Notes under the pieces: model-generated | What the model saw: the letters and a program-made list of their open reading frames with translations, nothing else | Database searches by the model: none | Told to the model about the DNA's origin: nothing | DNA from: Chloroflexota bacterium | GTDB lineage: Bacteria > Chloroflexota > UBA11872 | Reading direction: 5' to 3' | Length of the DNA stretch: 64,000 nucleotides | Assembly: GCA_026706485.1 (NCBI GenBank) | Contig: JAPOYR010000009.1 | Coordinates: 1 to 64,000 of the forward strand | Program-made: the position numbers and the translations under genes | In this document: positions 1-64,000 of the stretch, piece after piece | Position numbering within the stretch: the stretch's first letter is position 1 | Layout of the letters: each line of letters starts with the position of its first letter

Positions 1-364
1 CTGGAACCCCGCCATGGCCAGCTAAACCCGTCACCGGCCACACAGTTGCTCTCCCACGGCGGGGAGAGGGAACCGGACGCACCCGCTCACCCCAGACCAA
101 GTTTGGGCCACGCTCTCGCTCTCGCCCACACTAGGGAGAGGGAACCGGACGCATTCGGCGACGGGAGATCTCTGCGAATCCCCTTCGTCATTCCCGCGAA
201 GGCACACCTTTTGCTCAATCCCTCCGTCATTCCGGCGACTGCCGGAATCCAGTCCGGCAGGACCTGGAAGCGCGCCGGACGCATGGCATCGGGCGGGTCT
301 GAGACCCGCCCCTACCTGACCATTCGAAGGTCTCCGTGGTGGAGAGTGGGACCGGGACCTTTCC
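1..364. repeat. Gene-free repeat-rich stretch
   Basis: No credible gene is seen here. GGGAGAGGGAACCGGACGCA occurs exactly twice, at 62-81 and 134-153. The dispersed element CGTCATTCCCGCGAA lies at 186-200, and a related copy at about 225-260 forms an imperfect hairpin (CCGGCGACTGCCGG). A near-perfect palindrome with arms GGGCGGGTCT and AGACCCGCCC lies at 291-311, just downstream of the convergent MFS stop, and could act as a terminator. Similar elements recur at about 24.37, 47.03, 48.07 and 59.6 kb. Confidence 0.7.
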
Positions 365-1570
365 CTAGTCCACCGACGCGACGGACGATGGCTGGGGCCG
401 GGCGCCGGGTGGACGGGCAACCACGGCCCCCACCAGGATCGCCAGGACGAACACCGGCAGCAGCATGAGCGCCAGCGCGACGATGCCAGCGGCGTCCATC
501 AGCGCGCCGGCCGCGAGCGGCAGCAGCAGCGCCGAAGTCCCGGAGGACGCCTGTAGCGCCGCCACACCCCGTCCGGCATGTCGGGCCGGCACCCGGTCGG
601 CCAGCAAAATCACGGGGGAGGTGGCGCCAAACCCGCCCATCGAATAGCAGAAGGCCGTGAGCCCGAGGAACGCCACGTGCGCGGGAAACAGCAGCACGAG
701 GGTGCTCAGTAGGTTCATCACCACGGTTGCGCCGATAACGACCAGCCGGCCATAGCGGTCCATCAGGTGGCCGCCCGCAAACGTGGCTACGGCGCGGAGA
801 CCCGTGAGCAAGGAGAGCACCAGTCCCACCGTTGCCGGGTCGAGCTCCAGCGTCACCCCGCCGTAGAGCGGCAGGGCGACGGCCCGCAGCGTCGAAGCGC
901 CGCCCCAGAGCAGGGCGCCGAACGCCAGCACGCCGGCGATCGCGCGCCACGACACCGGGCGGCCCGGTGCGGACCGCGTCTCATCCGCAGTGCTGGCAAC
1001 CGGCTTTGCGTCGCGGATCAACGCAACCGCAATCACCGCGCCGATCACCGCCACGGCGGCCGCCATCACCAGGGCCGAGCGCCATCCGAGGGCGACCGCC
1101 AGACCTCCGGCGGCAACCGGGCTCGCCAGCATGCCGATCTGAAATCCCGTCAGCCCGCGCGAGATCGTGCGCCCACGGGCCGCCGGGGGCGCCAGCCGCA
1201 CCAGGTGGGCCACGGAGGCGCTCTCGATGAACGCGGCGGCCATGCCCGACCCGAACACAGCGCCGACCAGGGCCCAGAACCCCGGCGCGGCGGCGGCGGC
1301 CAGCCCTCCCAACGCGAACGCGAGCGAAGCGATGGCGAGCAGTCGACGCGGACCCACGCGATCCGTCAAATAGCCCGCCGCCGGCGTGACGAGAACCCGG
1401 CTCAGCGAGGGAACGGCCACCAGCACGCTGAGCGTCGCGAAGTTGACGTCGAACTCCGCCTGGATCGGCACGAGCAACGGCCCGTAGACCGACGCCCCAA
1501 ATGCCGTGGCCGCGATGATTCCGAACGTGGCGGCGACCTGGGAGACCTCAGGCGAACGGATTAGGGTCAC
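365..1570 (-). CDS. MFS transporter
   Basis: This 401-residue protein is a major facilitator superfamily permease in the cytoplasmic membrane, probably a drug or metabolite exporter. About twelve hydrophobic segments are visible. The MFS motif A in the loop after helix 2 is GYLTDRVGPRR (residues 66-76), with a second-half echo GGHLMDRYGR. The length is normal for the family. The start is GTG, read from the reverse strand. It is divergent from the NHL-repeat gene that starts 160 bp away, so the two may share a promoter region. The substrate cannot be inferred from sequence alone. The frame is intact. Confidence 0.85.
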   Translation of the reverse strand: MTLIRSPEVSQVAATFGIIAATAFGASVYGPLLVPIQAEFDVNFATLSVLVAVPSLSRVLVTPAAGYLTDRVGPRRLLAIASLAFALGGLAAAAAPGFWALVGAVFGSGMAAAFIESASVAHLVRLAPPAARGRTISRGLTGFQIGMLASPVAAGGLAVALGWRSALVMAAAVAVIGAVIAVALIRDAKPVASTADETRSAPGRPVSWRAIAGVLAFGALLWGGASTLRAVALPLYGGVTLELDPATVGLVLSLLTGLRAVATFAGGHLMDRYGRLVVIGATVVMNLLSTLVLLFPAHVAFLGLTAFCYSMGGFGATSPVILLADRVPARHAGRGVAALQASSGTSALLLPLAAGALMDAAGIVALALMLLPVFVLAILVGAVVARPPGARPQPSSVASVD

Positions 1571-1730
1571 GTGGCAGCGGTGCGGTCAATTTGAAGCGAG
1601 GGCGATGTCCTGGTGACGGTGGTGTAGATCGACCGACGACGTCAACCTTGTGCCGGTGCTCCAATCCACTTGGACGCCGGCTGCTACGCTCCCGCCGTCC
1701 GCTCAATCACGCGATTCCAAAGGCCCGATC

Positions 1731-2630
1731 ATGCGCACCGGCAGCGGTCGATTTACCTACGACCTGGTTCCTGGCTGGGCCAAGATCCCGCCCAACATCT
1801 CCACCGGGTGGATCGGCGGCGTGGTGACCGACAGCCGCGGGCGGCTCTACTGCTTCGGCCGCGGCACGCATCCCATGTTGGTCTTCGACCGCGAGGGCTC
1901 GCTGGTGGATCACTGGGGCGACACGTTCGTCAGCCACGCGCACGGGGCGTTCATCGACGACGAGGAGCAGCTCTGGCTCACGGATCGCTTCGCCCAGGTC
2001 GTGTGGGTCTGCGACACGGCGGGTCAAGTGCTGCGCAAGATCGGCCTGCTGCACATCCGGTCCAGCGACGACGACTACCACATGAAGGGCGACCCGCCGC
2101 CGGGCGAGCCGCCGCGTTTCGACGGCTTCAACCACCCCACCAACACCCACCTGGCCGCCGACGGCACCGTCTTTATCTCCGACGGCTACCGCGCCGCCAA
2201 GTGCCACCGCTTCTCAGCGGCCGGTGTGATCGAGAAGTCCTGGGGCAGTCCCGGCAGCGGGCCGGGCGAGTTCGACCTGCCGCACGGCATCTGGGTCACC
2301 CGCGACGACCGTGTGCTCGTGGCCGACCGCGAGAACAGCCGCGTGCAAGTCTTCAATCGGGACGGCGATTTCCAGGAAGAGTGGACCGGCCTCCACCGCC
2401 CGACGGACTTCTTCGTGGACGAGGACGCCGACGCCATCTACGTCGCCCAGCTCGACGGACGCGTCTCGGTGCTCGATCTCGACGGCACGCGGATCACCCA
2501 GCTCGGCGAGCCCGGCACCGCCCCCGGCCAGTTCGGCGCCCCGCACGGCGTCTGGATCGACAACCAGGGCGCGCTCTACGTCTGCGAGGTCCAACGCGCC
2601 AACCGGCTGCACAAGTTCGTGCCGGTGTAG
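1731..2630 (+). CDS. NHL-repeat beta-propeller protein
   Basis: This 299-residue protein is built of NHL repeats and should fold as a six-bladed beta-propeller like the peptidyl-alpha-hydroxyglycine alpha-amidating lyase family. Clear repeat units are GEFDLPHGIWVTRDDRVLVA, the segment around HPTNTHLAADGTVFISDG, and GQFGAPHGVWIDNQGALYVC near the C-terminus. ATG 1731 is preferred because the propeller begins right after it; the open frame extends to 1650 without family-like sequence. No signal peptide is seen from this start. Its last ~130 bp are duplicated at 8015-8153, on the other side of the helicase gene. The catalytic role is unproven; it may be a binding scaffold. Confidence 0.8.
   Translation: MRTGSGRFTYDLVPGWAKIPPNISTGWIGGVVTDSRGRLYCFGRGTHPMLVFDREGSLVDHWGDTFVSHAHGAFIDDEEQLWLTDRFAQVVWVCDTAGQVLRKIGLLHIRSSDDDYHMKGDPPPGEPPRFDGFNHPTNTHLAADGTVFISDGYRAAKCHRFSAAGVIEKSWGSPGSGPGEFDLPHGIWVTRDDRVLVADRENSRVQVFNRDGDFQEEWTGLHRPTDFFVDEDADAIYVAQLDGRVSVLDLDGTRITQLGEPGTAPGQFGAPHGVWIDNQGALYVCEVQRANRLHKFVPV
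2494..2630 (+). repeat. Left copy of duplicated NHL 3' end
   Basis: This is the 3' end of the NHL gene. It matches 8015-8153 with about ten substitutions over ~130 bp by eye. The similarity stops shortly after the stop codon. The two copies enclose the helicase gene and nothing else of size. Confidence 0.8.
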
Positions 2631-2817
2631 GACTGTCCACCAGACTTAACCGAAGCAAGGACCTTTACGAAAACTCTTGCCCTAGCACTGTAGACTCTAG
2701 TCAACTGAAGATTTGTTCACTTGCAACTGCCCTGTGGTGTTCGGACCTCGTCGAGTGCCTTGATCGCTGGGTGAGCAAGCTCCTGCGTGCCCTTCGCCGT
2801 GAGAGCATCGGTGATAA

Positions 2818-5800
2818 ATGCGTTCCAAATATGGGACCACGACAAGAGAATCCACTTCCTCGGCTGACACCAGCAGCCGTCTATTGTCGCGTTGCCTCTC
2901 ACTGGACCTTGAAGTCCGCGTCAAAGATCGACGCATCCGCGCGTTCGCGGGAGTACGTCCGGACACCGGTCAGTCTCTGACGCTCTCTGTAGAGCACAAC
3001 AGACTCGCTGGTGCATTAGCCAAGCTGGACAACCTTGCCGCAGGCGCGGAGTTCCTGCTGGGCCACAACCTCATCGAATTCGACTTGCCCCATCTAAAGG
3101 CTGCGAGTCCAAGCCTCAAACTGTTGCGGCTGCCAGCGGTGGACACGCTCAGGCTTAATCCCCTGGCGTTTCCGCGCAATCCTTACCACCACCTCGTCAA
3201 GCACTACCAGGACGGCAAACTCAAGCGCGGGCGCCGAAACGACCCGGAGTTGGACGCCAGATTGACGCTTGAGGTCTTCGCCAATCAGCAAAGGGCGCTG
3301 CGCGAAGCACCGGCTGACCTCTTGACGGCCTGGCATTGGCTCACCACGCAGGAAGATGGCGCGGGATTTGACAGGGTATTCGCCTCATTGCGTGGTGCGC
3401 GAAGACCATCCGACGTAGTGGCGCATGATGCGATTCGGGCACGTTTCGCCGGCAACGCCTGTCAGACACATGCACACGACGTCATGGCGAATGTCACCCG
3501 ACACGGTTGGGCGCTGGCCTATGCGCTGGCATGGATGTCAGTGTCCGGGGGCACCTCGGTAGTGCCTCCCTGGGTGCGGCATCAGTTCCCCGAAGCGGGT
3601 CGGCTGGTGCGCCGACTACGTGACTCCGCCTGCGCCGATTCCGCTTGTGGATGGTGCCGGGATCGGCACGACGCCGGCAAAGAGCTTGCCCGCTGGTTCG
3701 GTTTTTCCGATTTCCGTCCTGAGCCGACGGACGAGATTGGGCGGCCCATGCAACGGTCCATCGTCGAGGAGGCAATGGCAGGGAAGCATGTGCTCGGGAT
3801 ACTGCCCACCGGGGCTGGAAAGTCGCTCTGCTACCAGGTCCCAGCGCTATCCCGCTATGACAAGACCGGCGCTCTGACAGTCGTGATTTCACCTCTGGTC
3901 GCCCTCATGGCGGATCAGGTCCAAGGACTCGAAGCGAGAGGCATTGGTTCCTGCGTCACCATCAACGGGCTTCTGTCCATGCCGGAGCGATCCGATGCTC
4001 TGGACCGGGTGCGGCTGGGAGACGCCAGCATCCTGATCATCTCGCCGGAGCAGCTTCGCAGCGTGTCCACGCGCCGCGTCCTCGACCAACGCGAGATCGG
4101 CTCCTGGGTGCTGGACGAGGCCCACTGCCTCTCCAAGTGGGGCCACGACTTCCGGCCCGACTACCGTTATGTGGGCCGCTACATGCGAGAGCGAGCGGGG
4201 AAAGGGCCGGTGCCGCCGGTGCTTTGCCTGACTGCGACGGCCAAGCCCGACGTGAAGACCGAGATCGTGGACTACTTCCAGCAAGAACTCGGCATCGAGC
4301 TGAAGGTCTTCGACGGCGGCGCACGGCGTACCAACCTGGAATTCGTGGTGGTGCAGACGAGTGGCGAAGGGCAGTTCTCCGACATTCATCAGGTCATAGA
4401 GGCCGATCTGCCGACAGAGCTGCCGGGCGGCGCCATCGTCTATTGCGCGACCCGGCGGCAGGCCGAAGAGGTTGCGGAGTTCTTGCAGGCGAAAGGCATG
4501 GATGCGAACCACTTCCATGCAGGACTGCCGCCGGAGACCAAGAAGAACGTCCAGGAGCGTTTCATCCGCGGCGATCTGCGAGCCATCGTCGCCACTAACG
4601 CCTTCGGCATGGGCATCGACAAGCCGGACGTGCGGGTCGTGATCCACGCCGACATACCAGGTTCCTTGGAAAACTACCTCCAGGAAGCGGGGCGCGCCGG
4701 ACGGGACCAGCAGAGGGCGCGCTGCGTGCTGCTCTTCTCAGCGGATGACGTGGAGCGGCAATTCGGCATGTCGGCCCGTTCCCGGCTTACGCGACGCGAA
4801 ATCCACGGCGTGCTGAGGGCGCTGCGGAATCTCGACCGGAGGAAGCGCTTGGGCGGCGAAGTGGTGGCCACGGCGGGCGAAATCCTGGGTGAGGATGACG
4901 AGCAGGCGTTCGAGCGAGACTCCGCCACCGACGACACCCGAGTGCGCACCTCAGTGGCCTGGCTGGAGGAAGCGGTGCTGCTGACCCGGGAGGAAAACAA
5001 GGTTCAGGTGTTCCCGTCCTCTTTGCGGGTGAGTTCGGTGGAAGAGGCGAGCTTCAAGCTCGAAAAGGCGCCAATCGCGGATGCCGACCGCCGCCAACTG
5101 CTGGCCATTGCCGAGTCGCTCATCGAGGCTGACGCCGACGAAGGCATCTCCACCGACGAGTTGATGGCCGCATCGGGCCTGAACTCCGAGGGCGTGCGGG
5201 CGGCGCTCCACGATCTGGAGCGATTGGGCATCGCCCGCAACGACACGGTGTTGACGGCCTTCGTCCACACAGGGGTGCGGCGCGCCTCCCGGGCACGCTT
5301 TGAGCAGGCGACGGCACTTGAGCGAGGCCTTATCGACCTCCTGCGGGAGACGGCGCCGGACATGGAAAAGGGCGACACGTTCCCCCTGCATCTCCGCCTC
5401 GCCACCCAGCGGCTGAAGGACGACGGCCATAACTACGCGCTGCCGGAACTCCTGCGGCGCATCGTCCGCAGCATTGCCGCTGACGGCCGGGGCGAGGGCG
5501 GCGGTGGGGGAAGCCTGGGAGTGCGTGGGCGCGATGCAGAGACCGTGCAGGTGACGTTGCAGCGCGAATGGACGGCGTTGGAGAAGACCGCCGAACTGCG
5601 ACGCGCGGCCGCAGGGCGTCTGTTGGACCACCTGCTTGCCTGCCTGCCGTCGGGACGCCGAGGGACGGACTTGCTGGCCGAGACGACCCTGGGAAAGCTG
5701 CGGCAGGCCATCGAGTCCGACTTGGTCCTCAAGAGCGAGGTCAGAGACCCCGCCAGGCTGATGGACCGTGCGCTTCTGTGGCTGCACGAACAGGAAGTCA

Positions 5801-7971
5801 TACGCCTGAACAAGGGCCTGACCGTATTCCGTCCAGCCATGACCATCCGCCTGAGGCCGGAAACACGACGCTTTGCCCAGGCCGACTTCGCACCCCTCAA
5901 GCTCCACTACGACGAGCAGGTGCTGCAAATCCACGTCATGGCCGAGTATGCGGCGAAGGGTCTTGGCTCCATGGCCGACGCTCTGAGTTTGGCCATGGAC
6001 TATTTCAGGTATAGCCAAGCGGAGTTTCTGAGGCGATGGCTACCCGACAGGGAGCGGGAAATCTCGCGCCAGACCACGCCCGAATCGTGGCGAGCAATCG
6101 TCGAGAGCTTGAACAATCCCATCCAGCGCCGCATCGTTGCGGACGACCGGGAGCAGACGAACGTGCTCGTGCTGGCGGGCCCGGGCTCCGGCAAGACGCG
6201 GGTGCTGGTGCACCGCATCGCCTACCTGATTCGCGCCAGGCGCGAGAAGCCTCGCGGCATCCTGGCCCTCGCCTACAACAGGCACGCAGCGGTCGAAATA
6301 CGGCGACGCCTCGCGGACCTCATAGGCGACGATGCCAAGGGCGTGCTGGTGCTCACCTGCCACGCGCTGGCCATGCGGCTGGTCGGCGCTAGCTTTTCGG
6401 GGCGGGCAAATCGACTGGATGACGGTGAATTCCAGGAGATTCTCAAGCAGGCGGCTGCCTTGCTGCGTGGGGAGGGATTGCCGTCCGACGAAGCGGACGA
6501 GTATCGATCCCGATTGTTGGCTGGCTTCCGCTGGATCCTGGTGGATGAGTATCAGGACATTGGCCTCGACCAGTATGAACTGATCTCGGCTCTGGCCGGC
6601 AGAACCCTCGCGGAGGAAGACGACAGGATCAGCCTCTTCGCGGTGGGCGACGACGATCAGAACATCTACGCCTTCAACGGCTCGTCGGTGGAGTTCATAC
6701 GACGTTTCGAAGCGGACTATGGAGCCAAGCCGGCCTATCTCACCGACAACTACCGCTCCACCGGACATATCGTCACGGCCGCCAACACCGTAATCGAGCC
6801 TGCCCGGCAACGGATGAAGACCGGTCACCCCATCCACGTAAACCGTGCCCGGGAGAATGACCCCCAAGGCGGGGCATGGGCTGAACGTGATCCGGTCGCC
6901 GGCGGTCGAGTGCAGATCTTGCCGGCGGGAGACGATCCCATCTCACAGGCTCAGGTAACGGTAGCCGAGCTGAAGCGGTTGTCAGGACTCGCGCCGAACT
7001 GGGACTGGTCCACCTGCGCGGTGGTGGCTCGTGAGTGGAGCTACTTGGATCCGGTGCGCAGCCTCTGCGAACTCGAGGGGATTCCGGTTCAGATGGGGAA
7101 TGAGGAGTTTACGGGAGTCTGGCACCTGCGGGAGACGCAGGCGCTCCTGAGCTGGGTTCGAAGGCGGGACTCAAAGTTGGTAGCGAGCGCGAATCTGAAC
7201 GACTGGCTGGTCGGGCAACCCTCGGGCCCTTGGACCGACCTGCTGGGTGAGGCCATTGACGAGTGGGGGTTGGAAACCGGCGGCGCGGAAACGTCGGTGA
7301 GTCACTTCATCGAATGGCTGGCGGAGTGGGGACGGGAAGTGCGTCGACGCCAGCGCAGCCTCCTTCTACTGACCGCGCATCGCGCCAAGGGCTTGGAGTT
7401 CGACCACGTGGTCGTGTTGGACGGAGGTTGGGACCGCGCGGGACGTGGTGAGGATGCCGATGCCCCGCGCCGTCTGTACTACGTTGCCAAGACTCGCGCA
7501 CGGGAGACGCTTGCCCTGGCGCGCTTTTCGGGGTCGCACCCGCTCCAAGACGACTTAATGGGCAGCTCGTCAATACTGCTCCGCCCATCGCCCACCGAAC
7601 TCCCGGCAGCAGCCCCGGAACTGACGCGTCGCTATCGGCGGCTCAGCCTGCGTGACGTCTTTCTCAGCTTCGCGGGATACAAGCATCGTGATCATCCCGT
7701 GCATCGCGCCATTGCCTCTCTCTCGCCCGGCGACAGGCTGGAGGTGCGAATCGGCTCGAATCGCTGGGAGCTGCTTGATCGCGACGGGACGGTCGTCGGG
7801 CGGCTCGCTCGTGGTTTCGAGGCCCCCGACGGCGTGCGTTGCACGTTCGCCAGGGTCTTGGCCGTCGTCACATGGGACCGGGAGCGCTCTGAAGCGGAAT
7901 TCCGGGACCGTCTTCAGTGCGATGCGTGGGAAGTGGTGGTGCCGGAGCTGGTGTTCGAGCCCGCCTCGTAG
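2818..7971 (+). CDS. DEDD exonuclease-RecQ-UvrD fusion helicase
   Basis: This 1717-residue protein combines three nucleic-acid enzymes. Residues ~25-155 resemble a DEDD 3'-5' exonuclease: ExoI LSLDLEV, ExoII GHNLIEFDLPHLK, ExoIII DPELDARLTLEVF. Residues ~300-700 are a RecQ-type SF2 helicase: Walker A LPTGAGKSLCYQ, box VLDEAHCLSKWGHDF, and motifs NAFGMGIDKPDVR and QEAGRAGRDQ. Residues ~1090-1580 are a UvrD/Rep SF1 helicase: AGPGSGKTRVLVHR, LVDEYQDI, GDDDQNIYAFNGS, HRAKGLEFDHVVV, LYYVAKTRARE. An in-frame TAA immediately precedes ATG 2818, so the start is here or later (TTG 2884 is possible). The C-terminal ~150 residues are unassigned. The upstream 190 bp are visibly richer in A/T than their surroundings. 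A role in repair or in defence against foreign DNA is inference. Confidence 0.9.
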   Translation: MRSKYGTTTRESTSSADTSSRLLSRCLSLDLEVRVKDRRIRAFAGVRPDTGQSLTLSVEHNRLAGALAKLDNLAAGAEFLLGHNLIEFDLPHLKAASPSLKLLRLPAVDTLRLNPLAFPRNPYHHLVKHYQDGKLKRGRRNDPELDARLTLEVFANQQRALREAPADLLTAWHWLTTQEDGAGFDRVFASLRGARRPSDVVAHDAIRARFAGNACQTHAHDVMANVTRHGWALAYALAWMSVSGGTSVVPPWVRHQFPEAGRLVRRLRDSACADSACGWCRDRHDAGKELARWFGFSDFRPEPTDEIGRPMQRSIVEEAMAGKHVLGILPTGAGKSLCYQVPALSRYDKTGALTVVISPLVALMADQVQGLEARGIGSCVTINGLLSMPERSDALDRVRLGDASILIISPEQLRSVSTRRVLDQREIGSWVLDEAHCLSKWGHDFRPDYRYVGRYMRERAGKGPVPPVLCLTATAKPDVKTEIVDYFQQELGIELKVFDGGARRTNLEFVVVQTSGEGQFSDIHQVIEADLPTELPGGAIVYCATRRQAEEVAEFLQAKGMDANHFHAGLPPETKKNVQERFIRGDLRAIVATNAFGMGIDKPDVRVVIHADIPGSLENYLQEAGRAGRDQQRARCVLLFSADDVERQFGMSARSRLTRREIHGVLRALRNLDRRKRLGGEVVATAGEILGEDDEQAFERDSATDDTRVRTSVAWLEEAVLLTREENKVQVFPSSLRVSSVEEASFKLEKAPIADADRRQLLAIAESLIEADADEGISTDELMAASGLNSEGVRAALHDLERLGIARNDTVLTAFVHTGVRRASRARFEQATALERGLIDLLRETAPDMEKGDTFPLHLRLATQRLKDDGHNYALPELLRRIVRSIAADGRGEGGGGGSLGVRGRDAETVQVTLQREWTALEKTAELRRAAAGRLLDHLLACLPSGRRGTDLLAETTLGKLRQAIESDLVLKSEVRDPARLMDRALLWLHEQEVIRLNKGLTVFRPAMTIRLRPETRRFAQADFAPLKLHYDEQVLQIHVMAEYAAKGLGSMADALSLAMDYFRYSQAEFLRRWLPDREREISRQTTPESWRAIVESLNNPIQRRIVADDREQTNVLVLAGPGSGKTRVLVHRIAYLIRARREKPRGILALAYNRHAAVEIRRRLADLIGDDAKGVLVLTCHALAMRLVGASFSGRANRLDDGEFQEILKQAAALLRGEGLPSDEADEYRSRLLAGFRWILVDEYQDIGLDQYELISALAGRTLAEEDDRISLFAVGDDDQNIYAFNGSSVEFIRRFEADYGAKPAYLTDNYRSTGHIVTAANTVIEPARQRMKTGHPIHVNRARENDPQGGAWAERDPVAGGRVQILPAGDDPISQAQVTVAELKRLSGLAPNWDWSTCAVVAREWSYLDPVRSLCELEGIPVQMGNEEFTGVWHLRETQALLSWVRRRDSKLVASANLNDWLVGQPSGPWTDLLGEAIDEWGLETGGAETSVSHFIEWLAEWGREVRRRQRSLLLLTAHRAKGLEFDHVVVLDGGWDRAGRGEDADAPRRLYYVAKTRARETLALARFSGSHPLQDDLMGSSSILLRPSPTELPAAAPELTRRYRRLSLRDVFLSFAGYKHRDHPVHRAIASLSPGDRLEVRIGSNRWELLDRDGTVVGRLARGFEAPDGVRCTFARVLAVVTWDRERSEAEFRDRLQCDAWEVVVPELVFEPAS

Positions 7972-8014
7972 TCCCACCTCCCCTATCATCGGACCTCGAT
8001 CAGTTCGCTTTCGG

Positions 8015-8153
8015 CAGCACCCAGTTCGGCGAGCCCGGCCCCGGCCCCGGCCAGTTCGGGGCGCCGCACGACGTCTGGATCGACGACCAGGGCGCGCTCT
8101 ACGTCTGCGAGGTCCAACGCGCCAACCGGCTGCATAAGTTCGTGCCGGCCTAG
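8015..8153 (+). pseudogene. NHL-repeat gene 3' fragment
   Basis: This fragment encodes only the last propeller blade: GQFGAPHDVWIDDQGALYVC, then the same C-terminus as the intact gene except Ala for the final Val. It ends with its own TAG. It has no plausible start and no upstream blades, and begins shortly after the helicase stop. It is either the displaced end of a target gene cut by the helicase insertion, or the remainder of a second tandem NHL paralogue. The ~8% divergence from 2494-2630 means the event is not very recent, or the sequences differed beforehand. Confidence 0.75.
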
Positions 8154-8239
8154 ACCCGTCCGCCAAGCGACTCCGGATAGCGGGATGGTGGCCGCGCCAG
8201 TCTTTGCATTCACCCTTCAAGTCGTAGTCTCAGCGTTGA

Positions 8240-8280
8240 TGAGTGATACGATGACTCATAGTGACTCACTTTGTGACTCA
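8240..8280. promoter_or_regulatory. TGACTCA operator array upstream of toxin-antitoxin pair
   Basis: TGACTCA occurs exactly at 8252-8258, 8262-8268 and 8274-8280, and a near-inverted copy TGAGTGA lies at 8240-8246. Start-to-start spacings are 12, 10 and 12 bp, about one helical turn, so the sites face the same side of the DNA. The array ends 15 bp before the antitoxin GTG. Ribbon-helix-helix antitoxins of the FitA/VapB type usually repress their own operon through repeated short sites of this kind, so autoregulation is the natural reading. Confidence 0.6.
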
Positions 8281-8295
8281 GATGGGTGATCTGAA

Positions 8296-8559
8296 GTGCA
8301 CCAACTCACGGTTAGAGGCTTCGACGACGAATTGAGCCGCCGGCTGCGCCGGCTTGCAAAGCGTGATGGGATCTCCCTAAATCAGGCCGCGCTCAAGTTG
8401 CTGCGAAAGGGAGCCGGGCTCACGGACGGTGCCGGAGGCGCGGATGTCATCGGCGATTCCCTGGATCATCTGATAGGGACCTGGTCTGCGGACAGAGCGG
8501 ATGAACTGGATGCTGCGCTGCGCGAGTTCGACACCATCGACGAGTCGCTCTGGCGGTGA
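8296..8559 (+). CDS. Ribbon-helix-helix antitoxin (FitA/VapB type)
   Basis: This 87-residue protein has the N-terminal pattern of a ribbon-helix-helix DNA-binding domain: a beta-strand (HQLTVRGF), then two helices (DDELSRRLRRLAKRDG and SLNQAALKLLRKG). Its acidic C-terminal half (LDAALREFDTIDESLWR) would wrap the toxin. The start is GTG. The stop overlaps the toxin start in a GTGA arrangement, which couples translation. It should neutralise the downstream PIN RNase and repress the operon through the TGACTCA sites just upstream. Length and order are typical of VapBC-like modules. Confidence 0.75.
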   Translation: MHQLTVRGFDDELSRRLRRLAKRDGISLNQAALKLLRKGAGLTDGAGGADVIGDSLDHLIGTWSADRADELDAALREFDTIDESLWR

Positions 8560-8954
8560 CGGGTCTGCTGGACGCCAATGCCTACTCGCTGCTCGTGCGC
8601 GGGCACAAGCAGGTTATGGACATAGTTCGCAGTGCCGAGGAAATCCTGCTCTCGGCGGTTGTGGTTGGCGAATTGATGCATGGCTTTCGTCTGGGGTCGC
8701 ACTTCCACAGCAATCTCGCCGACCTTCGTGCGTTTCGAAATAGCCCGTACGTTTCCTTCGTTCCAGTGGGGGAGGTAACCGCGGACCGCTACGCCAGAAT
8801 TGCGGCGGCGCTGCGAGCGAAGGGTCGCCCCATTCCGACCAACGATGTGTGGATTGCGGCCCACGCCATGGAGACTGGCGCCGACTTGATTTCAGCTGAT
8901 CGACACTTCGCGCACGTTGACGGGATTGCCTGGGTCCCAATAGCGGTGGATTGA
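8556..8954 (+). CDS. PIN-domain toxin (VapC/FitB type)
   Basis: This 132-residue PIN-domain endoribonuclease is the toxin of a type II toxin-antitoxin module. The acidic metal-binding residues are visible: D6 in LLDANAY, E39 in VVGELMHGF, D97 in IPTNDVWIAAHA and D115 in LISADRHF. The start GTG lies inside the antitoxin stop. VapC toxins generally cut tRNA or rRNA; the target here is unknown. The pair follows the helicase island directly and may help stabilise it. A second PIN module lies at 51422-52080. Confidence 0.85.
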   Translation: MTGLLDANAYSLLVRGHKQVMDIVRSAEEILLSAVVVGELMHGFRLGSHFHSNLADLRAFRNSPYVSFVPVGEVTADRYARIAAALRAKGRPIPTNDVWIAAHAMETGADLISADRHFAHVDGIAWVPIAVD

Positions 8955-9018
8955 GCTTGCGAAGGGCGCTAGCTGACAGAGCCAGCCACTTGCATTGGAG
9001 CGTAGCGCTCGGTGATGC

Positions 9019-9816
9019 CTAGCCCGACCCGCCGTCTGTAATCCGCGCGGACGCCAGCAGCTCTTTGCCCCGATTCGATAGCTCATCGAACTGGGCGCCG
9101 GTCATCTCGACCCAGTGGCCCGAGTAGTACCAGGGGCGCGTGTAGACCAGGCACAGTTCCGGGCGCGCGTGGTCGGAGCGGTTGGGCGTGCCGCGGTGCA
9201 GTGGGCGCGGGTCCTGCATCCAGATCGAGCCCTTCTTGAGGTTGAGCCGCCTGGGCCTGAAGTCTCCCGCCTCTAGTACGTCGTTGTAGCGGCCTTGCAG
9301 GCTGGGATCGGCCAGGTACTGCGTGCCCGGCAGGATTTCGAAGCTGCCGTTTTCCTCGAACGTGTCGACCAGCGGAATCTTGGCGCTCACCGTGTCGCAG
9401 GTCTGGGTGCCGATGTGCGGCGTCGTGAGCGCCATGTCGCGATGCCACCGCTGATAAGTGCTGTCGGGATAGGGGTTGTTCGACGTGTAGCCCGTCAGTT
9501 GGTAGTCCGACACGCCCCAATAGCGGTCCATGAACGCCAACACCGTGGGGTGCTGGTAAACGGCGGGATCTGAGAAAGGCATGGCCCAGGGCAGGTCGAC
9601 CGTGTAGCGGTTGGGATATCCGAGTCGCCCGCGGCCCGTGGCCAGTTCGCCCGAAAGCTCCCGCGAGTTGCGCGCGCGCACGGCCTCCAGCAGGGGCATG
9701 AACGCCGCGTGGAGGGCGTCCACCACCTCCACCGGGAGCGCGTTTTCGAACACCGTAAAGCCGTTGATGCGGTACTCGGCGACGCGCAGGTCGAGATCGT
9801 CGTGCGTTGCGTTCAT
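9019..9816 (-). CDS. Phytanoyl-CoA dioxygenase family protein
   Basis: This 265-residue protein belongs to the PhyH branch of Fe(II)/2-oxoglutarate dioxygenases. The metal-binding HxD motif is in YQRWHRDMAL (H125, D127). The distal histidine is in PRPLHRGTPNRS (H207), and the following Arg is a candidate for binding 2-oxoglutarate. The fold is a double-stranded beta-helix and the protein should be cytosolic. Substrates in this family are diverse, and nothing here fixes one. It stands alone and is convergent with the toxin gene. Two more PhyH-family genes are at 35018 and 43885. Confidence 0.85.
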   Translation of the reverse strand: MNATHDDLDLRVAEYRINGFTVFENALPVEVVDALHAAFMPLLEAVRARNSRELSGELATGRGRLGYPNRYTVDLPWAMPFSDPAVYQHPTVLAFMDRYWGVSDYQLTGYTSNNPYPDSTYQRWHRDMALTTPHIGTQTCDTVSAKIPLVDTFEENGSFEILPGTQYLADPSLQGRYNDVLEAGDFRPRRLNLKKGSIWMQDPRPLHRGTPNRSDHARPELCLVYTRPWYYSGHWVEMTGAQFDELSNRGKELLASARITDGGSG

Positions 9817-9866
9817 TGTGCGGCCCGTTCGCTCGCGCCGGATGCGGCGAGCTTAGCGCGCGGCTG

Positions 9867-10664
9867 CTACGTGGGATCCGGCACTTCGAAGAGGAAGCCC
9901 TCGATCTCGATGTTGAGCCCGGTCAAGCCGAGCGGCACGTCGAAAACGACGCTCACTCTCGCTTCCTTGCCGGCAGGCAGACTCTCCACCAGGTAGAGCG
10001 GGCGGCCTCGTTCGATGTCGGGCACCATGCCCGTCAGCGCGTTCGTCCCCAGGTTGCTCACGGCAATCTCCTCACCGTCGGCGGTGAGCAGAACGATGTT
10101 GGCCTTGGCGATCGTGATGAACGACGACGATTCGTTCTTGAAGTGCATGTTCACGAGCTTGAAGACGCCGTTCTTTGGCTTGAACGGGGAGCCGGTGAAC
10201 TGCTTCAACTCGGGCAGGTTGGCCACTCCAACCAGGGTGACCTCGAACCCCGTGGCGTCTACTTGAGAGTCTCCGGCCGTCGGCAGGCCGGTGCGTGAGA
10301 CTGCTGCCTGCTGCTCGACCTCGACCCGCGCCTGCGCTCGCACCTCGGCGTAGATCGCCACGGTCGGTGTGGCCTCGGGCGCGGCCGCGTCGGTTGCGGC
10401 CGCCGCGGCCGCGGTGGACTCGGTGCTCGGCGTTTGCGCGGCCGGTGTGGCCGGACGGGCGGTAATCGCCGCAGCCGCTGTGCGAGCGGCGGCTTGGGCG
10501 GCGACCGTCGCCACGGGCGTTGCATCAGCCGCGTCCGCCGCCTCGTCGCCGGGACCCTGCGCGAGCACGACCACTGCGATCACAACCGCAATAACCACAA
10601 TCAGCGCGATCAGCGCCAAGTAGAACTTCGGGACGCTGCGCACATATCGACCGATCGTGGCCAC
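9867..10664 (-). CDS. Membrane-anchored DUF4352-like protein
   Basis: This 265-residue protein has one hydrophobic segment near the N-terminus (about residues 15-36, LALIALIVVIAVVIAVVVLA), then a low-complexity Ala/Thr/Pro linker to about residue 110. The C-terminal ~130 residues contain alternating beta-strand patterns such as FKLVNMHFKN and ARVSVVFDVP, resembling the immunoglobulin-like DUF4352 fold of secreted bacterial proteins. The architecture suggests a domain displayed outside the membrane on a flexible stalk. The function is unknown. The Ala-rich linker is encoded by a GCC/GCG-rich run that gives long meaningless frames on the other strand. Confidence 0.65.
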   Translation of the reverse strand: MATIGRYVRSVPKFYLALIALIVVIAVVIAVVVLAQGPGDEAADAADATPVATVAAQAAARTAAAAITARPATPAAQTPSTESTAAAAAATDAAAPEATPTVAIYAEVRAQARVEVEQQAAVSRTGLPTAGDSQVDATGFEVTLVGVANLPELKQFTGSPFKPKNGVFKLVNMHFKNESSSFITIAKANIVLLTADGEEIAVSNLGTNALTGMVPDIERGRPLYLVESLPAGKEARVSVVFDVPLGLTGLNIEIEGFLFEVPDPT

Positions 10665-10917
10665 GGTGCGATCTCCTTGAATTCCCGCGCGCCAACGTAG
10701 TTGCCTGCCGCCGGTTAGCGCTCCACGCGTTGCCTGCCGTCCCCGCCCACCGCGAGACCGGCTCCCGATTATGCCTGCCGGCGCCGCGGCGCTGGGAGCG
10801 CGATATCATCGGGCGCCTTCCGAAAGATGCGGCGTATGGCCGGTTGCGATTCCCTGCCGTGTCTCAAGCGCGATTTGATCGGCGGTTCCCCGTCGCACCC
10901 GACAGCGTCGCTTAGCC

Positions 10918-12159
10918 ATGCCGCTCGGCTTGCTGAAATACGGACTGCGACCGCGCCGCCCGCCTGACCGGTTTCTTCCGCCTCGCCCGGAGCTCAAGCG
11001 CGCCTACGACACCGTGATCATCGGCGGCGGCGGCCACGGACTCGCCGCGGCCTACTACCTGGCGACCGAGCACGGCATCACGGACATCGCGGTGCTCGAC
11101 AAGGGCTATCTCGGCGGCGGCAACACGGGACGCAACACCGCCATCGTGCGGGCCAACTATCTGACCGAGGAAGGCGTGCAGTTCTACGCCGAGTCACTGG
11201 ACCTCTGGCGCGGGCTGAGCAACGAGCTCGACTTCAACCTGCAGTACACCGAGCGCGGCCACCTGACGTTGGCGCACGCCGACTCGGCCATCCGAACCAT
11301 GCGCTGGCGCGCCGAGGTCAACAAGCACTTCGGCGTCGATTCCGAGCTGATCTTCCCCGACGAGATCGCCAAGCTGGCGCCGGGCCTCGATCTTTCGTCC
11401 GACGTGCGGCATCCGGTGCTGGCGGCGCTGTATCACCCGCCCGGCGCCACCGCACGGCACGACGCCGTGGTGTGGGCCTACGCCGCGCGCGCCGCCGCGC
11501 AGGGCGTCGAGCTGCACTCCGACACGGAAGTTACGGGAATCCAGGTTGAGAGCGGTCGCGTGGCTGGCGTCGAGACCTCGCGCGGGAACATTCGGTGCAA
11601 CCGCGTGCTCCAGGCGGTCGCCGGGCAGAGTTCGCTGGTTGCGGCCATGGCCGGTTTTCGCCTGCCGATCCACACCGTGCCGCTGCAGGCCTGCGTCTCG
11701 CTGCCACTCAAGCCCTGGCTCGATCCCATCGTGGTATCGGGGAGTCTCCACGTCTACATCTGGCAATCGGCGCGGGGCGAAGTGGTCATCGGCGGCGCCA
11801 CCGATCCCTACGGGCTCTACGCCAACCGGTCGACGCTGGAATTCGCCGAGGGCACCCTGCTGCCGGTGCTCGAGCTGTTTCCGTTCCTCGCTAACGTCAA
11901 GATGCTGCGCCAGTGGGCCGGCATGTGCGACATGACGCCCGACTTCAGCCCGGTCATGGGCGTCACCCCGGTCGAGAATCTGTACATCGACGCGGGCTGG
12001 GGCACCTGGGGCTTCAAGGCCACGCCGGTCTGCGGCAAGCGGATGGCGGAGCTCGTTGCCACCGGGCGCACGCCCGACCTTCTGCAGCCGTTTCGACTCA
12101 GCCGCTTCGCCGAATTCGAGCAGGTCGGCGAAAAGGGCGCGGCGTCGGTGGGCCATTAG
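10918..12159 (+). CDS. mgdA: N-methylglutamate dehydrogenase subunit A (SoxB-like)
   Basis: This 413-residue flavoprotein is homologous to the beta subunit of heterotetrameric sarcosine oxidase. An N-terminal dinucleotide-binding site VIIGGGGHGLAAAYYLA (residues 33-49) binds FAD, and GNTGRNTAIVRANYL follows as in the DAO/SoxB family. The segment HPPGATARHDAVVW matches the region where beta subunits carry covalent FMN on His. In the NMG pathway the MgdABCD complex oxidises N-methylglutamate to glutamate and transfers the methyl carbon to tetrahydrofolate. It is assigned mgd rather than sox because mgsABC and gmaS follow on the same strand. It is the first gene of the cluster. Confidence 0.85.
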   Translation: MPLGLLKYGLRPRRPPDRFLPPRPELKRAYDTVIIGGGGHGLAAAYYLATEHGITDIAVLDKGYLGGGNTGRNTAIVRANYLTEEGVQFYAESLDLWRGLSNELDFNLQYTERGHLTLAHADSAIRTMRWRAEVNKHFGVDSELIFPDEIAKLAPGLDLSSDVRHPVLAALYHPPGATARHDAVVWAYAARAAAQGVELHSDTEVTGIQVESGRVAGVETSRGNIRCNRVLQAVAGQSSLVAAMAGFRLPIHTVPLQACVSLPLKPWLDPIVVSGSLHVYIWQSARGEVVIGGATDPYGLYANRSTLEFAEGTLLPVLELFPFLANVKMLRQWAGMCDMTPDFSPVMGVTPVENLYIDAGWGTWGFKATPVCGKRMAELVATGRTPDLLQPFRLSRFAEFEQVGEKGAASVGH

Positions 12160-12167
12160 GTGCGCGC

Positions 12168-12452
12168 ATGAAGGTCATGCCCTGCCCGCTCAACGGACCG
12201 CGCCCGATCCAGGAGTTCACCTGCGGCGGCGAGGTCGTCGCGGCGCCCGATCCCGACCAGGCCGACGCCGAAGCCTGGGCCGACTATCTCTTCCTGCATG
12301 ACAACGCCGCCGGAATCGTGCGCGAGTGGTGGTATCACGTGCCCACGAGCTTCTGGTTCATCGCCGACCGCGACACGGTCACCGATGAGATCGTGCGCAC
12401 CTTCCTGCCCCGCGAGCTCTTCGGCCCCGACGCTCGCCAAGACCAGCCATGA
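12168..12452 (+). CDS. mgdB: N-methylglutamate dehydrogenase subunit B (SoxD-like)
   Basis: This 94-residue protein is the small delta subunit of the sarcosine-oxidase-like complex. It shows the delta-family frame: an N-terminal CP..G motif, DAEAWADYLFLHDN in the middle, then REWWYHVPTSFWFIADRDT and DEI. Family delta subunits normally hold zinc with a CPxCG pair near the start and a HxxxC pair later. Here these read CPLNG (Cys6 kept, Asn9) and HVPTS (His57 kept, Ser61), so two of the four likely ligands are missing; Cys19 could substitute. It lies between mgdA and mgdC, overlapping mgdC by 4 bp (ATGA). Confidence 0.85.
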   Translation: MKVMPCPLNGPRPIQEFTCGGEVVAAPDPDQADAEAWADYLFLHDNAAGIVREWWYHVPTSFWFIADRDTVTDEIVRTFLPRELFGPDARQDQP

Positions 12453-15349
12453 CGCGCGAGCGCCTGCCGCCGCCGGCCGGCAGCCGGATCGACCGCACCC
12501 GGCCCGTGACGTTCGAATTCGAGGGACGTGACTACACGGGCTATGCGGGCGACACCATCACCAGCGCGCTGGCCGCGAACGGTGTGTGGTGCCTGTCGCG
12601 TTCCTTCAAGCTGCATCGGCCGCGAGGGTCGTTTGGCTTCGCCGGCGACGAGGCGGGCTCCCTGGTCCAGCTCGAAACCGAGCCCAACGTGCACGCCGAC
12701 ACGCGCGCGATCGAACCCGGCCTGCGAGTGCAGGCGCAGAACACCGTCGGCGGCCTTGAGAGGGACTGGGCAGCCCTGCTTGGACATTTCGAGCGCTTCC
12801 TGCCCGTGGGGTTCTACTACAAGGCCTTCTACAAGCCGCGCGGCGTCTGGAACTGGTGGGAGAAGATCATCCGCCGCACGGCCGGCCTCGGGCGCGTCGA
12901 CCGGACGTGGGCGCCCGAGTACTTCGACAAGGCGTACGCCACCTGCGACGTTGCGATCATCGGCGGCGGTGCGGCGGGACTGTCCGCCGCAGCCGCGTGC
13001 GGTGCTCAGGGCCTAGACGTGCTGCTCATCGAACGTGAGCCCGAGCTGGGCGGCTGGCTCACCTACGGGCGGCTAGAAGCCGGCGACGGCGCCCTTGACG
13101 ACCTGCGCCGGCGCGTTGAAGCCCTGCCATCGGTCCGCGTGATGACCTCGGCAACCTGCACCGGCTGGTACGGCGACAACTGGCTGGCCGTGGCGCAGGG
13201 CAATCGCCTGCACAAGGTCCGCGCCGGGGCCGTCATCGCCTGCACCGGTGGCACGAGCCAGCCGGCCGTCATCCGCAACAACGACCTGCCGGGCATCGTG
13301 TCGGCGACTGCCGCGCAGCGCCTGATCCGGCACTTCGGAGTTCGGCCGGGCCTGCGCGCCGTGGTGCTGACGGTCAACGACGAGGGCTACGCCGCGGCGC
13401 TCGATCTGGCCGAGCACGGAATCGACGTGGCCGCTGTGGTTGACTGCCGCCTTGATGCGCCGACCGGCCGGATGGCGTCCGAAGCCGAAGCGTGCGGGCA
13501 TCGAATCCTGTTCGGCCACACCGTGCGCGAGGCATGGCGCGATCCGCAGCGCCTGCAGATCGGCGGCGTGCTGGTCACTCGCGTCACCGGACCCGGCGCA
13601 TGCGCCGCCGACGGAGAACGGATCGACTGCGACCTGCTGGTCGTGGCCGCGGGCGTGTCGCCCGCCGGAGGTCTGCTGGCGCAGGCCGGCGCGAAGTTTC
13701 GGCCCGACGGGCACGGCGCGGTGCCGCGTCTGGCGTCGCTGCCGGATCACGCATTCGCCGCCGGCGTCGTTGCCGGAGCATCGACGGTGGAACTGGCCCT
13801 GGCGCAAGGCGAACACGCCGCTGGGGCGGCCGCCGCAGACCTGTCGGGCTCCGCTGCCGATGCCTCGGCGATCTCCGCTCGACCCGATGCCGATGAATCG
13901 AGTGCGACGTGGCCCGTATTTCCGCACCCGCACGGCCACGAGTTCGTCGACCTCGACGAGGACGTGACCGTGCGCGAGATCGAGGACGCCCTGGCGGAGG
14001 GCTACGAGGACATCGAGCTCCTCAAGCGATACTCGACCGTGGGCATGGGCCCAAGCCAGGGCCGCCTTTCCGCCATCGCGACGGCCGCGGTCACGGCGGC
14101 GGCCCGCGACACCACCTCGGCCAAAATCGGCGCCACGACAACTCGCCCGCCGACTCACCCCACGCGCTTCGGTCTGTTCGCCGGCCGTGGGTTCCAACCC
14201 GTGCGGCACACGCCTATGCACGGCTGGCACGTCGACGCGGGCGCGCAGATGATGACCGCTGGCCTCTGGATGCGCCCGGCCTACTACGGGCGCTCGGATG
14301 AGCGCGCCGATGCCATTGCCGACGAGGTTTTGGCGGTTCGCTGCGCGGTGGGCCTGATCGACGTCTCCACGCTCGGCGGCTTCGATATCCGCGGGCCTGA
14401 CGCGGTGGAGTTTCTCGAACGCGCCTATACCCCATCATTCCGCCGTTTGCGCGCGGGCCGCACCCGCTATGCGCTGCTGACTGATGAGCAGGGCATCGTC
14501 GTCGACGACGGCGTGGCGGCCAGATTGGGACCCGACCACTACTACGTGACGGCCAGCACGTCGGGTGCGGAGCAGCTCTATCCCCTGCTGCTCTGGTACC
14601 AGGCGCAGTGGCAGCTCGACGTCGATATTGCGGACGTCACCCCGGCCTATGGCGCCATCAACATCGCCGGACCGAAGGCCCGCCGCGTCCTGGAGAAGCT
14701 GGGGACGGATATCGACCTGTCGCCCGAGTCATGTCCCTATCTCGCCGCACGCACCGGCACGCTGGCGGGCGTGGACGTGCGTCTGCTGCGGATCGGCTTC
14801 GTCGGGGAGCTGGGCTACGAGATTCACCCGCCCGCGTCCCAGAGCCTGGGGCTGTGGGAGGCGCTGATTGACGCCGGCCGCGAGTACGGCATCCGACCCT
14901 TTGGCGTGGAGGCCCAGCGCGTCCTGCGGCTGGAAAAGGGTCACGTGATCGTCACCCAAGACACCGACGGTCTCACCCATCCGCACGAGGTCGACCTGGG
15001 TTGGGCGCTGGGCCGCCGCAAGTCCTTCTTTATCGGCAAACGCTCAATCGAAATCCTGCGTGAAAAGGGCCTTTCCCGCCGGCTCGTTGGTTACGCCGTG
15101 TCCGACCGCCGCGCCACCGTGCCCGACGAAGGCCACCTCGTCGTGCGGGACGGCGAGATCACGGGTCGTGTCACGTCGTCGGCGTGGTCGCCGGTCCTCG
15201 ATCAGGCCATCGGTCTGGCCTACGTGGCGCCCGACCAGGCCGAGGTCGGCAGCATCATCACCATCAAGGCGGCGCGGGGACGGCTGGTCGAGGCCGAGGT
15301 CGCGCGGCTGCCGTTCTACGACCCCGACAACACCAGGCAGGGCATGTAG
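12449..15349 (+). CDS. mgdC: N-methylglutamate dehydrogenase subunit C (SoxA-like)
   Basis: This 966-residue alpha subunit carries three parts. Residues ~15-80 form the ferredoxin-like SoxA N-terminal domain (GYAGDTITSALAANGV, FKLHRPRGSFGF). Residues ~165-480 form a pyridine-nucleotide-disulphide-type flavin/NAD domain, starting at CDVAIIGGGAAGLSAAAA. Residues ~575-960 form a GcvT/T-protein domain that binds tetrahydrofolate. The SoxA hallmark LLKRYSTVGMGPSQGRLS precedes the GcvT part. The GcvT domain should accept the methyl carbon from the oxidised amine as 5,10-methylene-THF. The length matches SoxA/MgdC. It overlaps mgdB and is 2 bp from mgdD. Confidence 0.88.
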   Translation: MTRERLPPPAGSRIDRTRPVTFEFEGRDYTGYAGDTITSALAANGVWCLSRSFKLHRPRGSFGFAGDEAGSLVQLETEPNVHADTRAIEPGLRVQAQNTVGGLERDWAALLGHFERFLPVGFYYKAFYKPRGVWNWWEKIIRRTAGLGRVDRTWAPEYFDKAYATCDVAIIGGGAAGLSAAAACGAQGLDVLLIEREPELGGWLTYGRLEAGDGALDDLRRRVEALPSVRVMTSATCTGWYGDNWLAVAQGNRLHKVRAGAVIACTGGTSQPAVIRNNDLPGIVSATAAQRLIRHFGVRPGLRAVVLTVNDEGYAAALDLAEHGIDVAAVVDCRLDAPTGRMASEAEACGHRILFGHTVREAWRDPQRLQIGGVLVTRVTGPGACAADGERIDCDLLVVAAGVSPAGGLLAQAGAKFRPDGHGAVPRLASLPDHAFAAGVVAGASTVELALAQGEHAAGAAAADLSGSAADASAISARPDADESSATWPVFPHPHGHEFVDLDEDVTVREIEDALAEGYEDIELLKRYSTVGMGPSQGRLSAIATAAVTAAARDTTSAKIGATTTRPPTHPTRFGLFAGRGFQPVRHTPMHGWHVDAGAQMMTAGLWMRPAYYGRSDERADAIADEVLAVRCAVGLIDVSTLGGFDIRGPDAVEFLERAYTPSFRRLRAGRTRYALLTDEQGIVVDDGVAARLGPDHYYVTASTSGAEQLYPLLLWYQAQWQLDVDIADVTPAYGAINIAGPKARRVLEKLGTDIDLSPESCPYLAARTGTLAGVDVRLLRIGFVGELGYEIHPPASQSLGLWEALIDAGREYGIRPFGVEAQRVLRLEKGHVIVTQDTDGLTHPHEVDLGWALGRRKSFFIGKRSIEILREKGLSRRLVGYAVSDRRATVPDEGHLVVRDGEITGRVTSSAWSPVLDQAIGLAYVAPDQAEVGSIITIKAARGRLVEAEVARLPFYDPDNTRQGM

Positions 15350-15351
15350 CC

Positions 15352-16044
15352 GTGATTGAGTCACGCAGCCCGATCGATGACGCCCTGCGAGCCGCCGGAG
15401 GCACGTTTGGCGAGCACGCCGGCGTGACCGTCGTGACCGACTTCGGCGATCCCGGCGGCGAGGCCGCCGCGGCCCGCCGGCTGGGCCTGGTCGACCTCTC
15501 GCCGTTGCCGCGCGTGGGATTTCGGGGTCCCGGCGCGCGGGAGTGGCTCACCGCCCAGGGCGTCGACCTTCCGGACAAACCCAACCAAGCGAGTGTCCAG
15601 CCGGACGGCGCAATCGCGATCACGCGGTCATGGACCGAGGTGCTGGTGCTTGGGGCAATCCAGGGCGCCGACAGCCTCTGCGCCCGCCTCGAAGCGGGCG
15701 CGGCGGACGCCCATCGTGCTCGTGCCTACCCGCTGCCTCGATTTGACGGGATGTTCTGGTTCGCCCTCACGGGCGCGTCTGCTGCCGAGTGCCTGGCGAA
15801 GGTGTGCGGCGTCGACATGCGTGAGCCGGCATTCCCCGTCGGCTCGGTCGCGCAGACCTCGGTGGCCCGGCTGAGCGCGGTCATCGTGCGCGTTGAAGTA
15901 GGCGAAACGCCGGTGTTCCACCTGCTCGGCGACAGCGCCTCGGCCGACTACGCCTGGGGCTCGCTGCTCGATGCGATGCAGGAGTTCGACGGCAAGCCCG
16001 TCGGCCTATGCGCGCTGCACGCGCTGGCCCGTGAATTCAAGTAG
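15352..16044 (+). CDS. mgdD: N-methylglutamate dehydrogenase subunit D (SoxG-like)
   Basis: This 230-residue protein is the gamma subunit of the sarcosine-oxidase-like complex, related to the GcvT fold. Recognisable pieces are AARRLGLVDLSPLPRVGFRG and the later DAHRARAYPLPRFDGMFWF. The GTG start lies two bases after the mgdC stop. Gamma subunits are the least conserved members, so assignment rests mainly on position, length and the GcvT-like N-terminus. It closes the mgdABCD block; mgsA follows 56 bp later on the same strand. Confidence 0.8.
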   Translation: MIESRSPIDDALRAAGGTFGEHAGVTVVTDFGDPGGEAAAARRLGLVDLSPLPRVGFRGPGAREWLTAQGVDLPDKPNQASVQPDGAIAITRSWTEVLVLGAIQGADSLCARLEAGAADAHRARAYPLPRFDGMFWFALTGASAAECLAKVCGVDMREPAFPVGSVAQTSVARLSAVIVRVEVGETPVFHLLGDSASADYAWGSLLDAMQEFDGKPVGLCALHALAREFK

Positions 16045-16100
16045 CATCGCGGGTTGCGCGGCGGCCCCACCGGGCCGAACCTGATCGGGACCCTGGCCAC

Positions 16101-17000
16101 ATGTGCGGCATCGTTGGGTTGTTCCTCAAGCAGGAATCGCTGGAGCCATCGCTGGGTGAATGGCTCGAGCCCATGCTCGTGGCCATGGCCGACCGCGGTC
16201 CCGACAGCGCCGGGTTCGCGATCTACCACGACCCCGCTCCCGACGGCGCCCTCAAGCTCACCCTCTATCACCCCGAAACCGGCTTCGACTGGGAGGCACT
16301 TGCGGAAGGGCTCGGCACGGCGTTTGCGGGGCGTGTCGATCTGCATGTACGCGTGACGCATGCCGTGATCGTGGTCAACGCCACGGAAGCCGAAGCGCGC
16401 GCCTGGCTTCGAGGCCACCACCCGGAGGTGCGCATCACCAGCGTCGGCGCCGAGATTGAGATCTACAAGGAGAAAGGGCTGCCCGACGACGTGGCCGGGA
16501 GCTACGCCATCGGCGAGATGACCGGTTCGCACGCGTTGGCGCACACCCGCATGGCCACCGAGAGCGCCGTGACCACCGAGCACTCGCACCCGTTCTCGAC
16601 CGGGCGCGACCTTTGTCTGGTGCACAACGGCTCGCTGTCCAACCACAACCGGTTGCGCCGCGAGCTTGAGCGCCAGGGCATGACCTTTCAGACCGACAAC
16701 GACAGCGAGGTCGCCGCCGGCTACCTCACGCATCGCATGGCCGAAGGCGCGTCTCTGGAAGAAGCGCTCGAATCGAGCCTGGAAGATCTCGACGGCTTTT
16801 TCACGTTCGCCATCGGCACGCGCGACGGCTTCGCCGTCCTGCGTGACGGCATCGCGTGCAAGCCCGCGGTGCTGGCCGAAACCGACCAGTGGGTGGCGAT
16901 GGCGTCCGAGTACCGCTCCATCGCCCATCTGCCGGGGGCCGCGGGCGCGCGGATCTGGGAGCCCGCGCCGGCGACGGTCTACGCCTGGTCGCGCAACTGA
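16101..17000 (+). CDS. mgsA: N-methylglutamate synthase subunit A (class II amidotransferase)
   Basis: This 299-residue class II glutamine amidotransferase domain is homologous to GlxB and to the first domain of glutamate synthase. The nucleophile is Cys2 (MCGIVGLF). Other class II hallmarks are ADRGPDSAGFAIY, VHNGSLSNHNRLRREL and TDNDSEVAAGYL. In MgsABC this subunit would release methylamine from gamma-glutamylmethylamide and channel it to the FMN subunit. The alternative annotation is a GlxB-type protein of unknown function. The next gene begins 4 bp after its stop. Confidence 0.85.
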   Translation: MCGIVGLFLKQESLEPSLGEWLEPMLVAMADRGPDSAGFAIYHDPAPDGALKLTLYHPETGFDWEALAEGLGTAFAGRVDLHVRVTHAVIVVNATEAEARAWLRGHHPEVRITSVGAEIEIYKEKGLPDDVAGSYAIGEMTGSHALAHTRMATESAVTTEHSHPFSTGRDLCLVHNGSLSNHNRLRRELERQGMTFQTDNDSEVAAGYLTHRMAEGASLEEALESSLEDLDGFFTFAIGTRDGFAVLRDGIACKPAVLAETDQWVAMASEYRSIAHLPGAAGARIWEPAPATVYAWSRN

Positions 17001-17004
17001 CCGG

Positions 17005-17688
17005 ATGATCACCGTCGATCTCAATCGCGTTGACATCCGCGAGCTAAATCAACGCCTGCACAATCTGAACGGCGACGACGGGCGGACCCCGTGGCGCATC
17101 GTCGGCCCGGACGGCCGGCACTCCATCGCCGTGGGCCTCAACGCGCCGTTGTCGGTGTCAATCGAAGGGCACGTGGGCTACTACTGCGCCGGCATGAACC
17201 AGCACGCCGAAGTCACGGTTCGCGGACACGCCGGGCCGGGCCTGGCCGAAAACATGATGTCCGGCACGGTGCGTGTCACCGGCAACGCCAGCCAGGGGGC
17301 CGGCGCCTCGGCGCACGGTGGCCTGCTGGTGATCGAGGGCGACGCCAGCTCTAGGTGCGGCATCTCCCTCAAGGGCGGCGACATCGTCGTGGGCGGCTCG
17401 GTCGGCCACATGAGCGCGTTCATGGCCCAGGCGGGCCGCCTGGTCGTGTGCGGCGACGCCGGCGCGGGACTCGGCGACTCGATCTACGAGGCCGAGCTGT
17501 ACGTCGCCGGATCAGTCGGTGGCCTGGGCGCGGATTGCGTGGAGAAAGACATGACCGACGACCACCGCCGCCGCCTGGCCGAGCTGCTGTGCCGCGCCGG
17601 TATCGACGCCGACCCCGGGTCGTTTCGCCGCTACGGCTCGGCCCGCACGCTGTACAACTTTCACGTCGATCACGCAGGCACCTACTGA
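17005..17688 (+). CDS. mgsB: N-methylglutamate synthase subunit B (GXGXG domain)
   Basis: This 227-residue protein corresponds to the right-handed beta-helix domain at the C-terminus of glutamate synthase (GlxC). The Gly-rich repeats are visible: VTVRGHAGPGLAENMMSG, VTGNASQGAGASAHGGLL, DASSRCGISLKGGDIVVG and VCGDAGAGLGDSIYEAELYV. The family role is structural, linking the amidotransferase and FMN subunits. The start ATG 17005 follows the mgsA stop closely. The stop overlaps the mgsC start (TGATG), which fits translational coupling and equal dosage of subunits. Confidence 0.87.
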   Translation: MITVDLNRVDIRELNQRLHNLNGDDGRTPWRIVGPDGRHSIAVGLNAPLSVSIEGHVGYYCAGMNQHAEVTVRGHAGPGLAENMMSGTVRVTGNASQGAGASAHGGLLVIEGDASSRCGISLKGGDIVVGGSVGHMSAFMAQAGRLVVCGDAGAGLGDSIYEAELYVAGSVGGLGADCVEKDMTDDHRRRLAELLCRAGIDADPGSFRRYGSARTLYNFHVDHAGTY

Positions 17689-19019
17689 TGGCCGAGCCGT
17701 CCGACCCCGGCGTCCTGCGCGAGTCTGCGACGTTTCCGCCCGAGACGATCGCCGAGATCCAGCGCGCGGCGTCCGAGGGCCTCTACGACATTCGCGGTTG
17801 GGGTGCCAAGCGGCGGCTTCCCACCTTCGACGACCTGCTCCTGCTGGGAGCCTCACTGTCGCGCTACCCGCTGGAGGGCTATCGCGAGCGCTGCGACACC
17901 AACGTGACCCTGGGCACGCGCTTCGCCAAGCAGCCGATCGAGCTCAAGATTCCCGTCACCATCGCCGGCATGAGCTTCGGGTCGCTCAGCGCCAATGCCA
18001 AGGAAGCGCTCGGCATGGCTGCCACCGAAATGGGCACCAGCACCACCACCGGCGACGGCGGCATGACCGACGAGGAGCGCGTCGCCTCCAAGACGCTGGT
18101 CTACCAGGTGCTGCCGTCGCGCTACGGGCTCAATCCCGATGATTTGCGCCGCGCCGACGCCATCGAGATCGTCGTGGGCCAGGGCGCCAAGCCCGGCGGG
18201 GGCGGCATGCTGCTTGGGCTGAAGGTGAGCGACCGCGTGGCCGACATGCGCACGCTGCCGGCCGGCATCGACCAGCGCAGCGCCAGCCGTCACCCCGACT
18301 GGACCGGCCCCGACGACCTGACGATCAAGATCCGCGAGCTGCGCGAGATTACCGACTGGCAAAAGCCGATCTACGTGAAGATGGCCGCCACGCGCGTGCA
18401 ATACGACGTCCAGCTGGCGGTCAAGGCCGGCGCGGACGTGATCGTCCTCGACGGTATGCAGGGCGGCACGGGCGCGACGCAGGACATCTTCATCGAGCAC
18501 GTCGGCATCCCGACCCTGCCGGCCGTGCGCCAGGCCACCGACACGCTGCAAGAGCTGGGCATGCATCGCAAGGTGCAGCTGGTGGTGTCGGGCGGGATTC
18601 GCAGCGGGGCCGACGTGGCGAAAGCCCTCGCCCTCGGCGCGGATGCGGTTTCCATCGGTGTCGCCGCGCTCATTGCCCTCAACTGCAACCGCCCGCTGTA
18701 CCTGGAGGACTATGCGGCCCTGGGCACCGCCCCCGGCTACTGTCACCACTGCCAGACCGGCCGCTGTCCAGTCGGCGTCACGACCCAGGACCCGGAGCTC
18801 GAAGCACGGCTGGAGCCGAAGGCCGCGGCACGGCGGGTGCGCAACTACCTGTCCACCATGGTCCTCGAAGCCCAAACTCTGGCGCGAGCCTGCGGCAAGT
18901 CGCACATGCTCAATCTCGAGCCGGAGGACCTCGTGGCGCTCACCCCCGAAGCCGCGGCGATGGCGCGGGTGCCACTGGCCGGCACGAATTGGATTCCTGG
19001 CCTCGGCGCCTCGGACTAG
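17688..19019 (+). CDS. mgsC: N-methylglutamate synthase subunit C (FMN/Fe-S)
   Basis: This 443-residue protein corresponds to the FMN-binding TIM-barrel domain of glutamate synthase (GlxD). Visible signatures are IAGMSFGSLSANAKEALGMA, TTTGDGGM, GQGAKPGGGGMLLG and DGMQGGTGATQD. A cysteine cluster in YCHHCQTGRCPVGVTTQDP should hold the 3Fe-4S centre. It would condense methylamine with 2-oxoglutarate and reduce the adduct to N-methylglutamate. ATG 17688 overlaps the mgsB stop; the open frame runs far upstream, but only as a shadow of mgsB. The frame is intact and of normal length. Confidence 0.88.
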   Translation: MAEPSDPGVLRESATFPPETIAEIQRAASEGLYDIRGWGAKRRLPTFDDLLLLGASLSRYPLEGYRERCDTNVTLGTRFAKQPIELKIPVTIAGMSFGSLSANAKEALGMAATEMGTSTTTGDGGMTDEERVASKTLVYQVLPSRYGLNPDDLRRADAIEIVVGQGAKPGGGGMLLGLKVSDRVADMRTLPAGIDQRSASRHPDWTGPDDLTIKIRELREITDWQKPIYVKMAATRVQYDVQLAVKAGADVIVLDGMQGGTGATQDIFIEHVGIPTLPAVRQATDTLQELGMHRKVQLVVSGGIRSGADVAKALALGADAVSIGVAALIALNCNRPLYLEDYAALGTAPGYCHHCQTGRCPVGVTTQDPELEARLEPKAAARRVRNYLSTMVLEAQTLARACGKSHMLNLEPEDLVALTPEAAAMARVPLAGTNWIPGLGASD

Positions 19020-19115
19020 CCGCGGTCACCTGAACCGTCGGGCAGCCCGCGCGCAATTCGCGCTACCGTAAGCCTCGATACCCGACCCGGCGCGTACGCA
19101 GAGATGGAGCATCGA

Positions 19116-20420
19116 ATGGACCACGATCTGGCGGCCATGGTTCGCGACAAGGGCATCAAGTACCTGCTCTTCAGCTTCACCGACCTGTTCGGCGTCATGC
19201 GCTCGAAGCTCGTGCCGGCCCACGCCGTGGAGGAGATGCAGGACGAGGGCGCCGGCTTCGCCGGTTTCGCTGCCCACCTCGACATGACCCCGGCCGATCC
19301 TGACCTGTGGGCCGTGCCCGATCCCGCCAGCCTGATCCAGCTTCCCTGGGAGCCCGAGCTTGGCTGGGTGGCGACCAATCTGGTGATGAACGACGCGCCC
19401 GTGGGTCATGCGCCGCGAGTGGTGCTCAACCAGGTCATCGATGCCGCCAAGGCCCGCGGCTTCCAGATGAAGTCGGGCGTCGAAAGCGAGTTCTTCATTC
19501 TTGAGGCCGGCGGCTCGGGCATTGCCGACGGGCAGGACACGCAGGACAAGCCCTGCTACGACCAGATGGCGCTGCTGCGGCGCTACGAGCTCATCCGCGA
19601 AATCTGCGACGTGATGAACGAGCTTGGCTGGGGGCCCTATCAGAACGACCACGAGGACGCGAACGGGCAGTTCGAGATGAACTGGACCTACAGCGACGCG
19701 CTTACCACGGCTGACCGCCACGCGTTCTTCAAGTTCATGGTCCGTCACTTGGCCGAGAAGCAGGGCTTGCGGGCCACCTTCATGCCCAAGCCGTTCACCC
19801 AGCTCACCGGGAGCGGCTGCCACGTCCATTTCTCGCTGTGGGACGCCTCGGGCGACACCAACGTATTTCTGGACGAAACCGAGGAGATGGGCCTGTCGGA
19901 GACGGCCTATCACTTCCTGGGCGGGGTGCTGCACGCGGCGCCGGCCCTATGCGCCATCACCAACCCCACCGTCAACAGCTACAAGCGCCTCAATGCGCCG
20001 ACCACCACCTCCGGCTCGACCTGGGCGCCGAACGCGATCAGCTACGCCGGCAACAACCGCACCCACATGGTGCGCATTCCCGACGCCGGGCGGCTTGAGA
20101 CGCGCCTGCCGGACGGCGCCGCCAATCCCTATCTGCTGCAAGCCGCTCTGCTCGCCGCCGGGCTCGACGGCATCGAGCAGCGGCGCGATCCGGGCGAGCG
20201 TCTCGACAACAACATGTACGAAGCCGGAGCGGACGTCGATGTCCCGCGGCTGCCGTTGAACTTGCTGGACGCGCTGCGCAATCTGGACGGCAGCGCGGAG
20301 ATGCGCGCCGGGCTGGGCGACGAGCTGGTGGGCAGTTACGTGAGCCTGAAGATGGCCAATTGGAACGACTTCATGGGGCACACCAGCGAGTGGGAGCGCG
20401 CCAACACGCTGGATATATAG
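19116..20420 (+). CDS. gmaS: Gamma-glutamylmethylamide synthetase (type III GS family)
   Basis: This 434-residue glutamine-synthetase-fold ligase would join glutamate and methylamine using ATP, the first step of the NMG pathway. GS motifs are visible: SGVESEFFI (metal-binding Glu), NDHEDANGQFEMNW, TGSGCHVHFSLW, and NSYKRLNAP followed by RTHMVRIPD. The C-terminal EWERANTLD matches the GlnT/GmaS-type group rather than GlnA. ATG 19116 is preferred because GGAG lies six bases upstream; ATG 19104 is in frame. Ordinary glutamine synthesis cannot be excluded by motifs alone, but the adjacent mgs and mgd genes favour GmaS. A strong hairpin follows the stop. Confidence 0.85.
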   Translation: MDHDLAAMVRDKGIKYLLFSFTDLFGVMRSKLVPAHAVEEMQDEGAGFAGFAAHLDMTPADPDLWAVPDPASLIQLPWEPELGWVATNLVMNDAPVGHAPRVVLNQVIDAAKARGFQMKSGVESEFFILEAGGSGIADGQDTQDKPCYDQMALLRRYELIREICDVMNELGWGPYQNDHEDANGQFEMNWTYSDALTTADRHAFFKFMVRHLAEKQGLRATFMPKPFTQLTGSGCHVHFSLWDASGDTNVFLDETEEMGLSETAYHFLGGVLHAAPALCAITNPTVNSYKRLNAPTTTSGSTWAPNAISYAGNNRTHMVRIPDAGRLETRLPDGAANPYLLQAALLAAGLDGIEQRRDPGERLDNNMYEAGADVDVPRLPLNLLDALRNLDGSAEMRAGLGDELVGSYVSLKMANWNDFMGHTSEWERANTLDI

Positions 20421-20430
20421 GCGAATTGGC

Positions 20431-20480
20431 CCCAATCCGTTCGCCCTGAGCTTGTCGAAGGGTTCAACGAACGGATTGGG
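20431..20480. terminator. Hairpin terminator after the NMG cluster
   Basis: Perfect 13-base arms CCCAATCCGTTCG (20431-20443) and CGAACGGATTGGG (20468-20480) enclose a second, smaller stem with CCCTGAGCTTGTCGAAGGG as its core. It lies 10 bp after the gmaS stop and between convergent genes, so it could stop transcription from both sides. There is no long T-run. The core resembles a widespread bacterial dispersed palindrome, so it may be a repeat that was adopted as a terminator. Confidence 0.6.
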
Positions 20481-20524
20481 AGGATGCTACGGATGCCTAT
20501 GAGAGGTCGGGTAGGACGGACGGT

Positions 20525-22291
20525 TCAACCCGGCGTCGCGTAGTCCAGATTCCAGTCGCCGAGCGTTTGCAGCGGCGTGACGCGCGCGTCGATATCCGGC
20601 GCGCCGTCGGCGCACCACGCGTCGATTTCCTCGCGGTGTCCGAGCCGGCGCAGCGCGTTCCACATCGGGCCGTAGTGCGCCCGGCCCCCGCCGCCGGCCG
20701 CGTCCCAGAAAAACATGTGCTCGGCCCCGGCGGCATAGATGTCCGCGGCCCGCCGGCGCAGGTCCCCTGGAGGCATGTGCCGCGGCATCACGTTCGGCGC
20801 CAGCGTCACCGATGTCCCGCGCACGAGGTCTACGAAGAATTGCATGGAGGCCGGGTCGGTCCAGGCCGGCGTCGTGCTGTCGAGGTCGCGCTCGGAGGTA
20901 TAGGGAATGATCGTGTCGACCAGACCCTGCGCCACCCATTGCCGCAGGTCGATGGCGTTCTCCAGGTTCTCGGCGTCGCTGCTGAGCACCACCGCCGAGA
21001 GGTGGAACGGCTCCGAACGCCCCTGCGCGCCGGCAGTTTCATCCAGCATTTGCCGCACTTCGCGCATGAATTCCGTCAGGACCTCGGCGCGGTAGTGCAG
21101 CCAGCGCGGATCCAGGGGGTCCAGCGCGCGCGGGTCCAGACCGAATCGCCGCTTGAATCCTTCGACGACGGGCGGCTCGTACTCGACCAGCGGCGGGCGG
21201 CGGCAGTAGAGCAGGCAAACGCCGTCAATCGGGCGCCGGCACATCTCGCGCAATAGCCCGACCACGTTCACGCGCACTTCGGGATAGGTGTAGGCCAGGC
21301 GGGGTGTCAGCCCGCCCTCGCGGTTGACGCCGCGCCACTCCGGATGGCGCTCGTAGACGCTGTTGCCCCAGTTGAAATGGTCGTAGGGCGGTGGAAAGCG
21401 AAACCCCGCCACCCGATAGGCCGCGTGGACTTCGAGGCCGACTTCGTATGCGTATTCCACCGCCACGTCGAAGGGATCGATGTCTTGCTCGCGCAGCGCG
21501 CGCCGGCTCTCCACGTGCAGGCGGTCGAAGACCCGGGCGAAGTCGCCCAGCCCGTCGAAGGTAGCTTCGCGTCCCAAGTCGGTGTGGGAGAACATTAGAT
21601 CGCCGCGACCGACCTCCCAGTAGAGCCGGGAGAAATCGGTGTCGCGGTAGGGCTCGATCTCGCGTTGGATGTCGCGCGCCGAGGTGAGCCGCCAGAGACC
21701 TAGGGGGCCATTCGCGTCCTGGTGGGCGAAGAGTCGCCGGGTGTCGCGACGAGCCTGGTCCGCCTGGACGCCGGCGATCTCGGAGGTGTCGAGCGGCACC
21801 AGCTTGACATAAGCCACCCGCGCCGACCCGCACTGCACCGATCCGGGTTCATCGCCTGGCGCCATCCGCGCCGTAACCTGGCCCAGGACGAGGGTGCGCC
21901 CCGTCAGGTCGGCGGTCTTCCAGTACATCTCCACCAGCGACGGCGGCGTCTCGCGGTCCGGCGGCAGCTTCATCAGCGTGGGCACGGGCTCGTCGCTCAG
22001 TCGGACCTCGAGCTCCAGGCCGCCGCCTTCTTCGACCGTGCGTGCCGGCATCACCCCGATCGACACGGCGTGCCAGCCGTCGACTTCGAGCGGCAGGTGG
22101 ATGTCGGGCGCCGCCGTCTCCGGCCCGGCCAGCAGCATCACGCCGTCGAAGCCGTCGGCCGTGTAGCTGAGCGTGCGCCAGTGCCTGCGGCGGGGCTTGG
22201 GCGAGAGCGCGTCCGCCGGGCGGCACCGCGACAGATCGGTGAGATAGATCGGCTCGGCGGCCAACGCGCGATCGGCAATGCCCTCACGCAT
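20525..22291 (-). CDS. GHL10-like TIM-barrel protein
   Basis: This 588-residue protein is not firmly recognised. The C-terminal ~380 residues look like a glycoside-hydrolase-like TIM barrel of the GHL10 kind: FSRLYWEVGRGDLMF, YAYEVGLEVHAAYRVAGFRF, a long ordered stretch with RPPLVEYEPP, and AAGAEHMFFWDA near the end. The N-terminal ~200 residues contain beta-rich sequence (PLEVDGWHAVSIGVMP) suggesting a carbohydrate-binding-like domain. ATG 22291 overlaps the upstream DapA-like stop by 8 bp, so the two are coupled. No signal peptide is evident. The substrate is unknown; catalytic acids cannot be assigned with confidence. Confidence 0.55.
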   Translation of the reverse strand: MREGIADRALAAEPIYLTDLSRCRPADALSPKPRRRHWRTLSYTADGFDGVMLLAGPETAAPDIHLPLEVDGWHAVSIGVMPARTVEEGGGLELEVRLSDEPVPTLMKLPPDRETPPSLVEMYWKTADLTGRTLVLGQVTARMAPGDEPGSVQCGSARVAYVKLVPLDTSEIAGVQADQARRDTRRLFAHQDANGPLGLWRLTSARDIQREIEPYRDTDFSRLYWEVGRGDLMFSHTDLGREATFDGLGDFARVFDRLHVESRRALREQDIDPFDVAVEYAYEVGLEVHAAYRVAGFRFPPPYDHFNWGNSVYERHPEWRGVNREGGLTPRLAYTYPEVRVNVVGLLREMCRRPIDGVCLLYCRRPPLVEYEPPVVEGFKRRFGLDPRALDPLDPRWLHYRAEVLTEFMREVRQMLDETAGAQGRSEPFHLSAVVLSSDAENLENAIDLRQWVAQGLVDTIIPYTSERDLDSTTPAWTDPASMQFFVDLVRGTSVTLAPNVMPRHMPPGDLRRRAADIYAAGAEHMFFWDAAGGGGRAHYGPMWNALRRLGHREEIDAWCADGAPDIDARVTPLQTLGDWNLDYATPG

Positions 22292-23189
22292 CGGGCAGCG
22301 GCCACTCCAGCCCTTCGAGGAACACGCGCAGCGCCGCCATTTCGGCGTCGCTCGGGTTCGGTGCGGGCGAGCGGCGCCAGCGCGGCGCGGTGCCGAAGAG
22401 CTCCGGAAGAGCGTGCCGCACCAACCCGTCCCAGCCGTAGGTGGTTGCCGCGGCGTAGTCGCGCAGTGGCAACTCCCAGCGTGAGACGAGGCGCCAGGCC
22501 GTCGCCAAATCGTTCGCCCGACTGGCTGCCCAGTAGTCGAACGCCGGGTCCGGAAGACTGCACACGAAATAGTCGAGCCACGCGGGGCACCACTCGTGGG
22601 ACGCAAGGATATGGTGCCGCCTGAGACCCCCGCCGCCCGCCACCGTCCAGCGGTCGCCCCAGCGCATCCCCATCTCATGCGCGTAGTCCAGCGACGCATC
22701 CTCTTTGAAGGCGCAGACGCCCGCCACGGTCGCGAGGGACTCGCAGGTAGCGAACGGCACGTCTCCCACCAGCATCATCGGAATCTCGGCGGCGACTGCC
22801 GTGTAGTAGTCCGCCAGCGACTTCGGCGTGCCAGGCATGGCGATGGGGGGCCGTACCATGTAGAGGTCGAACCCCAGCTCGCGCACGTGACGTCCGAATT
22901 CCACGCACTTCGGCAGCCCCCACATGTTGTCGCAGGCCACCGTGAGCGCCCGTCCCGCCACGTCGCGCGCCACTGCGGCATGCACGTCGGCCACCTCGCC
23001 GTCGGTGAGCAGCGACATGAGGCTGTTGCCCCAGGTGAGCATCACGACGCCGCAGCCGGCGTCCAGCGACCGATCGATCATGCGCGTCAGCGCGGCGTAG
23101 TCGATCTGCCCGTCTTCGCTGAACGCCACGGGGACGGAGTTAATCGGCCCGCGCAGTCGTTCGCGAACCTCTGACTGCAGCGAATTCAC
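22284..23189 (-). CDS. DapA-family aldolase/lyase
   Basis: This 301-residue protein belongs to the dihydrodipicolinate synthase/N-acetylneuraminate lyase superfamily of Schiff-base TIM-barrel enzymes. The predicted lysine is K162 in VCAFKEDASLDYA, and the glycine-rich N-terminal strand is SLDAGCGVVMLTWGNSLMSL. The rest of the barrel follows the family pattern, including a strand MVRPPIAMPG. It is coupled to the GHL10-like gene, suggesting catabolism of a sugar acid or sialic-acid-like compound rather than lysine synthesis; that is inference. It is divergent from the isomerase at 23488, with about 300 bp between them that hold nothing recognisable. Confidence 0.75.
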   Translation of the reverse strand: MNSLQSEVRERLRGPINSVPVAFSEDGQIDYAALTRMIDRSLDAGCGVVMLTWGNSLMSLLTDGEVADVHAAVARDVAGRALTVACDNMWGLPKCVEFGRHVRELGFDLYMVRPPIAMPGTPKSLADYYTAVAAEIPMMLVGDVPFATCESLATVAGVCAFKEDASLDYAHEMGMRWGDRWTVAGGGGLRRHHILASHEWCPAWLDYFVCSLPDPAFDYWAASRANDLATAWRLVSRWELPLRDYAAATTYGWDGLVRHALPELFGTAPRWRRSPAPNPSDAEMAALRVFLEGLEWPLPDA

Positions 23190-23487
23190 GCGGCGTCCAT
23201 CCGTTGTCTCCCACCGGCGGCAGCAGCTATGCGGCTCGCGAGGAGCACTGTACGCCCTGGTCGACCCAGCCCGCAGTCGGTGCCACGCGGGGCGTCTCGC
23301 AGGAGCGGCGGCTGCTAGGTAGACTCATGCCCCATGACGCTCCTGCCCTCGTTCTCAAGCGCATTGCGCGTTGATGAATGTCCCGCTGCGGCTTGTCCGT
23401 GATGGGTATCGGCATGGTCCCGACCGGGTCGCGTCACGCCGGCATCCTGGAGTCGGGAATAACGGTCCGACACGGAGCGCCGCCCCG

Positions 23488-24279
23488 ATGAAGCTGGCCT
23501 GCATGACCAGCGTCTTCGCCGGCGATCCCATCGAGACGGCCGTCGTCAAAATCGCCGAGGCCGGCTATCGCTTTGTGGAGCTGTCGTCGGTCCATTGCGA
23601 CTACAACACCATGACCAATGCGTTGATCGACAACGTGGCGCACGAGATCTCCCGCACCGGCCTGGAGGTCGTCGCGTACTACCCGACCGGCGCCGAGGAG
23701 AACTGGACCCGCATGCCGCGCATGTTCGAGGTCGCGTCCCGGCTCGGGGCGAGCCGCGTGGTGGCCGAATGCGCCAATCTCAGCAAGGCCCGCGAGCTCG
23801 AGCCGCTGTGCCAGAAGTTTCAGATCGACCTCGCCATCGCCAACCAGTGGCCCTACCCGTTCGGCCGCCCGTCGGACTACTCGGGGCTGAACGGCTCGGT
23901 TGGCTCGCGCATCGGCGCGGGTCCGGACACCGGGTGGTTCGCGGCGGGCGGACAGGACCCCGCCGAGCTGTTCGACATCGCCGGCGACCGGATCAAGGTG
24001 GTCCACCTCAAGGACGTGGCCGCGGAGGGCGAATATTGCCCGGTGGATCTGGGAGATGGCGTCGCTCCGCTGGAGCCGTTCATGGCGGGATTGGCCGAGC
24101 AGGGTTTCGACGGTCCTCTCACCGTCGCGCGCGATCCCGGCAAGCGGATCACGTTCGATATCGGGATCTTCGGCGACGCCACCTACGAAGTCCACGAAGA
24201 GTCCGTGTCGGACGACGAGGTCATGCAGTCGCTGCGCCAGGCCAGATCCTGGGCGCTGGAGCACGGCGCCGTCGAGTAG
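23488..24279 (+). CDS. Sugar phosphate isomerase/epimerase family protein
   Basis: This 263-residue protein belongs to the xylose-isomerase-like TIM-barrel family (AP endonuclease 2 fold). Typical strands are KLACMTSVFAGDPIETAVVK, GYRFVELSSVHCDYN and DRIKVVHLKDVAAEGEY, the last with the metal-binding HLKD segment. The start ATG 23488 is chosen because the barrel begins there; an earlier in-frame start adds 39 unrelated residues. Such enzymes epimerise or isomerise sugars or inositols and often accompany Gfo/Idh oxidoreductases, as here. The substrate is not determined. Confidence 0.8.
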   Translation: MKLACMTSVFAGDPIETAVVKIAEAGYRFVELSSVHCDYNTMTNALIDNVAHEISRTGLEVVAYYPTGAEENWTRMPRMFEVASRLGASRVVAECANLSKARELEPLCQKFQIDLAIANQWPYPFGRPSDYSGLNGSVGSRIGAGPDTGWFAAGGQDPAELFDIAGDRIKVVHLKDVAAEGEYCPVDLGDGVAPLEPFMAGLAEQGFDGPLTVARDPGKRITFDIGIFGDATYEVHEESVSDDEVMQSLRQARSWALEHGAVE

Positions 24280-24365
24280 CGGGCCGATTCTTCCCGAATA
24301 CGAGCCTCTGGGTCGGCCACCATTGGACCGGTGACACGGCAGCTTCGTCATTTCCGCCTTTATTC

Positions 24366-24392
24366 CGTCATTCCCGCGAAGACGGGAATCCA
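24366..24392. repeat. Dispersed CGTCATTCCCGCGAA repeat
   Basis: CGTCATTCCCGCGAA followed by GACGGGAATCCA forms a short stem (ATTCCCG with CGGGAAT). The same element occurs at 186, 48071 and, altered, at 59621. It lies between a gene end and the tRNA, in the 240 bp that otherwise hold nothing. Confidence 0.7.
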
Positions 24393-24518
24393 CCCCACCT
24401 CTTCAACCGGCGAGTTGAGGTCGCCTGGTTAGGCTGGATCCCGCACGGCGCCCGGATTGCGAGATTGCCCATTCCCCCATTGCCCCGAATCCGGCACCGC
24501 CCGATAATTCAAGCATCG

Positions 24519-24591
24519 GCGGGGGTAGCTCAGTTGGCAGAGCGCTAGCCTTCCAAGCTGGATGTCGCGGGTTCGAGCCCCGTCCCCCGCT
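24519..24591 (+). tRNA. tRNA-Gly (anticodon TCC)
   Basis: A 73-base cloverleaf is complete: acceptor stem GCGGGGG with CCCCCGC, D-arm GCTCAGTTGGCAGAGC, anticodon arm CTAGC-CTTCCAA-GCTGG with anticodon TCC, and T-arm GCGGG-TTCGAGC-CCCGT. The discriminator base is T. The CCA end is not encoded (TCCT follows), so it must be added enzymatically. It decodes GGA and probably GGG. The gene sits next to a rearranged region, as tRNA genes often do, but no attachment-site repeat of its 3' end was found nearby. Confidence 0.95.
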
Positions 24592-24677
24592 CCTAACCGA
24601 AGTGGATCGGCGAAAGCCGCCGATTCACGGCGTTTCGCGACATCAAGCCTTCAGCCCGTTCGTTCAACGCCCTCACA

Positions 24678-25138
24678 GCGGATGTCGCGCCGGAGGCCAT
24701 TCGTGAGCGTGGCTGAGGTGCCGGCGGAATCTCCTCTGCGCGCCGCGTTCATCGGCATCAGCCACGATCACGCCTGGGGCAAGGCCGAGGCCATTCGTCG
24801 CTCGCCCCACATGGACTTGGTGGGCGCGTTCGAACCCGACGCCGCGGAATGGGAGCGCCAGCGCGAACGCGCGCCGTTCAGCGACGTTCGCCACTTGGCG
24901 GCGCGTGACGTACTGGAGGACCCAACGATTGAGGTCGTCTTCATCGAGACCCGTCCGCACGACAACCTGCGCTGGGTGCGGGAGGCTCTCGTCCACGACA
25001 AGCACGTGCACATTGACAAGGCGCCTGCGCCTTCGCTCAACGACTTGCGCGGCGTGCTCAGCCTCGCGGCCGATCGCGGCCGGCACGTGCCGATCGGCTA
25101 CCAGTTCCGCTCGGATACGTCAGATCTCAGGTCGCTGG
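24678..25138. repeat. Long copy of a duplicated Gfo/Idh segment
   Basis: This 461-bp segment is repeated at 26621-26784. The two are almost identical (two substitutions noted) except that the other copy lacks 297 bp, equivalent to 24739-25035. The left edge is GCGGATGTCGCGCCGG and the right edge is GATCTCAGGTCGCTGG. Confidence 0.85.
24703..25138 (+). pseudogene. Truncated Gfo/Idh/MocA oxidoreductase
   Basis: This is the N-terminal NAD(P)-binding half of a Gfo/Idh/MocA dehydrogenase. It begins at GTG 24703 (SVAEVPAESPLRAAFIGISH), has the Rossmann strand AAFIGISHDHAWGKAEAIRR and the catalytic-lysine motif HVHIDKAPAPS, and stops being homologous after HVPIGYQFR. The C-terminal substrate domain is absent; the frame runs on to 25197 through IS6-relic DNA. 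It is therefore unlikely to be an active enzyme. In the second repeat copy the same start overlaps the end of the intact Gfo/Idh gene, showing the original order of the two genes. Confidence 0.75.
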
Positions 25139-25174
25139 TGGTGAGGGACGAGGAGCCCCCATCGGTCTGCCGAC

Positions 25175-25570
25175 TTACGCCGCAGCCATCTCGCTGACCA
25201 ATGCCTGCCAGCGCGCGACGAACAGCCGTCGCTGCTCGGGCAGCGGGATATGGGCGCCGCCTCGGTGCCGTATCCGGAAGTAGTGTCCTAGCTCGTCAAA
25301 CGCCGCGCAGAATCGCGCTGCTGGCTCGAAACGCCCGAAGCCCAGCATCGGGTAATAGCGCTGCTTGATGGCGCGATGGTCCTGTTCGGCGAGGTTGTTC
25401 AGACACTGGATGCGTCGGTGGAGAACCGTCCGACCGAGGATCCAGCGAATCGCCTTGCGGTAGGCCGGGTGATGATCGATGGTGACCCGCAGCGGCTTGT
25501 GGCCTGCGACCTCGAGCAGGATCCGAAGGAAGCGGCGCGCCGCGTGCTTGTCACGATGTTCGCTGAGCAT
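25175..25570 (-). mobile_element. IS6-family transposase relic
   Basis: This encodes the C-terminal ~131 residues of an IS6/IS240-type DDE transposase. Family landmarks are LSEHRDKHAARRFLR, the second acidic region with VTIDHHPAYRKAI, and CLNNLAEQDHRAIKQR with the catalytic Glu, then GFGRFEPAARFCAAFDEL. The N-terminal helix-turn-helix and first Asp are missing: an in-frame TAG lies two codons before the first Met. Terminal inverted repeats could not be identified. The relic lies between the truncated and the intact Gfo/Idh genes and probably took part in the rearrangement. Confidence 0.8.
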
Positions 25571-25615
25571 TGACTACAATTCCCGTGCGCCTCTTCTGGA
25601 ATCTCGCTCTCGGTC

Positions 25616-26659
25616 ATGCAACCTGAGCCGGTTCCCACCGCCTACGTCGGCCTGGGCGGTCGCGGCATGCGCTACCTCCGCGCCTCGCATTGGGTCGGCG
25701 GCTTCACGCCCGTCGCTTTGGTGGACACGGACGCGGAGCGGTTTGGCGAGGCCCGCGAGTTCACTGACTTGCCCGAGCTCGCTTGCCACGCCTCGCTCGC
25801 CGCCGCGCTGCAGGCGCATGAGATTGCGGCCGTCTTCGTCTGTGCGCCGGCGTCGGCGCACGCCGCCATCATCTTGGAGGCCGTCAGGGCCGGGGCGCAC
25901 GTCTTTACCGAGACGCCGTTCACCACCAACTACGCCGATGCCGCCGAGGCCGTGAAGATCGCCGCGGCGAAGGACCTGGCGATCGTGGTCGCCCAGCAGT
26001 ACCGGCTCGCGGCGGTGGAACGCACCATCGCGAAACTCTTGGCGCAGGGCGCGTTGGGAGGGGTCGGCTTCGGATACCTGCGGCACGATCTGCCTGCACG
26101 CGAGCCGGCCGCCGAGGACGGGACTTCGCGACTCTGGCGGGCAGACGTCCACACCATCGATTCGCTCATCGCGATGATGCCCGGGAGTCCGACGCGCGTC
26201 TTCGGCCGCCTCTTTTCGCCAGGATTCAGCGATGCCGTGGCGCCCAGCTCGCTGCAGGCGACGCTCGAATTCGACGACGGTTCCGTGGTCCAATACTTGT
26301 CCAGCTTCGAATCGCACAAGCCCGGCTATAGCTTTCGGATCGACTGCGAAGCCGCAACCTTGGTGCACCGCGCCGCGCATCCGGGGCGCGGTGACGACGC
26401 GGCCGAGCTGATCCAGATTGCGCTCGACGGCAGCCAGCAACCGGTGACGCTCGATACGAGCTACGACGACGCTTGGTTAGAGGAGACCCTCGCCATCTTC
26501 TTCAGGGACTCCTTCCGGTTGGGCAAAGAGCCTGCCAGCAGCGGGCGTAACAATCTGGCCACCATGGCCGTGCTGCAGGCGCTGCTGCGCAGTTCCGAGA
26601 CCGGGGAGGCGATTGACGTCGCGGATGTCGCGCCGGAGGCCATTCGTGAGCGTGGCTGA
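25616..26659 (+). CDS. Gfo/Idh/MocA family oxidoreductase
   Basis: This 347-residue NAD(P)-dependent oxidoreductase has an N-terminal Rossmann domain (YVGLGGRGMRYLRASH) and the family's C-terminal alpha/beta domain (RADVHTIDSLIAMM, ATLEFDDGSVVQYLSSFESH). The catalytic EKP motif is altered to ETP in HVFTETPFTTN (Thr100 in place of Lys). Loss of this Lys is expected to impair or change catalysis, though some Gfo/Idh members use other chemistry. The last codons (VADVAPEAIRERG) overlap the start of the deleted repeat copy, so the gene once preceded a second Gfo/Idh gene. Confidence 0.8.
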   Translation: MQPEPVPTAYVGLGGRGMRYLRASHWVGGFTPVALVDTDAERFGEAREFTDLPELACHASLAAALQAHEIAAVFVCAPASAHAAIILEAVRAGAHVFTETPFTTNYADAAEAVKIAAAKDLAIVVAQQYRLAAVERTIAKLLAQGALGGVGFGYLRHDLPAREPAAEDGTSRLWRADVHTIDSLIAMMPGSPTRVFGRLFSPGFSDAVAPSSLQATLEFDDGSVVQYLSSFESHKPGYSFRIDCEAATLVHRAAHPGRGDDAAELIQIALDGSQQPVTLDTSYDDAWLEETLAIFFRDSFRLGKEPASSGRNNLATMAVLQALLRSSETGEAIDVADVAPEAIRERG

Positions 26660-26784
26660 GGTGCCGGCGGAATCTCCTCTGCTCAACGACTTGCGCGGCG
26701 TGCTCAGCCTCGCGGCCGATCGCGGCCGGCACGTGCCGATCGGCTACCAGTTCCGCTAGGAGACGTCAGATCTCAGGTCGCTGG
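26621..26784. repeat. Short copy of the duplicated Gfo/Idh segment
   Basis: This repeats 24678-25138 with an internal 297-bp deletion that joins CTCCTCTG directly to CTCAACGAC. The deletion is in frame, leaving a 37-codon remnant from GTG 26646 that ends at a TAG absent from the long copy. The right edge overlaps the last codons of oppF on the opposite strand. Confidence 0.85.
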
Positions 26785-27867
26785 CGTGGCGTTCGTCGCG
26801 GGATTAGTGATGTTGCCCGCCGCCGTGTTCATGGGTAGCCGGTCGCGCACACCCGCCAGCTCCAGTTCCTTCGCGCGGTGACACGCGACCCAGTGACCCT
26901 CCGCCGCCTCTTCCCAGACGGGCGTGTCGGTCCGGCACACGTCCTGCGCATAGCGACAGCGGGGGTGGAAATAGCACCCGGACGGTGGCGCCGCCGGATT
27001 CGCGACCTCGCCCTCCAATACGATGCGCTGCGAGCGCCTTCGCGGGTCCGGCTCCGGCACCGACGACAGCAGGGCCTCCGTGTACGGATGCCTCGGGCTG
27101 TTGAACAGACGCTCACGATCGGTCATCTCGACCAGGCGGCCCACGTACATCACCGCCACCCGGTCGCTGAGGTGCTTCACCACACTCAGGTCGTGCGCCA
27201 CGAAGAGATACGTGAGCCCGAGTTTCTGCTGCAGGTCGAGCAGCAGATTCAGGATCTGCGCCTGCACCGAAACGTCCAGCGCGGATACCGGCTCGTCGGC
27301 CACGACCAATGTGGGGTTCAGGGCCAGCGCCCGGGCGATTCCGATGCGCTGCCGTTGCCCGCCGCTGAAGGCGTGCGGGAATCGGCGCATGTACTCAGGA
27401 CGCATACCCACCAAGCGCAGCAACTCTTCCACCCGCTCCTGCCGTTCCCGGCGGCTGCGCATGCCGTTCACCAGCAGCGGCTCACCGACGATCTCCAACA
27501 ACGGGAACCTTGGGTTCAGCGAGCTGAAGGGGTCCTGAAAGATCATTTGCATGTCGCGACGCAGCCGCCGCAGCTCGCGCCGCGTGCTTTGCGCCACATC
27601 GAACACCGTGTCTTCGGTTGGCCGGAACAGAATCTGGCCATCCGTCGGGTCGATCGCGCGCAGGATGCAGCGGGCCGTGGTCGTCTTCCCGCAACCGCTC
27701 TCACCCACCAGCGACAGCGTCTCGCCCCGGTCGATGTGGAACGACACGTCGTCCACGGCTCGCACCGCGCCCACCTCGCGGCGCATAAAGCCCTTCCGGA
27801 TGGGAAAGTTCTTCTTGAGGCGTTTCACCTCGAGGAGAGGGTGTCCGTTCGGCCCTTCGACGGTCAT
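26773..27867 (-). CDS. oppF: Oligopeptide/dipeptide ABC transporter ATPase (OppF-like)
   Basis: This 364-residue ATPase energises uptake through the OppBC permease. Walker A is GESGCGKTT (residues 55-63), the signature is [10 protein letters not shown], and Walker B is [12 protein letters not shown]. The C-terminal oligopeptide/dipeptide extension holds the usual cysteine cluster ([14 protein letters not shown]), which in this family can hold an Fe-S cluster. The C-terminal tail ([10 protein letters not shown]) is unusual and its coding end overlaps the duplicated segment at 26621-26784, so the original tail may have been replaced. It overlaps oppD by 4 bp and is last in the oppBCDF operon. 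Confidence 0.85.
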
Positions 27868-28916
27868 GCCCGCTCGTCCGTGGGCTCGTGATACAGGAAG
27901 CAGCTCACCAATTGATCTGACGTTCGCTCATCGAGCGCCTGGAGTTCGGGCACGTGCCGATCGCACGTTCCCGGAATGAATTGTGGACAGCGATCGTGGA
28001 ACGGGCAGCCCTCGGGCCGGTTGTAGGGATGCGGGATGGCGCCGCTGATGGTGGGCAGCGGGACACGCGCCTCTGAATACAGGCTCGGGATCGACTGCAG
28101 CAGCAGGCGTGTGTAGGGATGCTTGGGATTGTGGAAGATCGCATCCACGGAACCCTCCTCAACCACCCGTCCCAGATACATCACGACAACGTTGTCGCAC
28201 ATCTCGGCCACCACGCCCAGGTTGTGCGTGATCAGGATGATCGCCATACCGAGGTCGGTCTGAAGCTGCCGCAGCAGGTCCAGAATCTGCGCCTGCGTCG
28301 TCACGTCCAGAGCCGTCGTGGGCTCGTCGGCAATCAAGACTCTCGGCTCGGCGGACAGCGCCATGGCGATCATCGCGCGCTGCCGCAGACCACCGCTCAG
28401 CTGGTAGGCGTATTCGTTAAGGCGCGCCTCGGCTCGTGAGATGCCGACTTGCCGCAAGAGGTCGGCCGCGCGTTCACGGGCTTCGCGCTTGCCCAACGGC
28501 GAGTGCAGCCGGATGGCCTCGACGATTTGGCTCCCGATCGGATGCACCGGACTGAACGAGGTCATGGGTTCCTGAAAGATCATCGCGATCTCGCCGCCGC
28601 GAATCTGCCGCATCTCCGGGCCGTCGGCCGAAATCTGCGCCAGATCGAGTTCGACTTCCCGTCCGTCGGTTCGATGCAGAAAACGAATCTCGCCTTCCAC
28701 GATTTCGCCTGGATGTTCGACGATGCGCAATATCGAGCGTGCGGTCACGCTCTTTCCGCAGCCGCTCTCGCCCACGATCCCGAGGGTCTGGCCGGCGCAC
28801 ACCTCGAAGCTCGCGCCGTCCACCGCGCGCACCGTGCCCTCATCTGGGAAGAAATGGGTCTTGAGGTCTTGCACGCGCAGCAGTGGCCGCCGTTTCCCTG
28901 CGGCAAGGGTGGCCAT
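27864..28916 (-). CDS. oppD: Oligopeptide/dipeptide ABC transporter ATPase (OppD-like)
   Basis: This 350-residue ATPase is the partner of the OppF-like subunit. Walker A is [13 protein letters not shown] (residues 49-61), the signature is [12 protein letters not shown], and Walker B is [12 protein letters not shown]. The C-terminal region again carries the cysteine-rich stretch [15 protein letters not shown]. It follows oppC by three bases and overlaps oppF by 4 bp, so all four genes should form one transcript. The transported compound could be a peptide, a sugar oligomer or another organic; the motifs do not decide. Confidence 0.88.
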
Positions 28917-28919
28917 CAG

Positions 28920-30113
28920 CTAGGTCCCGTACGGATCCGCGGCGTCCCGCAGACCGTCCCCGAGGAAATTGAACGCCAGAATCGCGACGATCACCGGCAG
29001 CGCCGGCAGCAGCAGCCAGGGTGACAGCGCCAACGTCTGAATGTTCTGCGCCTGCTGCAGCAGCACCCCCCAGGAGATGGCGGGCGGCCGCAAGCCTAGA
29101 CCCAGGAATGACAGCGAGGTCTCGCTGATGATGATGGTGGGGATGGCCAGCGTCGTGGCCGCGATGATGTGGCTCAGGAACGAGGGCACCATGTGTCGCA
29201 GGATGATGCGCATGCGGCTGGCCCCGGCCAGCTCGGCGGCCATCACGAAGTCCTCTTCCCGCAGCGAGAGAAAGCGGCCGCGCACCACGCGCGCCAGTTC
29301 GGTCCACAAGATCAACGCCAGAAGGATTGTGATCGCGAAGTAGATCTGCTCGATCGACCAGTCCTTCGGCACCGCTGCGGCAATTCCCATCAACAGCGGA
29401 ATCTGCGGGATCGAGCGCACGATTTCGATGATGCGTTGAATCACGGTGTCGATCAGGCCGCCGAAGTACCCCGACACGCCGCCGATCACGATTCCCAGAA
29501 TCTGACTGATCGCCACCGCGATCAGCCCGATCGTCATCGAGATCCTGGTCGCGAAAACGATCCGCGACCACATGTCGCGCCCTTGAATATCAGTGCCCAG
29601 CAGCGACACATGCTCCTGCGCCAGCGTGCCACCCGCGTCGTCGCTCACACCGATCAGGTGCCGGTCCCACGGAATGATGCCCAAGATCTCGTACTCCAAT
29701 CCCTGCGCAAAGAACTGCACCGAGATCGGTTGATCGCCCAGGATCTCGTACACGCGTTCGAACGTTTCCGGATCGCGACTTCCCTCGAATGCGAGCACAT
29801 GCGGGTTCCACCCGTCGTCATCGAACAGGTGAATCGGCTGCGGCGGCAATAGACCGCGCTTGGCCGCCGGCAAGTTCGGATCGGCGTAGGCGAAGAAGTC
29901 CGCAAACAGCACCACCACGTAATACGTGATCAGCACAATCGCCGCGATGTTCGCGACCTTGTGTTTGCGGAATCGCCACCAGGTGAGTTGCCACTGTGTG
30001 GCGACCGAGATGCGCTCTTCCTCGCGCGCGCCGCCGACGGCCACTGTGCTCTCAATCGTTCGGGTGGTGTGGTCCTCAGCCACCGCGCGCCTCAAACTTG
30101 ATTCGCGGATCAA
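28920..30113 (-). CDS. oppC: ABC transporter permease (OppC-like)
   Basis: This permease of up to 397 residues has an N-terminal OppC domain (WRFRKHKVANIAAIVLITYY) followed by a periplasmic region of about 120 residues containing RGLLPPQPIHLFDDDGWNPH and SLLGTDIQGRDMWSRI. The BPD_transp_1 core then has about five membrane spans with the cytoplasmic EAA loop (FVMAAELAGASRMRIILRHM). ATG 30113 overlaps oppB by 38 bp; GTG 30083 would give a more usual 8-bp overlap and may be the true start. The enlarged periplasmic insert is a feature of OppC proteins in this type of system. Confidence 0.85.
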   Translation of the reverse strand: MIRESSLRRAVAEDHTTRTIESTVAVGGAREEERISVATQWQLTWWRFRKHKVANIAAIVLITYYVVVLFADFFAYADPNLPAAKRGLLPPQPIHLFDDDGWNPHVLAFEGSRDPETFERVYEILGDQPISVQFFAQGLEYEILGIIPWDRHLIGVSDDAGGTLAQEHVSLLGTDIQGRDMWSRIVFATRISMTIGLIAVAISQILGIVIGGVSGYFGGLIDTVIQRIIEIVRSIPQIPLLMGIAAAVPKDWSIEQIYFAITILLALILWTELARVVRGRFLSLREEDFVMAAELAGASRMRIILRHMVPSFLSHIIAATTLAIPTIIISETSLSFLGLGLRPPAISWGVLLQQAQNIQTLALSPWLLLPALPVIVAILAFNFLGDGLRDAADPYGT

Positions 30114-31071
30114 GAATCACCAGCAAGATGTCCGAAATCAGCGTGCCGACTACCGTGATGACGCCCAATAACAGAATGATCGTCCCCGCCAGGAAGGAGT
30201 CTTGCGCGATCAGCGACTTCAGGAGAATCGGCCCGAGCGTCGGCAAGCTCAGCACGATCGATACGATCACGCTGCCTCCCACGATGTCTCGCAGCACGAA
30301 AGGCACGATGCTCACGAACGGATTCAGTGCCACGCGCACCGGGTACTTGAGCACCGCCCGGCTGTTCGTCAGGCCCTTCGCCCGCGCGGTTACCAAATAC
30401 GGCTTACGCAGCTCATCCAGCAAGTTCGCCCGCATGATGCGTATCAGGAACGCGGTCCCCGCCAGTCCCAGCGCCAGCGCGGGTATCGGCATGTGCTGCA
30501 TCAGATCCCAGAACTTGGCCCAGCTCCAATCCGCCTGGGCGTACTCCGGCGAGAAGAGGCCACCGACGTTGGCGTCAAACAGAACAAATCCGAAATACAT
30601 CAGCACGAGCGCCAAGAGGAAGCCCGGAATCGCCAGACCAATGAACCCGATGAAGGTGAACGCATAGTCGCCGATGGAGTACTGCTTGACGGCCGAGTAG
30701 ACGCCGATCGGCAGCGCCACGATCCACGTGAGCAGCAGCGCCGCTACCGACACCACAATAGTCAGCAGGAATCGATCGCCGATCACATCCAGAACCGGCC
30801 GGTTGAACTCGAAAGACACCCCGAAATTTCCCTGCGCCATCAGGCCCAGCCAGCGGAAGTACTGCAAGATGACCGGCTGATCGAGCCCGTAGAGATCGCG
30901 CAGCGCCTGCGCTTCGTGGTCGGTGAAGATGGTGCCCTGCGATTGCAACTGCGCGATGTATGAGGTCACGTAATCGCCCGGCGGGATTTGAATGACGACG
31001 AACGACAGCATCGAAATCGCCCACAACGTCGCGAACGCAAACAGCGTTCGGCGGATCAGCCAGCCTGCCAT
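30076..31071 (-). CDS. oppB: ABC transporter permease (OppB-like)
   Basis: This 331-residue membrane protein is the first gene of the oppBCDF operon. The N-terminus MAGWLIRRTLFAFATLWAIS is typical of OppB, and PGDYVTSYIAQLQSQGT lies in the external loop. The EAA loop is YLVTARAKGLTNSRAVLKYP. About six membrane segments are visible. Its translation start lies in a 27-bp tandem duplication (31061-31114), so the upstream copy also offers an ATG that opens a five-codon frame. A binding protein is encoded separately at 32696 on the other strand. Confidence 0.88.
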   Translation of the reverse strand: MAGWLIRRTLFAFATLWAISMLSFVVIQIPPGDYVTSYIAQLQSQGTIFTDHEAQALRDLYGLDQPVILQYFRWLGLMAQGNFGVSFEFNRPVLDVIGDRFLLTIVVSVAALLLTWIVALPIGVYSAVKQYSIGDYAFTFIGFIGLAIPGFLLALVLMYFGFVLFDANVGGLFSPEYAQADWSWAKFWDLMQHMPIPALALGLAGTAFLIRIMRANLLDELRKPYLVTARAKGLTNSRAVLKYPVRVALNPFVSIVPFVLRDIVGGSVIVSIVLSLPTLGPILLKSLIAQDSFLAGTIILLLGVITVVGTLISDILLVILDPRIKFEARGG

Positions 31072-31114
31072 CGGATCATTTCAGCCCCAGCCTGCCATCG
31101 GATCATTTCAGCCC
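31061..31114. repeat. 27-bp tandem duplication at the oppB start
   Basis: A 27-base unit (CAGCCTGCCATCGGATCATT plus TCAGCCC on the + strand) occurs twice without a gap. On the minus strand each copy contains ATGGCAGGCTGG, so the oppB start codon and its upstream sequence are doubled. The upstream copy reads Met-Ala-Gly-Trp-Gly-stop and could act as a tiny leader or decoy start. Confidence 0.85.
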
Positions 31115-31156
31115 TAGCGCGGGCGGCTGGCCAAGCGTGGCCCGGGCGCAGCCGAG

Positions 31157-31996
31157 CTAGAACCGCCCGGCCACCCAGCCGTCCGCGACGCGCCGGGCGG
31201 CCGCCGCGGCCGCCGCGGGTTCGATGTGGACTTCGAACGTCCACGCACCGTCGAAGCCCATGGTGGTCAACGCCGCGTACAACTCCGCCCAATCCACATC
31301 TCCCTGGCCAGGCATCCAGTGCCGGTCCGCCACGCCGTCCGTGTCCTGCAGATGCAACGCCATGAGGCGCTCGCCAGCGATGCGCGCTTCGGCCGCTGGA
31401 TCGAGCCCGCTCATGTACGCGTGCCCGGTGTCCAGGCAGAGTCCCACCTCATCGGGGTAGCCGTCGATCACGGCCCGCACCTCTTCCATCAGGACCCCCG
31501 GCCGGGGCCGGCCATGTGACGGCATGTTTTCGCAGGCGAGGCGAATGCCGAGCGTCTCGGCCATCCGCAGCAACTCGTCCAGCGAGCGACGAAAGGCATC
31601 CAGGTGCGCCGCGCGGTTCCCTTCGTCCCATTCGAGTGACTTGTTCGGTGGAACCCCGCTGCCGCTGGGATGCACGATCGCCGCGCCGCCGCCCAGCGCC
31701 GCGTACGGCTCGAAGCACGCGCTGATCTCCGCTACCGAAGCCTGGCGGTGGTCCTCGTCCAGCGCCCCCAGATTCGTGGCGCCGATTGGTGGGTGGATGG
31801 TTGGGGCCTGCACGCCATGCCGATCGAGCACCGATCGCACCACCGCGATATCGACAGGGGGCTCCACGTGCTTGAAAGAGAGCTCGCAGCCGCGGATTCC
31901 GGCTGCGGCCAGGCCGCGCACAATCGGCTCCAACCCCCCCGCACGCTCATCTTCCACGAAATAATTCGACGAGATGGCCAGGCCGAACTTTGGCAC
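31157..31996 (-). CDS. Sugar phosphate isomerase/epimerase family protein
   Basis: This 279-residue xylose-isomerase-like TIM-barrel protein starts at GTG 31996 (VPKFGLAISSNYF), which has a G-rich Shine-Dalgarno run eight bases upstream; the longer frame to 32122 adds unrelated residues. Visible strands include GIRGCELSFKHVEPP, IRLACENMPSHGRPRPG, VGLCLDTGHAYMSG and LMALHLQDTDG, with Glu, Asp and His residues placed for a divalent metal. It is co-directional with oppBCDF and 85 bp upstream of oppB, so it may be co-transcribed. The substrate is unknown. Confidence 0.8.
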   Translation of the reverse strand: MPKFGLAISSNYFVEDERAGGLEPIVRGLAAAGIRGCELSFKHVEPPVDIAVVRSVLDRHGVQAPTIHPPIGATNLGALDEDHRQASVAEISACFEPYAALGGGAAIVHPSGSGVPPNKSLEWDEGNRAAHLDAFRRSLDELLRMAETLGIRLACENMPSHGRPRPGVLMEEVRAVIDGYPDEVGLCLDTGHAYMSGLDPAAEARIAGERLMALHLQDTDGVADRHWMPGQGDVDWAELYAALTTMGFDGAWTFEVHIEPAAAAAAARRVADGWVAGRF

Positions 31997-32695
31997 GTCT
32001 ATAACCCCCCGTGTCGTGCGCCAACTGCGAAACTCGGTCGATGGTCTGGTGTGAATGCTGGCGATGATGGGCTGTCGCCACTTGAACGGCGAACGCCGCA
32101 TCCGCTCACCGAGCGCCTGCACGAGCCGACGCGGCCCAGCCGCCAGGGGATATTGCCGCGCTGGCCGTCTGTCCGCTCATGCGCCAATGTCAGCAGGAGG
32201 ATCCGGATCCTCTTCCCGCAATCAGACGACGCCCTCGCGATGCACAGCCCCACGCGGCACTGAGAGCCGAGAACTCACGTCTGTATTCGCTGCTTTCCCA
32301 GCATACGTCGCAGAGAACCCTAACGAAACCGCAAAGCGCCGGACTGTTGACCACCACAGATGACGGATCGCCGAGCGCTGACAAACCCCAGGTGCGCCGC
32401 GTCCGATGAACCAGCGGCGCCTCCCGGATACCGTATACGAGAGGGATGTTCAACAACAACTCGTACGCAGCGGCAGACGCAGTCTGAACGGCCCTAACAG
32501 GTGGCAGCGTACGCATCGCCTGCGTTGACGCATCAATAGTGCTCGCATACGCTATGCGCACGATTGCGCGATGCGCACGATATCGAAATCGTCATCGGGA
32601 TCGTCGCACCGGCTTTAGGCATCTCCGGTCGGCGCAAGCGTGATTGTTGAGCAAAGCGGGTATCGCATCCGAGGTTGGTACCGGGGAGGTTGGTT
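31997..32695. other. Gene-free divergent regulatory region
   Basis: About 700 bp separate the minus-strand isomerase from the plus-strand OppA gene. No credible coding frame was found. It contains a perfect 16-bp palindrome GAGGATCCGGATCCTC (32197-32212) and a direct repeat ATGCGCACGAT at 32554-32564 and 32571-32581, 17 bp apart and about 115 bp before oppA. These are candidate regulator sites for two divergent transport transcripts; no promoter could be assigned. Confidence 0.4.
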
Positions 32696-34933
32696 ATGAA
32701 ACGCCTGTCGCGTCGACATTGGCTTCGTTTGATCGGAGGCGGCGCAGTCGGAGTCGCGGGCGTGCCGATTCTGATGGCCTGTGGCGAGACTGAGGTCGCC
32801 ACCAAGGAAGTGCCGATCGAGACGACTGTGATCAAAGAGGTCCCGGTCGAGAGGGTGGTGATCCAAGAGAAGATCGTCACCAAGGAAGTGGAAGTGCCGG
32901 TCGCGACCACCGTGATCAAGGAAGTTCCGGTCGAGAAGGTCGTAGAAAAGGTCATTGAGACCGAGCGGGTGATACCGGCCCTCCAGCCGGCCAGCGGTGA
33001 GAACGTCGACGTCGTGACTGGCTTCATTCCGGAGTCGTTCTCCGAGGCGCCGCAATGGACCGCGTTGGTGCAGGCCGGGAGGCTTCCACCTATCTCGGAG
33101 CGGCTGCCAAAGGAGCCGTTGGTCTACCGGCCGCTGCGGCGAATTGGCAAGTATGGCGGCACGATGCGCCGGGCGTTCACTGGGCCCGGCGACCTCGCCA
33201 ACTTTGACCGCATCCTCCACGACACGTTCTTGTACTGGAACAGCCAGCTAACCAAAGTCGTCCCTTATATCGCCAAGGGGTGGGAGGTCAGTGACGGCGG
33301 GACCACCTTTACTTTCTTCATGCGCGAGGGGCACCGCTGGTCCGACGGCACGCCGCTTACTGCTGACGACGTCATGTTTTGGTACGAGGACTTGTATCTG
33401 AACGACGACTACCACCCAGGCGGGTCTACCTGGAATGCCGACTCCCAAGGTGAACAGGGTACGTGGGAGAAGGTGGACGACTACACGGTCAGAGTCCGCT
33501 TCGGCGCACCCAACTTCGTTTTCGTCGAGCAGCTGGCTTCGAACCCGCCTGGCGGCGCGTTCTCCTCGAGTCACCTCGGAAATAGCATCTGGGCACCCAA
33601 GCACTACCTATCCCAGTTTCACCCCAAGCACGTCGGTGACGACAACGCCGCGAAGCTGGCCAGCGACGCCGGCTACGAAAACTGGGTCCAGCACATGAAG
33701 ACGGTCGCGCACCCCGTGCGCAACCCGGGGTGTCCGGTGACAACCGCCTGGAAGCCTCTAACCGCTAACAGCACACCGCAGGTATTGCTGGAGCGAAATC
33801 CCTACTATCACGCTGTGGATATCGAGGGCAATCAGCTGCCCTACATTGACCGAATCCGGACCGATCTTGCCGAGGACTTGGAGGTATTAAACCTCAGGGC
33901 CGTAGCTGGCGAACTTGACTTTCAGGTCCGGCACATCGTCATCGGCAACGTACCCGTCTTGAAGGCCAACGAAATCAGAGGCGGCTACACCGTGAGCTTC
34001 TATAACGGAAACCACGGCACCGAGGGTGGCTTTCACTTCAACCAGGCGTGGCAAGGTGATGACCCGGAGATCAAGAAGTGGCTTGAGACCTTTGACTTCC
34101 GGCGGGCGCTGTCGCACGGCATCGACCGCGACGAGCTAAACGAGATTCACTGGGTGGGCCTGGGTTCGCCCGGCACGACCTCGCCAGCCCCTGGCTCGCC
34201 CTACGCCCCCGAGCCCGAGTACCGCACGAAGTATGCCGACTTCGATCCTGCGAAGGCCAACGCGATCCTTGACGAGCTGGGCCTGGCAGAACGCGATGCC
34301 GACGGTTTCCGATTGCGCAGCGATGGCGAAGGCACGTTGATTCTGGATCTTGTCTCGGTCGCGGCGTCCTTTGTGGACTTTCCAGGTATCGCTGAGTCCG
34401 TGGGTCAGATGTGGGAGCGGAACCTCGGAATCCGCGTCAACTTTCAGGTGCTCGAGCGCAGCTTGTTCAACGTGCGACGGGCAAATGGCGAGTTGCAAAT
34501 CTGGATTTGGTCGCTGCACGGGAACGACACACCGCTCCTCTACCCGGGATCGTCCCTCATGGCCTCCGCGGCCTCTGCCGCCCCGCTCTACGGGATCTGG
34601 TACGAGACTGGCGGTGCCAGAGGGTTGGAGCCGCCCGCGGGCAGTGAGATCCGGCGCCAGCAGGAACTCCACCAGCGAGCCAAGGGAGTCTCCGTCGAAG
34701 AAGCCCGGGAACTCGGCAAGGAGATTCACCGCATCATGGTGGACAACCTGTGGGTCATCGGGACGGTCGGCCTGTCGCCGGCGCTCATTGGTGTGCGAGT
34801 TCGGAGCAACCGGCTTGAGAATGTGGCGGAGGTTCTCCCATATGGGCAAGCGGCCTATAGCCCGGGCCCCGCGCGCCCCGAGCAGTTTTTCTTCAAGGAC
34901 GCTGAGCCGGTCGAGCTCGATTTCGGCGGTTGA
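32696..34933 (+). CDS. oppA: Extracellular solute-binding lipoprotein (OppA/SBP family 5)
   Basis: This 745-residue SBP_bac_5 protein captures the solute for an Opp-type importer. The N-terminus has a twin-arginine motif (SRRHWLRL), a short hydrophobic segment and a lipobox ending at Cys (ILMAC), so Tat export and lipid anchoring are likely. Residues ~32-90 form a Val-Glu-Lys-rich linker (KEVPVEKVVEKVIETERV), possibly a coiled coil, as seen in Chloroflexota binding proteins. Family pieces follow, such as FTFFMREGHRWSDGTPLTAD and RRALSHGIDRDELNE. ATG 32696 follows GGGGAGGT at good spacing. It is divergent from oppBCDF and probably serves it. Confidence 0.85.
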   Translation: MKRLSRRHWLRLIGGGAVGVAGVPILMACGETEVATKEVPIETTVIKEVPVERVVIQEKIVTKEVEVPVATTVIKEVPVEKVVEKVIETERVIPALQPASGENVDVVTGFIPESFSEAPQWTALVQAGRLPPISERLPKEPLVYRPLRRIGKYGGTMRRAFTGPGDLANFDRILHDTFLYWNSQLTKVVPYIAKGWEVSDGGTTFTFFMREGHRWSDGTPLTADDVMFWYEDLYLNDDYHPGGSTWNADSQGEQGTWEKVDDYTVRVRFGAPNFVFVEQLASNPPGGAFSSSHLGNSIWAPKHYLSQFHPKHVGDDNAAKLASDAGYENWVQHMKTVAHPVRNPGCPVTTAWKPLTANSTPQVLLERNPYYHAVDIEGNQLPYIDRIRTDLAEDLEVLNLRAVAGELDFQVRHIVIGNVPVLKANEIRGGYTVSFYNGNHGTEGGFHFNQAWQGDDPEIKKWLETFDFRRALSHGIDRDELNEIHWVGLGSPGTTSPAPGSPYAPEPEYRTKYADFDPAKANAILDELGLAERDADGFRLRSDGEGTLILDLVSVAASFVDFPGIAESVGQMWERNLGIRVNFQVLERSLFNVRRANGELQIWIWSLHGNDTPLLYPGSSLMASAASAAPLYGIWYETGGARGLEPPAGSEIRRQQELHQRAKGVSVEEARELGKEIHRIMVDNLWVIGTVGLSPALIGVRVRSNRLENVAEVLPYGQAAYSPGPARPEQFFFKDAEPVELDFGG

Positions 34934-34946
34934 CACAGCAACCAAT

Positions 34947-34978
34947 CTCCGCCGCAGGCCGACCGGCCTGCGGCGGAG
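34947..34978. terminator. Strong hairpin after oppA
   Basis: Perfect 14-base arms CTCCGCCGCAGGCC (34947-34960) and GGCCTGCGGCGGAG (34965-34978) surround a four-base loop. It lies 13 bp after the oppA stop and 40 bp before the next gene. There is no T-run. It may end most oppA transcripts and lower expression of the downstream PhyH gene. Confidence 0.65.
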
Positions 34979-35017
34979 ACCCCTGTGCCGCCCGATATCC
35001 CTTGAGGAGTTTAGGCT

Positions 35018-36058
35018 GTGACCGTCACCACGTCGCTCAACGCGCCACAGGAGGAAGGACGGATGATCGCCAACGCGCGGGGTCTCAGCACGAGCCAAAG
35101 GGACTTCTTTGACCGCGAAGGGTATCTCGTCATCGATGATGTCTTCGACCCGGCCCGCGATTTCAAGTTGCTCAACGAAGAGCTCGGAAACATTCTCGAC
35201 CGGATCGCTCGCCGCCTGCTTGAGGCCGGCGACATCAAACACTACGACTCTGAGGAGTCCTTCGGGCAGCGTGTGCTACAGGTTCTCCGCGCCCCCGGCG
35301 CCTTTCCCGCCCAAGAATTCGACATCTCTCTCCCACAGAGGAGATCAATTGACTCCGACACCCCGATTTACCTCGGGAACGGCGCCTTTAGCATCCTCAC
35401 ACACCCGATCCTGCTCGACCTTGTCGAGTCGATCATCGGACCCGAGATAACCTCCAGCCCAATCCAACACATCCGCGTCAAAACCCCTCTCTCACTCGCC
35501 AGGACTGACAATCAATGGAACGGCATCCCTGATGAAAACACCCTCACCACGTCGGCCCACCAGGATATCGGCGTGCAATCCGCCGATGCCGACGCCAGCG
35601 AGGTTCTCACCGTCTGGATGCCAATCACCGACGTCTCCGCCGAGATGGGTTGCCTTGGCGTCTGGCCACGGCGCCACCGGGGCGGAATCCTCAATCACTG
35701 CCCCGGCAACGAGGGCCTGGCGATAACTCCACAGGCACTGGATGAAAACGACTTCTTGCCGCTCCCGATGCGCGCCGGTTCGGTCCTCCTGATGACTCGC
35801 TTCACGCCCCACTGCGCTCTTCCCAACCTCAGCGACAGCGTGCGCTGGAGCATGGACCTGCGCTATCAGCCCACTGGCCAGATCAACGGCCGCGCCGACT
35901 TTCCCGACTTCGTCGCCCGCAGCGCTTCCAACCCGGAATCCGCCCTCGCCGACCACAACGCCTGGCGCGACCTCTGGTTTGACGCCCGCGCCCGGCTGGC
36001 CGGCCAGCCCATCCGCAGTTTTAACCGCTGGAGTGCAGACGCCCCCTGGTGCGCCTGA
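35018..36058 (+). CDS. Phytanoyl-CoA dioxygenase family protein
   Basis: This 346-residue Fe(II)/2-oxoglutarate dioxygenase has the HxD motif in TTSAHQDIGVQ, the distal His in FTPHCALPNLSD and a following Arg in VRWSMDLRYQ. It starts at GTG 35018 with GAGGAG at proper distance, or at ATG 35063 with an even better GGAGGAAGG; the shorter form begins right at the domain. It follows oppA on the same strand, separated by a strong hairpin, so it might hydroxylate a compound brought in by the transporter. That link is inference from position. Confidence 0.83.
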   Translation: MTVTTSLNAPQEEGRMIANARGLSTSQRDFFDREGYLVIDDVFDPARDFKLLNEELGNILDRIARRLLEAGDIKHYDSEESFGQRVLQVLRAPGAFPAQEFDISLPQRRSIDSDTPIYLGNGAFSILTHPILLDLVESIIGPEITSSPIQHIRVKTPLSLARTDNQWNGIPDENTLTTSAHQDIGVQSADADASEVLTVWMPITDVSAEMGCLGVWPRRHRGGILNHCPGNEGLAITPQALDENDFLPLPMRAGSVLLMTRFTPHCALPNLSDSVRWSMDLRYQPTGQINGRADFPDFVARSASNPESALADHNAWRDLWFDARARLAGQPIRSFNRWSADAPWCA

Positions 36059-36099
36059 AAGAGTCACGGCCGGAACTAGGAATTGCGTGGGACTTCTAA

Positions 36100-36350
36100 G
36101 AAACCTCTGAACAACAGGGGGGCCTGAGCGCCTAGGCTTGAGCGCGGGTCCGGGATCACGGCCTGGGGGCAGCGCGCTGACTCGATCCGCCGTCTCTATC
36201 CGTTGCGGGGGTGCGATCGTCCCCGCGCGGGGCGCAATGCGCCCGCTTACGCCGGCGCGGCGCGTGCCGCGAGCGGCAGATTGGCGAACCCGAACAACAG
36301 GCACAGCCGGGTCCGGTTCTTGGCCAACCCGCGACTAAATCAGAGGTTTC
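36100..36350. mobile_element. IS5-like deletion remnant (MITE-like)
   Basis: This 251-bp element has 11-bp terminal inverted repeats GAAACCTCTGA and TCAGAGGTTTC, flanked by CTAA and CTAG, consistent with the CTAR-type target duplication of IS5 relatives. On the minus strand, 36247-36339 encodes the end of an IS5-like transposase (RGLAKNRTRLCLLFGFANL, then a stop), so the 5' end of the element was joined to the last ~30 codons by internal deletion. It cannot transpose by itself. Its CTAG flank contains the stop codon of the histidine phosphatase gene. Confidence 0.65.
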
Positions 36351-37046
36351 CTAGGCCTCGAATACGCCCGTGCGCTCCGCGGACGGCAGGTGCGACACCT
36401 CATTCCACCCAGTGACTACGACACCCCACGGCGAACTCTGAAGTGTCGCAATCGCGGTGTTCTCGACGTTGAATCGCCGCATGTGCGTGCGCGGGTCCAG
36501 GCCGAGCACTGCGCAAATCGAAAGCTGTATGGGGCCGCCGTGGGTGAAGACGGCGACGTGGCTGTCGTCGCGCGCCACGATCTCCTCGAGCGCGACGCGG
36601 ACGCGACGATCCACGTCGGCGAGGGACTCACCGTCCTCTGTCTTGGCCGCGAACCATCCGCCACCCTCGAAATCGAACAGTGCGGGATAGCGAGCGCGCG
36701 CCGCATCCGCCGTCATCCCGGCGGCGCCGCCAAAATCGCGCTCGCGCCAGACTTGCTCGAGGGTCGCGTCCACTGCGGACCCAAGGACGAGACGAAGCGT
36801 TTCGGTCGCGCGCGCGAGGTCGCTGGCGATGATCCGCGCACCGTCGAATCGATCCCTTTGCTGAGCCAGGAAGGCGCATTGCCGGCGGCCGCGGTCGGTC
36901 AGCCCGGTATCGGTCTGACTACCGTACATATTCAAGGAATTCGCCTCGGACTCGGCGTGCCGGACGAGCGTGATGCGCAAGACTCGATCTGCTCGCGACT
37001 GAAAACGCGGGCCATCAGCGTACCGAAGCCGACTCCGCCGGCGCAT
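36351..37046 (-). CDS. Histidine phosphatase family protein
   Basis: This protein belongs to the phosphoglycerate-mutase-like histidine phosphatases. The catalytic motif is ITLVRHAESEANS, the substrate-binding segment is ERDFGGAAG, and the second catalytic His is in VAVFTHGGPIQLSI. The start is uncertain: ATG 37046 gives 231 residues with a basic leader of 20 or more residues, while TTG 36980 would start right at the domain. The gene's TAG stop lies in the target site of the adjacent IS5-like remnant, so the native C-terminus may have been longer. The substrate is unknown. Confidence 0.78.
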   Translation of the reverse strand: MRRRSRLRYADGPRFQSRADRVLRITLVRHAESEANSLNMYGSQTDTGLTDRGRRQCAFLAQQRDRFDGARIIASDLARATETLRLVLGSAVDATLEQVWRERDFGGAAGMTADAARARYPALFDFEGGGWFAAKTEDGESLADVDRRVRVALEEIVARDDSHVAVFTHGGPIQLSICAVLGLDPRTHMRRFNVENTAIATLQSSPWGVVVTGWNEVSHLPSAERTGVFEA

Positions 37047-37262
37047 AAGTCGCAGAGGCAAGCTTCGTCGTAGGCGGCCGGGACAGCGCTCATCCGGAAG
37101 TCGTGCTTCGGCTGCCTCGTGCGCGGACATGGCAGCTTCGGCCGCGTCAAGAGTCGCACCTCCGCTCCGGCGTCGGGCACTGACAATCCGGGTTGGTACG
37201 ATCCCATGACCGCTCGGCCCCATCGCATCGAGCGGATCGACGCAGGCGCGGGGACGCAAACC

Positions 37263-37481
37263 ATGCCGCGCGTCGAAACCGACACCCTGACCAAGCAGTT
37301 CGAGCCGCGCGTGCCGCGCCGGCGGCCCTGGGAGTTCCTGCGCCGGCGCGAAGCGCGCAAACGCGCCGCCGAACCGATCATCGCGCTGGACGGCGCGTCG
37401 CTGGCCATTGAGGCGGGCGAGTGCTACGGGCTGCTGGGACCCAATGGCGCCGGCTGTTCCTTGCGCGCTGGCATGGGCTGA
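37263..37481 (+). pseudogene. Beheaded ABC transporter ATPase
   Basis: This encodes only the first ~64 residues of an ABC-2-type ATPase: a normal start (PRVETDTLTKQFEP), a strand IIALDGASLAIEAGECYGLL, and then Walker A broken off as GPNGAG, where the essential Lys-Ser/Thr should follow. Instead CSLRAGMG and a stop follow. The signature, Walker B and all later motifs are absent from the window. The product cannot bind ATP. A deletion at about 37450 is the simplest cause. No permease partner is present. Confidence 0.75.
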
Positions 37482-37500
37482 TCGCGGAGATGGGAACGAG

Positions 37501-37674
37501 CTAGGGAGCGTCGAGCACGAGATACGTCGCCTCGTTGTGCTCCGTGGTCTGGAATCTGACAGAGCCGTCTCGGCGACCTAAATTGAGGTTGCCCTGACGG
37601 CGAATCTCCGATGTTCCCGCAGACCACGCCGGCTCGTCTACGTCAACGCGGCGCTGACGGTCTGGTTCGTCCAT
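37501..37674 (-). CDS. Small hypothetical protein
   Basis: This 57-codon frame runs from ATG 37674 to TAG 37501. The sequence looks protein-like: EIRRQGNLNLGRRDGSVRF followed by QTTEHNEATYLVLDAP. It could be a small gene or the C-terminal remnant of a larger one brought next to the truncated ABC gene by deletion. No family is recognised. A weak GGCGG lies about ten bases upstream of the ATG. Treat it as tentative. Confidence 0.35.
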   Translation of the reverse strand: MDEPDRQRRVDVDEPAWSAGTSEIRRQGNLNLGRRDGSVRFQTTEHNEATYLVLDAP

Positions 37675-37733
37675 AGCTCGATCCGCCGATCGATCCTGGC
37701 GTCCATGATCGCTCTAGCAGGAGGGAGCCTTCC

Positions 37734-38651
37734 GTGAGAGGACCTCTCGCAGCCGTCTGGGAGATTCCAAAGCCGTTGTCGGTTCACCCAGTCCAGGTGG
37801 ACGACAACACCGTGATCATGCTGCGACGCCACGGAAACCCGGAGGGTCCGAGGCTGGTGCTGAGCCACGGTAACGGCCTTGCCATCGATCTCTACTATCC
37901 ATTCTGGTCGCTCCTGAGCCGCGACTTCGACTTGCTGGTCCACGACCTGCGGAATCACGGTTGGAACAAAGTCGGCGCCCAGATGGATCACCGCGTCGAC
38001 ACCTTTGCACGAGACCACGACCGCATTCGTGAGGCGATTGGCCGTCGCTACGGCGAGAAACCCACCGTTGGCGTGTTTCACTCGATCTCAGCCTTGGCAT
38101 GCCTTCATGCGCCGTCGCGGGGAGACGGCTACTCCGCCTTGGTGCTTTTCGCCCCACCCCTCTGCAACAGCGGCTCCATGTACCGGGCGTTCGAATCACG
38201 GGCTAAGGACACAGCCGACATGCTCAGACGGCGGACACAATGGTTCCGGTCCAGGGAAGAGCTGGCGGAACTTCATACCTATTTGCCCTATTTTCAGCGT
38301 GCCGTTCCGGGAGTCTTCGAACTTGTGGCAAGAACGACCCTCAAGGAGTCGGCGACCGGCCAGGGGTTCGAGCTCCGGTGTCCCGCCGAGTTCGAGGCGC
38401 AGATCTGGGACCACGCCTCGACGTATGCGGTGACCGTCGATTTCGGCGCCATGAGGTTTCCCGTCAAAACCGTAGCCGCAGACCCCGCCGCACAGGACCC
38501 GAGCGACCCGTCGTTCGAATACGAGGACGCGGACGTGGACCATGAGTTCATTCCCGACACGACACATTTCCTGCAACTCGAAAAACCGCAGGAGTGTGCG
38601 GTAGCCGTGCGGAGGTTTCTGCAGCAGGTGGGAATCCTGGAGAATCAATAG
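37734..38651 (+). CDS. Alpha/beta hydrolase
   Basis: This 305-residue protein has the alpha/beta-hydrolase fold. The oxyanion region is LVLSHGNGLAIDLYYPFW, and the nucleophile elbow reads VGVFHSISALACL, an altered GxSxG with Phe and Ala in the Gly positions. The acid would lie in the second half, and the final His is in FIPDTTHFLQLEKP. The start is GTG 37734. It is alone on its strand between a pseudogene and a gene-free stretch. The substrate is unknown; an esterase or lactonase is possible. Confidence 0.78.
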   Translation: MRGPLAAVWEIPKPLSVHPVQVDDNTVIMLRRHGNPEGPRLVLSHGNGLAIDLYYPFWSLLSRDFDLLVHDLRNHGWNKVGAQMDHRVDTFARDHDRIREAIGRRYGEKPTVGVFHSISALACLHAPSRGDGYSALVLFAPPLCNSGSMYRAFESRAKDTADMLRRRTQWFRSREELAELHTYLPYFQRAVPGVFELVARTTLKESATGQGFELRCPAEFEAQIWDHASTYAVTVDFGAMRFPVKTVAADPAAQDPSDPSFEYEDADVDHEFIPDTTHFLQLEKPQECAVAVRRFLQQVGILENQ

Positions 38652-39222
38652 ATCCCGTGAGAGCCACTTCCACTACTTCGTAGCTCCGGATGCCCTATGA
38701 GCGTGGAAGGATCCCCGGAATCGAATCGATTACTCCGACCTGACCTGCGGGTCATTTGGGCGCATGGCCTCAGCGAATACGGAACCCACGTTCGGTAAAC
38801 CGGAGTACTCGCCATTCGAAGGACGTTGATCGGCGTGCAACCGGATGCATCGAGCCGGATGAGTCTCCCAGACGCGTCCGAAGCCGGGCACGGGACGGCG
38901 ACCAGTCAGCCGTTGCCGCGACTCGCAAGACTGCGCCGAGTCAACCGCGAACCGGACCAAGACTTACCGAGAAAGCCCCGCCAATCCGGCAAGGTTGACG
39001 TGGTCCGAATTCTCGGCCCCAGTCTCTTGAGGTCACATGCACCCGCCGGCGTGGATATGCGTCTCCTCCGAGGGAGCACCGTGCCGAATGGAGACACCGT
39101 CGCGGGAGTGGGCCAGCCTGCTACGATCGCGCGCCGTGGAGGCGCCGCCCGCGGCGCATGCATCGCAGACAGTTCCCTGAAAGTCGACGAGTGCCGGCGA
39201 ACACTCGATTGAACAACGCACA
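38652..39222. other. Gene-free stretch
   Basis: These 570 bp contain only short frames without any recognisable domain or usual codon pattern. No tRNA, hairpin terminator or dispersed repeat was found. It must include the promoter of the M16 protease gene that begins at its right end. Confidence 0.5.
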
Positions 39223-42200
39223 GTGACTTCCATGCGCACACGTCTGAACCTGGCGGCGATCATTTCCGCGGTCGCGCTATTCGCGGTCGTACTTGCGGCG
39301 TGCGGCGACGAAGTGCCACCCGCCCCGGATCCGACGCCCACCGCCACCGCCACGCCCGTAACCGTCGCGCCGACGCCGACTCCCGAACCGACGCCCACGG
39401 CCGTCGTCACGCGCGTGGCTGTGGCACCGACGGCCACCCCAACGCCAGTTTCCGCCACGCCCACCTCGACTCCCGAGCCCACGCCGACTCCGACTCCGGA
39501 ACCCACGGCTACGCCGACCCCGGAACCCACCCCGACTCCAACACCCGAGCCAACACCCACGCCGACTCCGGACCCCACCCCGACACCAACGCCGGAGCCC
39601 ACGCCGACCCCGACTCCCCAACCCACACCCACACCCACACCCACTCCTACTCCTGAGCCGACGCCTACGCCAGAGCCCACGCCCGCGGTTGCCGTGCCTT
39701 CCGACCCCGACGCGCCGCTGGCCTTCGATCCCAGCGTGGTGCGGGGCACCTTGAGCAACGGCCTCGTCTACTACATCCGGCAGAACGAGGAGCCGCGTGA
39801 GCGCGCCCACATCTCGCTGATCGTGAAGGCCGGCTCGATCCTCGAAGAGGAGGATCAGCGCGGCCTGGCGCACTTCGTCGAGCACATGGCATTCAACGGC
39901 ACCGAGCGCTTCGCCAAGCAGGAAATCGTCGAGTACCTGGAGTCCATCGGCAGCAATTTCGGGCCCGACGTGAACGCGTCAACGGGATTCGATGTCACGC
40001 GATATTTCGTCGAGATCCCCACTGACGATCCGGAAATCCTCGAGAAGGCGTTTCAGATCCTCAGTGAGTGGGCGTTCGCCATCACCTTTGCGCCGGACGA
40101 AGTTGAGCTCGAGCGCGGCGTGATCCTGGAAGAGTGGCGCCTGTTTCGAGGCTTCGGCGCGCGGTTCCAGGACAACTGGTTTCCGCTGATTTTCGGCGAC
40201 TCGCGCTATAACGAGCGGGACCCGATCGGGCTGCCCGAAGTCTTCGAAAACGCTCCCCCACAGCGTCTGGTGGACTTTTACCAGACTTGGTATCGGCCCG
40301 ACCTGATGGCCGTCATCGCCGTGGGGGACTTCGACACCGAGGCGATCGAAGCCAAGGTGCGGCAATACTTTGCGCCGCCTCCGGAGGGCGAGGCAGGCCA
40401 GGCGGCGGCCGCCGTCGGGCCGCCGACAGATCGACCTCGCTATGGCGTGCCCGAGCACGACGAGCCGCGGGTCAATGTGTTCAGCGATCCCGAGGCGCCC
40501 GCGACGCAAATGTTCCTGGTGCGAAAGCTGCCGCCCGAGTCAGGCGACAACCTGGCGGCGCTGCGGCGCATCGTGGTGGAGCGCCTGGCGTTCATGATGC
40601 TCAACGCCCGGCTATTCGAGCGCGGTCAGGTCGATGATCCTCCGTATATCGGGGCCAATGCCCTGCGGGGAGGATTCGTCCAGCCGGTAGACCTCGTGCA
40701 GTTTGCGGCGTGGGTGGAGCAGGACGGAGTCGAGCGAGGATTCGCGGCGCTGCTGGAGGAGACCCAGCGCGCCCGCCAGCACGGGTTCACAGAAAGCGAA
40801 TTGGCTCGCGAAAAGGCCAACCTGCTGAGCGCCGTGGAAAGCGTCTACAAGGAACGTGATCAGCGCGAGTCGGCCAATCTGTCCCAGGAGTACGCGGACC
40901 ACTTCCTGAGCGGGACGCCGGTTCCCGGCATCGAGGCTGAGTGGGAGTTCTACCAGGCGCTGCTGCCGGAGATTTCACTGGCGGATGTCGACGCCGTGGC
41001 CGCGACCTGGAGCGAGCCCGGAGATACGGTGCTCCTGGTGATGCGACCCGAAGGAAGCGGCGACAAGTCGGACGAGGACCTGGAGACCGAGCTGCAGGCA
41101 AGACTCGCCGCGGCCGACACGCTGGTGGTCGAGCCCTACAAGGACGAGGTGGCCGACGTGCCGCTCATGGCCGCCATCCCGACGGCCGGCAGCATCACTA
41201 GCGAGGAAGCCATCGAGTCCATCGACGCCGTCAAGTGGACGCTGTCCAACGGGATCACCGTGATCGCCAAGCAGACCGATTTCAAGAATGACGAGGTCAT
41301 CTTCGGCGCGTTCAGCCCGGGCGGACACTCGCTGGTGGACGATGCCGACCACGTATCCGCCACGTACGCCGCCGCAATGGTCTCGGGCAGCGGCGTGGGC
41401 CCGTACGACAACGTGGCCTTGGGCAAGCTGCTCGCCGGCAAGCGGGTCTCGGTGTCGCCCTACATCAGCGAGCTCTATGAGGGCTTCAACGGCAGCTCAT
41501 CGCCGGAAGACCTGGAGACGCTATTCCAGCTGATCTATCTCTATGCCACCGAGCCCAGGTTGGATCCGGTGTACTACTCGACCTACGAGTCCAGCCTGCG
41601 CAGCACCGCGGAGACGCGCGCCGACCAACCGGACGCCGTGTTCGCCGACGCGCTAAACACGGCGTACAGTCAGAATCACTTCCGGCGTCGGCCGCTCACG
41701 CTCGAGCTGCTCGACGAGCTCAGCCTGGAGCGCGCGGAAGCGGTCTACGTCGACCGGTTCGCGGACCTGGGTGACGCCACCTTCGTGTTCGTTGGCGCCT
41801 TCGACTGGGACACCCTGCGATCGCTGACCGAGACATACGTGGCCAGCCTGCCGACCACGGGGCGCGTCGAGCAGTGGCGCGACGTAGGAGTCGAGCGACC
41901 GTCTGGGCTGGAGGAGCACGTCGTCCGCATCGGCATCGAACCTCGGAGCCGGACGGCGGTGGTGTTCGCCGGCGACATGGAATGGAGCCGTCAAGAGGCG
42001 CTCGCGCTGACGTTGGTGGGCGAGATGCTCCAAATCCGGCTGCGCGAGAGTCTGCGCGAGGCGCTCGGTGGCACCTACAGCGTCGGGGCCATCACTAGGG
42101 CGACCCGGTTTCCGGAACCCGAGTTTTTGTTCTATGTGATCTTCGGCAGCGACCCCGCCCGTGCGGACGAGCTATTTGACGCGATCTTCGAGGAAATCGC

Positions 42201-42468
42201 CTGGCTGCGCGACGGCGGCGAGCAGGACTACCTGGACACGGCCAAGGAGCTGCTGCGCACGCCCCGCGAGGAGCAGTTGCGCGACAACGGCTTCTGGCGT
42301 GGCCAGATCCAGACCGTCGTGCAGCGGGATGGGGAGTTCTCGGGGATCCTCGACTTTGAAGAACGGCTGGACGCCGTGACCTTGGAGCAGGTCTCCGCCG
42401 CGGCCCGGCTCTACCTCACCGACGAGCGCTATCTGCGCGTGCTGCTGCTCCCGGAAGAGGACGAGTAG
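39223..42468 (+). CDS. M16-family zinc protease lipoprotein with Pro/Thr linker
   Basis: This 1081-residue protein starts with a signal peptide and lipobox ([10 protein letters not shown]), then about 130 residues of Pro-Thr repeats ([15 protein letters not shown]) acting as a stalk. Two M16 halves follow. The first carries the inverted zinc motif HFVEH (residues 217-221) with a later Glu (~297, ERGVILEEW). The second half lacks this motif, as expected, and begins near [16 protein letters not shown]16 enzymes form a chamber that degrades peptides. Being lipid-anchored on a stalk, it would act outside the cell membrane and could supply peptides to transporters. ATG 39232 is an alternative start. 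Confidence 0.87.
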
Positions 42469-42531
42469 TCCGCGAGCGAGGCCGGTCGGGCCGCTCGAAC
42501 GGCAATCTGGTGGTCGGAGTCTGGATCGAGC

Positions 42532-43593
42532 TCAGTCGAACTCGCTCAGTCGAACGGTGCGGCTTTCCTCGCTGCTTCTGACGGCGGCGAAGGCGATCTT
42601 GATCGAATGCAGGTTGTCGCGGCCGGAGGTCAGCGGCTCCCGGCCTTCCGCTAGCGCGGTCATCATCTCGGCCATGCTGCCGCCGAAGGCGTCCGGGAAC
42701 CACCGGCCCCCGATTGGGAAACGCACCCGGCGGTCGGGCGTGTCCCTGCGAGAGACTTTTACCCACTGTTGCGTGCCCATGATCGAGCCGTCGAGCCCAT
42801 CCAGGTACCAGGTGTCGGCATGAGCCGCCGGATTGGGCACGATGTTGTTGAAATGCTCGGTGCAGAGCAGGTCGCCGCTGTCGAAGTGCATGAGCAGCGA
42901 GTGACAAAGGGGTGAGACTGCGAGCTGGCCCGGGACTCGGCTGGTCGTGCAGCTCACGGCGTCGGGCGAACGCCCCGTGAAGTAGCGAGCCAGGTCGATG
43001 TAGTGGACGCCGTGGTCCACGACATTGAAATCCTGCAGGTGGCGCCACCAGCGGTCCGGATGGTCCTGCCAGGACCTCCGCACGTGGGCCACGCTGTAGA
43101 GCGGGCCGCAGACGCCACGGTCGAGCAGCACCTTGATGGCGCGATGAGCGGGCGCCCAGCGCGCCTGCTGGTTGACCATCAGCGGCACGCCGGCCTGCGC
43201 GACGCCGCCGACCATTTGCTGGGCGGACGCCCAATCCATGGCGAGCGGCTTCTGCGAAAGAATTGGCTTTCCCGCCGCCGCGATCTCGACGAGGACCTCG
43301 GACCGCACGTTGGCGTGCACGGCAAGGTCCACCACCTCGACCTCTGGATCGTTGAGGAGCGTGGCGAGGTTCGTGCCGCCCCGTGGAATGCCCCAGCGGC
43401 TGCGGGTCGAATCGACCGCTTGGGCATCGGTGTCCATGCAGGCGACGACTTCGTATCCGAAGTCGCGGTAGGCGGGCAGGTGAGCTGAATTGGCGACGTC
43501 GCCGCAGCCCATAATGCCGATCTTGAGCCGCGGCACGGTGGGTGGCTTGGGCGCGTAGTCTTCGGGCGTCAGGGCAAGCTCATCGAGGCGCAT
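42532..43593 (-). CDS. Gfo/Idh/MocA family oxidoreductase
   Basis: This 353-residue NAD(P)-dependent dehydrogenase has the Rossmann motif KIGIMGCGDVANSAHLPAY (residues ~25-43) and the catalytic Lys in PILSQKPLAMD, here QKP instead of EKP. The C-terminal half has the usual DHGVHYIDLARYFTG and DGLDGSIMGTQQW segments. It is convergent with the M16 gene and divergent from the PhyH gene at 43885; the 291 bp between hold nothing recognisable apart from likely promoters. Unlike the homologue at 25616, its active-site Lys is intact. The sugar or inositol substrate is unknown. Confidence 0.85.
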   Translation of the reverse strand: MRLDELALTPEDYAPKPPTVPRLKIGIMGCGDVANSAHLPAYRDFGYEVVACMDTDAQAVDSTRSRWGIPRGGTNLATLLNDPEVEVVDLAVHANVRSEVLVEIAAAGKPILSQKPLAMDWASAQQMVGGVAQAGVPLMVNQQARWAPAHRAIKVLLDRGVCGPLYSVAHVRRSWQDHPDRWWRHLQDFNVVDHGVHYIDLARYFTGRSPDAVSCTTSRVPGQLAVSPLCHSLLMHFDSGDLLCTEHFNNIVPNPAAHADTWYLDGLDGSIMGTQQWVKVSRRDTPDRRVRFPIGGRWFPDAFGGSMAEMMTALAEGREPLTSGRDNLHSIKIAFAAVRSSEESRTVRLSEFD

Positions 43594-43884
43594 ACCAAGC
43601 CCCCGTCAGGTGAGGCGCAACCCTACACACGGTGCCGCGCCGCCGGGTCGGGCAGCAAATCTGATGTGGCGAGGACGGGTCAAGCTCGAGATAGCGGGCC
43701 AGACTCCGGCAATCGCGTCGTGGCATTCGCAGTGCCTGGCGCCAGCCGGTAACGCCTCGCCGCCAAATGGCACGCATCGGATCGAAAAAAGACCGGCGCG
43801 CGTGGCAGTTTTACTCCCCAGCCGCGCGTCGATAGGCCATAATCAAGCATCCGCACACTCGTCTCTCAACGAGGCAGGGATCCC

Positions 43885-45018
43885 ATGGCAACGCCATCCA
43901 ACAGCGTGGCGCAGGTTCCGCGGCTCACCACCGAGCAGATCGCCCAGTTCAAGCGCGACGGCTTCCTGGTCTTGCCGGCAGTGCTCGACCTCGAGCTCTG
44001 CCGCCAAACCCGCGAGCAGATGTGGGAGCTGATCGCCGAGCACCGACCCAGCATGAAGCGGGACGACCCCGCGACCTGGCTGCCCTTCTCCGACGAGGAG
44101 CGGGAAGGCTACAAGCGTCCCGAGGGCGGCGGCGACCCCTACTTCGGCGGCGGCGGCCACCGGCTCTACATTCGCAACGGTGCCGAAGAGCTGCTGCTCG
44201 ACCTGGCGCCCCGCGCCATGTTCGACATCGCGGAGCAGCTGCTCGGCGACGGTGAGGTCATCTGGCCGAACGGTCTCGACGAGACCAACACCACCATCGG
44301 CCCGGCGCTCTTGACCGAGGACCACATCACCAGCATGGAGGTCCACCTGGGTCCGGAGTCCGACAAGTGGCTCGGCAAGGCCACGCGCAAGACCGAGCAG
44401 CTGCGCCTGCCCAAGACCGGTCCCGTGTGGGCGACTGCCCAGGGATCGCGTGGTCTCTATTGCACGCTGCCCAACAGCCCGGGCGGCCGCGTCAACAAGT
44501 ACCCGTACGCCAAGGTCCAGCCGAGCGCCAGGTACCCCTCGGCTCACGCGGCGGAAGGCATGTATGAGAGCCGGCGGCGGCTCCAGATCGCGGCCTACTT
44601 CGACGATCTGCCGCTTGGCGCCGGCGGTCTGCACCTGTGGCCCGGCAGCCATCAGCGGATTTGGGACCGGTGGTCCGCGATGCACCGCGGCGACATCCCG
44701 TCCAACGACGACTGGCTGAGCTTGCGGCATTCCGCGGGCAAGTTCGACGGCTACGTCACGCCGCCGATCTCGGAGATCAAGGAAGACACGCCGGTCGTGG
44801 ACACCCACGGACCCTGCGGCTCGGTGGTCCTCTGGCACGCCAACATGCTGCACATGGCGGGGCAGAACACGAGCAGCGACATCATCCGTCAGGCCACGAT
44901 CTACGCCTACGACAAGACCGAGGAATCCCTCCCGGACGAGCAGGCGTTGGCCTACCCGGACGGCGACCTCTGGCGCGACTGGTCCGACGAGCTGCGCGCG
45001 ACCGAAACGGCGAGCTAG
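43885..45018 (+). CDS. Phytanoyl-CoA dioxygenase family protein
   Basis: This 377-residue protein resembles PhyH-type dioxygenases: TTEQIAQFKRDGFLVLPAVL at the N-terminus, RLQIAAYFDDLPLGAGGLHLW and GSHQRIWDRW in the core, and SVVLWHANMLHMAGQNTS with the likely distal His. A clear HxD motif is not visible; SAHAAEGMYE upstream might supply His and Glu instead, so metal binding is less certain than in the two other PhyH genes. A GAGGCAGGGA stretch lies before the ATG. A perfect hairpin follows the stop. Confidence 0.75.
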   Translation: MATPSNSVAQVPRLTTEQIAQFKRDGFLVLPAVLDLELCRQTREQMWELIAEHRPSMKRDDPATWLPFSDEEREGYKRPEGGGDPYFGGGGHRLYIRNGAEELLLDLAPRAMFDIAEQLLGDGEVIWPNGLDETNTTIGPALLTEDHITSMEVHLGPESDKWLGKATRKTEQLRLPKTGPVWATAQGSRGLYCTLPNSPGGRVNKYPYAKVQPSARYPSAHAAEGMYESRRRLQIAAYFDDLPLGAGGLHLWPGSHQRIWDRWSAMHRGDIPSNDDWLSLRHSAGKFDGYVTPPISEIKEDTPVVDTHGPCGSVVLWHANMLHMAGQNTSSDIIRQATIYAYDKTEESLPDEQALAYPDGDLWRDWSDELRATETAS

Positions 45019-45031
45019 ACCTATCGACGTG

Positions 45032-45067
45032 AGGACGCCGGCCACCGCACGCGGTGGCCGGCGTCCT
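45032..45067. terminator. Perfect hairpin terminator
   Basis: Arms AGGACGCCGGCCACCGC (45032-45048) and GCGGTGGCCGGCGTCCT (45051-45067) are perfectly complementary over 17 bases with almost no loop. It starts 13 bp after the PhyH stop and ends 20 bp before the next gene. No T-run is present. It is well placed to end PhyH transcripts. Confidence 0.7.
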
Positions 45068-45087
45068 CCGCGATGGTTCAGTAGCCC

Positions 45088-46929
45088 ATGACGGTCACGA
45101 CGTTTCTCGGCGACGACAGCCCCGGGCAGCGGCCGGCGCATGCCACGCGCCCGGTGGTCATGGGCCGGCGCGGCGTCGTCACGTCGGGTCACTATCTGGC
45201 CACGGCCGCTGGCTTCCGCATCATGGAGCAGGGCGGCAATGCCATCGACGCCGCCGCGGCGATGTGCTTCTGCCTCAACCTGCTCGAGCCCCAGAGCAAC
45301 GGGCTGGCCGGCGAAGTGCCGACGCTCATCTACTCGGCGCGCGAGCGCAAAGTCTACGCGCTCAGCGGCATGGGCTGGTCGGCGCAGGCGTTCACCATCG
45401 ACTGGTGCCGCGAGCACGGCATCGATCTCATCCCCGGCGACGGCTATCTGCCGGCCTGCGTGCCCGCCGTGGTCGGAACGTGGACCGCGGCCTTGGCCCG
45501 CTTTGGAACCCTGAGCTTCGCCGAGATCGCGCAGCCCGCCATCGAGTTGGCCGAGCATGGCTTTGCCGTCTACCCGGGCCTGCACGACAGCCTGGCGGGC
45601 AACGAAGCCAAGTACACCGAGCTTTACCCCAGCACCGGCGAGGTCTACTTGCCGTCGGGGCGTGCGCCCGAGGTCGGCGCCCTGCTTCGCAATCCCGCGT
45701 GGGCCGAGACGCTGCGCATCCTTTGCCGCGCCGAGCAGGACGCTGCCGGTCGCGGGCGCGTGGCCGGCATCGAGGCCGCGCGCGACGCCTTTTACAAGGG
45801 CGAGATCGCCGAGCGCATCATCGACTTCATCACGGCCAACCCAGTCGAAGACGCCAGCGGCTCGGCGCACTCGGGCCTCCTCAGTTACGAGGACTTCGCC
45901 GAGTGGGAGGCGGATTTCGAGGAGCCCGTCAGCTTCACCTACCACGGCCTGGAGGTCTCGAAGTGCTCCAGCTGGACCCAGGGCCCGGTGTTCGTGCAAC
46001 AACTGTCGCTGCTACAGGGGATCGATCTGGCGGCGATGGGCCACAACTCGGCGGACTACCTGCACACAGTGATCGAGTGCTCCAAGCTGGCCTTCGCCGA
46101 CCGCGAGGCCTACTACGGCGACCCGCGCTTCGACGACGTGCCGTTCGACCGGCTGCTATCCGAAGACTATGCCGCTCAACGCCGCTCGCTGGTCGGCGAG
46201 CGGGCGTCCCTGGAGATGCGGCCCGGTGATCTCGGGAACGGCGTGCCGACGTACGCCACCATCGACGTGGCCGAGGACAACCGCCAGGCCTTGCAGCTCG
46301 AGGCCCGCGAGGTGCGTGACCTCGGCCTCGGCCACGCGCACCTGGGCGACACCACCCACCTGGACGCCGTGGACGCCGAGGGCAACATGGTCGCGGCAAC
46401 CCCCAGTGGCGGATGGCTGGGCACCTCGCCGGTGATTCGCGGGCTGGGGTTTCCGCTGGGCACGCGCGGCCAGATGTTTTACCTGAATCCGGCGCGGCCC
46501 AATGCCCTGGCCCCGCGCAAGCGACCCCGCGCCACCCTCACGCCATCGCTCGTCATGCGCGACGGCGAGCCCTACATGGTGTTCGGCACGCCCGGCGGCG
46601 ACGGTCAGGACCAGTGGACGCTGCAATTCTTCCTCAACCACGTCCATTTCGGCATGAGTCTGCAGGAAGCGCTGGACGCGCCCACGGTGCACTCGGTGCA
46701 CTTCCCGTCGTCGTTCTACCCGCGCCAGGCCTATCCGGGTCGCGTGGTGGCCGAAGGTCGAATCGACACTGAGGTAGTTGCCGAGCTGGAGCGACGCGGC
46801 CACGAAATCGAAGTGACCAACGGCTGGGCCAACGGCAAGCCCATGGCGATCCAATACGGCGGCCCCGACGGCGTCATTGCCGGGGCGGTATCCGCCAAGG
46901 GCGCTATCGGCTACGCGCTGGGGTGGTAG
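45088..46929 (+). CDS. Gamma-glutamyltransferase family protein
   Basis: This 613-residue N-terminal-nucleophile enzyme is related to gamma-glutamyltranspeptidase. The N-terminal GRRGVVTSGHYLATAAGFRI and GGNAIDAAAAMCFCLNLLEP are typical. The self-cleavage nucleophile is the first Thr of LGDTTHLDAVDAEGN (about residue 422). Later landmarks are TLTPSLVMRDGEPYMVFGTP and GGDGQDQWTLQ. No signal peptide is obvious, whereas classic Ggt is secreted, so it may belong to the intracellular acylase/hydrolase branch. The substrate is unknown; gamma-glutamyl amides such as the NMG intermediate are one idea, unproven. Confidence 0.83.
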   Translation: MTVTTFLGDDSPGQRPAHATRPVVMGRRGVVTSGHYLATAAGFRIMEQGGNAIDAAAAMCFCLNLLEPQSNGLAGEVPTLIYSARERKVYALSGMGWSAQAFTIDWCREHGIDLIPGDGYLPACVPAVVGTWTAALARFGTLSFAEIAQPAIELAEHGFAVYPGLHDSLAGNEAKYTELYPSTGEVYLPSGRAPEVGALLRNPAWAETLRILCRAEQDAAGRGRVAGIEAARDAFYKGEIAERIIDFITANPVEDASGSAHSGLLSYEDFAEWEADFEEPVSFTYHGLEVSKCSSWTQGPVFVQQLSLLQGIDLAAMGHNSADYLHTVIECSKLAFADREAYYGDPRFDDVPFDRLLSEDYAAQRRSLVGERASLEMRPGDLGNGVPTYATIDVAEDNRQALQLEAREVRDLGLGHAHLGDTTHLDAVDAEGNMVAATPSGGWLGTSPVIRGLGFPLGTRGQMFYLNPARPNALAPRKRPRATLTPSLVMRDGEPYMVFGTPGGDGQDQWTLQFFLNHVHFGMSLQEALDAPTVHSVHFPSSFYPRQAYPGRVVAEGRIDTEVVAELERRGHEIEVTNGWANGKPMAIQYGGPDGVIAGAVSAKGAIGYALGW

Positions 46930-47039
46930 GCGCGCTGCCCTGAGTCCCCTCTCCCACAGGGCGAGGGTTGGGGTGAGGGGCCTCGGGGGCTTGGGACTGG
47001 GCTGGCGACCTCGCTGAATGCCTCGGGCAGGGGTGGGTT

Positions 47040-47852
47040 TCAAACCCGCTCCTTCGCCGCGGACCAGGTTCCCGCTCCGCGCGCGAACGTCAGCAACTCC
47101 AACAGCCGCTCCCGCGCCGCGTGCTGCATCGCCACCCGAGTGGCCAGCTCGATCTGCCCCGGCGTCTCGGTGGTCATGCCCGAGCGCATGCCCAGCGAGT
47201 ACAGGTAGAACGGCAGCGGCCAGTCGCCGCCCTCCATGTACTCCTGAAACGCTTCCTCCCGTGATCGGTCCTCGCCCACGGAGATCAAGCCGCCCGAGAC
47301 CGGCGTCTCGTCCACCTCCGACTTGCCGGTGACCGGGCCGCGCTCGGCCACGGCCTCCACGATCTCCGGATGCCATGCGCGGTCCTCGAGGAATGCGTAG
47401 ACGTAGAACCCGTCCTCCTCCGGGTCCTCGTGAGCGTCAATGAAGGCGTCGAACGCGTCGTGCTCGATCATCGCCCGCAGCACCCGTACTTCCGGCACCT
47501 CGTCGCGGTCGTACGTCCGGTTGATGTCAATGCCGTCGGCGTTCTCCCGGGTTCCCAGCGCGCAGCCGGTGGGGTTCAGGCAGGGGAAGACGCTGAATGC
47601 AATGCCCGGGTGGTCGGCCCAGCGACGCCGTTCGAGGAACTCGAGCACTGAGATGAACCCCGCGGGCTCGTCCCCGTGGACGCCGCCAAACAACCCCACG
47701 TGCGCCAGCGCCGGAGTCTGCGGCGCCACGTCCACGCGCAGGAGATCCAGGCCCAACTCGTCGATTGGGTGTCGGGACAGCGTCAGCTGCGGCGCGTCGC
47801 AGGCCGCAACCACCCGCGCCACGATTTCGGCATAGCTAGCTGGCGGTTGCAT
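47040..47852 (-). CDS. M14-like deacylase (succinylglutamate desuccinylase/aspartoacylase type)
   Basis: This 270-residue zinc hydrolase shows the AstE/AspA pattern. H59 and E62 in FGGVHGDEPAGF and H141 in FIDAHEDPEEDG would bind zinc. NPTGCALGTREN and DINRTYDRDE match the substrate-binding part, and TTETPGQIEL may supply the catalytic Glu. ATG 47852 is chosen because the longer frame adds 23 unrelated residues. It would remove an acyl or carboxypeptide group from an amino acid derivative. It faces the Ggt-like gene convergently, with a gggtgggttt/aaacccgctcc palindrome overlapping the gap. Confidence 0.78.
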   Translation of the reverse strand: MQPPASYAEIVARVVAACDAPQLTLSRHPIDELGLDLLRVDVAPQTPALAHVGLFGGVHGDEPAGFISVLEFLERRRWADHPGIAFSVFPCLNPTGCALGTRENADGIDINRTYDRDEVPEVRVLRAMIEHDAFDAFIDAHEDPEEDGFYVYAFLEDRAWHPEIVEAVAERGPVTGKSEVDETPVSGGLISVGEDRSREEAFQEYMEGGDWPLPFYLYSLGMRSGMTTETPGQIELATRVAMQHAARERLLELLTFARGAGTWSAAKERV

Positions 47853-48158
47853 GAGTGCCTCATGAACTCCTTCCCCTGCGATGGGGAAGGTTGGAGCCTG
47901 CCCCGCACTCGATACGGGCATGGGGGTCGGCGGCCCCGTAGCGTACCTGCTGCGGCGCGCGTACCTCAGTCACAAATCCACCATTTCGGGAGGCTTGGCA
48001 CGGTTCGCGGTCGGCATGCCTCGTTCGTGGAGAGCCCGTCGGCAGGATCTATCGGACCGCCGCCCAATTCCGTCATTCCCGCGGAGGCGGGAATCCACCT
48101 TGCCTCCCGCAACGGCTGGCGCAGGGGCAACGCTAGAGGGACTCGGCCGGGCCGTCCG
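47853..48158. repeat. Intergenic stretch with dispersed repeats
   Basis: This ~300-bp stretch has no gene. CGTCATTCCCGCGGAGGCGG then GAATCCA at 48071-48097 is a copy of the dispersed repeat, forming an ATTCCCGC/GCGGGAAT stem. A second partial copy, CGTCATTCCGGCTG, starts at 48157 and includes the stop codon of the VOC gene. Confidence 0.65.
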
Positions 48159-48950
48159 TCATTCCGGCTGCGTGAGCCCGAATCCCGCCCCCTGCGGGTC
48201 CAGCAGGAAGGCGATGCGGCCCACCATGGCGATGTCCATGGGCGGAAGGGCAACGTCGCCGCCCTTGGCGACCGCCTTGCTCACCATGGCCTCGACGTCC
48301 GTCACCTGGAAGTAGACGCTCCAATGTGCGGGAATGTTCTGCTCTCGCAAGTGCTCGGGCATCGCCATTGTTCCGGCCACGCCAACGCCATCGGACAGGA
48401 AGATGGTGTAGTCGCCTCCCTGCGCCATCGTCATCGTCTCGGACTCCATGCCCAGCAGCTTCGTATAGAACGCGGTGGCGGCGTCCGGGTCCTGGGTCAG
48501 GAGCTCGCACCAGTGGATCGTGTTCGGCTCGGATTTCACGCCGGCGCCAATGTGCCCCTTGGCCTGCCAGAACGCCACGTGCGCGCCCGCGGGATCGCTG
48601 ATGATGCTCATGCGGCCTGCCTCGAAGACGTCGAACGGCGGCGCGCCGACCGATCCCCCCAGTTCAGGCACCCGCGCCGCGATGGCGTCCACGTCGTCAA
48701 CCGCCAGGTGGATCATCCAGTGCGGCGGAATGCCCGCCTCTCGCTGGTCCTGCGGCTGTTCGTACATGCCGCCCACGAACGCGCCGTCCACCATCGCCAT
48801 CGTGTAAAAGACGTTGCCGCTCTCGTCCATCGGGTTGTCCTGGCACTCCCACCCGAACAGGTCCGCATAGAACGCCTTGGCCGCCGCCTGATCCGTGGTC
48901 GCCAGGTCGACCCAACAGGGGGAGCCTTGTGTATGGCTGGTGATCTTCAT
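48159..48950 (-). CDS. VOC superfamily protein, two glyoxalase-like domains
   Basis: This 263-residue protein has two vicinal-oxygen-chelate domains in tandem. The first begins WVDLATTDQAAAKAFYADLF and the second WCELLTQDPDAATAFYTKLL, each ending in a strand such as SDPAGAHVAFWQ or LDPQGAGFGLTQ. It resembles the CFP30B-like group of antibiotic-binding or hydroxylase-type VOC proteins. ATG 48950 is chosen; four extra codons are possible upstream. It is divergent from two MarR regulators with a perfect palindrome between, so it is probably their target. Its substrate is unknown. Confidence 0.83.
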   Translation of the reverse strand: MKITSHTQGSPCWVDLATTDQAAAKAFYADLFGWECQDNPMDESGNVFYTMAMVDGAFVGGMYEQPQDQREAGIPPHWMIHLAVDDVDAIAARVPELGGSVGAPPFDVFEAGRMSIISDPAGAHVAFWQAKGHIGAGVKSEPNTIHWCELLTQDPDAATAFYTKLLGMESETMTMAQGGDYTIFLSDGVGVAGTMAMPEHLREQNIPAHWSVYFQVTDVEAMVSKAVAKGGDVALPPMDIAMVGRIAFLLDPQGAGFGLTQPE

Positions 48951-49157
48951 CGACAGTTCCAATGCCTTTCAATTGGAGGGCTCTGCAGCGTAGTGAATGA
49001 GAACGCTCCGAGGTCATGCTGACCAGGCAACACGCGGGAGCGGCCTGGACGGAGAATAGCCCAGATCCTCGCCGGTTCGCTCGACGACGAATCGAGCCTC
49101 ACTAAGGGTCTGGGAATCTCTCACTCGCCCGTCAAGTAGTTGCCAGACTAAACAGAA

Positions 49158-49172
49158 CTAATCCCAGATTAG
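49158..49172. promoter_or_regulatory. Palindromic operator between VOC and marR genes
   Basis: CTAATCCCAGATTAG has perfect 6-base arms (CTAATC, GATTAG) around CCA. It lies between the divergent VOC gene and the first MarR gene, 45 bp before ATG 49217. MarR dimers bind palindromes of this size, so it is a good candidate for the site controlling both transcripts. Confidence 0.55.
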
Positions 49173-49216
49173 TGGCACGTCCCGCATCTTTCGATCGAGT
49201 GCGCCCAGGCACCAAT

Positions 49217-49756
49217 ATGCTACGATCTCAGGGCTGCCGCTTTGGAATCGTAAGATTCGTTGCCGAATGGTCACGAGTTAGCTTGGAAGGCCAGCAATTC
49301 GACCCGTCGGTGCATGCCCAAGCCGTTCAATTGCAGGATGGATTGAGGCGACTGACGCTGGCCATTGTCGAAGGACTCCGGCAGCAACTGGGCCCGTATC
49401 AAATCGATGCGGTGGAATACACGATTCTCGGGGTTTGCCTCGCTACTGGACCAACTACGATCAAGGACTTGCAGTCGATGCTTCCAATTGACTACACGCA
49501 AATTAGTCGGACGACATCTAGACTCGAGGACAAGGGTCTCATGGCAAAGGCGCACCTCGCGGATGATCGGCGCATCGTGAGAGTTGAAGTGACGGATAGA
49601 GGCCGGGAGCTGATGCCGGAACTCATGCAGAGCGCCCTGAGGTTCTACAAGGGCCTTGTGGGCGACATTAGCCAAGAGGAACTCGCGGCATGCACGGCCG
49701 TCATGCAGAAGCTGTCAGCGTCAGGAGAGCCGGCGGAATCTGGTGGAGCCCAGTGA
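49217..49756 (+). CDS. MarR-family transcriptional regulator
   Basis: This ~179-residue winged-helix protein has the MarR core: VEYTILGVCLATGPTTIKDL, the recognition-helix region YTQISRTTSRLEDKGLM and the wing ADDRRIVRVEVTDRGREL. ATG 49217 is preferred to GTG 49172 because the latter overlaps the candidate operator. It ends in a GTGA overlap with a second MarR gene, an uncommon tandem. Visible base composition around both genes is richer in A/T than neighbouring genes, consistent with acquisition as a unit with the VOC gene. The ligand is unknown. Confidence 0.83.
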   Translation: MLRSQGCRFGIVRFVAEWSRVSLEGQQFDPSVHAQAVQLQDGLRRLTLAIVEGLRQQLGPYQIDAVEYTILGVCLATGPTTIKDLQSMLPIDYTQISRTTSRLEDKGLMAKAHLADDRRIVRVEVTDRGRELMPELMQSALRFYKGLVGDISQEELAACTAVMQKLSASGEPAESGGAQ

Positions 49757-50241
49757 AGGACGAGATTCAAGACGAGATATTGCAGGCGCAGATCGGTCAT
49801 CTGCAGGAAAACATCATGAGCGTCGTGCACATGATGTACCGCGGCATCGAAGAAGAGTTGGCGCAAGACCGACTCGCTGTGGGCGTCTACTCGGTGCTTG
49901 CTGTGTGCTTCATGAACGAGCCAATCACGGTTTCGGAAGTCCAGAAACACGTTGCGCTGGATACCGGACGGATTAGCCGGATCGTGTCCAACCTCCAAGA
50001 GAGAAACTTCGTGCGAAAGTCACGCCTTCAAACCGACCGGCGGATGGTGTCGATTGAAATGACAGACGAAGGCCGCGATATCGCGGCACGTGTCATGGCA
50101 AAAATAGATTCATTCTATGTTACGACCATGAGTCGAATCACTGATGACGAACTATCGCAGTTAATCGCGTTTATCGAAAAAATGCTGGCGAATGCCGATC
50201 GCGTTCGCTATGAGATGAGCGAAAAAGCCGCGCGAGCATAG
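49753..50241 (+). CDS. MarR-family transcriptional regulator (second)
   Basis: This 162-residue winged-helix protein starts at GTG 49753, overlapping the stop of the first MarR gene by 4 bp. The core is seen in VYSVLAVCFMNEPITVSEVQ, DTGRISRIVSNLQERNFV and TDRRMVSIEMTDEGRDIAAR. It resembles the first MarR protein in layout but the two sequences differ substantially, so they are not a recent duplication. Translational coupling suggests equal amounts and possibly a heterodimer. Both likely control the divergent VOC gene. Confidence 0.85.
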   Translation: MKDEIQDEILQAQIGHLQENIMSVVHMMYRGIEEELAQDRLAVGVYSVLAVCFMNEPITVSEVQKHVALDTGRISRIVSNLQERNFVRKSRLQTDRRMVSIEMTDEGRDIAARVMAKIDSFYVTTMSRITDDELSQLIAFIEKMLANADRVRYEMSEKAARA

Positions 50242-50377
50242 CTGCTTGGTCCTAGCCGCGATTTCGTTGCGGGTTGGTGCGCCGCAAGCCTAGGGATCTC
50301 GCGATGACGGGCGACTCGAGCGTCGCCCTGCACTATCCGCGCAGGTGTGTGGAATTAGGTTGTCGACGGACGCTTGG

Positions 50378-50812
50378 CTATCCGGCTTTCCCGGAAGCCT
50401 CGCTCAGCAGCTGGTGCCCCGTGACGCCCAGCAACACCGGCAACGTGACGTCGAGGAAGATCCACAGCAGCTCCGAGCTGTGCGCCGGATCGGCAAACTG
50501 CACGCCGAACCAGTTCCACAGCAGCGCCAGGAGGAATGGAACCGAGAAATAGAACAGGATGTTCGCTTCCAGGTACTCCCGGGTCACCGTCTGGTCGGAC
50601 AGGGCGGCGCACATGCGCTGTTTGCGCAGGAATGTCACCACTACCGTGAGCGCCACGGCGATCACCTGCAAGGGATTCATGACGCTCCACGCGGCCAGCG
50701 AAGCGTCCTCCCATGCCGGGTCGTAAAACCGCGTGACGAGGAAGTGGATGGCCACCATGGCCCCCACGCCAAACAGGTAGACAGCGATCAGCCGCTTCAG
50801 GTTTGCCGCCAT
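50378..50812 (-). CDS. Small integral membrane protein, unknown function
   Basis: This 144-residue protein starts at ATG 50812 (MAANLKRLIAVYLFGVGAMV). Four hydrophobic segments are visible, including LQVIAVALTVVVTFL, ANILFYFSVPFLLALLWNWF and ELLWIFLDVTLPVLLGVTG. There are no catalytic-looking motifs. It stands alone between the MarR pair and NUDIX genes. No family name can be assigned with confidence. Confidence 0.7.
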   Translation of the reverse strand: MAANLKRLIAVYLFGVGAMVAIHFLVTRFYDPAWEDASLAAWSVMNPLQVIAVALTVVVTFLRKQRMCAALSDQTVTREYLEANILFYFSVPFLLALLWNWFGVQFADPAHSSELLWIFLDVTLPVLLGVTGHQLLSEASGKAG

Positions 50813-50911
50813 GAGACCCTCCCAACACCGTCGGTGCCCCGCGGCCAGCGGCGCGTCCACCGCCCCGGGCTTCGGTCCGCTGGCGATTCTTGCACAAGGC
50901 TGGATGGTGGC

Positions 50912-51418
50912 TCACACGCCCGTGTCAATCGGCTCGCTCGGCGGGTCGCCTGCCAACAGTGGCGGGAGCAATGCCGCGAGGCGGCCGGGTACGAAGGTCT
51001 CATCCGACTCTTGCACCTCGTCGACCGTCCACCAGCGGTGCTCGCGAAACTCCTCGAGCTCCGGGCCCTCCATGTGGCTCGGCGTGGTTCGAATTTGATC
51101 GGTGCGCGCCAGGAAATAGCGCTCCCGCCAGTCGTACCAGCGCCCGTGCCACTGGGCCACGTGCCGGCGATGCCAGACACATGGGCCGACACTGATGTTG
51201 CGGATGCCGGTCTCCTCGGCGCACTCGCGCGTGGCGGCCTGTTCGGCGGTCTCGCCCGGTTCGATCAATCCGCCGGGCATGTGCCAAAACGACTCCGGGC
51301 CGTGGTCGCCGCCGGGAGTGACCGTCGCCAGGATCAGCAGCACGCGGTCACGGGAATCGAGCAGAATCACCCGCGCCGTCGGCCGCACGAACGGGTCGTC
51401 AGGGTCGCCCAGGGGCAT
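50912..51418 (-). CDS. NUDIX hydrolase
   Basis: This 168-residue protein contains a full Nudix box from GGLIEPGETAEQ to RECAEETGI (residues ~49-72), matching GX5EX7REUXEEXGU. Nudix enzymes hydrolyse nucleoside diphosphates linked to other groups, with Mg2+ held by the box glutamates. The N-terminus (RVILLDSRDRVLLI) and C-terminus (EFREHRWWTVDEVQ) follow the common family pattern. The gene lies 3 bp from the end of the PIN toxin gene on the same strand, so read-through is likely. The substrate is not predictable. Confidence 0.88.
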   Translation of the reverse strand: MPLGDPDDPFVRPTARVILLDSRDRVLLILATVTPGGDHGPESFWHMPGGLIEPGETAEQAATRECAEETGIRNISVGPCVWHRRHVAQWHGRWYDWRERYFLARTDQIRTTPSHMEGPELEEFREHRWWTVDEVQESDETFVPGRLAALLPPLLAGDPPSEPIDTGV

Positions 51419-51421
51419 GGC

Positions 51422-51853
51422 TCAGGAATCTGGTCCTCGGCCCGATCTCGCGCCCGTCGGAAGGATCTCGACCGTCGCCCTGCAGCCGGGCAGGTCACGC
51501 AGGGCGGCATCACACGAAACCAACGGTGCCACGAGGACCTCGGCCAGCGCCAGATACAGGCCGTCGTAGAACGTCACGTTTGATCGGAGCGCAAATGCCC
51601 TGGAGAGCAACTCCGCATGCGGAAATCGCTGGATTGGCAGCCTTCCCAAGTCCTCGAGCGACGCGTGGGCAAGGGCGACAGACACTTCGCCCCGCAGGGC
51701 TAACCGGCGCAGAGCCTGACCTACTTCGGCGTCTAGCAGATGTGGTGCGCAGATCGATTCGCGACGGGCAAATCGCCGCGCCAGTGAATCGCCCGCAGGA
51801 CTCCCGGATCCCAGCAGCATCTCGACGACTGCCGACGCGTCGGCAACGATCAC
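51422..51853 (-). CDS. PIN-domain toxin (VapC type)
   Basis: This 143-residue PIN endoribonuclease has the acidic residues D5 (MIVADASAVV), E43 (LLDAEVGQAL), D97 (TFYDGLYLALAE) and D115 (LVSCDAALRD). It starts at GTG 51853 inside the antitoxin stop (GTGA overlap), the same organisation as the pair at 8296-8954, but the proteins are not close copies. It would inhibit translation when the antitoxin is lost. Confidence 0.85.
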   Translation of the reverse strand: MIVADASAVVEMLLGSGSPAGDSLARRFARRESICAPHLLDAEVGQALRRLALRGEVSVALAHASLEDLGRLPIQRFPHAELLSRAFALRSNVTFYDGLYLALAEVLVAPLVSCDAALRDLPGCRATVEILPTGARSGRGPDS

Positions 51854-52080
51854 CGCCGCTCGCGCTCAGACCGAATTATTTCAGCCGGCGACTCGGAGAG
51901 CTGCGGGCGCTCCCGCGCGGCGATGCGCGCCAACACCTCTTCAACAGGGGGAACCGACAGGGCATGCTCCAGCTCGCGAAGCATGAAATCCGAGAGGCTC
52001 AGTCCGGCGCGGGCGGCGCGCGCCTTCGCCTCGCGATGCACCTCGTCTGGGACGTTCCGCACTTGAATCATCTTCGGCAT
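51850..52080 (-). CDS. Ribbon-helix-helix antitoxin (VapB/FitA type)
   Basis: This 76-residue antitoxin has an N-terminal ribbon-helix-helix (MPKMIQVRNVPDEVHREAK, then GLSLSDFMLRELEHAL) and a charged C-terminal tail for toxin binding. The strand QVRNVP and the GLSLSDF turn are classic for this family. The upstream region contains ACACATGTG-like short palindromes (about 52093-52110), which may be its operator. It precedes and overlaps the PIN toxin gene. Confidence 0.8.
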   Translation of the reverse strand: MPKMIQVRNVPDEVHREAKARAARAGLSLSDFMLRELEHALSVPPVEEVLARIAARERPQLSESPAEIIRSERERR

Positions 52081-52294
52081 GTGACAAACAGTAACACATG
52101 TGCATCACATGTTTGCTGGTTGTCCACCGTCTGCCGATGACAGGATTCGCCCGGCTGATGATCCCTGTCCGGCAATCGTCGGGTGGAATGTAGAGCGGTC
52201 GCAATCGCGGCTGCGACCCGCCACGGTGGCTGTTTGACAGGCCTCGACGATGCCGGAAATACTTCGCGCCAACTGAATACCCAAACACCGTTCG

Positions 52295-52451
52295 TTCAGG
52301 TGCCCACCTAGGGAGAATAGGGAAGGCGGTGAAAATCCGCCGCGGTTGCGCCACTGTAAGCGGGATTTTGGAGCCGGAACCCACTGTCGACCGTCAGATG
52401 GGAAGGGCCCGGCAGACCACCTAAGCCCGTAAGCCAGGAGACCTGCCTGAG
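52295..52451 (+). promoter_or_regulatory. Cobalamin riboswitch
   Basis: The conserved core is clear: TCAGGTGCC at the 5' side, GGGAAGGCGGTGAAAATCCG, CCGCGGTTGCGCCACTGTAA, and the B12 box AGCCAGGAGACCTGCCTGA. The outer stem pairs TCAGG (about 52296) with CCTGA (about 52450). Such RNAs bind adenosyl- or hydroxocobalamin and switch off B12 uptake and synthesis genes. It lies ~100 bp upstream of btuC on the same strand and should govern the whole btuCFD-cob operon. Confidence 0.93.
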
Positions 52452-52527
52452 CGAGAGGTGACCACTCTCCGCCATAGAGAGGGTCCTCGCGGTCAGGTCG
52501 TTGCACCTGGCACACGGAAGCCCAGGT

Positions 52528-52557
52528 CTCCAGCGGAGAGCCGCTGGAGGTGAGGCT
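52528..52557 (+). promoter_or_regulatory. Shine-Dalgarno-masking hairpin before btuC
   Basis: CTCCAGCGG (52528-52536), loop AGAG, and CCGCTGGAG (52541-52549) form a perfect 9-bp stem. The right arm contains the Shine-Dalgarno sequence GGAGG (52546-52550), six bases before the TTG start. It therefore hides the ribosome site and is a likely expression platform for translational control by the riboswitch. No intrinsic-terminator T-run is present, which supports translation as the control level. Confidence 0.65.
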
Positions 52558-53636
52558 TGCTCGGGGCCGCGCGACCGACGTCGCTGCGCAACTATCGCCA
52601 GGCTGGCATCTCAATCCGCCTCGTCGTTGGCGGCGCCGTGCTCGCGGCGCTCGCGCTTGCGGCGGCCCTGGTTTCGCTCAGCCTGGGGCCGGTCGACATT
52701 CCGGTCGACCACGTGGCGTCAATCGTGCTCTCGTTTGTCGGGATCGAGCTCGCCGACGTCGGCCGCACTGAGCACCTCGTCATCGAGCAAATCCGGCTGC
52801 CGCGAATCCTGGTGGGCGCCGTGGTCGGCATGGCGCTGGCGGTTGCAGGCGCCACCATGCAGGGACTGTTTCGCAACCCGATGGCCGACCCCGGGATCAT
52901 CGGGGTTTCCGCGGGCGGCGCACTCGGCGCGGTGATTGCGATTGCCACCGGCGCGACGGGCTTGTTCTTCTTGGCCCTGCCGGCCTTCGCCTTCGTTGGC
53001 GCTCTTGCCGCCACGTTTCTCGTCTACGGCATTGCAGCCGTCGGCGGCCATTTCTCCATGGCCACTCTGTTGCTGGCCGGCATCGCCGTGAATGCGTTTC
53101 TCGGCGCGATCGTCTCCACGATCATCATCGTCCTGCCCGACAACGAAGCGCTGCGGGAAATCCTGTTCTGGCTCGCGGGCGGCCTCGACTCGCGCGCCTG
53201 GGAACACGCGCAGATCTCGGCGCCGCTGATTCTGGTCGCCACAGCCGTCATCCTCCTGGCCGCTCGCGACCTCAATCTGCTGATGCTGGGCGACGACGAG
53301 GCGCGCGCCATGGGGGTTCGAGTCGGCCTGACGCGCGCCATGCTGCTCGCCGCCTCGGCGCTGGCAACCGGTGCGGCCGTGGCCGTCAGCGGGACTATCG
53401 CTTTCGTGGGCCTGGTGACGCCCCACATTCTGCGGCTGGTGCTGGGCCCCGATCACCGGGTGCTGATTCCGCTCAGCGCTATTGCCGGCGCGGTCTTCGT
53501 GATCGTTGCCGACACCGTCGCTCGGACCATCGTCCAGCCCGCGGAATTTCGGGTCGGCGTGCTCACGGCATTCGTCGGCGCGCCGTTCTTCGTCCTTCTG
53601 CTGATTCGAAACAAACGTCAGGCGCAGGCGCTGTGA
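52557..53636 (+). CDS. btuC: FecCD-type ABC permease, cobalamin uptake
   Basis: This 359-residue permease starts at TTG 52557 after GGAGGTGAGG. The BtuC/FecCD family signature is NPMADPGIIGVSAGGALGAV, followed by about ten hydrophobic segments; GTIAFVGLVTPHILRLVLGP is the other family hallmark, and VAVSG precedes it. Substrate choice between iron-siderophore and corrinoid is decided by the cobalamin riboswitch upstream and the cob genes downstream. It works with the binding protein and ATPase that follow. Confidence 0.87.
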   Translation: MLGAARPTSLRNYRQAGISIRLVVGGAVLAALALAAALVSLSLGPVDIPVDHVASIVLSFVGIELADVGRTEHLVIEQIRLPRILVGAVVGMALAVAGATMQGLFRNPMADPGIIGVSAGGALGAVIAIATGATGLFFLALPAFAFVGALAATFLVYGIAAVGGHFSMATLLLAGIAVNAFLGAIVSTIIIVLPDNEALREILFWLAGGLDSRAWEHAQISAPLILVATAVILLAARDLNLLMLGDDEARAMGVRVGLTRAMLLAASALATGAAVAVSGTIAFVGLVTPHILRLVLGPDHRVLIPLSAIAGAVFVIVADTVARTIVQPAEFRVGVLTAFVGAPFFVLLLIRNKRQAQAL

Positions 53637-53774
53637 GGCGCAAGCAACGGAAGGGCCGCCACTTGCCATCCCCTTAGCCACTCACCTTCCCGCGTCCGCA
53701 CTCGCCGTGAATCGGCATCGCCCCAAGGTTGACCCAACGACGGGGTCGGCCCACCGAAAGGACTGCCCGTAGAC

Positions 53775-54980
53775 ATGCATCGACTTCGCACTCTCGCCGT
53801 GCTGACCCTAGTCCTCGTAGCGCTCGCACTGGCTCTCGCGGCCTGCGGCCCAGATCCGGAAACGTCGTCAGCAACTGAGGCGGTTGCGGCGACTACCCCG
53901 GCACCGACCGTGGAGCCGACTGCCGCGCCAACCCCGACGCAGACCGCGGCGCCAACCGCCGCACCGACTCCTACCCAGACGGCAACGCCGACGCCCGAGG
54001 CAACCGCTGAGCCGACTCCGACCGAGGACGCGATGGCGCTGTCGCCGGAGGTTGCGCGGGCGTTTGAGAGCGTTCGCGGCATCGTCGACCCCACCAACTT
54101 CAGCTGGCCCCGCGAAGTCGAGGGGCTGAACGGCGTGGTCAGCATCCCGTTCAAGCCGCTGCGCATCATCACGGCCTCGGTTGGGCACGATGAAATGACC
54201 CTGGCCCTTGTCCCGCTGGATCGGCTCGTGGCGGTCGGCAGCGCCTCTCAGAACGCCACCTACTCAAACGTCGCCCATTTGCTCCAGGACAAGACCCAGA
54301 TCTCCCGCGACCCGGAGACGATCATTGCCGAGGCGCCGGACATCGTCGTCACCAGCCCATTCTTCTCGGCCGACGGCGTCGAAGCCCTCTCGAAGGCCGG
54401 CGTGCTGGTGATCCAGACTGAGCTGAAGCATGACCCGGAGGCCCGCATCAACAACATCCTCTTGATGGGCTATATCTTCGGGGAAGAAGAACGAGCGGTT
54501 CAGTTCGCGACCGAGGTGCGCGACCGGTATGAGGCCCTCATTGCCGTGACCGGCGCCGTCGAAGCCCGCCCGCGCGTGCTTACGCTCACCCAGTACTCCG
54601 ACAAGCTGTGGGTGGCTGGTGCGGACTCGACCGAAGGCGGCGTCATCGAAGCGGCGGGCGGATTGAACGCGGCGGCCGACGCCGGGGTCGAAGGCAATCA
54701 GACCACCAGCCTCGAAGGCGTGATTGCCATGAATCCTGAGATCATCGTGATCGCCCAGCCCAAAGAGTTCGGAGCGGAGGAATTCAGGCAGAGCCTCTTT
54801 GACAATGAGGCGCTGGCCGAGCTTCCGGCAATCAAGAACCAGGCTGTTCACATCGTCGAGGGCAAGCACTTCACGACGCTTTCGTACTGGAACATCCGGG
54901 GCGCCGAGGACCTGGCGCGGCTCCTGTGGCCCGAGGACTTCGCCGATTTCGAGAGCCCACCGTTTAGTCTGGCGGAATAG
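53775..54980 (+). CDS. btuF: Cobalamin-binding lipoprotein of ABC transporter (BtuF-like)
   Basis: This 401-residue periplasmic-binding-type protein has a signal peptide and lipobox (LVALALALAAC), then a Pro/Thr/Ala-rich linker of about 60 residues. The binding domain starts near PLRIITASVGHDEMTLALVP and shows PLDRLVAVGSASQNATYSN and EAPDIVVTSPFFSADGVEAL, as in BtuF/FepB-type proteins with two lobes and one connecting helix. It presents corrinoid to BtuC. The linker resembles those of other lipoproteins in this window (39223). Siderophore binding is the alternative, less likely given the riboswitch. Confidence 0.83.
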   Translation: MHRLRTLAVLTLVLVALALALAACGPDPETSSATEAVAATTPAPTVEPTAAPTPTQTAAPTAAPTPTQTATPTPEATAEPTPTEDAMALSPEVARAFESVRGIVDPTNFSWPREVEGLNGVVSIPFKPLRIITASVGHDEMTLALVPLDRLVAVGSASQNATYSNVAHLLQDKTQISRDPETIIAEAPDIVVTSPFFSADGVEALSKAGVLVIQTELKHDPEARINNILLMGYIFGEEERAVQFATEVRDRYEALIAVTGAVEARPRVLTLTQYSDKLWVAGADSTEGGVIEAAGGLNAAADAGVEGNQTTSLEGVIAMNPEIIVIAQPKEFGAEEFRQSLFDNEALAELPAIKNQAVHIVEGKHFTTLSYWNIRGAEDLARLLWPEDFADFESPPFSLAE

Positions 54981-54983
54981 CCC

Positions 54984-55886
54984 ATGACGCAAGTGGCACC
55001 ATCCACGGCGCTCCGCGCCGACGATCTGAGCTTCCGAGTCGAAGCCCAATCGCTCTTGGAGCGGGTGAACGTGAGTGCGGATCAGGGTCAGCTGGTTGGC
55101 GTCATCGGACCGAACGGCGCAGGGAAGTCCACGCTTCTCCGCGCTATGGCGGGTGTCCTTCGTCCGTGCGAAGGCGGAGTTTGGCTCGAGGGCGCGGACC
55201 TGGCGTCACTCTCGGCCAAGGAGGCTGCGGCCAAGCTGGCGCTTGTGCCGCAGCTCGCCCCCTACACCCATGGCTTCACGGTGCGCGAGCTCGTGCTCAT
55301 GGGGCGTTACCCCCATCTGGGGCGGTTTCAGATCGAGGGTCCGGCCGACGACGACATTGCTCGAGAGGCCATGCGCTTGACCGAGACCGAGGAATTCGAG
55401 TCACGGTCGCTGGACACGCTGTCCGGCGGCGAGCGCCAGCGCGTCTTCGTTTCGCGAGCCCTGGCGCAGCAGCCCCGCGTGCTCTTACTGGACGAGCCGA
55501 CCGCGAACCTGGACGTATTGCATAAGCTGCGCGTGCTGGATCTGGTCCGTCGACTCGTGGATGAGGGGCTGACGGCAGTGGCCGCCATCCACGACCTCAG
55601 CATGGCGGCGCGATACTGCGATCGCTTGATCCTGCTCGCTTCCGGCCGGGTGCTTGCCGAAGGAACCCCGGAGGAGGTGCTGGTGCCGGAGATCATCGAA
55701 TCCGCGTTCGGCGTTGAGTCGGCCGTCTACCGCGATCCCGTCACGGGATCGCTGGCGATCAGCGTGATCGGTCCATCCGAAAGCAACGGAGCTCCGACCC
55801 CAGCCGCCGGCGCCAACGGCCAGAGCGACCGTGAAGACGCTCCGGCCGACGCCGTCGCACCGAGCGCGACTGCAGGCCGAGCATGA
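54984..55886 (+). CDS. btuD: ABC ATPase, cobalamin uptake
   Basis: This 300-residue ATPase has Walker A GPNGAGKST (residues 42-50), signature LSGGERQRV, Walker B VLLLDEPTANLD and the switch His in AAIHDLSMAARY. It starts 3 bp after the btuF stop and overlaps cobO by 4 bp. A C-terminal tail of about 45 residues (GPSESNGAPTPAAGANGQSD and beyond) is low-complexity and not part of the core. The core is of normal BtuD/FepC size. Confidence 0.88.
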   Translation: MTQVAPSTALRADDLSFRVEAQSLLERVNVSADQGQLVGVIGPNGAGKSTLLRAMAGVLRPCEGGVWLEGADLASLSAKEAAAKLALVPQLAPYTHGFTVRELVLMGRYPHLGRFQIEGPADDDIAREAMRLTETEEFESRSLDTLSGGERQRVFVSRALAQQPRVLLLDEPTANLDVLHKLRVLDLVRRLVDEGLTAVAAIHDLSMAARYCDRLILLASGRVLAEGTPEEVLVPEIIESAFGVESAVYRDPVTGSLAISVIGPSESNGAPTPAAGANGQSDREDAPADAVAPSATAGRA

Positions 55887-56458
55887 GCGGCCGCGATCCA
55901 CACACGCCGCCCGCCGAGGTTGCCAAGACCCGTCGCAAGCGCCACGGGCTGGTGATCGTCAACACCGGCGAAGGCAAGGGCAAGACCACGGCGGCCCTAG
56001 GGGTGATCTTTCGCGCCTGGGGACGGGATTTCAAAATCCGCATGTTCCAGTTCATCAAGCACACCGGCGCCACGTTTGGCGAACACCGCGCGGCCATGCG
56101 GCTCGAAATCCCCATCGAGGCGCTTGGCGACGGGTTCACCTGGCTCTCCAAGGACATGGATCGCACCCAGGCCCTGGCCGTGGAGCAGTGGGGGCGTTGC
56201 AAGGAAGCCATCCTGGAGGGTGAGGAAGACATCCTCGTGCTTGACGAGTTCACCTACACCATGCACTACGGATGGGTGCCGGTGGCCGACGTCGTGGACA
56301 CCCTCAAGCAGCGACCGGCGCGCATGCACGTCATCATCACGGGGCGCTATGCGCCGCAGGAGCTGATCGATTGCGCCGACCTCGTGACCGAAATGCGGAT
56401 GATCAAGCACCCGTACCGCGAGCAGGGCATCCGCGCCCAGCAGGGGATTGAGTTCTAG
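55883..56458 (+). CDS. cobO: Cob(I)alamin adenosyltransferase
   Basis: This 191-residue CobA/CobO/BtuR-type enzyme adenosylates reduced corrinoids with ATP. The family's P-loop is NTGEGKGKTTAALG (residues 27-40). IRMFQFIKHTGATFGEH, DILVLDEFTYTMHYGWV and IITGRYAPQELIDCADLVTE are typical of the BtuR family. Length is normal. It overlaps btuD and is 2 bp before cobT, so it is in the middle of the riboswitch operon. It lets imported corrinoid become adenosylcobinamide or adenosylcobalamin. Confidence 0.92.
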   Translation: MSGRDPHTPPAEVAKTRRKRHGLVIVNTGEGKGKTTAALGVIFRAWGRDFKIRMFQFIKHTGATFGEHRAAMRLEIPIEALGDGFTWLSKDMDRTQALAVEQWGRCKEAILEGEEDILVLDEFTYTMHYGWVPVADVVDTLKQRPARMHVIITGRYAPQELIDCADLVTEMRMIKHPYREQGIRAQQGIEF

Positions 56459-56460
56459 TC

Positions 56461-57522
56461 GTGACGCTCGGCGGCGTCGTCGGCAACGTCCGTCCCGCTG
56501 ACCGTCGGGCGCGGCGGGCAGCACGACAGCGCCAGCAGCGACTCACCAAGCCCCCGGGCAGCCTGGGACGGCTGGAGGACCTGTCGGTCCAACTGGCGGG
56601 CATCTTCGGAACCGACCGGCCAACCGTGGGGAATACGACGCTCATCGTGGCGGCTGCCGATCACGGGGTGGTGGCGCAGGGCGTCACCGGCTATCCCCAG
56701 GCGGTGACCGCCCAGATGGTGCTGAACTTCCTGGCCGGCGGCGCGGCCATCAATGTCATGGCGCGGTCCCGCGGTGTGGACCTCGTCATCGTCGACGCCG
56801 GCGTGGCCGTTCCGCTGCCTGAGCATCCGGACCTCCGCGTCGTCGCGCCGGGGCGGGGCACTGGCGACATCACCCAAGGGCCTGCCATGCCCCGCGACCA
56901 GGCGGAAGCCTGCATTCGGGCCGGCGTCGATCTGGCCATGGCGGCCGCTGAGCGCGGGGCGGCCATCATTGGCACGGGAGACATGGGCATCGGCAACACC
57001 ACATCCGCCAGCGCCATCACCGCCGCCGTCACCGGTGCGTCTCCCGAGCGAACGACGGGGCGCGGCACGGGACGCACCGACCCCGAGCTGGCGCACAAGA
57101 CTGCCTGTGTCGAGCGCGCCCTGGACGTGAATCAACCGGACCCTGCCGACGGATTGGACGTGCTCACCAAGGTCGGCGGCTTCGAGATCGGCGTGCTGGC
57201 CGGCGTGGCGCTTGGCGGGGCGCTGGCACGGCGAGCAGTGGTGCTGGACGGATTTGTGTCGGGCGCCGCGGCCCTCATCGCCCACAGCCTCTGCCCCACC
57301 GTCGGCGACTACCTCATCGCCGGCCACGTCTCGGCTGAGCGCGGCCACCGCATCGCCCTCGAGCACATGAAGCTCCAGCCGCTGCTCGATCTCGGCATGC
57401 GGCTCGGCGAGGGCACGGGCGCGCTGCTGGCGGCGGGATTGGTCGAGGTCGCCGCCGCCTGCCTGAGCGACATGGCCACCTTCGACGAGGCCGGCGTGTC
57501 CGACCGCGAGCCGGCGAACTGA
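56461..57522 (+). CDS. cobT: Nicotinate-nucleotide--dimethylbenzimidazole phosphoribosyltransferase
   Basis: This 353-residue CobT-family enzyme activates the lower-ligand base as alpha-ribazole phosphate. The N-terminal KPPGSLGRLEDLSVQLAGIF is diagnostic. AADHGVVAQGVTGYPQAVTA, GDMGIGNTTSASAI and GFEIGVLAGVALGGALARRA are further family segments. GTG 56461 lies 2 bp after the cobO stop. The same family also uses other benzimidazoles or purines, so the native lower ligand is not fixed. The base itself is probably imported or taken from salvaged cobamides, since no base-synthesis gene is in view. Confidence 0.93.
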   Translation: MTLGGVVGNVRPADRRARRAARQRQQRLTKPPGSLGRLEDLSVQLAGIFGTDRPTVGNTTLIVAAADHGVVAQGVTGYPQAVTAQMVLNFLAGGAAINVMARSRGVDLVIVDAGVAVPLPEHPDLRVVAPGRGTGDITQGPAMPRDQAEACIRAGVDLAMAAAERGAAIIGTGDMGIGNTTSASAITAAVTGASPERTTGRGTGRTDPELAHKTACVERALDVNQPDPADGLDVLTKVGGFEIGVLAGVALGGALARRAVVLDGFVSGAAALIAHSLCPTVGDYLIAGHVSAERGHRIALEHMKLQPLLDLGMRLGEGTGALLAAGLVEVAAACLSDMATFDEAGVSDREPAN

Positions 57523-57526
57523 CTCC

Positions 57527-58279
57527 GTGAGAAACCTGCGGCTCGCCATTGGATTCTTGACGGTGCTGCCGTTCGCGCCGAGGCATGCGGGACCCATGGG
57601 GCCGGCGCGCGCCTATTTCCCGCTCGTCGGCCTCGGGCTCGGCGGGATCCTGGCAGGCTTGGACCTCGCCGCGCGCCAAGTCTTGCCCTTACCGGCGGTG
57701 GGCGCGCTGCTGGTCGCGGCCCTGCTGGCTCTGACGCGTGCCATCCATACCGAAGGATTCTTGGATACCTGCGACGGAGTGCTCGGCGGACGCGACCGCG
57801 AGGCGCGGTTGGAGATTCTGCGCGACTCCCGCGTCGGCGCGTTCGCCGTCGTTGGCGGTGCGAGCCTGTTGCTGCTGAAATGGACCCTGGTGACGGGAAT
57901 CTCCGACGCGGAACGCACCAGCCTCCTGGTCCTCTTCCCCTGCCTGTCGCGCTGGGGCATCGTGGCCACCATGGGTGTGTTTCCCTATGTCCGATCCCAG
58001 GGCCTCGGTACGGCGTTCCAGGCCGGCGCCAGCTGGCGTCAGCTCGTGATGGCCCTCGCCACGGCCGCGCTGGCCGGTTGGCTGCTCCTGGGCATTGCGG
58101 GGATTCTTCTGCTGGGGATCGCTACGGGAGTCGCGCTGGGACTCGGCTGGTGGTTTCGGCGCCTGCTCGGCGGCATGACCGGGGACACCTACGGCGCCAC
58201 CAATGAGGTCGGGGAAGTGGCGGTCCTGCTGCTGGGCCTCAGCGTGGCGCCGGCGCTGGTCGACGCCCCGTTCTGGTAA
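57527..58279 (+). CDS. cobS: Adenosylcobinamide-GDP ribazoletransferase (cobalamin synthase)
   Basis: This 250-residue membrane enzyme joins alpha-ribazole (phosphate) to adenosylcobinamide-GDP. The family motif is HTEGFLDTCDGVLGGRDREA with acidic residues for Mg2+, then EILRDSRVGAFAVVGGASLL. Later segments are hydrophobic with several membrane spans and GGMTGDTYGATNEVGEVAVL. It starts at GTG 57527, 4 bp after cobT. The gene is intact and of normal size. Confidence 0.92.
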   Translation: MRNLRLAIGFLTVLPFAPRHAGPMGPARAYFPLVGLGLGGILAGLDLAARQVLPLPAVGALLVAALLALTRAIHTEGFLDTCDGVLGGRDREARLEILRDSRVGAFAVVGGASLLLLKWTLVTGISDAERTSLLVLFPCLSRWGIVATMGVFPYVRSQGLGTAFQAGASWRQLVMALATAALAGWLLLGIAGILLLGIATGVALGLGWWFRRLLGGMTGDTYGATNEVGEVAVLLLGLSVAPALVDAPFW

Positions 58280-58326
58280 GTGACGCAATTGATTATTGGC
58301 GCCGGCGGGCGTTCGTAGGAGGGACG

Positions 58327-58962
58327 ATGGGTCACTGGTATCTCGTGCGTCACGGCGAAACCGACTGGAACCGCACCGAGCGGATTCAAGGCCAGGTGGA
58401 CGTGTCCCTGAATGCCACCGGCAGGCGCCAGGTGAGCCACTTGGCAAAGCGGCTGACAGACCTCCCCTTCGATGCGATCTACAGCAGCGATCTCGCGCGG
58501 ACCCACGAGACCGCCCAAATCATCGCGGCGGACCGTGACATCGCGATCGCCACCGATCCGGACCTCCGCGAGTTTTCCTTTGGCGAGTGGGAGGGCCTGA
58601 CGGCGGAGGAGATCGAGGCCCGGCGTCCAGGCGCGCTGTCCGAGCGGATCAGCGCGGGCAACGAGGCATTTGCCGCCCCGGGCGGCGAGAACACCTGGCA
58701 GGTGCTGGACCGGGTGCGACGATTCTGCACCCGTGCCGCCGAGCGCCATGATCCGTCGGAGGACATCCTGATCGTCGCCCACGGCGGATCGATTCGCGCC
58801 CTAGCCGTCGCCTTGCTGGACCTGGCGGTCACCGACTTCTGGCGCTTTCGGATCCACTGCGCCAGCCTGGCCATCATCCGGAATCACTCGGACGGACGCA
58901 CGCTCGTTCGGTGGAACGACATCAGCCACTTGCCCGCCGAGGACCGTGATACTCCAATATGA
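58327..58962 (+). CDS. cobC: Alpha-ribazole phosphatase-type histidine phosphatase
   Basis: This 211-residue phosphatase has the catalytic RHG motif at residues 8-10 (LVRHGETDWNRTERIQGQ), ..FSFGEWEGLTAEEI for the substrate pocket, and VAHGGSIRALAVALL with the second catalytic His. In cob operons this family removes phosphate from alpha-ribazole phosphate or from cobalamin phosphate. A clear GGAGG stands before ATG 58327. It overlaps cobU by 4 bp. Phosphoglycerate-mutase-like activity on other phosphates is the alternative, less likely in this context. Confidence 0.85.
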   Translation: MGHWYLVRHGETDWNRTERIQGQVDVSLNATGRRQVSHLAKRLTDLPFDAIYSSDLARTHETAQIIAADRDIAIATDPDLREFSFGEWEGLTAEEIEARRPGALSERISAGNEAFAAPGGENTWQVLDRVRRFCTRAAERHDPSEDILIVAHGGSIRALAVALLDLAVTDFWRFRIHCASLAIIRNHSDGRTLVRWNDISHLPAEDRDTPI

Positions 58963-59534
58963 GCAAGCGGCTGACCCTGGTGCTGGGCGGCGTGCGCGCC
59001 GGCAAGAGCCGCCATGCACAGACGCTGGCGCAGACCGGGCAACGCGTGCTGGTCGTGGCCACGGCGGAGGCCGGCGACGCGGAAATGGCCGCCCGCATCC
59101 AGGCCCATCGGGCGGAGCGACCCGAACACTGGGACACGCTCGAAGAGCCGCTCGACCCGGCAGCGGCCCTGGTTCCGCGCCTGCCCGACTACGACACCGT
59201 GCTGCTCGACTGCCTCACCCTCTGGGTCAGCAATCTGCTGCTCAGGCCCGCCGACGAGAGCCAGGCCCGCCCGGACATCTCGGGCGAAGCCGACCGTCTG
59301 CTCAAGCTCTACGAAGACGGCGACGCCTCCTGGATCGTCGTCAGCAACGAAGTAGGCCTCGGCGTCATCCCGGCGAATGAGCTGGCACGCGCCTTCGCCG
59401 ACGAGCTGGGGCGCGTCAACCAGATCGTCGCCGCCGCGGCGGACGACGTGATCGTGATGTACGCCGGGGTGCCGGTGAACATCAGCACCCTTGCCTCGGC
59501 CCGAATGCCCGGAGAAGGAACGGGCGGGCGGTAA
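58959..59534 (+). CDS. cobU: Adenosylcobinamide kinase/guanylyltransferase
   Basis: This 191-residue CobU/CobP enzyme phosphorylates adenosylcobinamide and then attaches GMP. P-loop: GGVRAGKSRHAQ (residues 10-21). The guanylylation-type segment is IQAHRAERPEHWDTLEEP, with the His expected to carry GMP. DTVLLDCLTLWVSNLL and VVSNEVGLGVIPANELARAF are typical. It is the last gene of the riboswitch operon in view. With CobT, CobS and CobC it completes nucleotide-loop assembly from cobinamide. Confidence 0.93.
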   Translation: MSKRLTLVLGGVRAGKSRHAQTLAQTGQRVLVVATAEAGDAEMAARIQAHRAERPEHWDTLEEPLDPAAALVPRLPDYDTVLLDCLTLWVSNLLLRPADESQARPDISGEADRLLKLYEDGDASWIVVSNEVGLGVIPANELARAFADELGRVNQIVAAAADDVIVMYAGVPVNISTLASARMPGEGTGGR

Positions 59535-59937
59535 CCACGGTCGTTCCACGCCCGCTCGCGGAAACCTTTGCATAGCTCGTCCGTCACTCCTGCGAAGGGA
59601 GACCCTTTCGTAACCGCTCCGTAATTCCCGCGAAGCCTGTCCCCGCGCAGGCGGGGAGCGGGAATCCACCCTTCGCTGAATCTGGGGACTGCCGGGATTC
59701 CTCCGACCAACCTACGTCAGACTGGATTTTGCAAAAGCCCCCGACGGCGGGAATCTAGCGGCCGCTGAACCTGCTGACCCGCAGAGAGGGACGGTTCGCG
59801 ATCCGTCCCTACCTCTTTGTTCAAGGGACTCCTCGCGCGGCGACGACGCTTCGATCAAAAGACCAAGGTTGTCCCGCGAGCCGAGGGAACGATTGACCAC
59901 CGAACCGCGTATTGTCTCTTGGGGGAGGCAAGAGGTG
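59535..59937. repeat. Gene-free repeat-rich stretch after cobU
   Basis: About 400 bp without a gene. An altered copy of the dispersed repeat (59621-59668) reads GTAATTCCCGCGAA, an inner GC stem CCCCGCGCAGGCGGGG, then GCGGGAATCCA, giving a compound hairpin. A second palindrome AGGGACGG to CCGTCCCT lies at about 59787-59810. These may end the cob operon transcript. The end of the stretch carries GGGGGAGGCAAGAGG, the ribosome site of the LRR gene. Confidence 0.65.
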
Positions 59938-62900
59938 ATGGCCCGGCCAGGCATGCGTGCGAAACCATCGGCGTCACGCTCGATTCGCAGACTGCTTACG
60001 ACCGTCGGATTGGCGGTCATGCTGGCTGGGGCCGTCTGCGACGGCGCGCCGCCCGCCGAACAGCCAGGTCTCCGGCCGCCGGCGGTTCCCCTGTCCACCG
60101 CCCAGACGGGCGAGCGCCCGCTTGCCGAAGGGGACACGTCGCAGCCGGGGCGCGAGCCCGCGTCGCCGGCGACTCTGGCTCCGGTCCCGACACGAAATGA
60201 CCATATTCACGATCAAGCGGTCGCGGCCAGGTTGCGGCCCGCAGTCACGGCGGCCACCGCACGGCCGGCCGTCACGGTGGACACCGAAGGCTGCGAAGGC
60301 CGCGCCGTACCGGATCCGCAAGCCGATCCCGGCTTGGTCAGCGACTGCCGCACTCTGCTGCGGATTCGCGACGTGGTGATGCCGGACGGATCGTTGAATT
60401 GGAGTCCCACCACGCGAATGTCCAAATGGGAGAGCATCTACATTGACGGGAGCCCACCCCGTGTGCACGGGCTCTATCTGTACGGCGAGTATCGGGGCGG
60501 GATGATTCCGCCCGAGCTCGGCAGCCTCACGGAATTGCGCTACCTGGAGATCAGCAGCATCGGCGCGACAGGCGAGATTCCGCCGGAACTCGGCCAGTTG
60601 ACGGAGCTGCGGAGACTCAGCCTCTGGGGAAACAGCCTGACGGGGACAATTCCCGTGGCGCTGACACAGCTGACCAACCTGACGGAACTGACCCTCGGCC
60701 TCAACCAGTTGAACGGGGAGATTCCACGGGAATTGGGCAACCTGACGAGGCTGGAGGTGCTGAGCCTGTTGGGCAACCAGTTGACGGGCTCGATCCCGGC
60801 GGCCTTGGGGGAATTGGAAAGCCTCAGGGGGCTGCACCTCGGAGAAAACCGGCTCACCGGGGCGCTGCCGGACACGCTGGGGAGCTTGGCAGCGTTGCAA
60901 GTGCTGCGGGTCGACCACAATCAGATTTCAGGCCCGATTCCGCCAGCGTTGGGCCGACTAACGAGCCTGACCGAGATGTCCCTGGCAAACAACCGGCTGA
61001 GCGGCTCTGTCCCGTCGGCGCTCGGTCAGCTGAGGGATCTGCGTGAACTCGATCTGTCTGGGAACGCTTTGACGGGGTCGGTCCCTACCGAGTTGACCAA
61101 GCTTTCCAACTTGTGGCGGCTGGACCTCAGCCGCAACCAGCTGACCGGCGCCATGCCAGAGGCGTTGAGTGAGTTCGCGAATCTGGCGCGGTTGCGGCTG
61201 GCCGGCAACCAGCTGACGGGGTCGATTCCCGCGGCGCTGGGCCATATGTGGGGATTGGGGGAGCTGGACCTCTCCAGCAACCAGTTGACGGGACCAATAC
61301 CCGCGGACCTCGGTCAACTGCGGTCGCTCGGGATTCTCAACCTCGCCAACAATCAACTGACGGGGCCAATCCCGGTGGAATTGGGCCAATTGGACAACCT
61401 GACCATTCTCAACCTCGCCAACAACCAGTTGACGGGCGCCATTCCGTCGGCGCTCGGTGAGCTGGCCGTGTTGGAGCAGCTTGGCCTTGCCGGCAATCGG
61501 CTCACGGGCTGCATTCCAGCGGCTCTGGCAATCGTTCGCGAAAATGACGTCGGTCCTCCGGAGCATCCGTTTTGCGGCGTGCCGACCCCGGCGGACGGCG
61601 TTGGGGACTCCGCGGGCCCAGTGAGCGGTCCCTGCGCGGATGGCGCAGCCGTGCCGCAGCCGCAGGCTAATCCCGGCCTCGTGCGTGACTGCGCGACGCT
61701 GTTGAGCATTCGCGACTCCTTGGCTGGCGCCGCCGGGCTCCACTGGAGCGCTGATCGCGCCCTCAGCACCTGGCTAGGGGTGGTTGTTGGCGGCACGCCG
61801 TCGCGCGTGCAGGAGCTGGACCTCTATCAGCGTGGACTGTCGGGTACCGTCCCGGCGGCACTGGGCGAGCTGGCCAGTCTGAGGAAGCTGAATCTCAGCT
61901 CAAACAATCTCACGGGCGAAATCCCAGAGGAGCTGGGCCGGTTGGTCAGGCTGACGGAGCTCGACCTCGCCGGCAACGAGCTGACTGGTGCCATTCCGGC
62001 GACCCTGGGCAGGCTGATTAACCTGAGAGAGTTGGATATCCACGACAATCAGCTCACCGGCGAGATTCCGCCGGACGTGGGCCACCTCTTCCAGCTGCGA
62101 GCGCTCAGCCTTGGAGGAAACCAACTCACGGGGTCTATCCCGGCGGAGCTGGGCCGGTTGACCGATTTGGCCGAGCTGCTGCTCGGCAGCAACCAGCTGA
62201 CCGGTGCGATTCCGGCGACGCTCGGCAACTTAACAAAACTTTGGTGGCTGTCCCTTGGCCACAATCAGTTGTCTGGCGGCATCCCGGCGGAGTTTGGCCA
62301 ACTGGTCAACCTGGCGTGGCTGTACCTTGGCGCAAACCAGCTGACCGGGCCGATTCCACCAGAGCTTGGCGAACTGGTGAAATTGGACGAGCTCTGGCTC
62401 TACGACAACCAGTTGACCGGTCCGATCCCGGCGTCGCTAGGACGCCTCACCAAACTGGGGACGCTCTATCTCCACGGAAACCAGTTGTCGGGGCCGATCC
62501 CGGCTACGCTGGGCCAGCTGGAAAGGGTGTGGGAGTTCAAGCTCTACGACAACCAGTTGACCGGTCCGATCCCACCCGAATTAGGCGATTTGGCGAATGT
62601 GTCGGTTCTCGGACTATCCAACAACCAGTTGACTGGCACCATCCCGCCGGAATTGGGAAATCTGCCGAAGCTGACGGGCCTTGGTCTTGCTTTCAACCGG
62701 TTAACGGGGGCTATCCCGCCGGAACTGGGCAACTTGCCGAAGCTGACGGGCCTTGGTCTCGCTTCCAACCAGTTGACTGGGACTATTCCAGCGAACTTGG
62801 GCAACTTGGTGAATCTGACGGCGCTGGACCTCTCGAACAACCAACTCACGGGCCCCATCCCAAACGAAATGTCTCGACTGACCCAACTCCACCACCTGAT

Positions 62901-63573
62901 CCTTCACAACAACCGGCTCACGGGGACGATTCCGACGGAGTTCGGCGAAGTCAGAAGCCTGACGCGGCTGCACCTCGACCACAATCAGTTGACCGGGCCG
63001 ATTCCTGCGGAGTTGGGCACGCTTCGCAATCTTGACGAGTTGCGCCTAGGGGCCAATCAACTCACGGGAACAATTCCCCAGGAGCTTGGCCAGCTGCGAT
63101 CCCTAAGGCGGCTGATGCTTGACGACAACCAATTGACTGGCCCGATCCCCGCAGCACTTGGGCAACTGACTGAACTCAGCGTGCTGGACCTGAGTTCCAA
63201 CCAGTTGATGGGGCCGATTCCGGCGGAGCTGGGCGGGCTGGAAAGGGTGTACGAGCTCCGCCTGGCAAACAATCAGCTCACCGGACCGATTCCAGGTGAG
63301 CTCGGCGAAATGCGGAGCCTTCAATTCCTGCATCTCAACGACAACCAACTGACCGGTGAAATCCCCGTGGAGTTGAGCGGCCTGATCAGCATGAGCAAGC
63401 TGGATCTCAGCTCTAACCAGTTCGAAGGCCCCATTGCGCCCGCGTTGGGGCGGTTGGGCAATCTTCAGTTTCTCCGCGTCGGAAACAATCAGCTCACGGG
63501 CTGCTTGCCGGTGGTCTGGAAAAAGATCCCCGACAACGATGTCGAAGCTGACGGGCTTTCCTTCTGCGGGTAG
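59938..63573 (+). CDS. Giant two-module leucine-rich-repeat protein
   Basis: This 1211-residue secreted-type protein starts at ATG 59938 after GAGG. An N-terminal hydrophobic segment (LLTTVGLAVMLAGAVCDGAP) looks like a signal peptide with a Cys near the cleavage region. Two modules follow. Each has a Cys-containing cap (CEGRAVPDPQADPGLVSDC and CADGAAVPQPQANPGLVRDC) and an array of 24-residue plant-type repeats of the form IPxELGxLxxLxxLxLxxNQ-LTGx: about 14 repeats, a cap ending PEHPFCG, then about 23 repeats and the end DGLSFCG. Such proteins bind other proteins at the surface; a host-contact role is inference. Confidence 0.9.
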   Translation: MARPGMRAKPSASRSIRRLLTTVGLAVMLAGAVCDGAPPAEQPGLRPPAVPLSTAQTGERPLAEGDTSQPGREPASPATLAPVPTRNDHIHDQAVAARLRPAVTAATARPAVTVDTEGCEGRAVPDPQADPGLVSDCRTLLRIRDVVMPDGSLNWSPTTRMSKWESIYIDGSPPRVHGLYLYGEYRGGMIPPELGSLTELRYLEISSIGATGEIPPELGQLTELRRLSLWGNSLTGTIPVALTQLTNLTELTLGLNQLNGEIPRELGNLTRLEVLSLLGNQLTGSIPAALGELESLRGLHLGENRLTGALPDTLGSLAALQVLRVDHNQISGPIPPALGRLTSLTEMSLANNRLSGSVPSALGQLRDLRELDLSGNALTGSVPTELTKLSNLWRLDLSRNQLTGAMPEALSEFANLARLRLAGNQLTGSIPAALGHMWGLGELDLSSNQLTGPIPADLGQLRSLGILNLANNQLTGPIPVELGQLDNLTILNLANNQLTGAIPSALGELAVLEQLGLAGNRLTGCIPAALAIVRENDVGPPEHPFCGVPTPADGVGDSAGPVSGPCADGAAVPQPQANPGLVRDCATLLSIRDSLAGAAGLHWSADRALSTWLGVVVGGTPSRVQELDLYQRGLSGTVPAALGELASLRKLNLSSNNLTGEIPEELGRLVRLTELDLAGNELTGAIPATLGRLINLRELDIHDNQLTGEIPPDVGHLFQLRALSLGGNQLTGSIPAELGRLTDLAELLLGSNQLTGAIPATLGNLTKLWWLSLGHNQLSGGIPAEFGQLVNLAWLYLGANQLTGPIPPELGELVKLDELWLYDNQLTGPIPASLGRLTKLGTLYLHGNQLSGPIPATLGQLERVWEFKLYDNQLTGPIPPELGDLANVSVLGLSNNQLTGTIPPELGNLPKLTGLGLAFNRLTGAIPPELGNLPKLTGLGLASNQLTGTIPANLGNLVNLTALDLSNNQLTGPIPNEMSRLTQLHHLILHNNRLTGTIPTEFGEVRSLTRLHLDHNQLTGPIPAELGTLRNLDELRLGANQLTGTIPQELGQLRSLRRLMLDDNQLTGPIPAALGQLTELSVLDLSSNQLMGPIPAELGGLERVYELRLANNQLTGPIPGELGEMRSLQFLHLNDNQLTGEIPVELSGLISMSKLDLSSNQFEGPIAPALGRLGNLQFLRVGNNQLTGCLPVVWKKIPDNDVEADGLSFCG

Positions 63574-63636
63574 CCTAAGCAGTCCCCATCGCTGCTCGGA
63601 CTCTGACCGAGGCGGTCGATTTCGGGCGTGCGCACC

Positions 63637-64000
63637 CTAGCGACGCGCGGCGCCGCTGCCGCCAGCAACCACACCCCCGCCGACGACTCGGCGGTCATGC
63701 ACCGCGACGAGGCCCGGCAGGCGAGTCCGCGCGTGGTGCGCGGCCCAGCCGATGCGGTCGGCGTCGTCCGCGAAGAGCAGCCCCAGCACGGTGCCGCTGT
63801 GCGCGACGTTGACGCCGACGGCTCCGGCGGCCTGTGCCAGCTCGAGCACCGTCGCGAGCTGCGGCTTGGGGAGCACCGCCTGGTTCGCCAGGCTGCTCAG
63901 CGTCGCGCCCTCGCCGACGAGCTTTGCGTCTCCGTCGGCCAATCCGGCTGTGATGAGGTTCAGGGCGTCGCGAAACCGCGAGGCGTGGGATCGAAGCTCG
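63637..64000 (-). CDS. GHMP-family kinase, probably L-threonine kinase PduX (partial)
   Basis: Only the C-terminal ~120 residues are in the window; the gene continues past base 64000. Visible are an ..HASRFRDALNLITAGLADGD helix, GEGATLSSLANQAVLPKP, and the GHMP-kinase C-terminal motif GAVGVNVAHSGTVLGLLF. This region matches the L-threonine kinases used to make the aminopropanol linker of cobalamin, which fits the nearby cob operon. Other GHMP kinases cannot be excluded because the ATP-binding loop lies outside the window. The reading frame is open to the edge. Confidence 0.65.
   Translation of the reverse strand, partial: ELRSHASRFRDALNLITAGLADGDAKLVGEGATLSSLANQAVLPKPQLATVLELAQAAGAVGVNVAHSGTVLGLLFADDADRIGWAAHHARTRLPGLVAVHDRRVVGGGVVAGGSGAARR

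Follow-up and report, generated by a model that had tools for sequence, protein, structure and literature searches.

The closest described systems are the IS5-family elements of the YTAR-target group (E. coli IS5 type) and the MITEs that arise by internal deletion of an IS. Among 24 published IS5 targets, as given in PMC5493358, CTAG occurs 15 times and CTAA and TTAG three times each; YTAR is also the IS5 target in PMC10359306. A further comparison is offered by Haloquadratum: the parts of PMC3119063 covered here describe MITEs, one of which has matching transposase copies that are all broken, and a chromosome that avoids CTAG, and a link between CTAG and stop codons is absent from those parts of the account.

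The locus described here lies in a window of 64 000 nucleotides (bases 1–64000 of contig C9) from a Chloroflexota genome of 3.37 Mb (G000). With the IS5 YTAR group it shares a transposase family, which is seen in its relatives (NF033581), inverted ends and a 4 bp YTAR target, but most of the transposase is missing from it and there is a one-base difference between its flanks. Like MITEs from internal deletion of an IS, it is short, keeps both ends and has no working transposase; unlike them, it has not been seen amplified and occupies one site only, the orthologous one in each of three genomes. The broken full-length relative in its genome and the depletion of CTAG there resemble what the same parts of PMC3119063 describe for Haloquadratum. 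The features of the locus are listed with the basis for each.

35018–36058, plus strand: PhyH-type dioxygenase gene, convergent with the phosphatase gene (ORF call, Pfam)
36096–36099, no strand: left target-site flank CTAA (YTAR) (sequence read)
36100–36350, no strand: IS5-family internal-deletion derivative, 251 bp (sequence, genome search, alignment)
36100–36110, plus strand: terminal inverted repeat GAAACCTCTGA, end downstream of the transposase (sequence, alignment)
36247–36330, minus strand: last 27 codons and stop of an IS5 transposase (by-eye comparison with the 321-residue transposase of G002)
36327–36334, no strand: deletion junction, overlap of the two retained parts (alignment to the 1189 bp G002 copy)
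36340–36350, minus strand: terminal inverted repeat, end upstream of the transposase (sequence, alignment)
36351–36354, no strand: right target-site flank CTAG with the phosphatase TAG stop (sequence, ORF, Pfam, flank joining)
36351–37259, minus strand: histidine phosphatase gene (branch 1; PF00300), ORF from the furthest upstream start (ORF call, Pfam)

Read directly from the window sequence, the 251 bp element (the stub) has perfect terminal inverted repeats (11 of 11 bases) and flanks with a one-base mismatch, which makes the target duplication imperfect. The end sequence GAAACCTCTGA occurs four times in the genome, against zero for the control read backwards: two occurrences are the ends of the stub, and the other two are found at the termini of related IS copies on contigs C7 and C10. 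The coding remnant on the minus strand reads GLAKNRTRLCLLFGFANLPLAARAAPA followed by a stop, and resembles the C-terminus of the IS5-family transposase of G002. A first reading made from the window alone (the sequence-only reading) had described a 251 bp element with 11 bp inverted ends and CTAA/CTAG flanks, which the sequence and the alignment bear out; it had also seen the last 30 or so codons of a transposase, and here the C-terminal remnant stands while the count comes to 27. Rfam gave no matches at gathering scores over 35900–36600.

Full-length relatives with stub-like ends were found in G002, G005 and G018 (1176–1181 bp) and in G000 (1182 bp). The transposase ORF of the G002 copy (321 residues) scores 325 bits against the NCBIfam IS5-family model NF033581, with a cut-off of 140, and also matches Pfam DDE_Tnp_1 and DUF772. 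The G000 copy has an in-frame stop within its transposase and scores 324 bits to the same model when read from after that stop; in the G005 copy the transposase reading frame is disrupted. The marks of the IS5 family are found: the family model in the transposase of the relatives, terminal inverted repeats in the stub and the 4 bp YTAR target duplication, with flanks of CTAG/CTAG in G002, G005 and G018, CTAG/CTTA in G000 and the imperfect CTAA/CTAG at the stub. When the stub is aligned with the 1189 bp G002 copy (flanks counted in both), stub positions 1–239 pair with IS positions 1–238 and stub positions 232–259 with IS positions 1162–1189, at identities of about 80% over 1–238 and 96% over 1162–1189, and about 930 bp have been lost. 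The NF033581 match of the relatives and this alignment support what the sequence-only reading had called an IS5-like deletion derivative, and the origin of the stub from an IS5-family element by internal deletion is confirmed. The 7 bp sequence CCCGCGA is found at both deletion endpoints of the G002 copy, and the retained parts meet there; the deletion probably arose at this microhomology. No junction repeat of at least 6 bp was found in the decayed full-length copies of G000 and G005. At only about 80% identity to the stub, none of the full-length copies seen is its true parent.

G000 also carries a further decayed derivative of this IS (L034, about 2019–2358; G000:C10:345018–345357), which keeps the first transposase codons and one end. 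The ORFs that flank the full-length IS of G002 (L029, about 150–674 and 1878–2057) resemble parts of one enolase-superfamily gene, a resemblance based on a weak MR_MLE_N match on one side and on comparison by eye on the other, and this IS may interrupt such a gene.

Read on the minus strand, the CTA at 36351–36353 gives the TAG that ends the histidine phosphatase, and the ORF together with its PF00300 match agrees with the earlier placement of this stop within the CTAG flank. The sequence-only reading had gone further and held that the protein owes its C-terminus to the insertion, as either fixed or created by it, for which it pointed to the stop codon sitting in the flank and proposed a comparison with homologues. 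That comparison goes against it: the phosphatase ends at the same residue and codon in all six genomes of the genus examined (G000–G005), three of which (G003, G004 and G005) have other DNA behind the same stop codon, and joining the window flanks without the stub gives the same phosphatase stop for a target of either CTAG or CTAA. A truncated or newly created C-terminus is therefore scarcely credible. Since the YTAR target contains the TAG, the duplication copies the stop, and a stop copied in this way leaves the protein unaltered; from these sequences we infer that the insertion would have left the phosphatase unchanged. The four close phosphatase homologues found in named genomes are from metagenome-assembled Chloroflexota records. 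Window ORF 37119–37481 is a possible broken gene, the end of which is like a truncated start of an ABC ATP-binding domain and carries GPNGAG, which we take to be the ABC ATP-binding motif.

A search of G000 with the stub gave one copy (best 40 of 48 candidates scored). Over 61 genomes matches were obtained in nine, and the whole stub was spanned only in G000, G001 and G002 (best 12 candidates or fewer per genome). The stub is at the orthologous place in both of the latter, as a further shortened 200 bp in G001 and as 250 bp at 91% identity in G002, in surroundings that are 94–96% identical. No full deletion form was found at another site among the matches listed in the 60 relatives (best 12 candidates or fewer each). 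Two sets of cousin elements differ in this respect from the stub. One, of 99 bp, has IS5-like ends and mostly CTAG duplications and is present as 15 near-full copies in G004 (for example L105:1587–1686 and L181:2050–2148); the other, of 130 bp and also with IS5-like ends, has eight copies over three genomes (L267:1977–2106, and in L183, L264, L265, L266, L268, L269 and L270). Both are MITE-like and fit a MITE better than the stub does. The core of the 99 bp element is related to a short repeat present in all six genus genomes, and the core of the 130 bp element has dozens of occurrences without IS5-like ends in the same genomes.

The stub has the short, non-autonomous form of a MITE, with both ends kept (251 bp, 27 transposase codons), and its perfect ends and its multi-copy cousins with similar ends would suit a working MITE moved in trans by an IS5 transposase, much as the sequence-only reading had suggested for a full IS elsewhere in the genome. 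The copies speak otherwise: a MITE is expected at several different sites, but the stub was found once in G000 among the best 40 of 48 candidates, and G001 and G002 carry it at the orthologous place. The single full-length relative recovered from G000 by the stub search has the in-frame stop noted above. The suggestion is thus unsupported and mobility of this kind is very improbable; the stub is best read as a one-off relic inherited by descent and not as an active MITE.

The phosphatase site is occupied in all six genomes of the genus examined. Downstream of the phosphatase are the IS5 stub in G000, G001 and G002, a 130 bp element in G005 (91% identical to the C6 copy of G000) and an IS110-family remnant in G003 and G004 (L046:1104–1442 and L048, about 1149–1496, one in each genome), and no empty phosphatase site was found among the six. 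The IS110 assignment comes from a PF02371 match in G003 and 97% identity at the G004 end; on the left side of the G004 insert there is a weak rve_3 match, below cut-off. A search of the six genomes for the exact terminus of the IS110 end gave only the two copies at this site. All of the inserts begin within 36096–36099 and end at the same CTAG, and the left flank reads CTAA in G000, G001, G004 and G005, CCAA in G002 and CTGG in G003. Three different inserts by lineage within the same boundaries would be expected if the phosphatase stop were a repeatedly used site, at which the IS5 stub, the 130 bp MITE and the IS110 element arrived separately, and we give this slightly less than an even chance. 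The pairing of a left CTAA and a right CTAG, common to G000, G001, G004 and G005 and in G005 placed around a different element, favours replacement of one old insertion instead, and the trees of the left and right flanks conflict, which favours recombination that may have moved pieces between lineages; that conflict also rules the trees out as a means of dating the insertion.

In G000 and G004 CTAG is present at only about a quarter of the expected frequency. In 400 kb of G004 there are 298 CTAGs against 1200 expected from base composition (83 stops, 98 inside genes and 117 intergenic), in 400 kb of G000 there are 271 against 1217 (71 stops, 90 inside genes and 110 intergenic) and in the window there are 47 against 202. 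Gene stops make up 154 of the 381 CTAGs outside gene interiors in the two genomes combined (40%), with classes taken wholly from a simple automatic gene caller that misses some genes, including genes of the kind rescued by hand below. In the 400 kb samples used for stop contexts (L153–L172 for G004 and L244–L263 for G000), the four-base stop context met most often is CTAG, despite its depletion (89 of 299 stops and 75 of 304, respectively). Because CTAG is its own reverse complement, one site can stop two convergent genes at once, as it does at six sites in G004 and four in G000.

This background bears on whether the elements recognise stop codons, or the DNA just behind them, beyond CTAG itself. 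The automatic caller places eight of the 15 copies of the 99 bp element on gene stops when the left duplication is considered and nine when either is, and the addition by hand of copy C40 brings this to ten; all ten of the genes stopped match Pfam, one of them only as a 100-residue fragment. Against all CTAGs the excess has p values of 0.03 (8/15), 0.009 (9/15) and 0.002 (10/15). Against CTAGs outside gene interiors the p value is about 0.04 for 10/15, a count that includes the hand-placed C40, missed by the automatic caller, against a wholly automatic background, and the automatic counts of 8/15 and 9/15 give 0.25 and 0.12. Over all families 13 of 30 related elements are on stops, matching the 40% background (p = 0.85); this total is made up of the 99 bp element (9/15, excluding C40, which is on a stop by hand), the 130 bp element (2/8), a 120 bp element (0/2), full-length elements (1/4, one of the four being from G018, another genus of the family) and the stub (1), which was entered as on a stop by hand where the automatic caller gave intergenic. 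It counts the phosphatase site twice (the stub and the 130 bp element of G005) and omits a 144 bp element (L113), a suspected 120 bp element in G002 (L273) and many single ends. Among its full-length copies, that of G002 is a doubtful inclusion on a stop (an ORF of 60 residues with a match below the family cut-off), and that of G005 was counted off stops yet abuts the end of a 214-residue ORF with an rve_3 domain. Together with the p values of the automatic counts, the agreement of 13/30 with the background makes stop recognition unlikely.

Sites of the 99 bp element that are empty in relatives give a direct view of the duplication. For two copies that lie on stops the corresponding place is cleanly empty in a relative (G001 for the C18 site, G003 for the C16 site), with sequence that matches to either side and just one CTAG, located at the stop, so insertion of the 99 bp element duplicates the stop CTAG and leaves the gene end unchanged. 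The other genomes have CTAAG (G003) or, after the stop, other DNA without recognisable element ends (G000, G002 and G005) at the C18 site; at the C16 site G000, G002 and G005 read CAAG and the G001 match ends three bases after CTAG. The C28 site has a single CTAG in four of five relatives (G000, G001, G003 and G005) and CTAC in G002, but the matches begin just 13 to 34 bases ahead of the junction, so this site falls short of being cleanly empty on both sides.

In the history that we favour, an IS5-family element would have inserted by its own transposase into a YTAR target at the phosphatase stop codon, either in a common ancestor of G000, G001 and G002 or in just one of the three, with later spread by recombination. 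A deletion between the 7 bp repeats would have removed the 930 or so base pairs and left the two ends and the 27 transposase codons; we infer that insertion preceded deletion, the deletion itself being apparent from the alignment. The stop within the target would have been copied by the duplication, and the stub tolerated between the two convergent genes and left to decay in place since. Landing on a stop would need no special mechanism, as CTAG is rare and about 40% of the CTAGs outside gene interiors are stops. We put the probability of this history as a whole (IS5 insertion at the stop, microhomology deletion, unaltered phosphatase, decay and no special mechanism) at roughly 0.87. Against it, the flanks of the stub are not identical (CTAA versus CTAG), and the same pair around the different element of G005 is hard to explain by independent insertions; the microhomology, moreover, is visible in the G002 copy only. 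The finding of no empty phosphatase site among the six genomes and the roughly 80% identity of the full-length copies to the stub count against it as well.

The stub itself is ordinary and of little weight, and the stop-codon niche is mildly interesting, as a modest general point. The idea of stop duplication was not found stated in the titles and abstract openings of the papers listed in searches of the open-licence PMC literature. We suggest, tentatively and at somewhat less than even odds, that in genomes with CTAG depleted and TAG frequent as a stop, stops may act as a safe harbour for CTAG-targeting IS5-type elements, reusable by different elements across lineages. If this is true, an insertion on a CTAG stop would be silent for the protein, since the duplication copies the stop. 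Stop duplication would then indicate, in a simple and countable way, where CTAG-targeting elements can persist, and it would explain elements that directly abut the ends of genes, with no need for gene fusion, truncation or a transposase that recognises stops.
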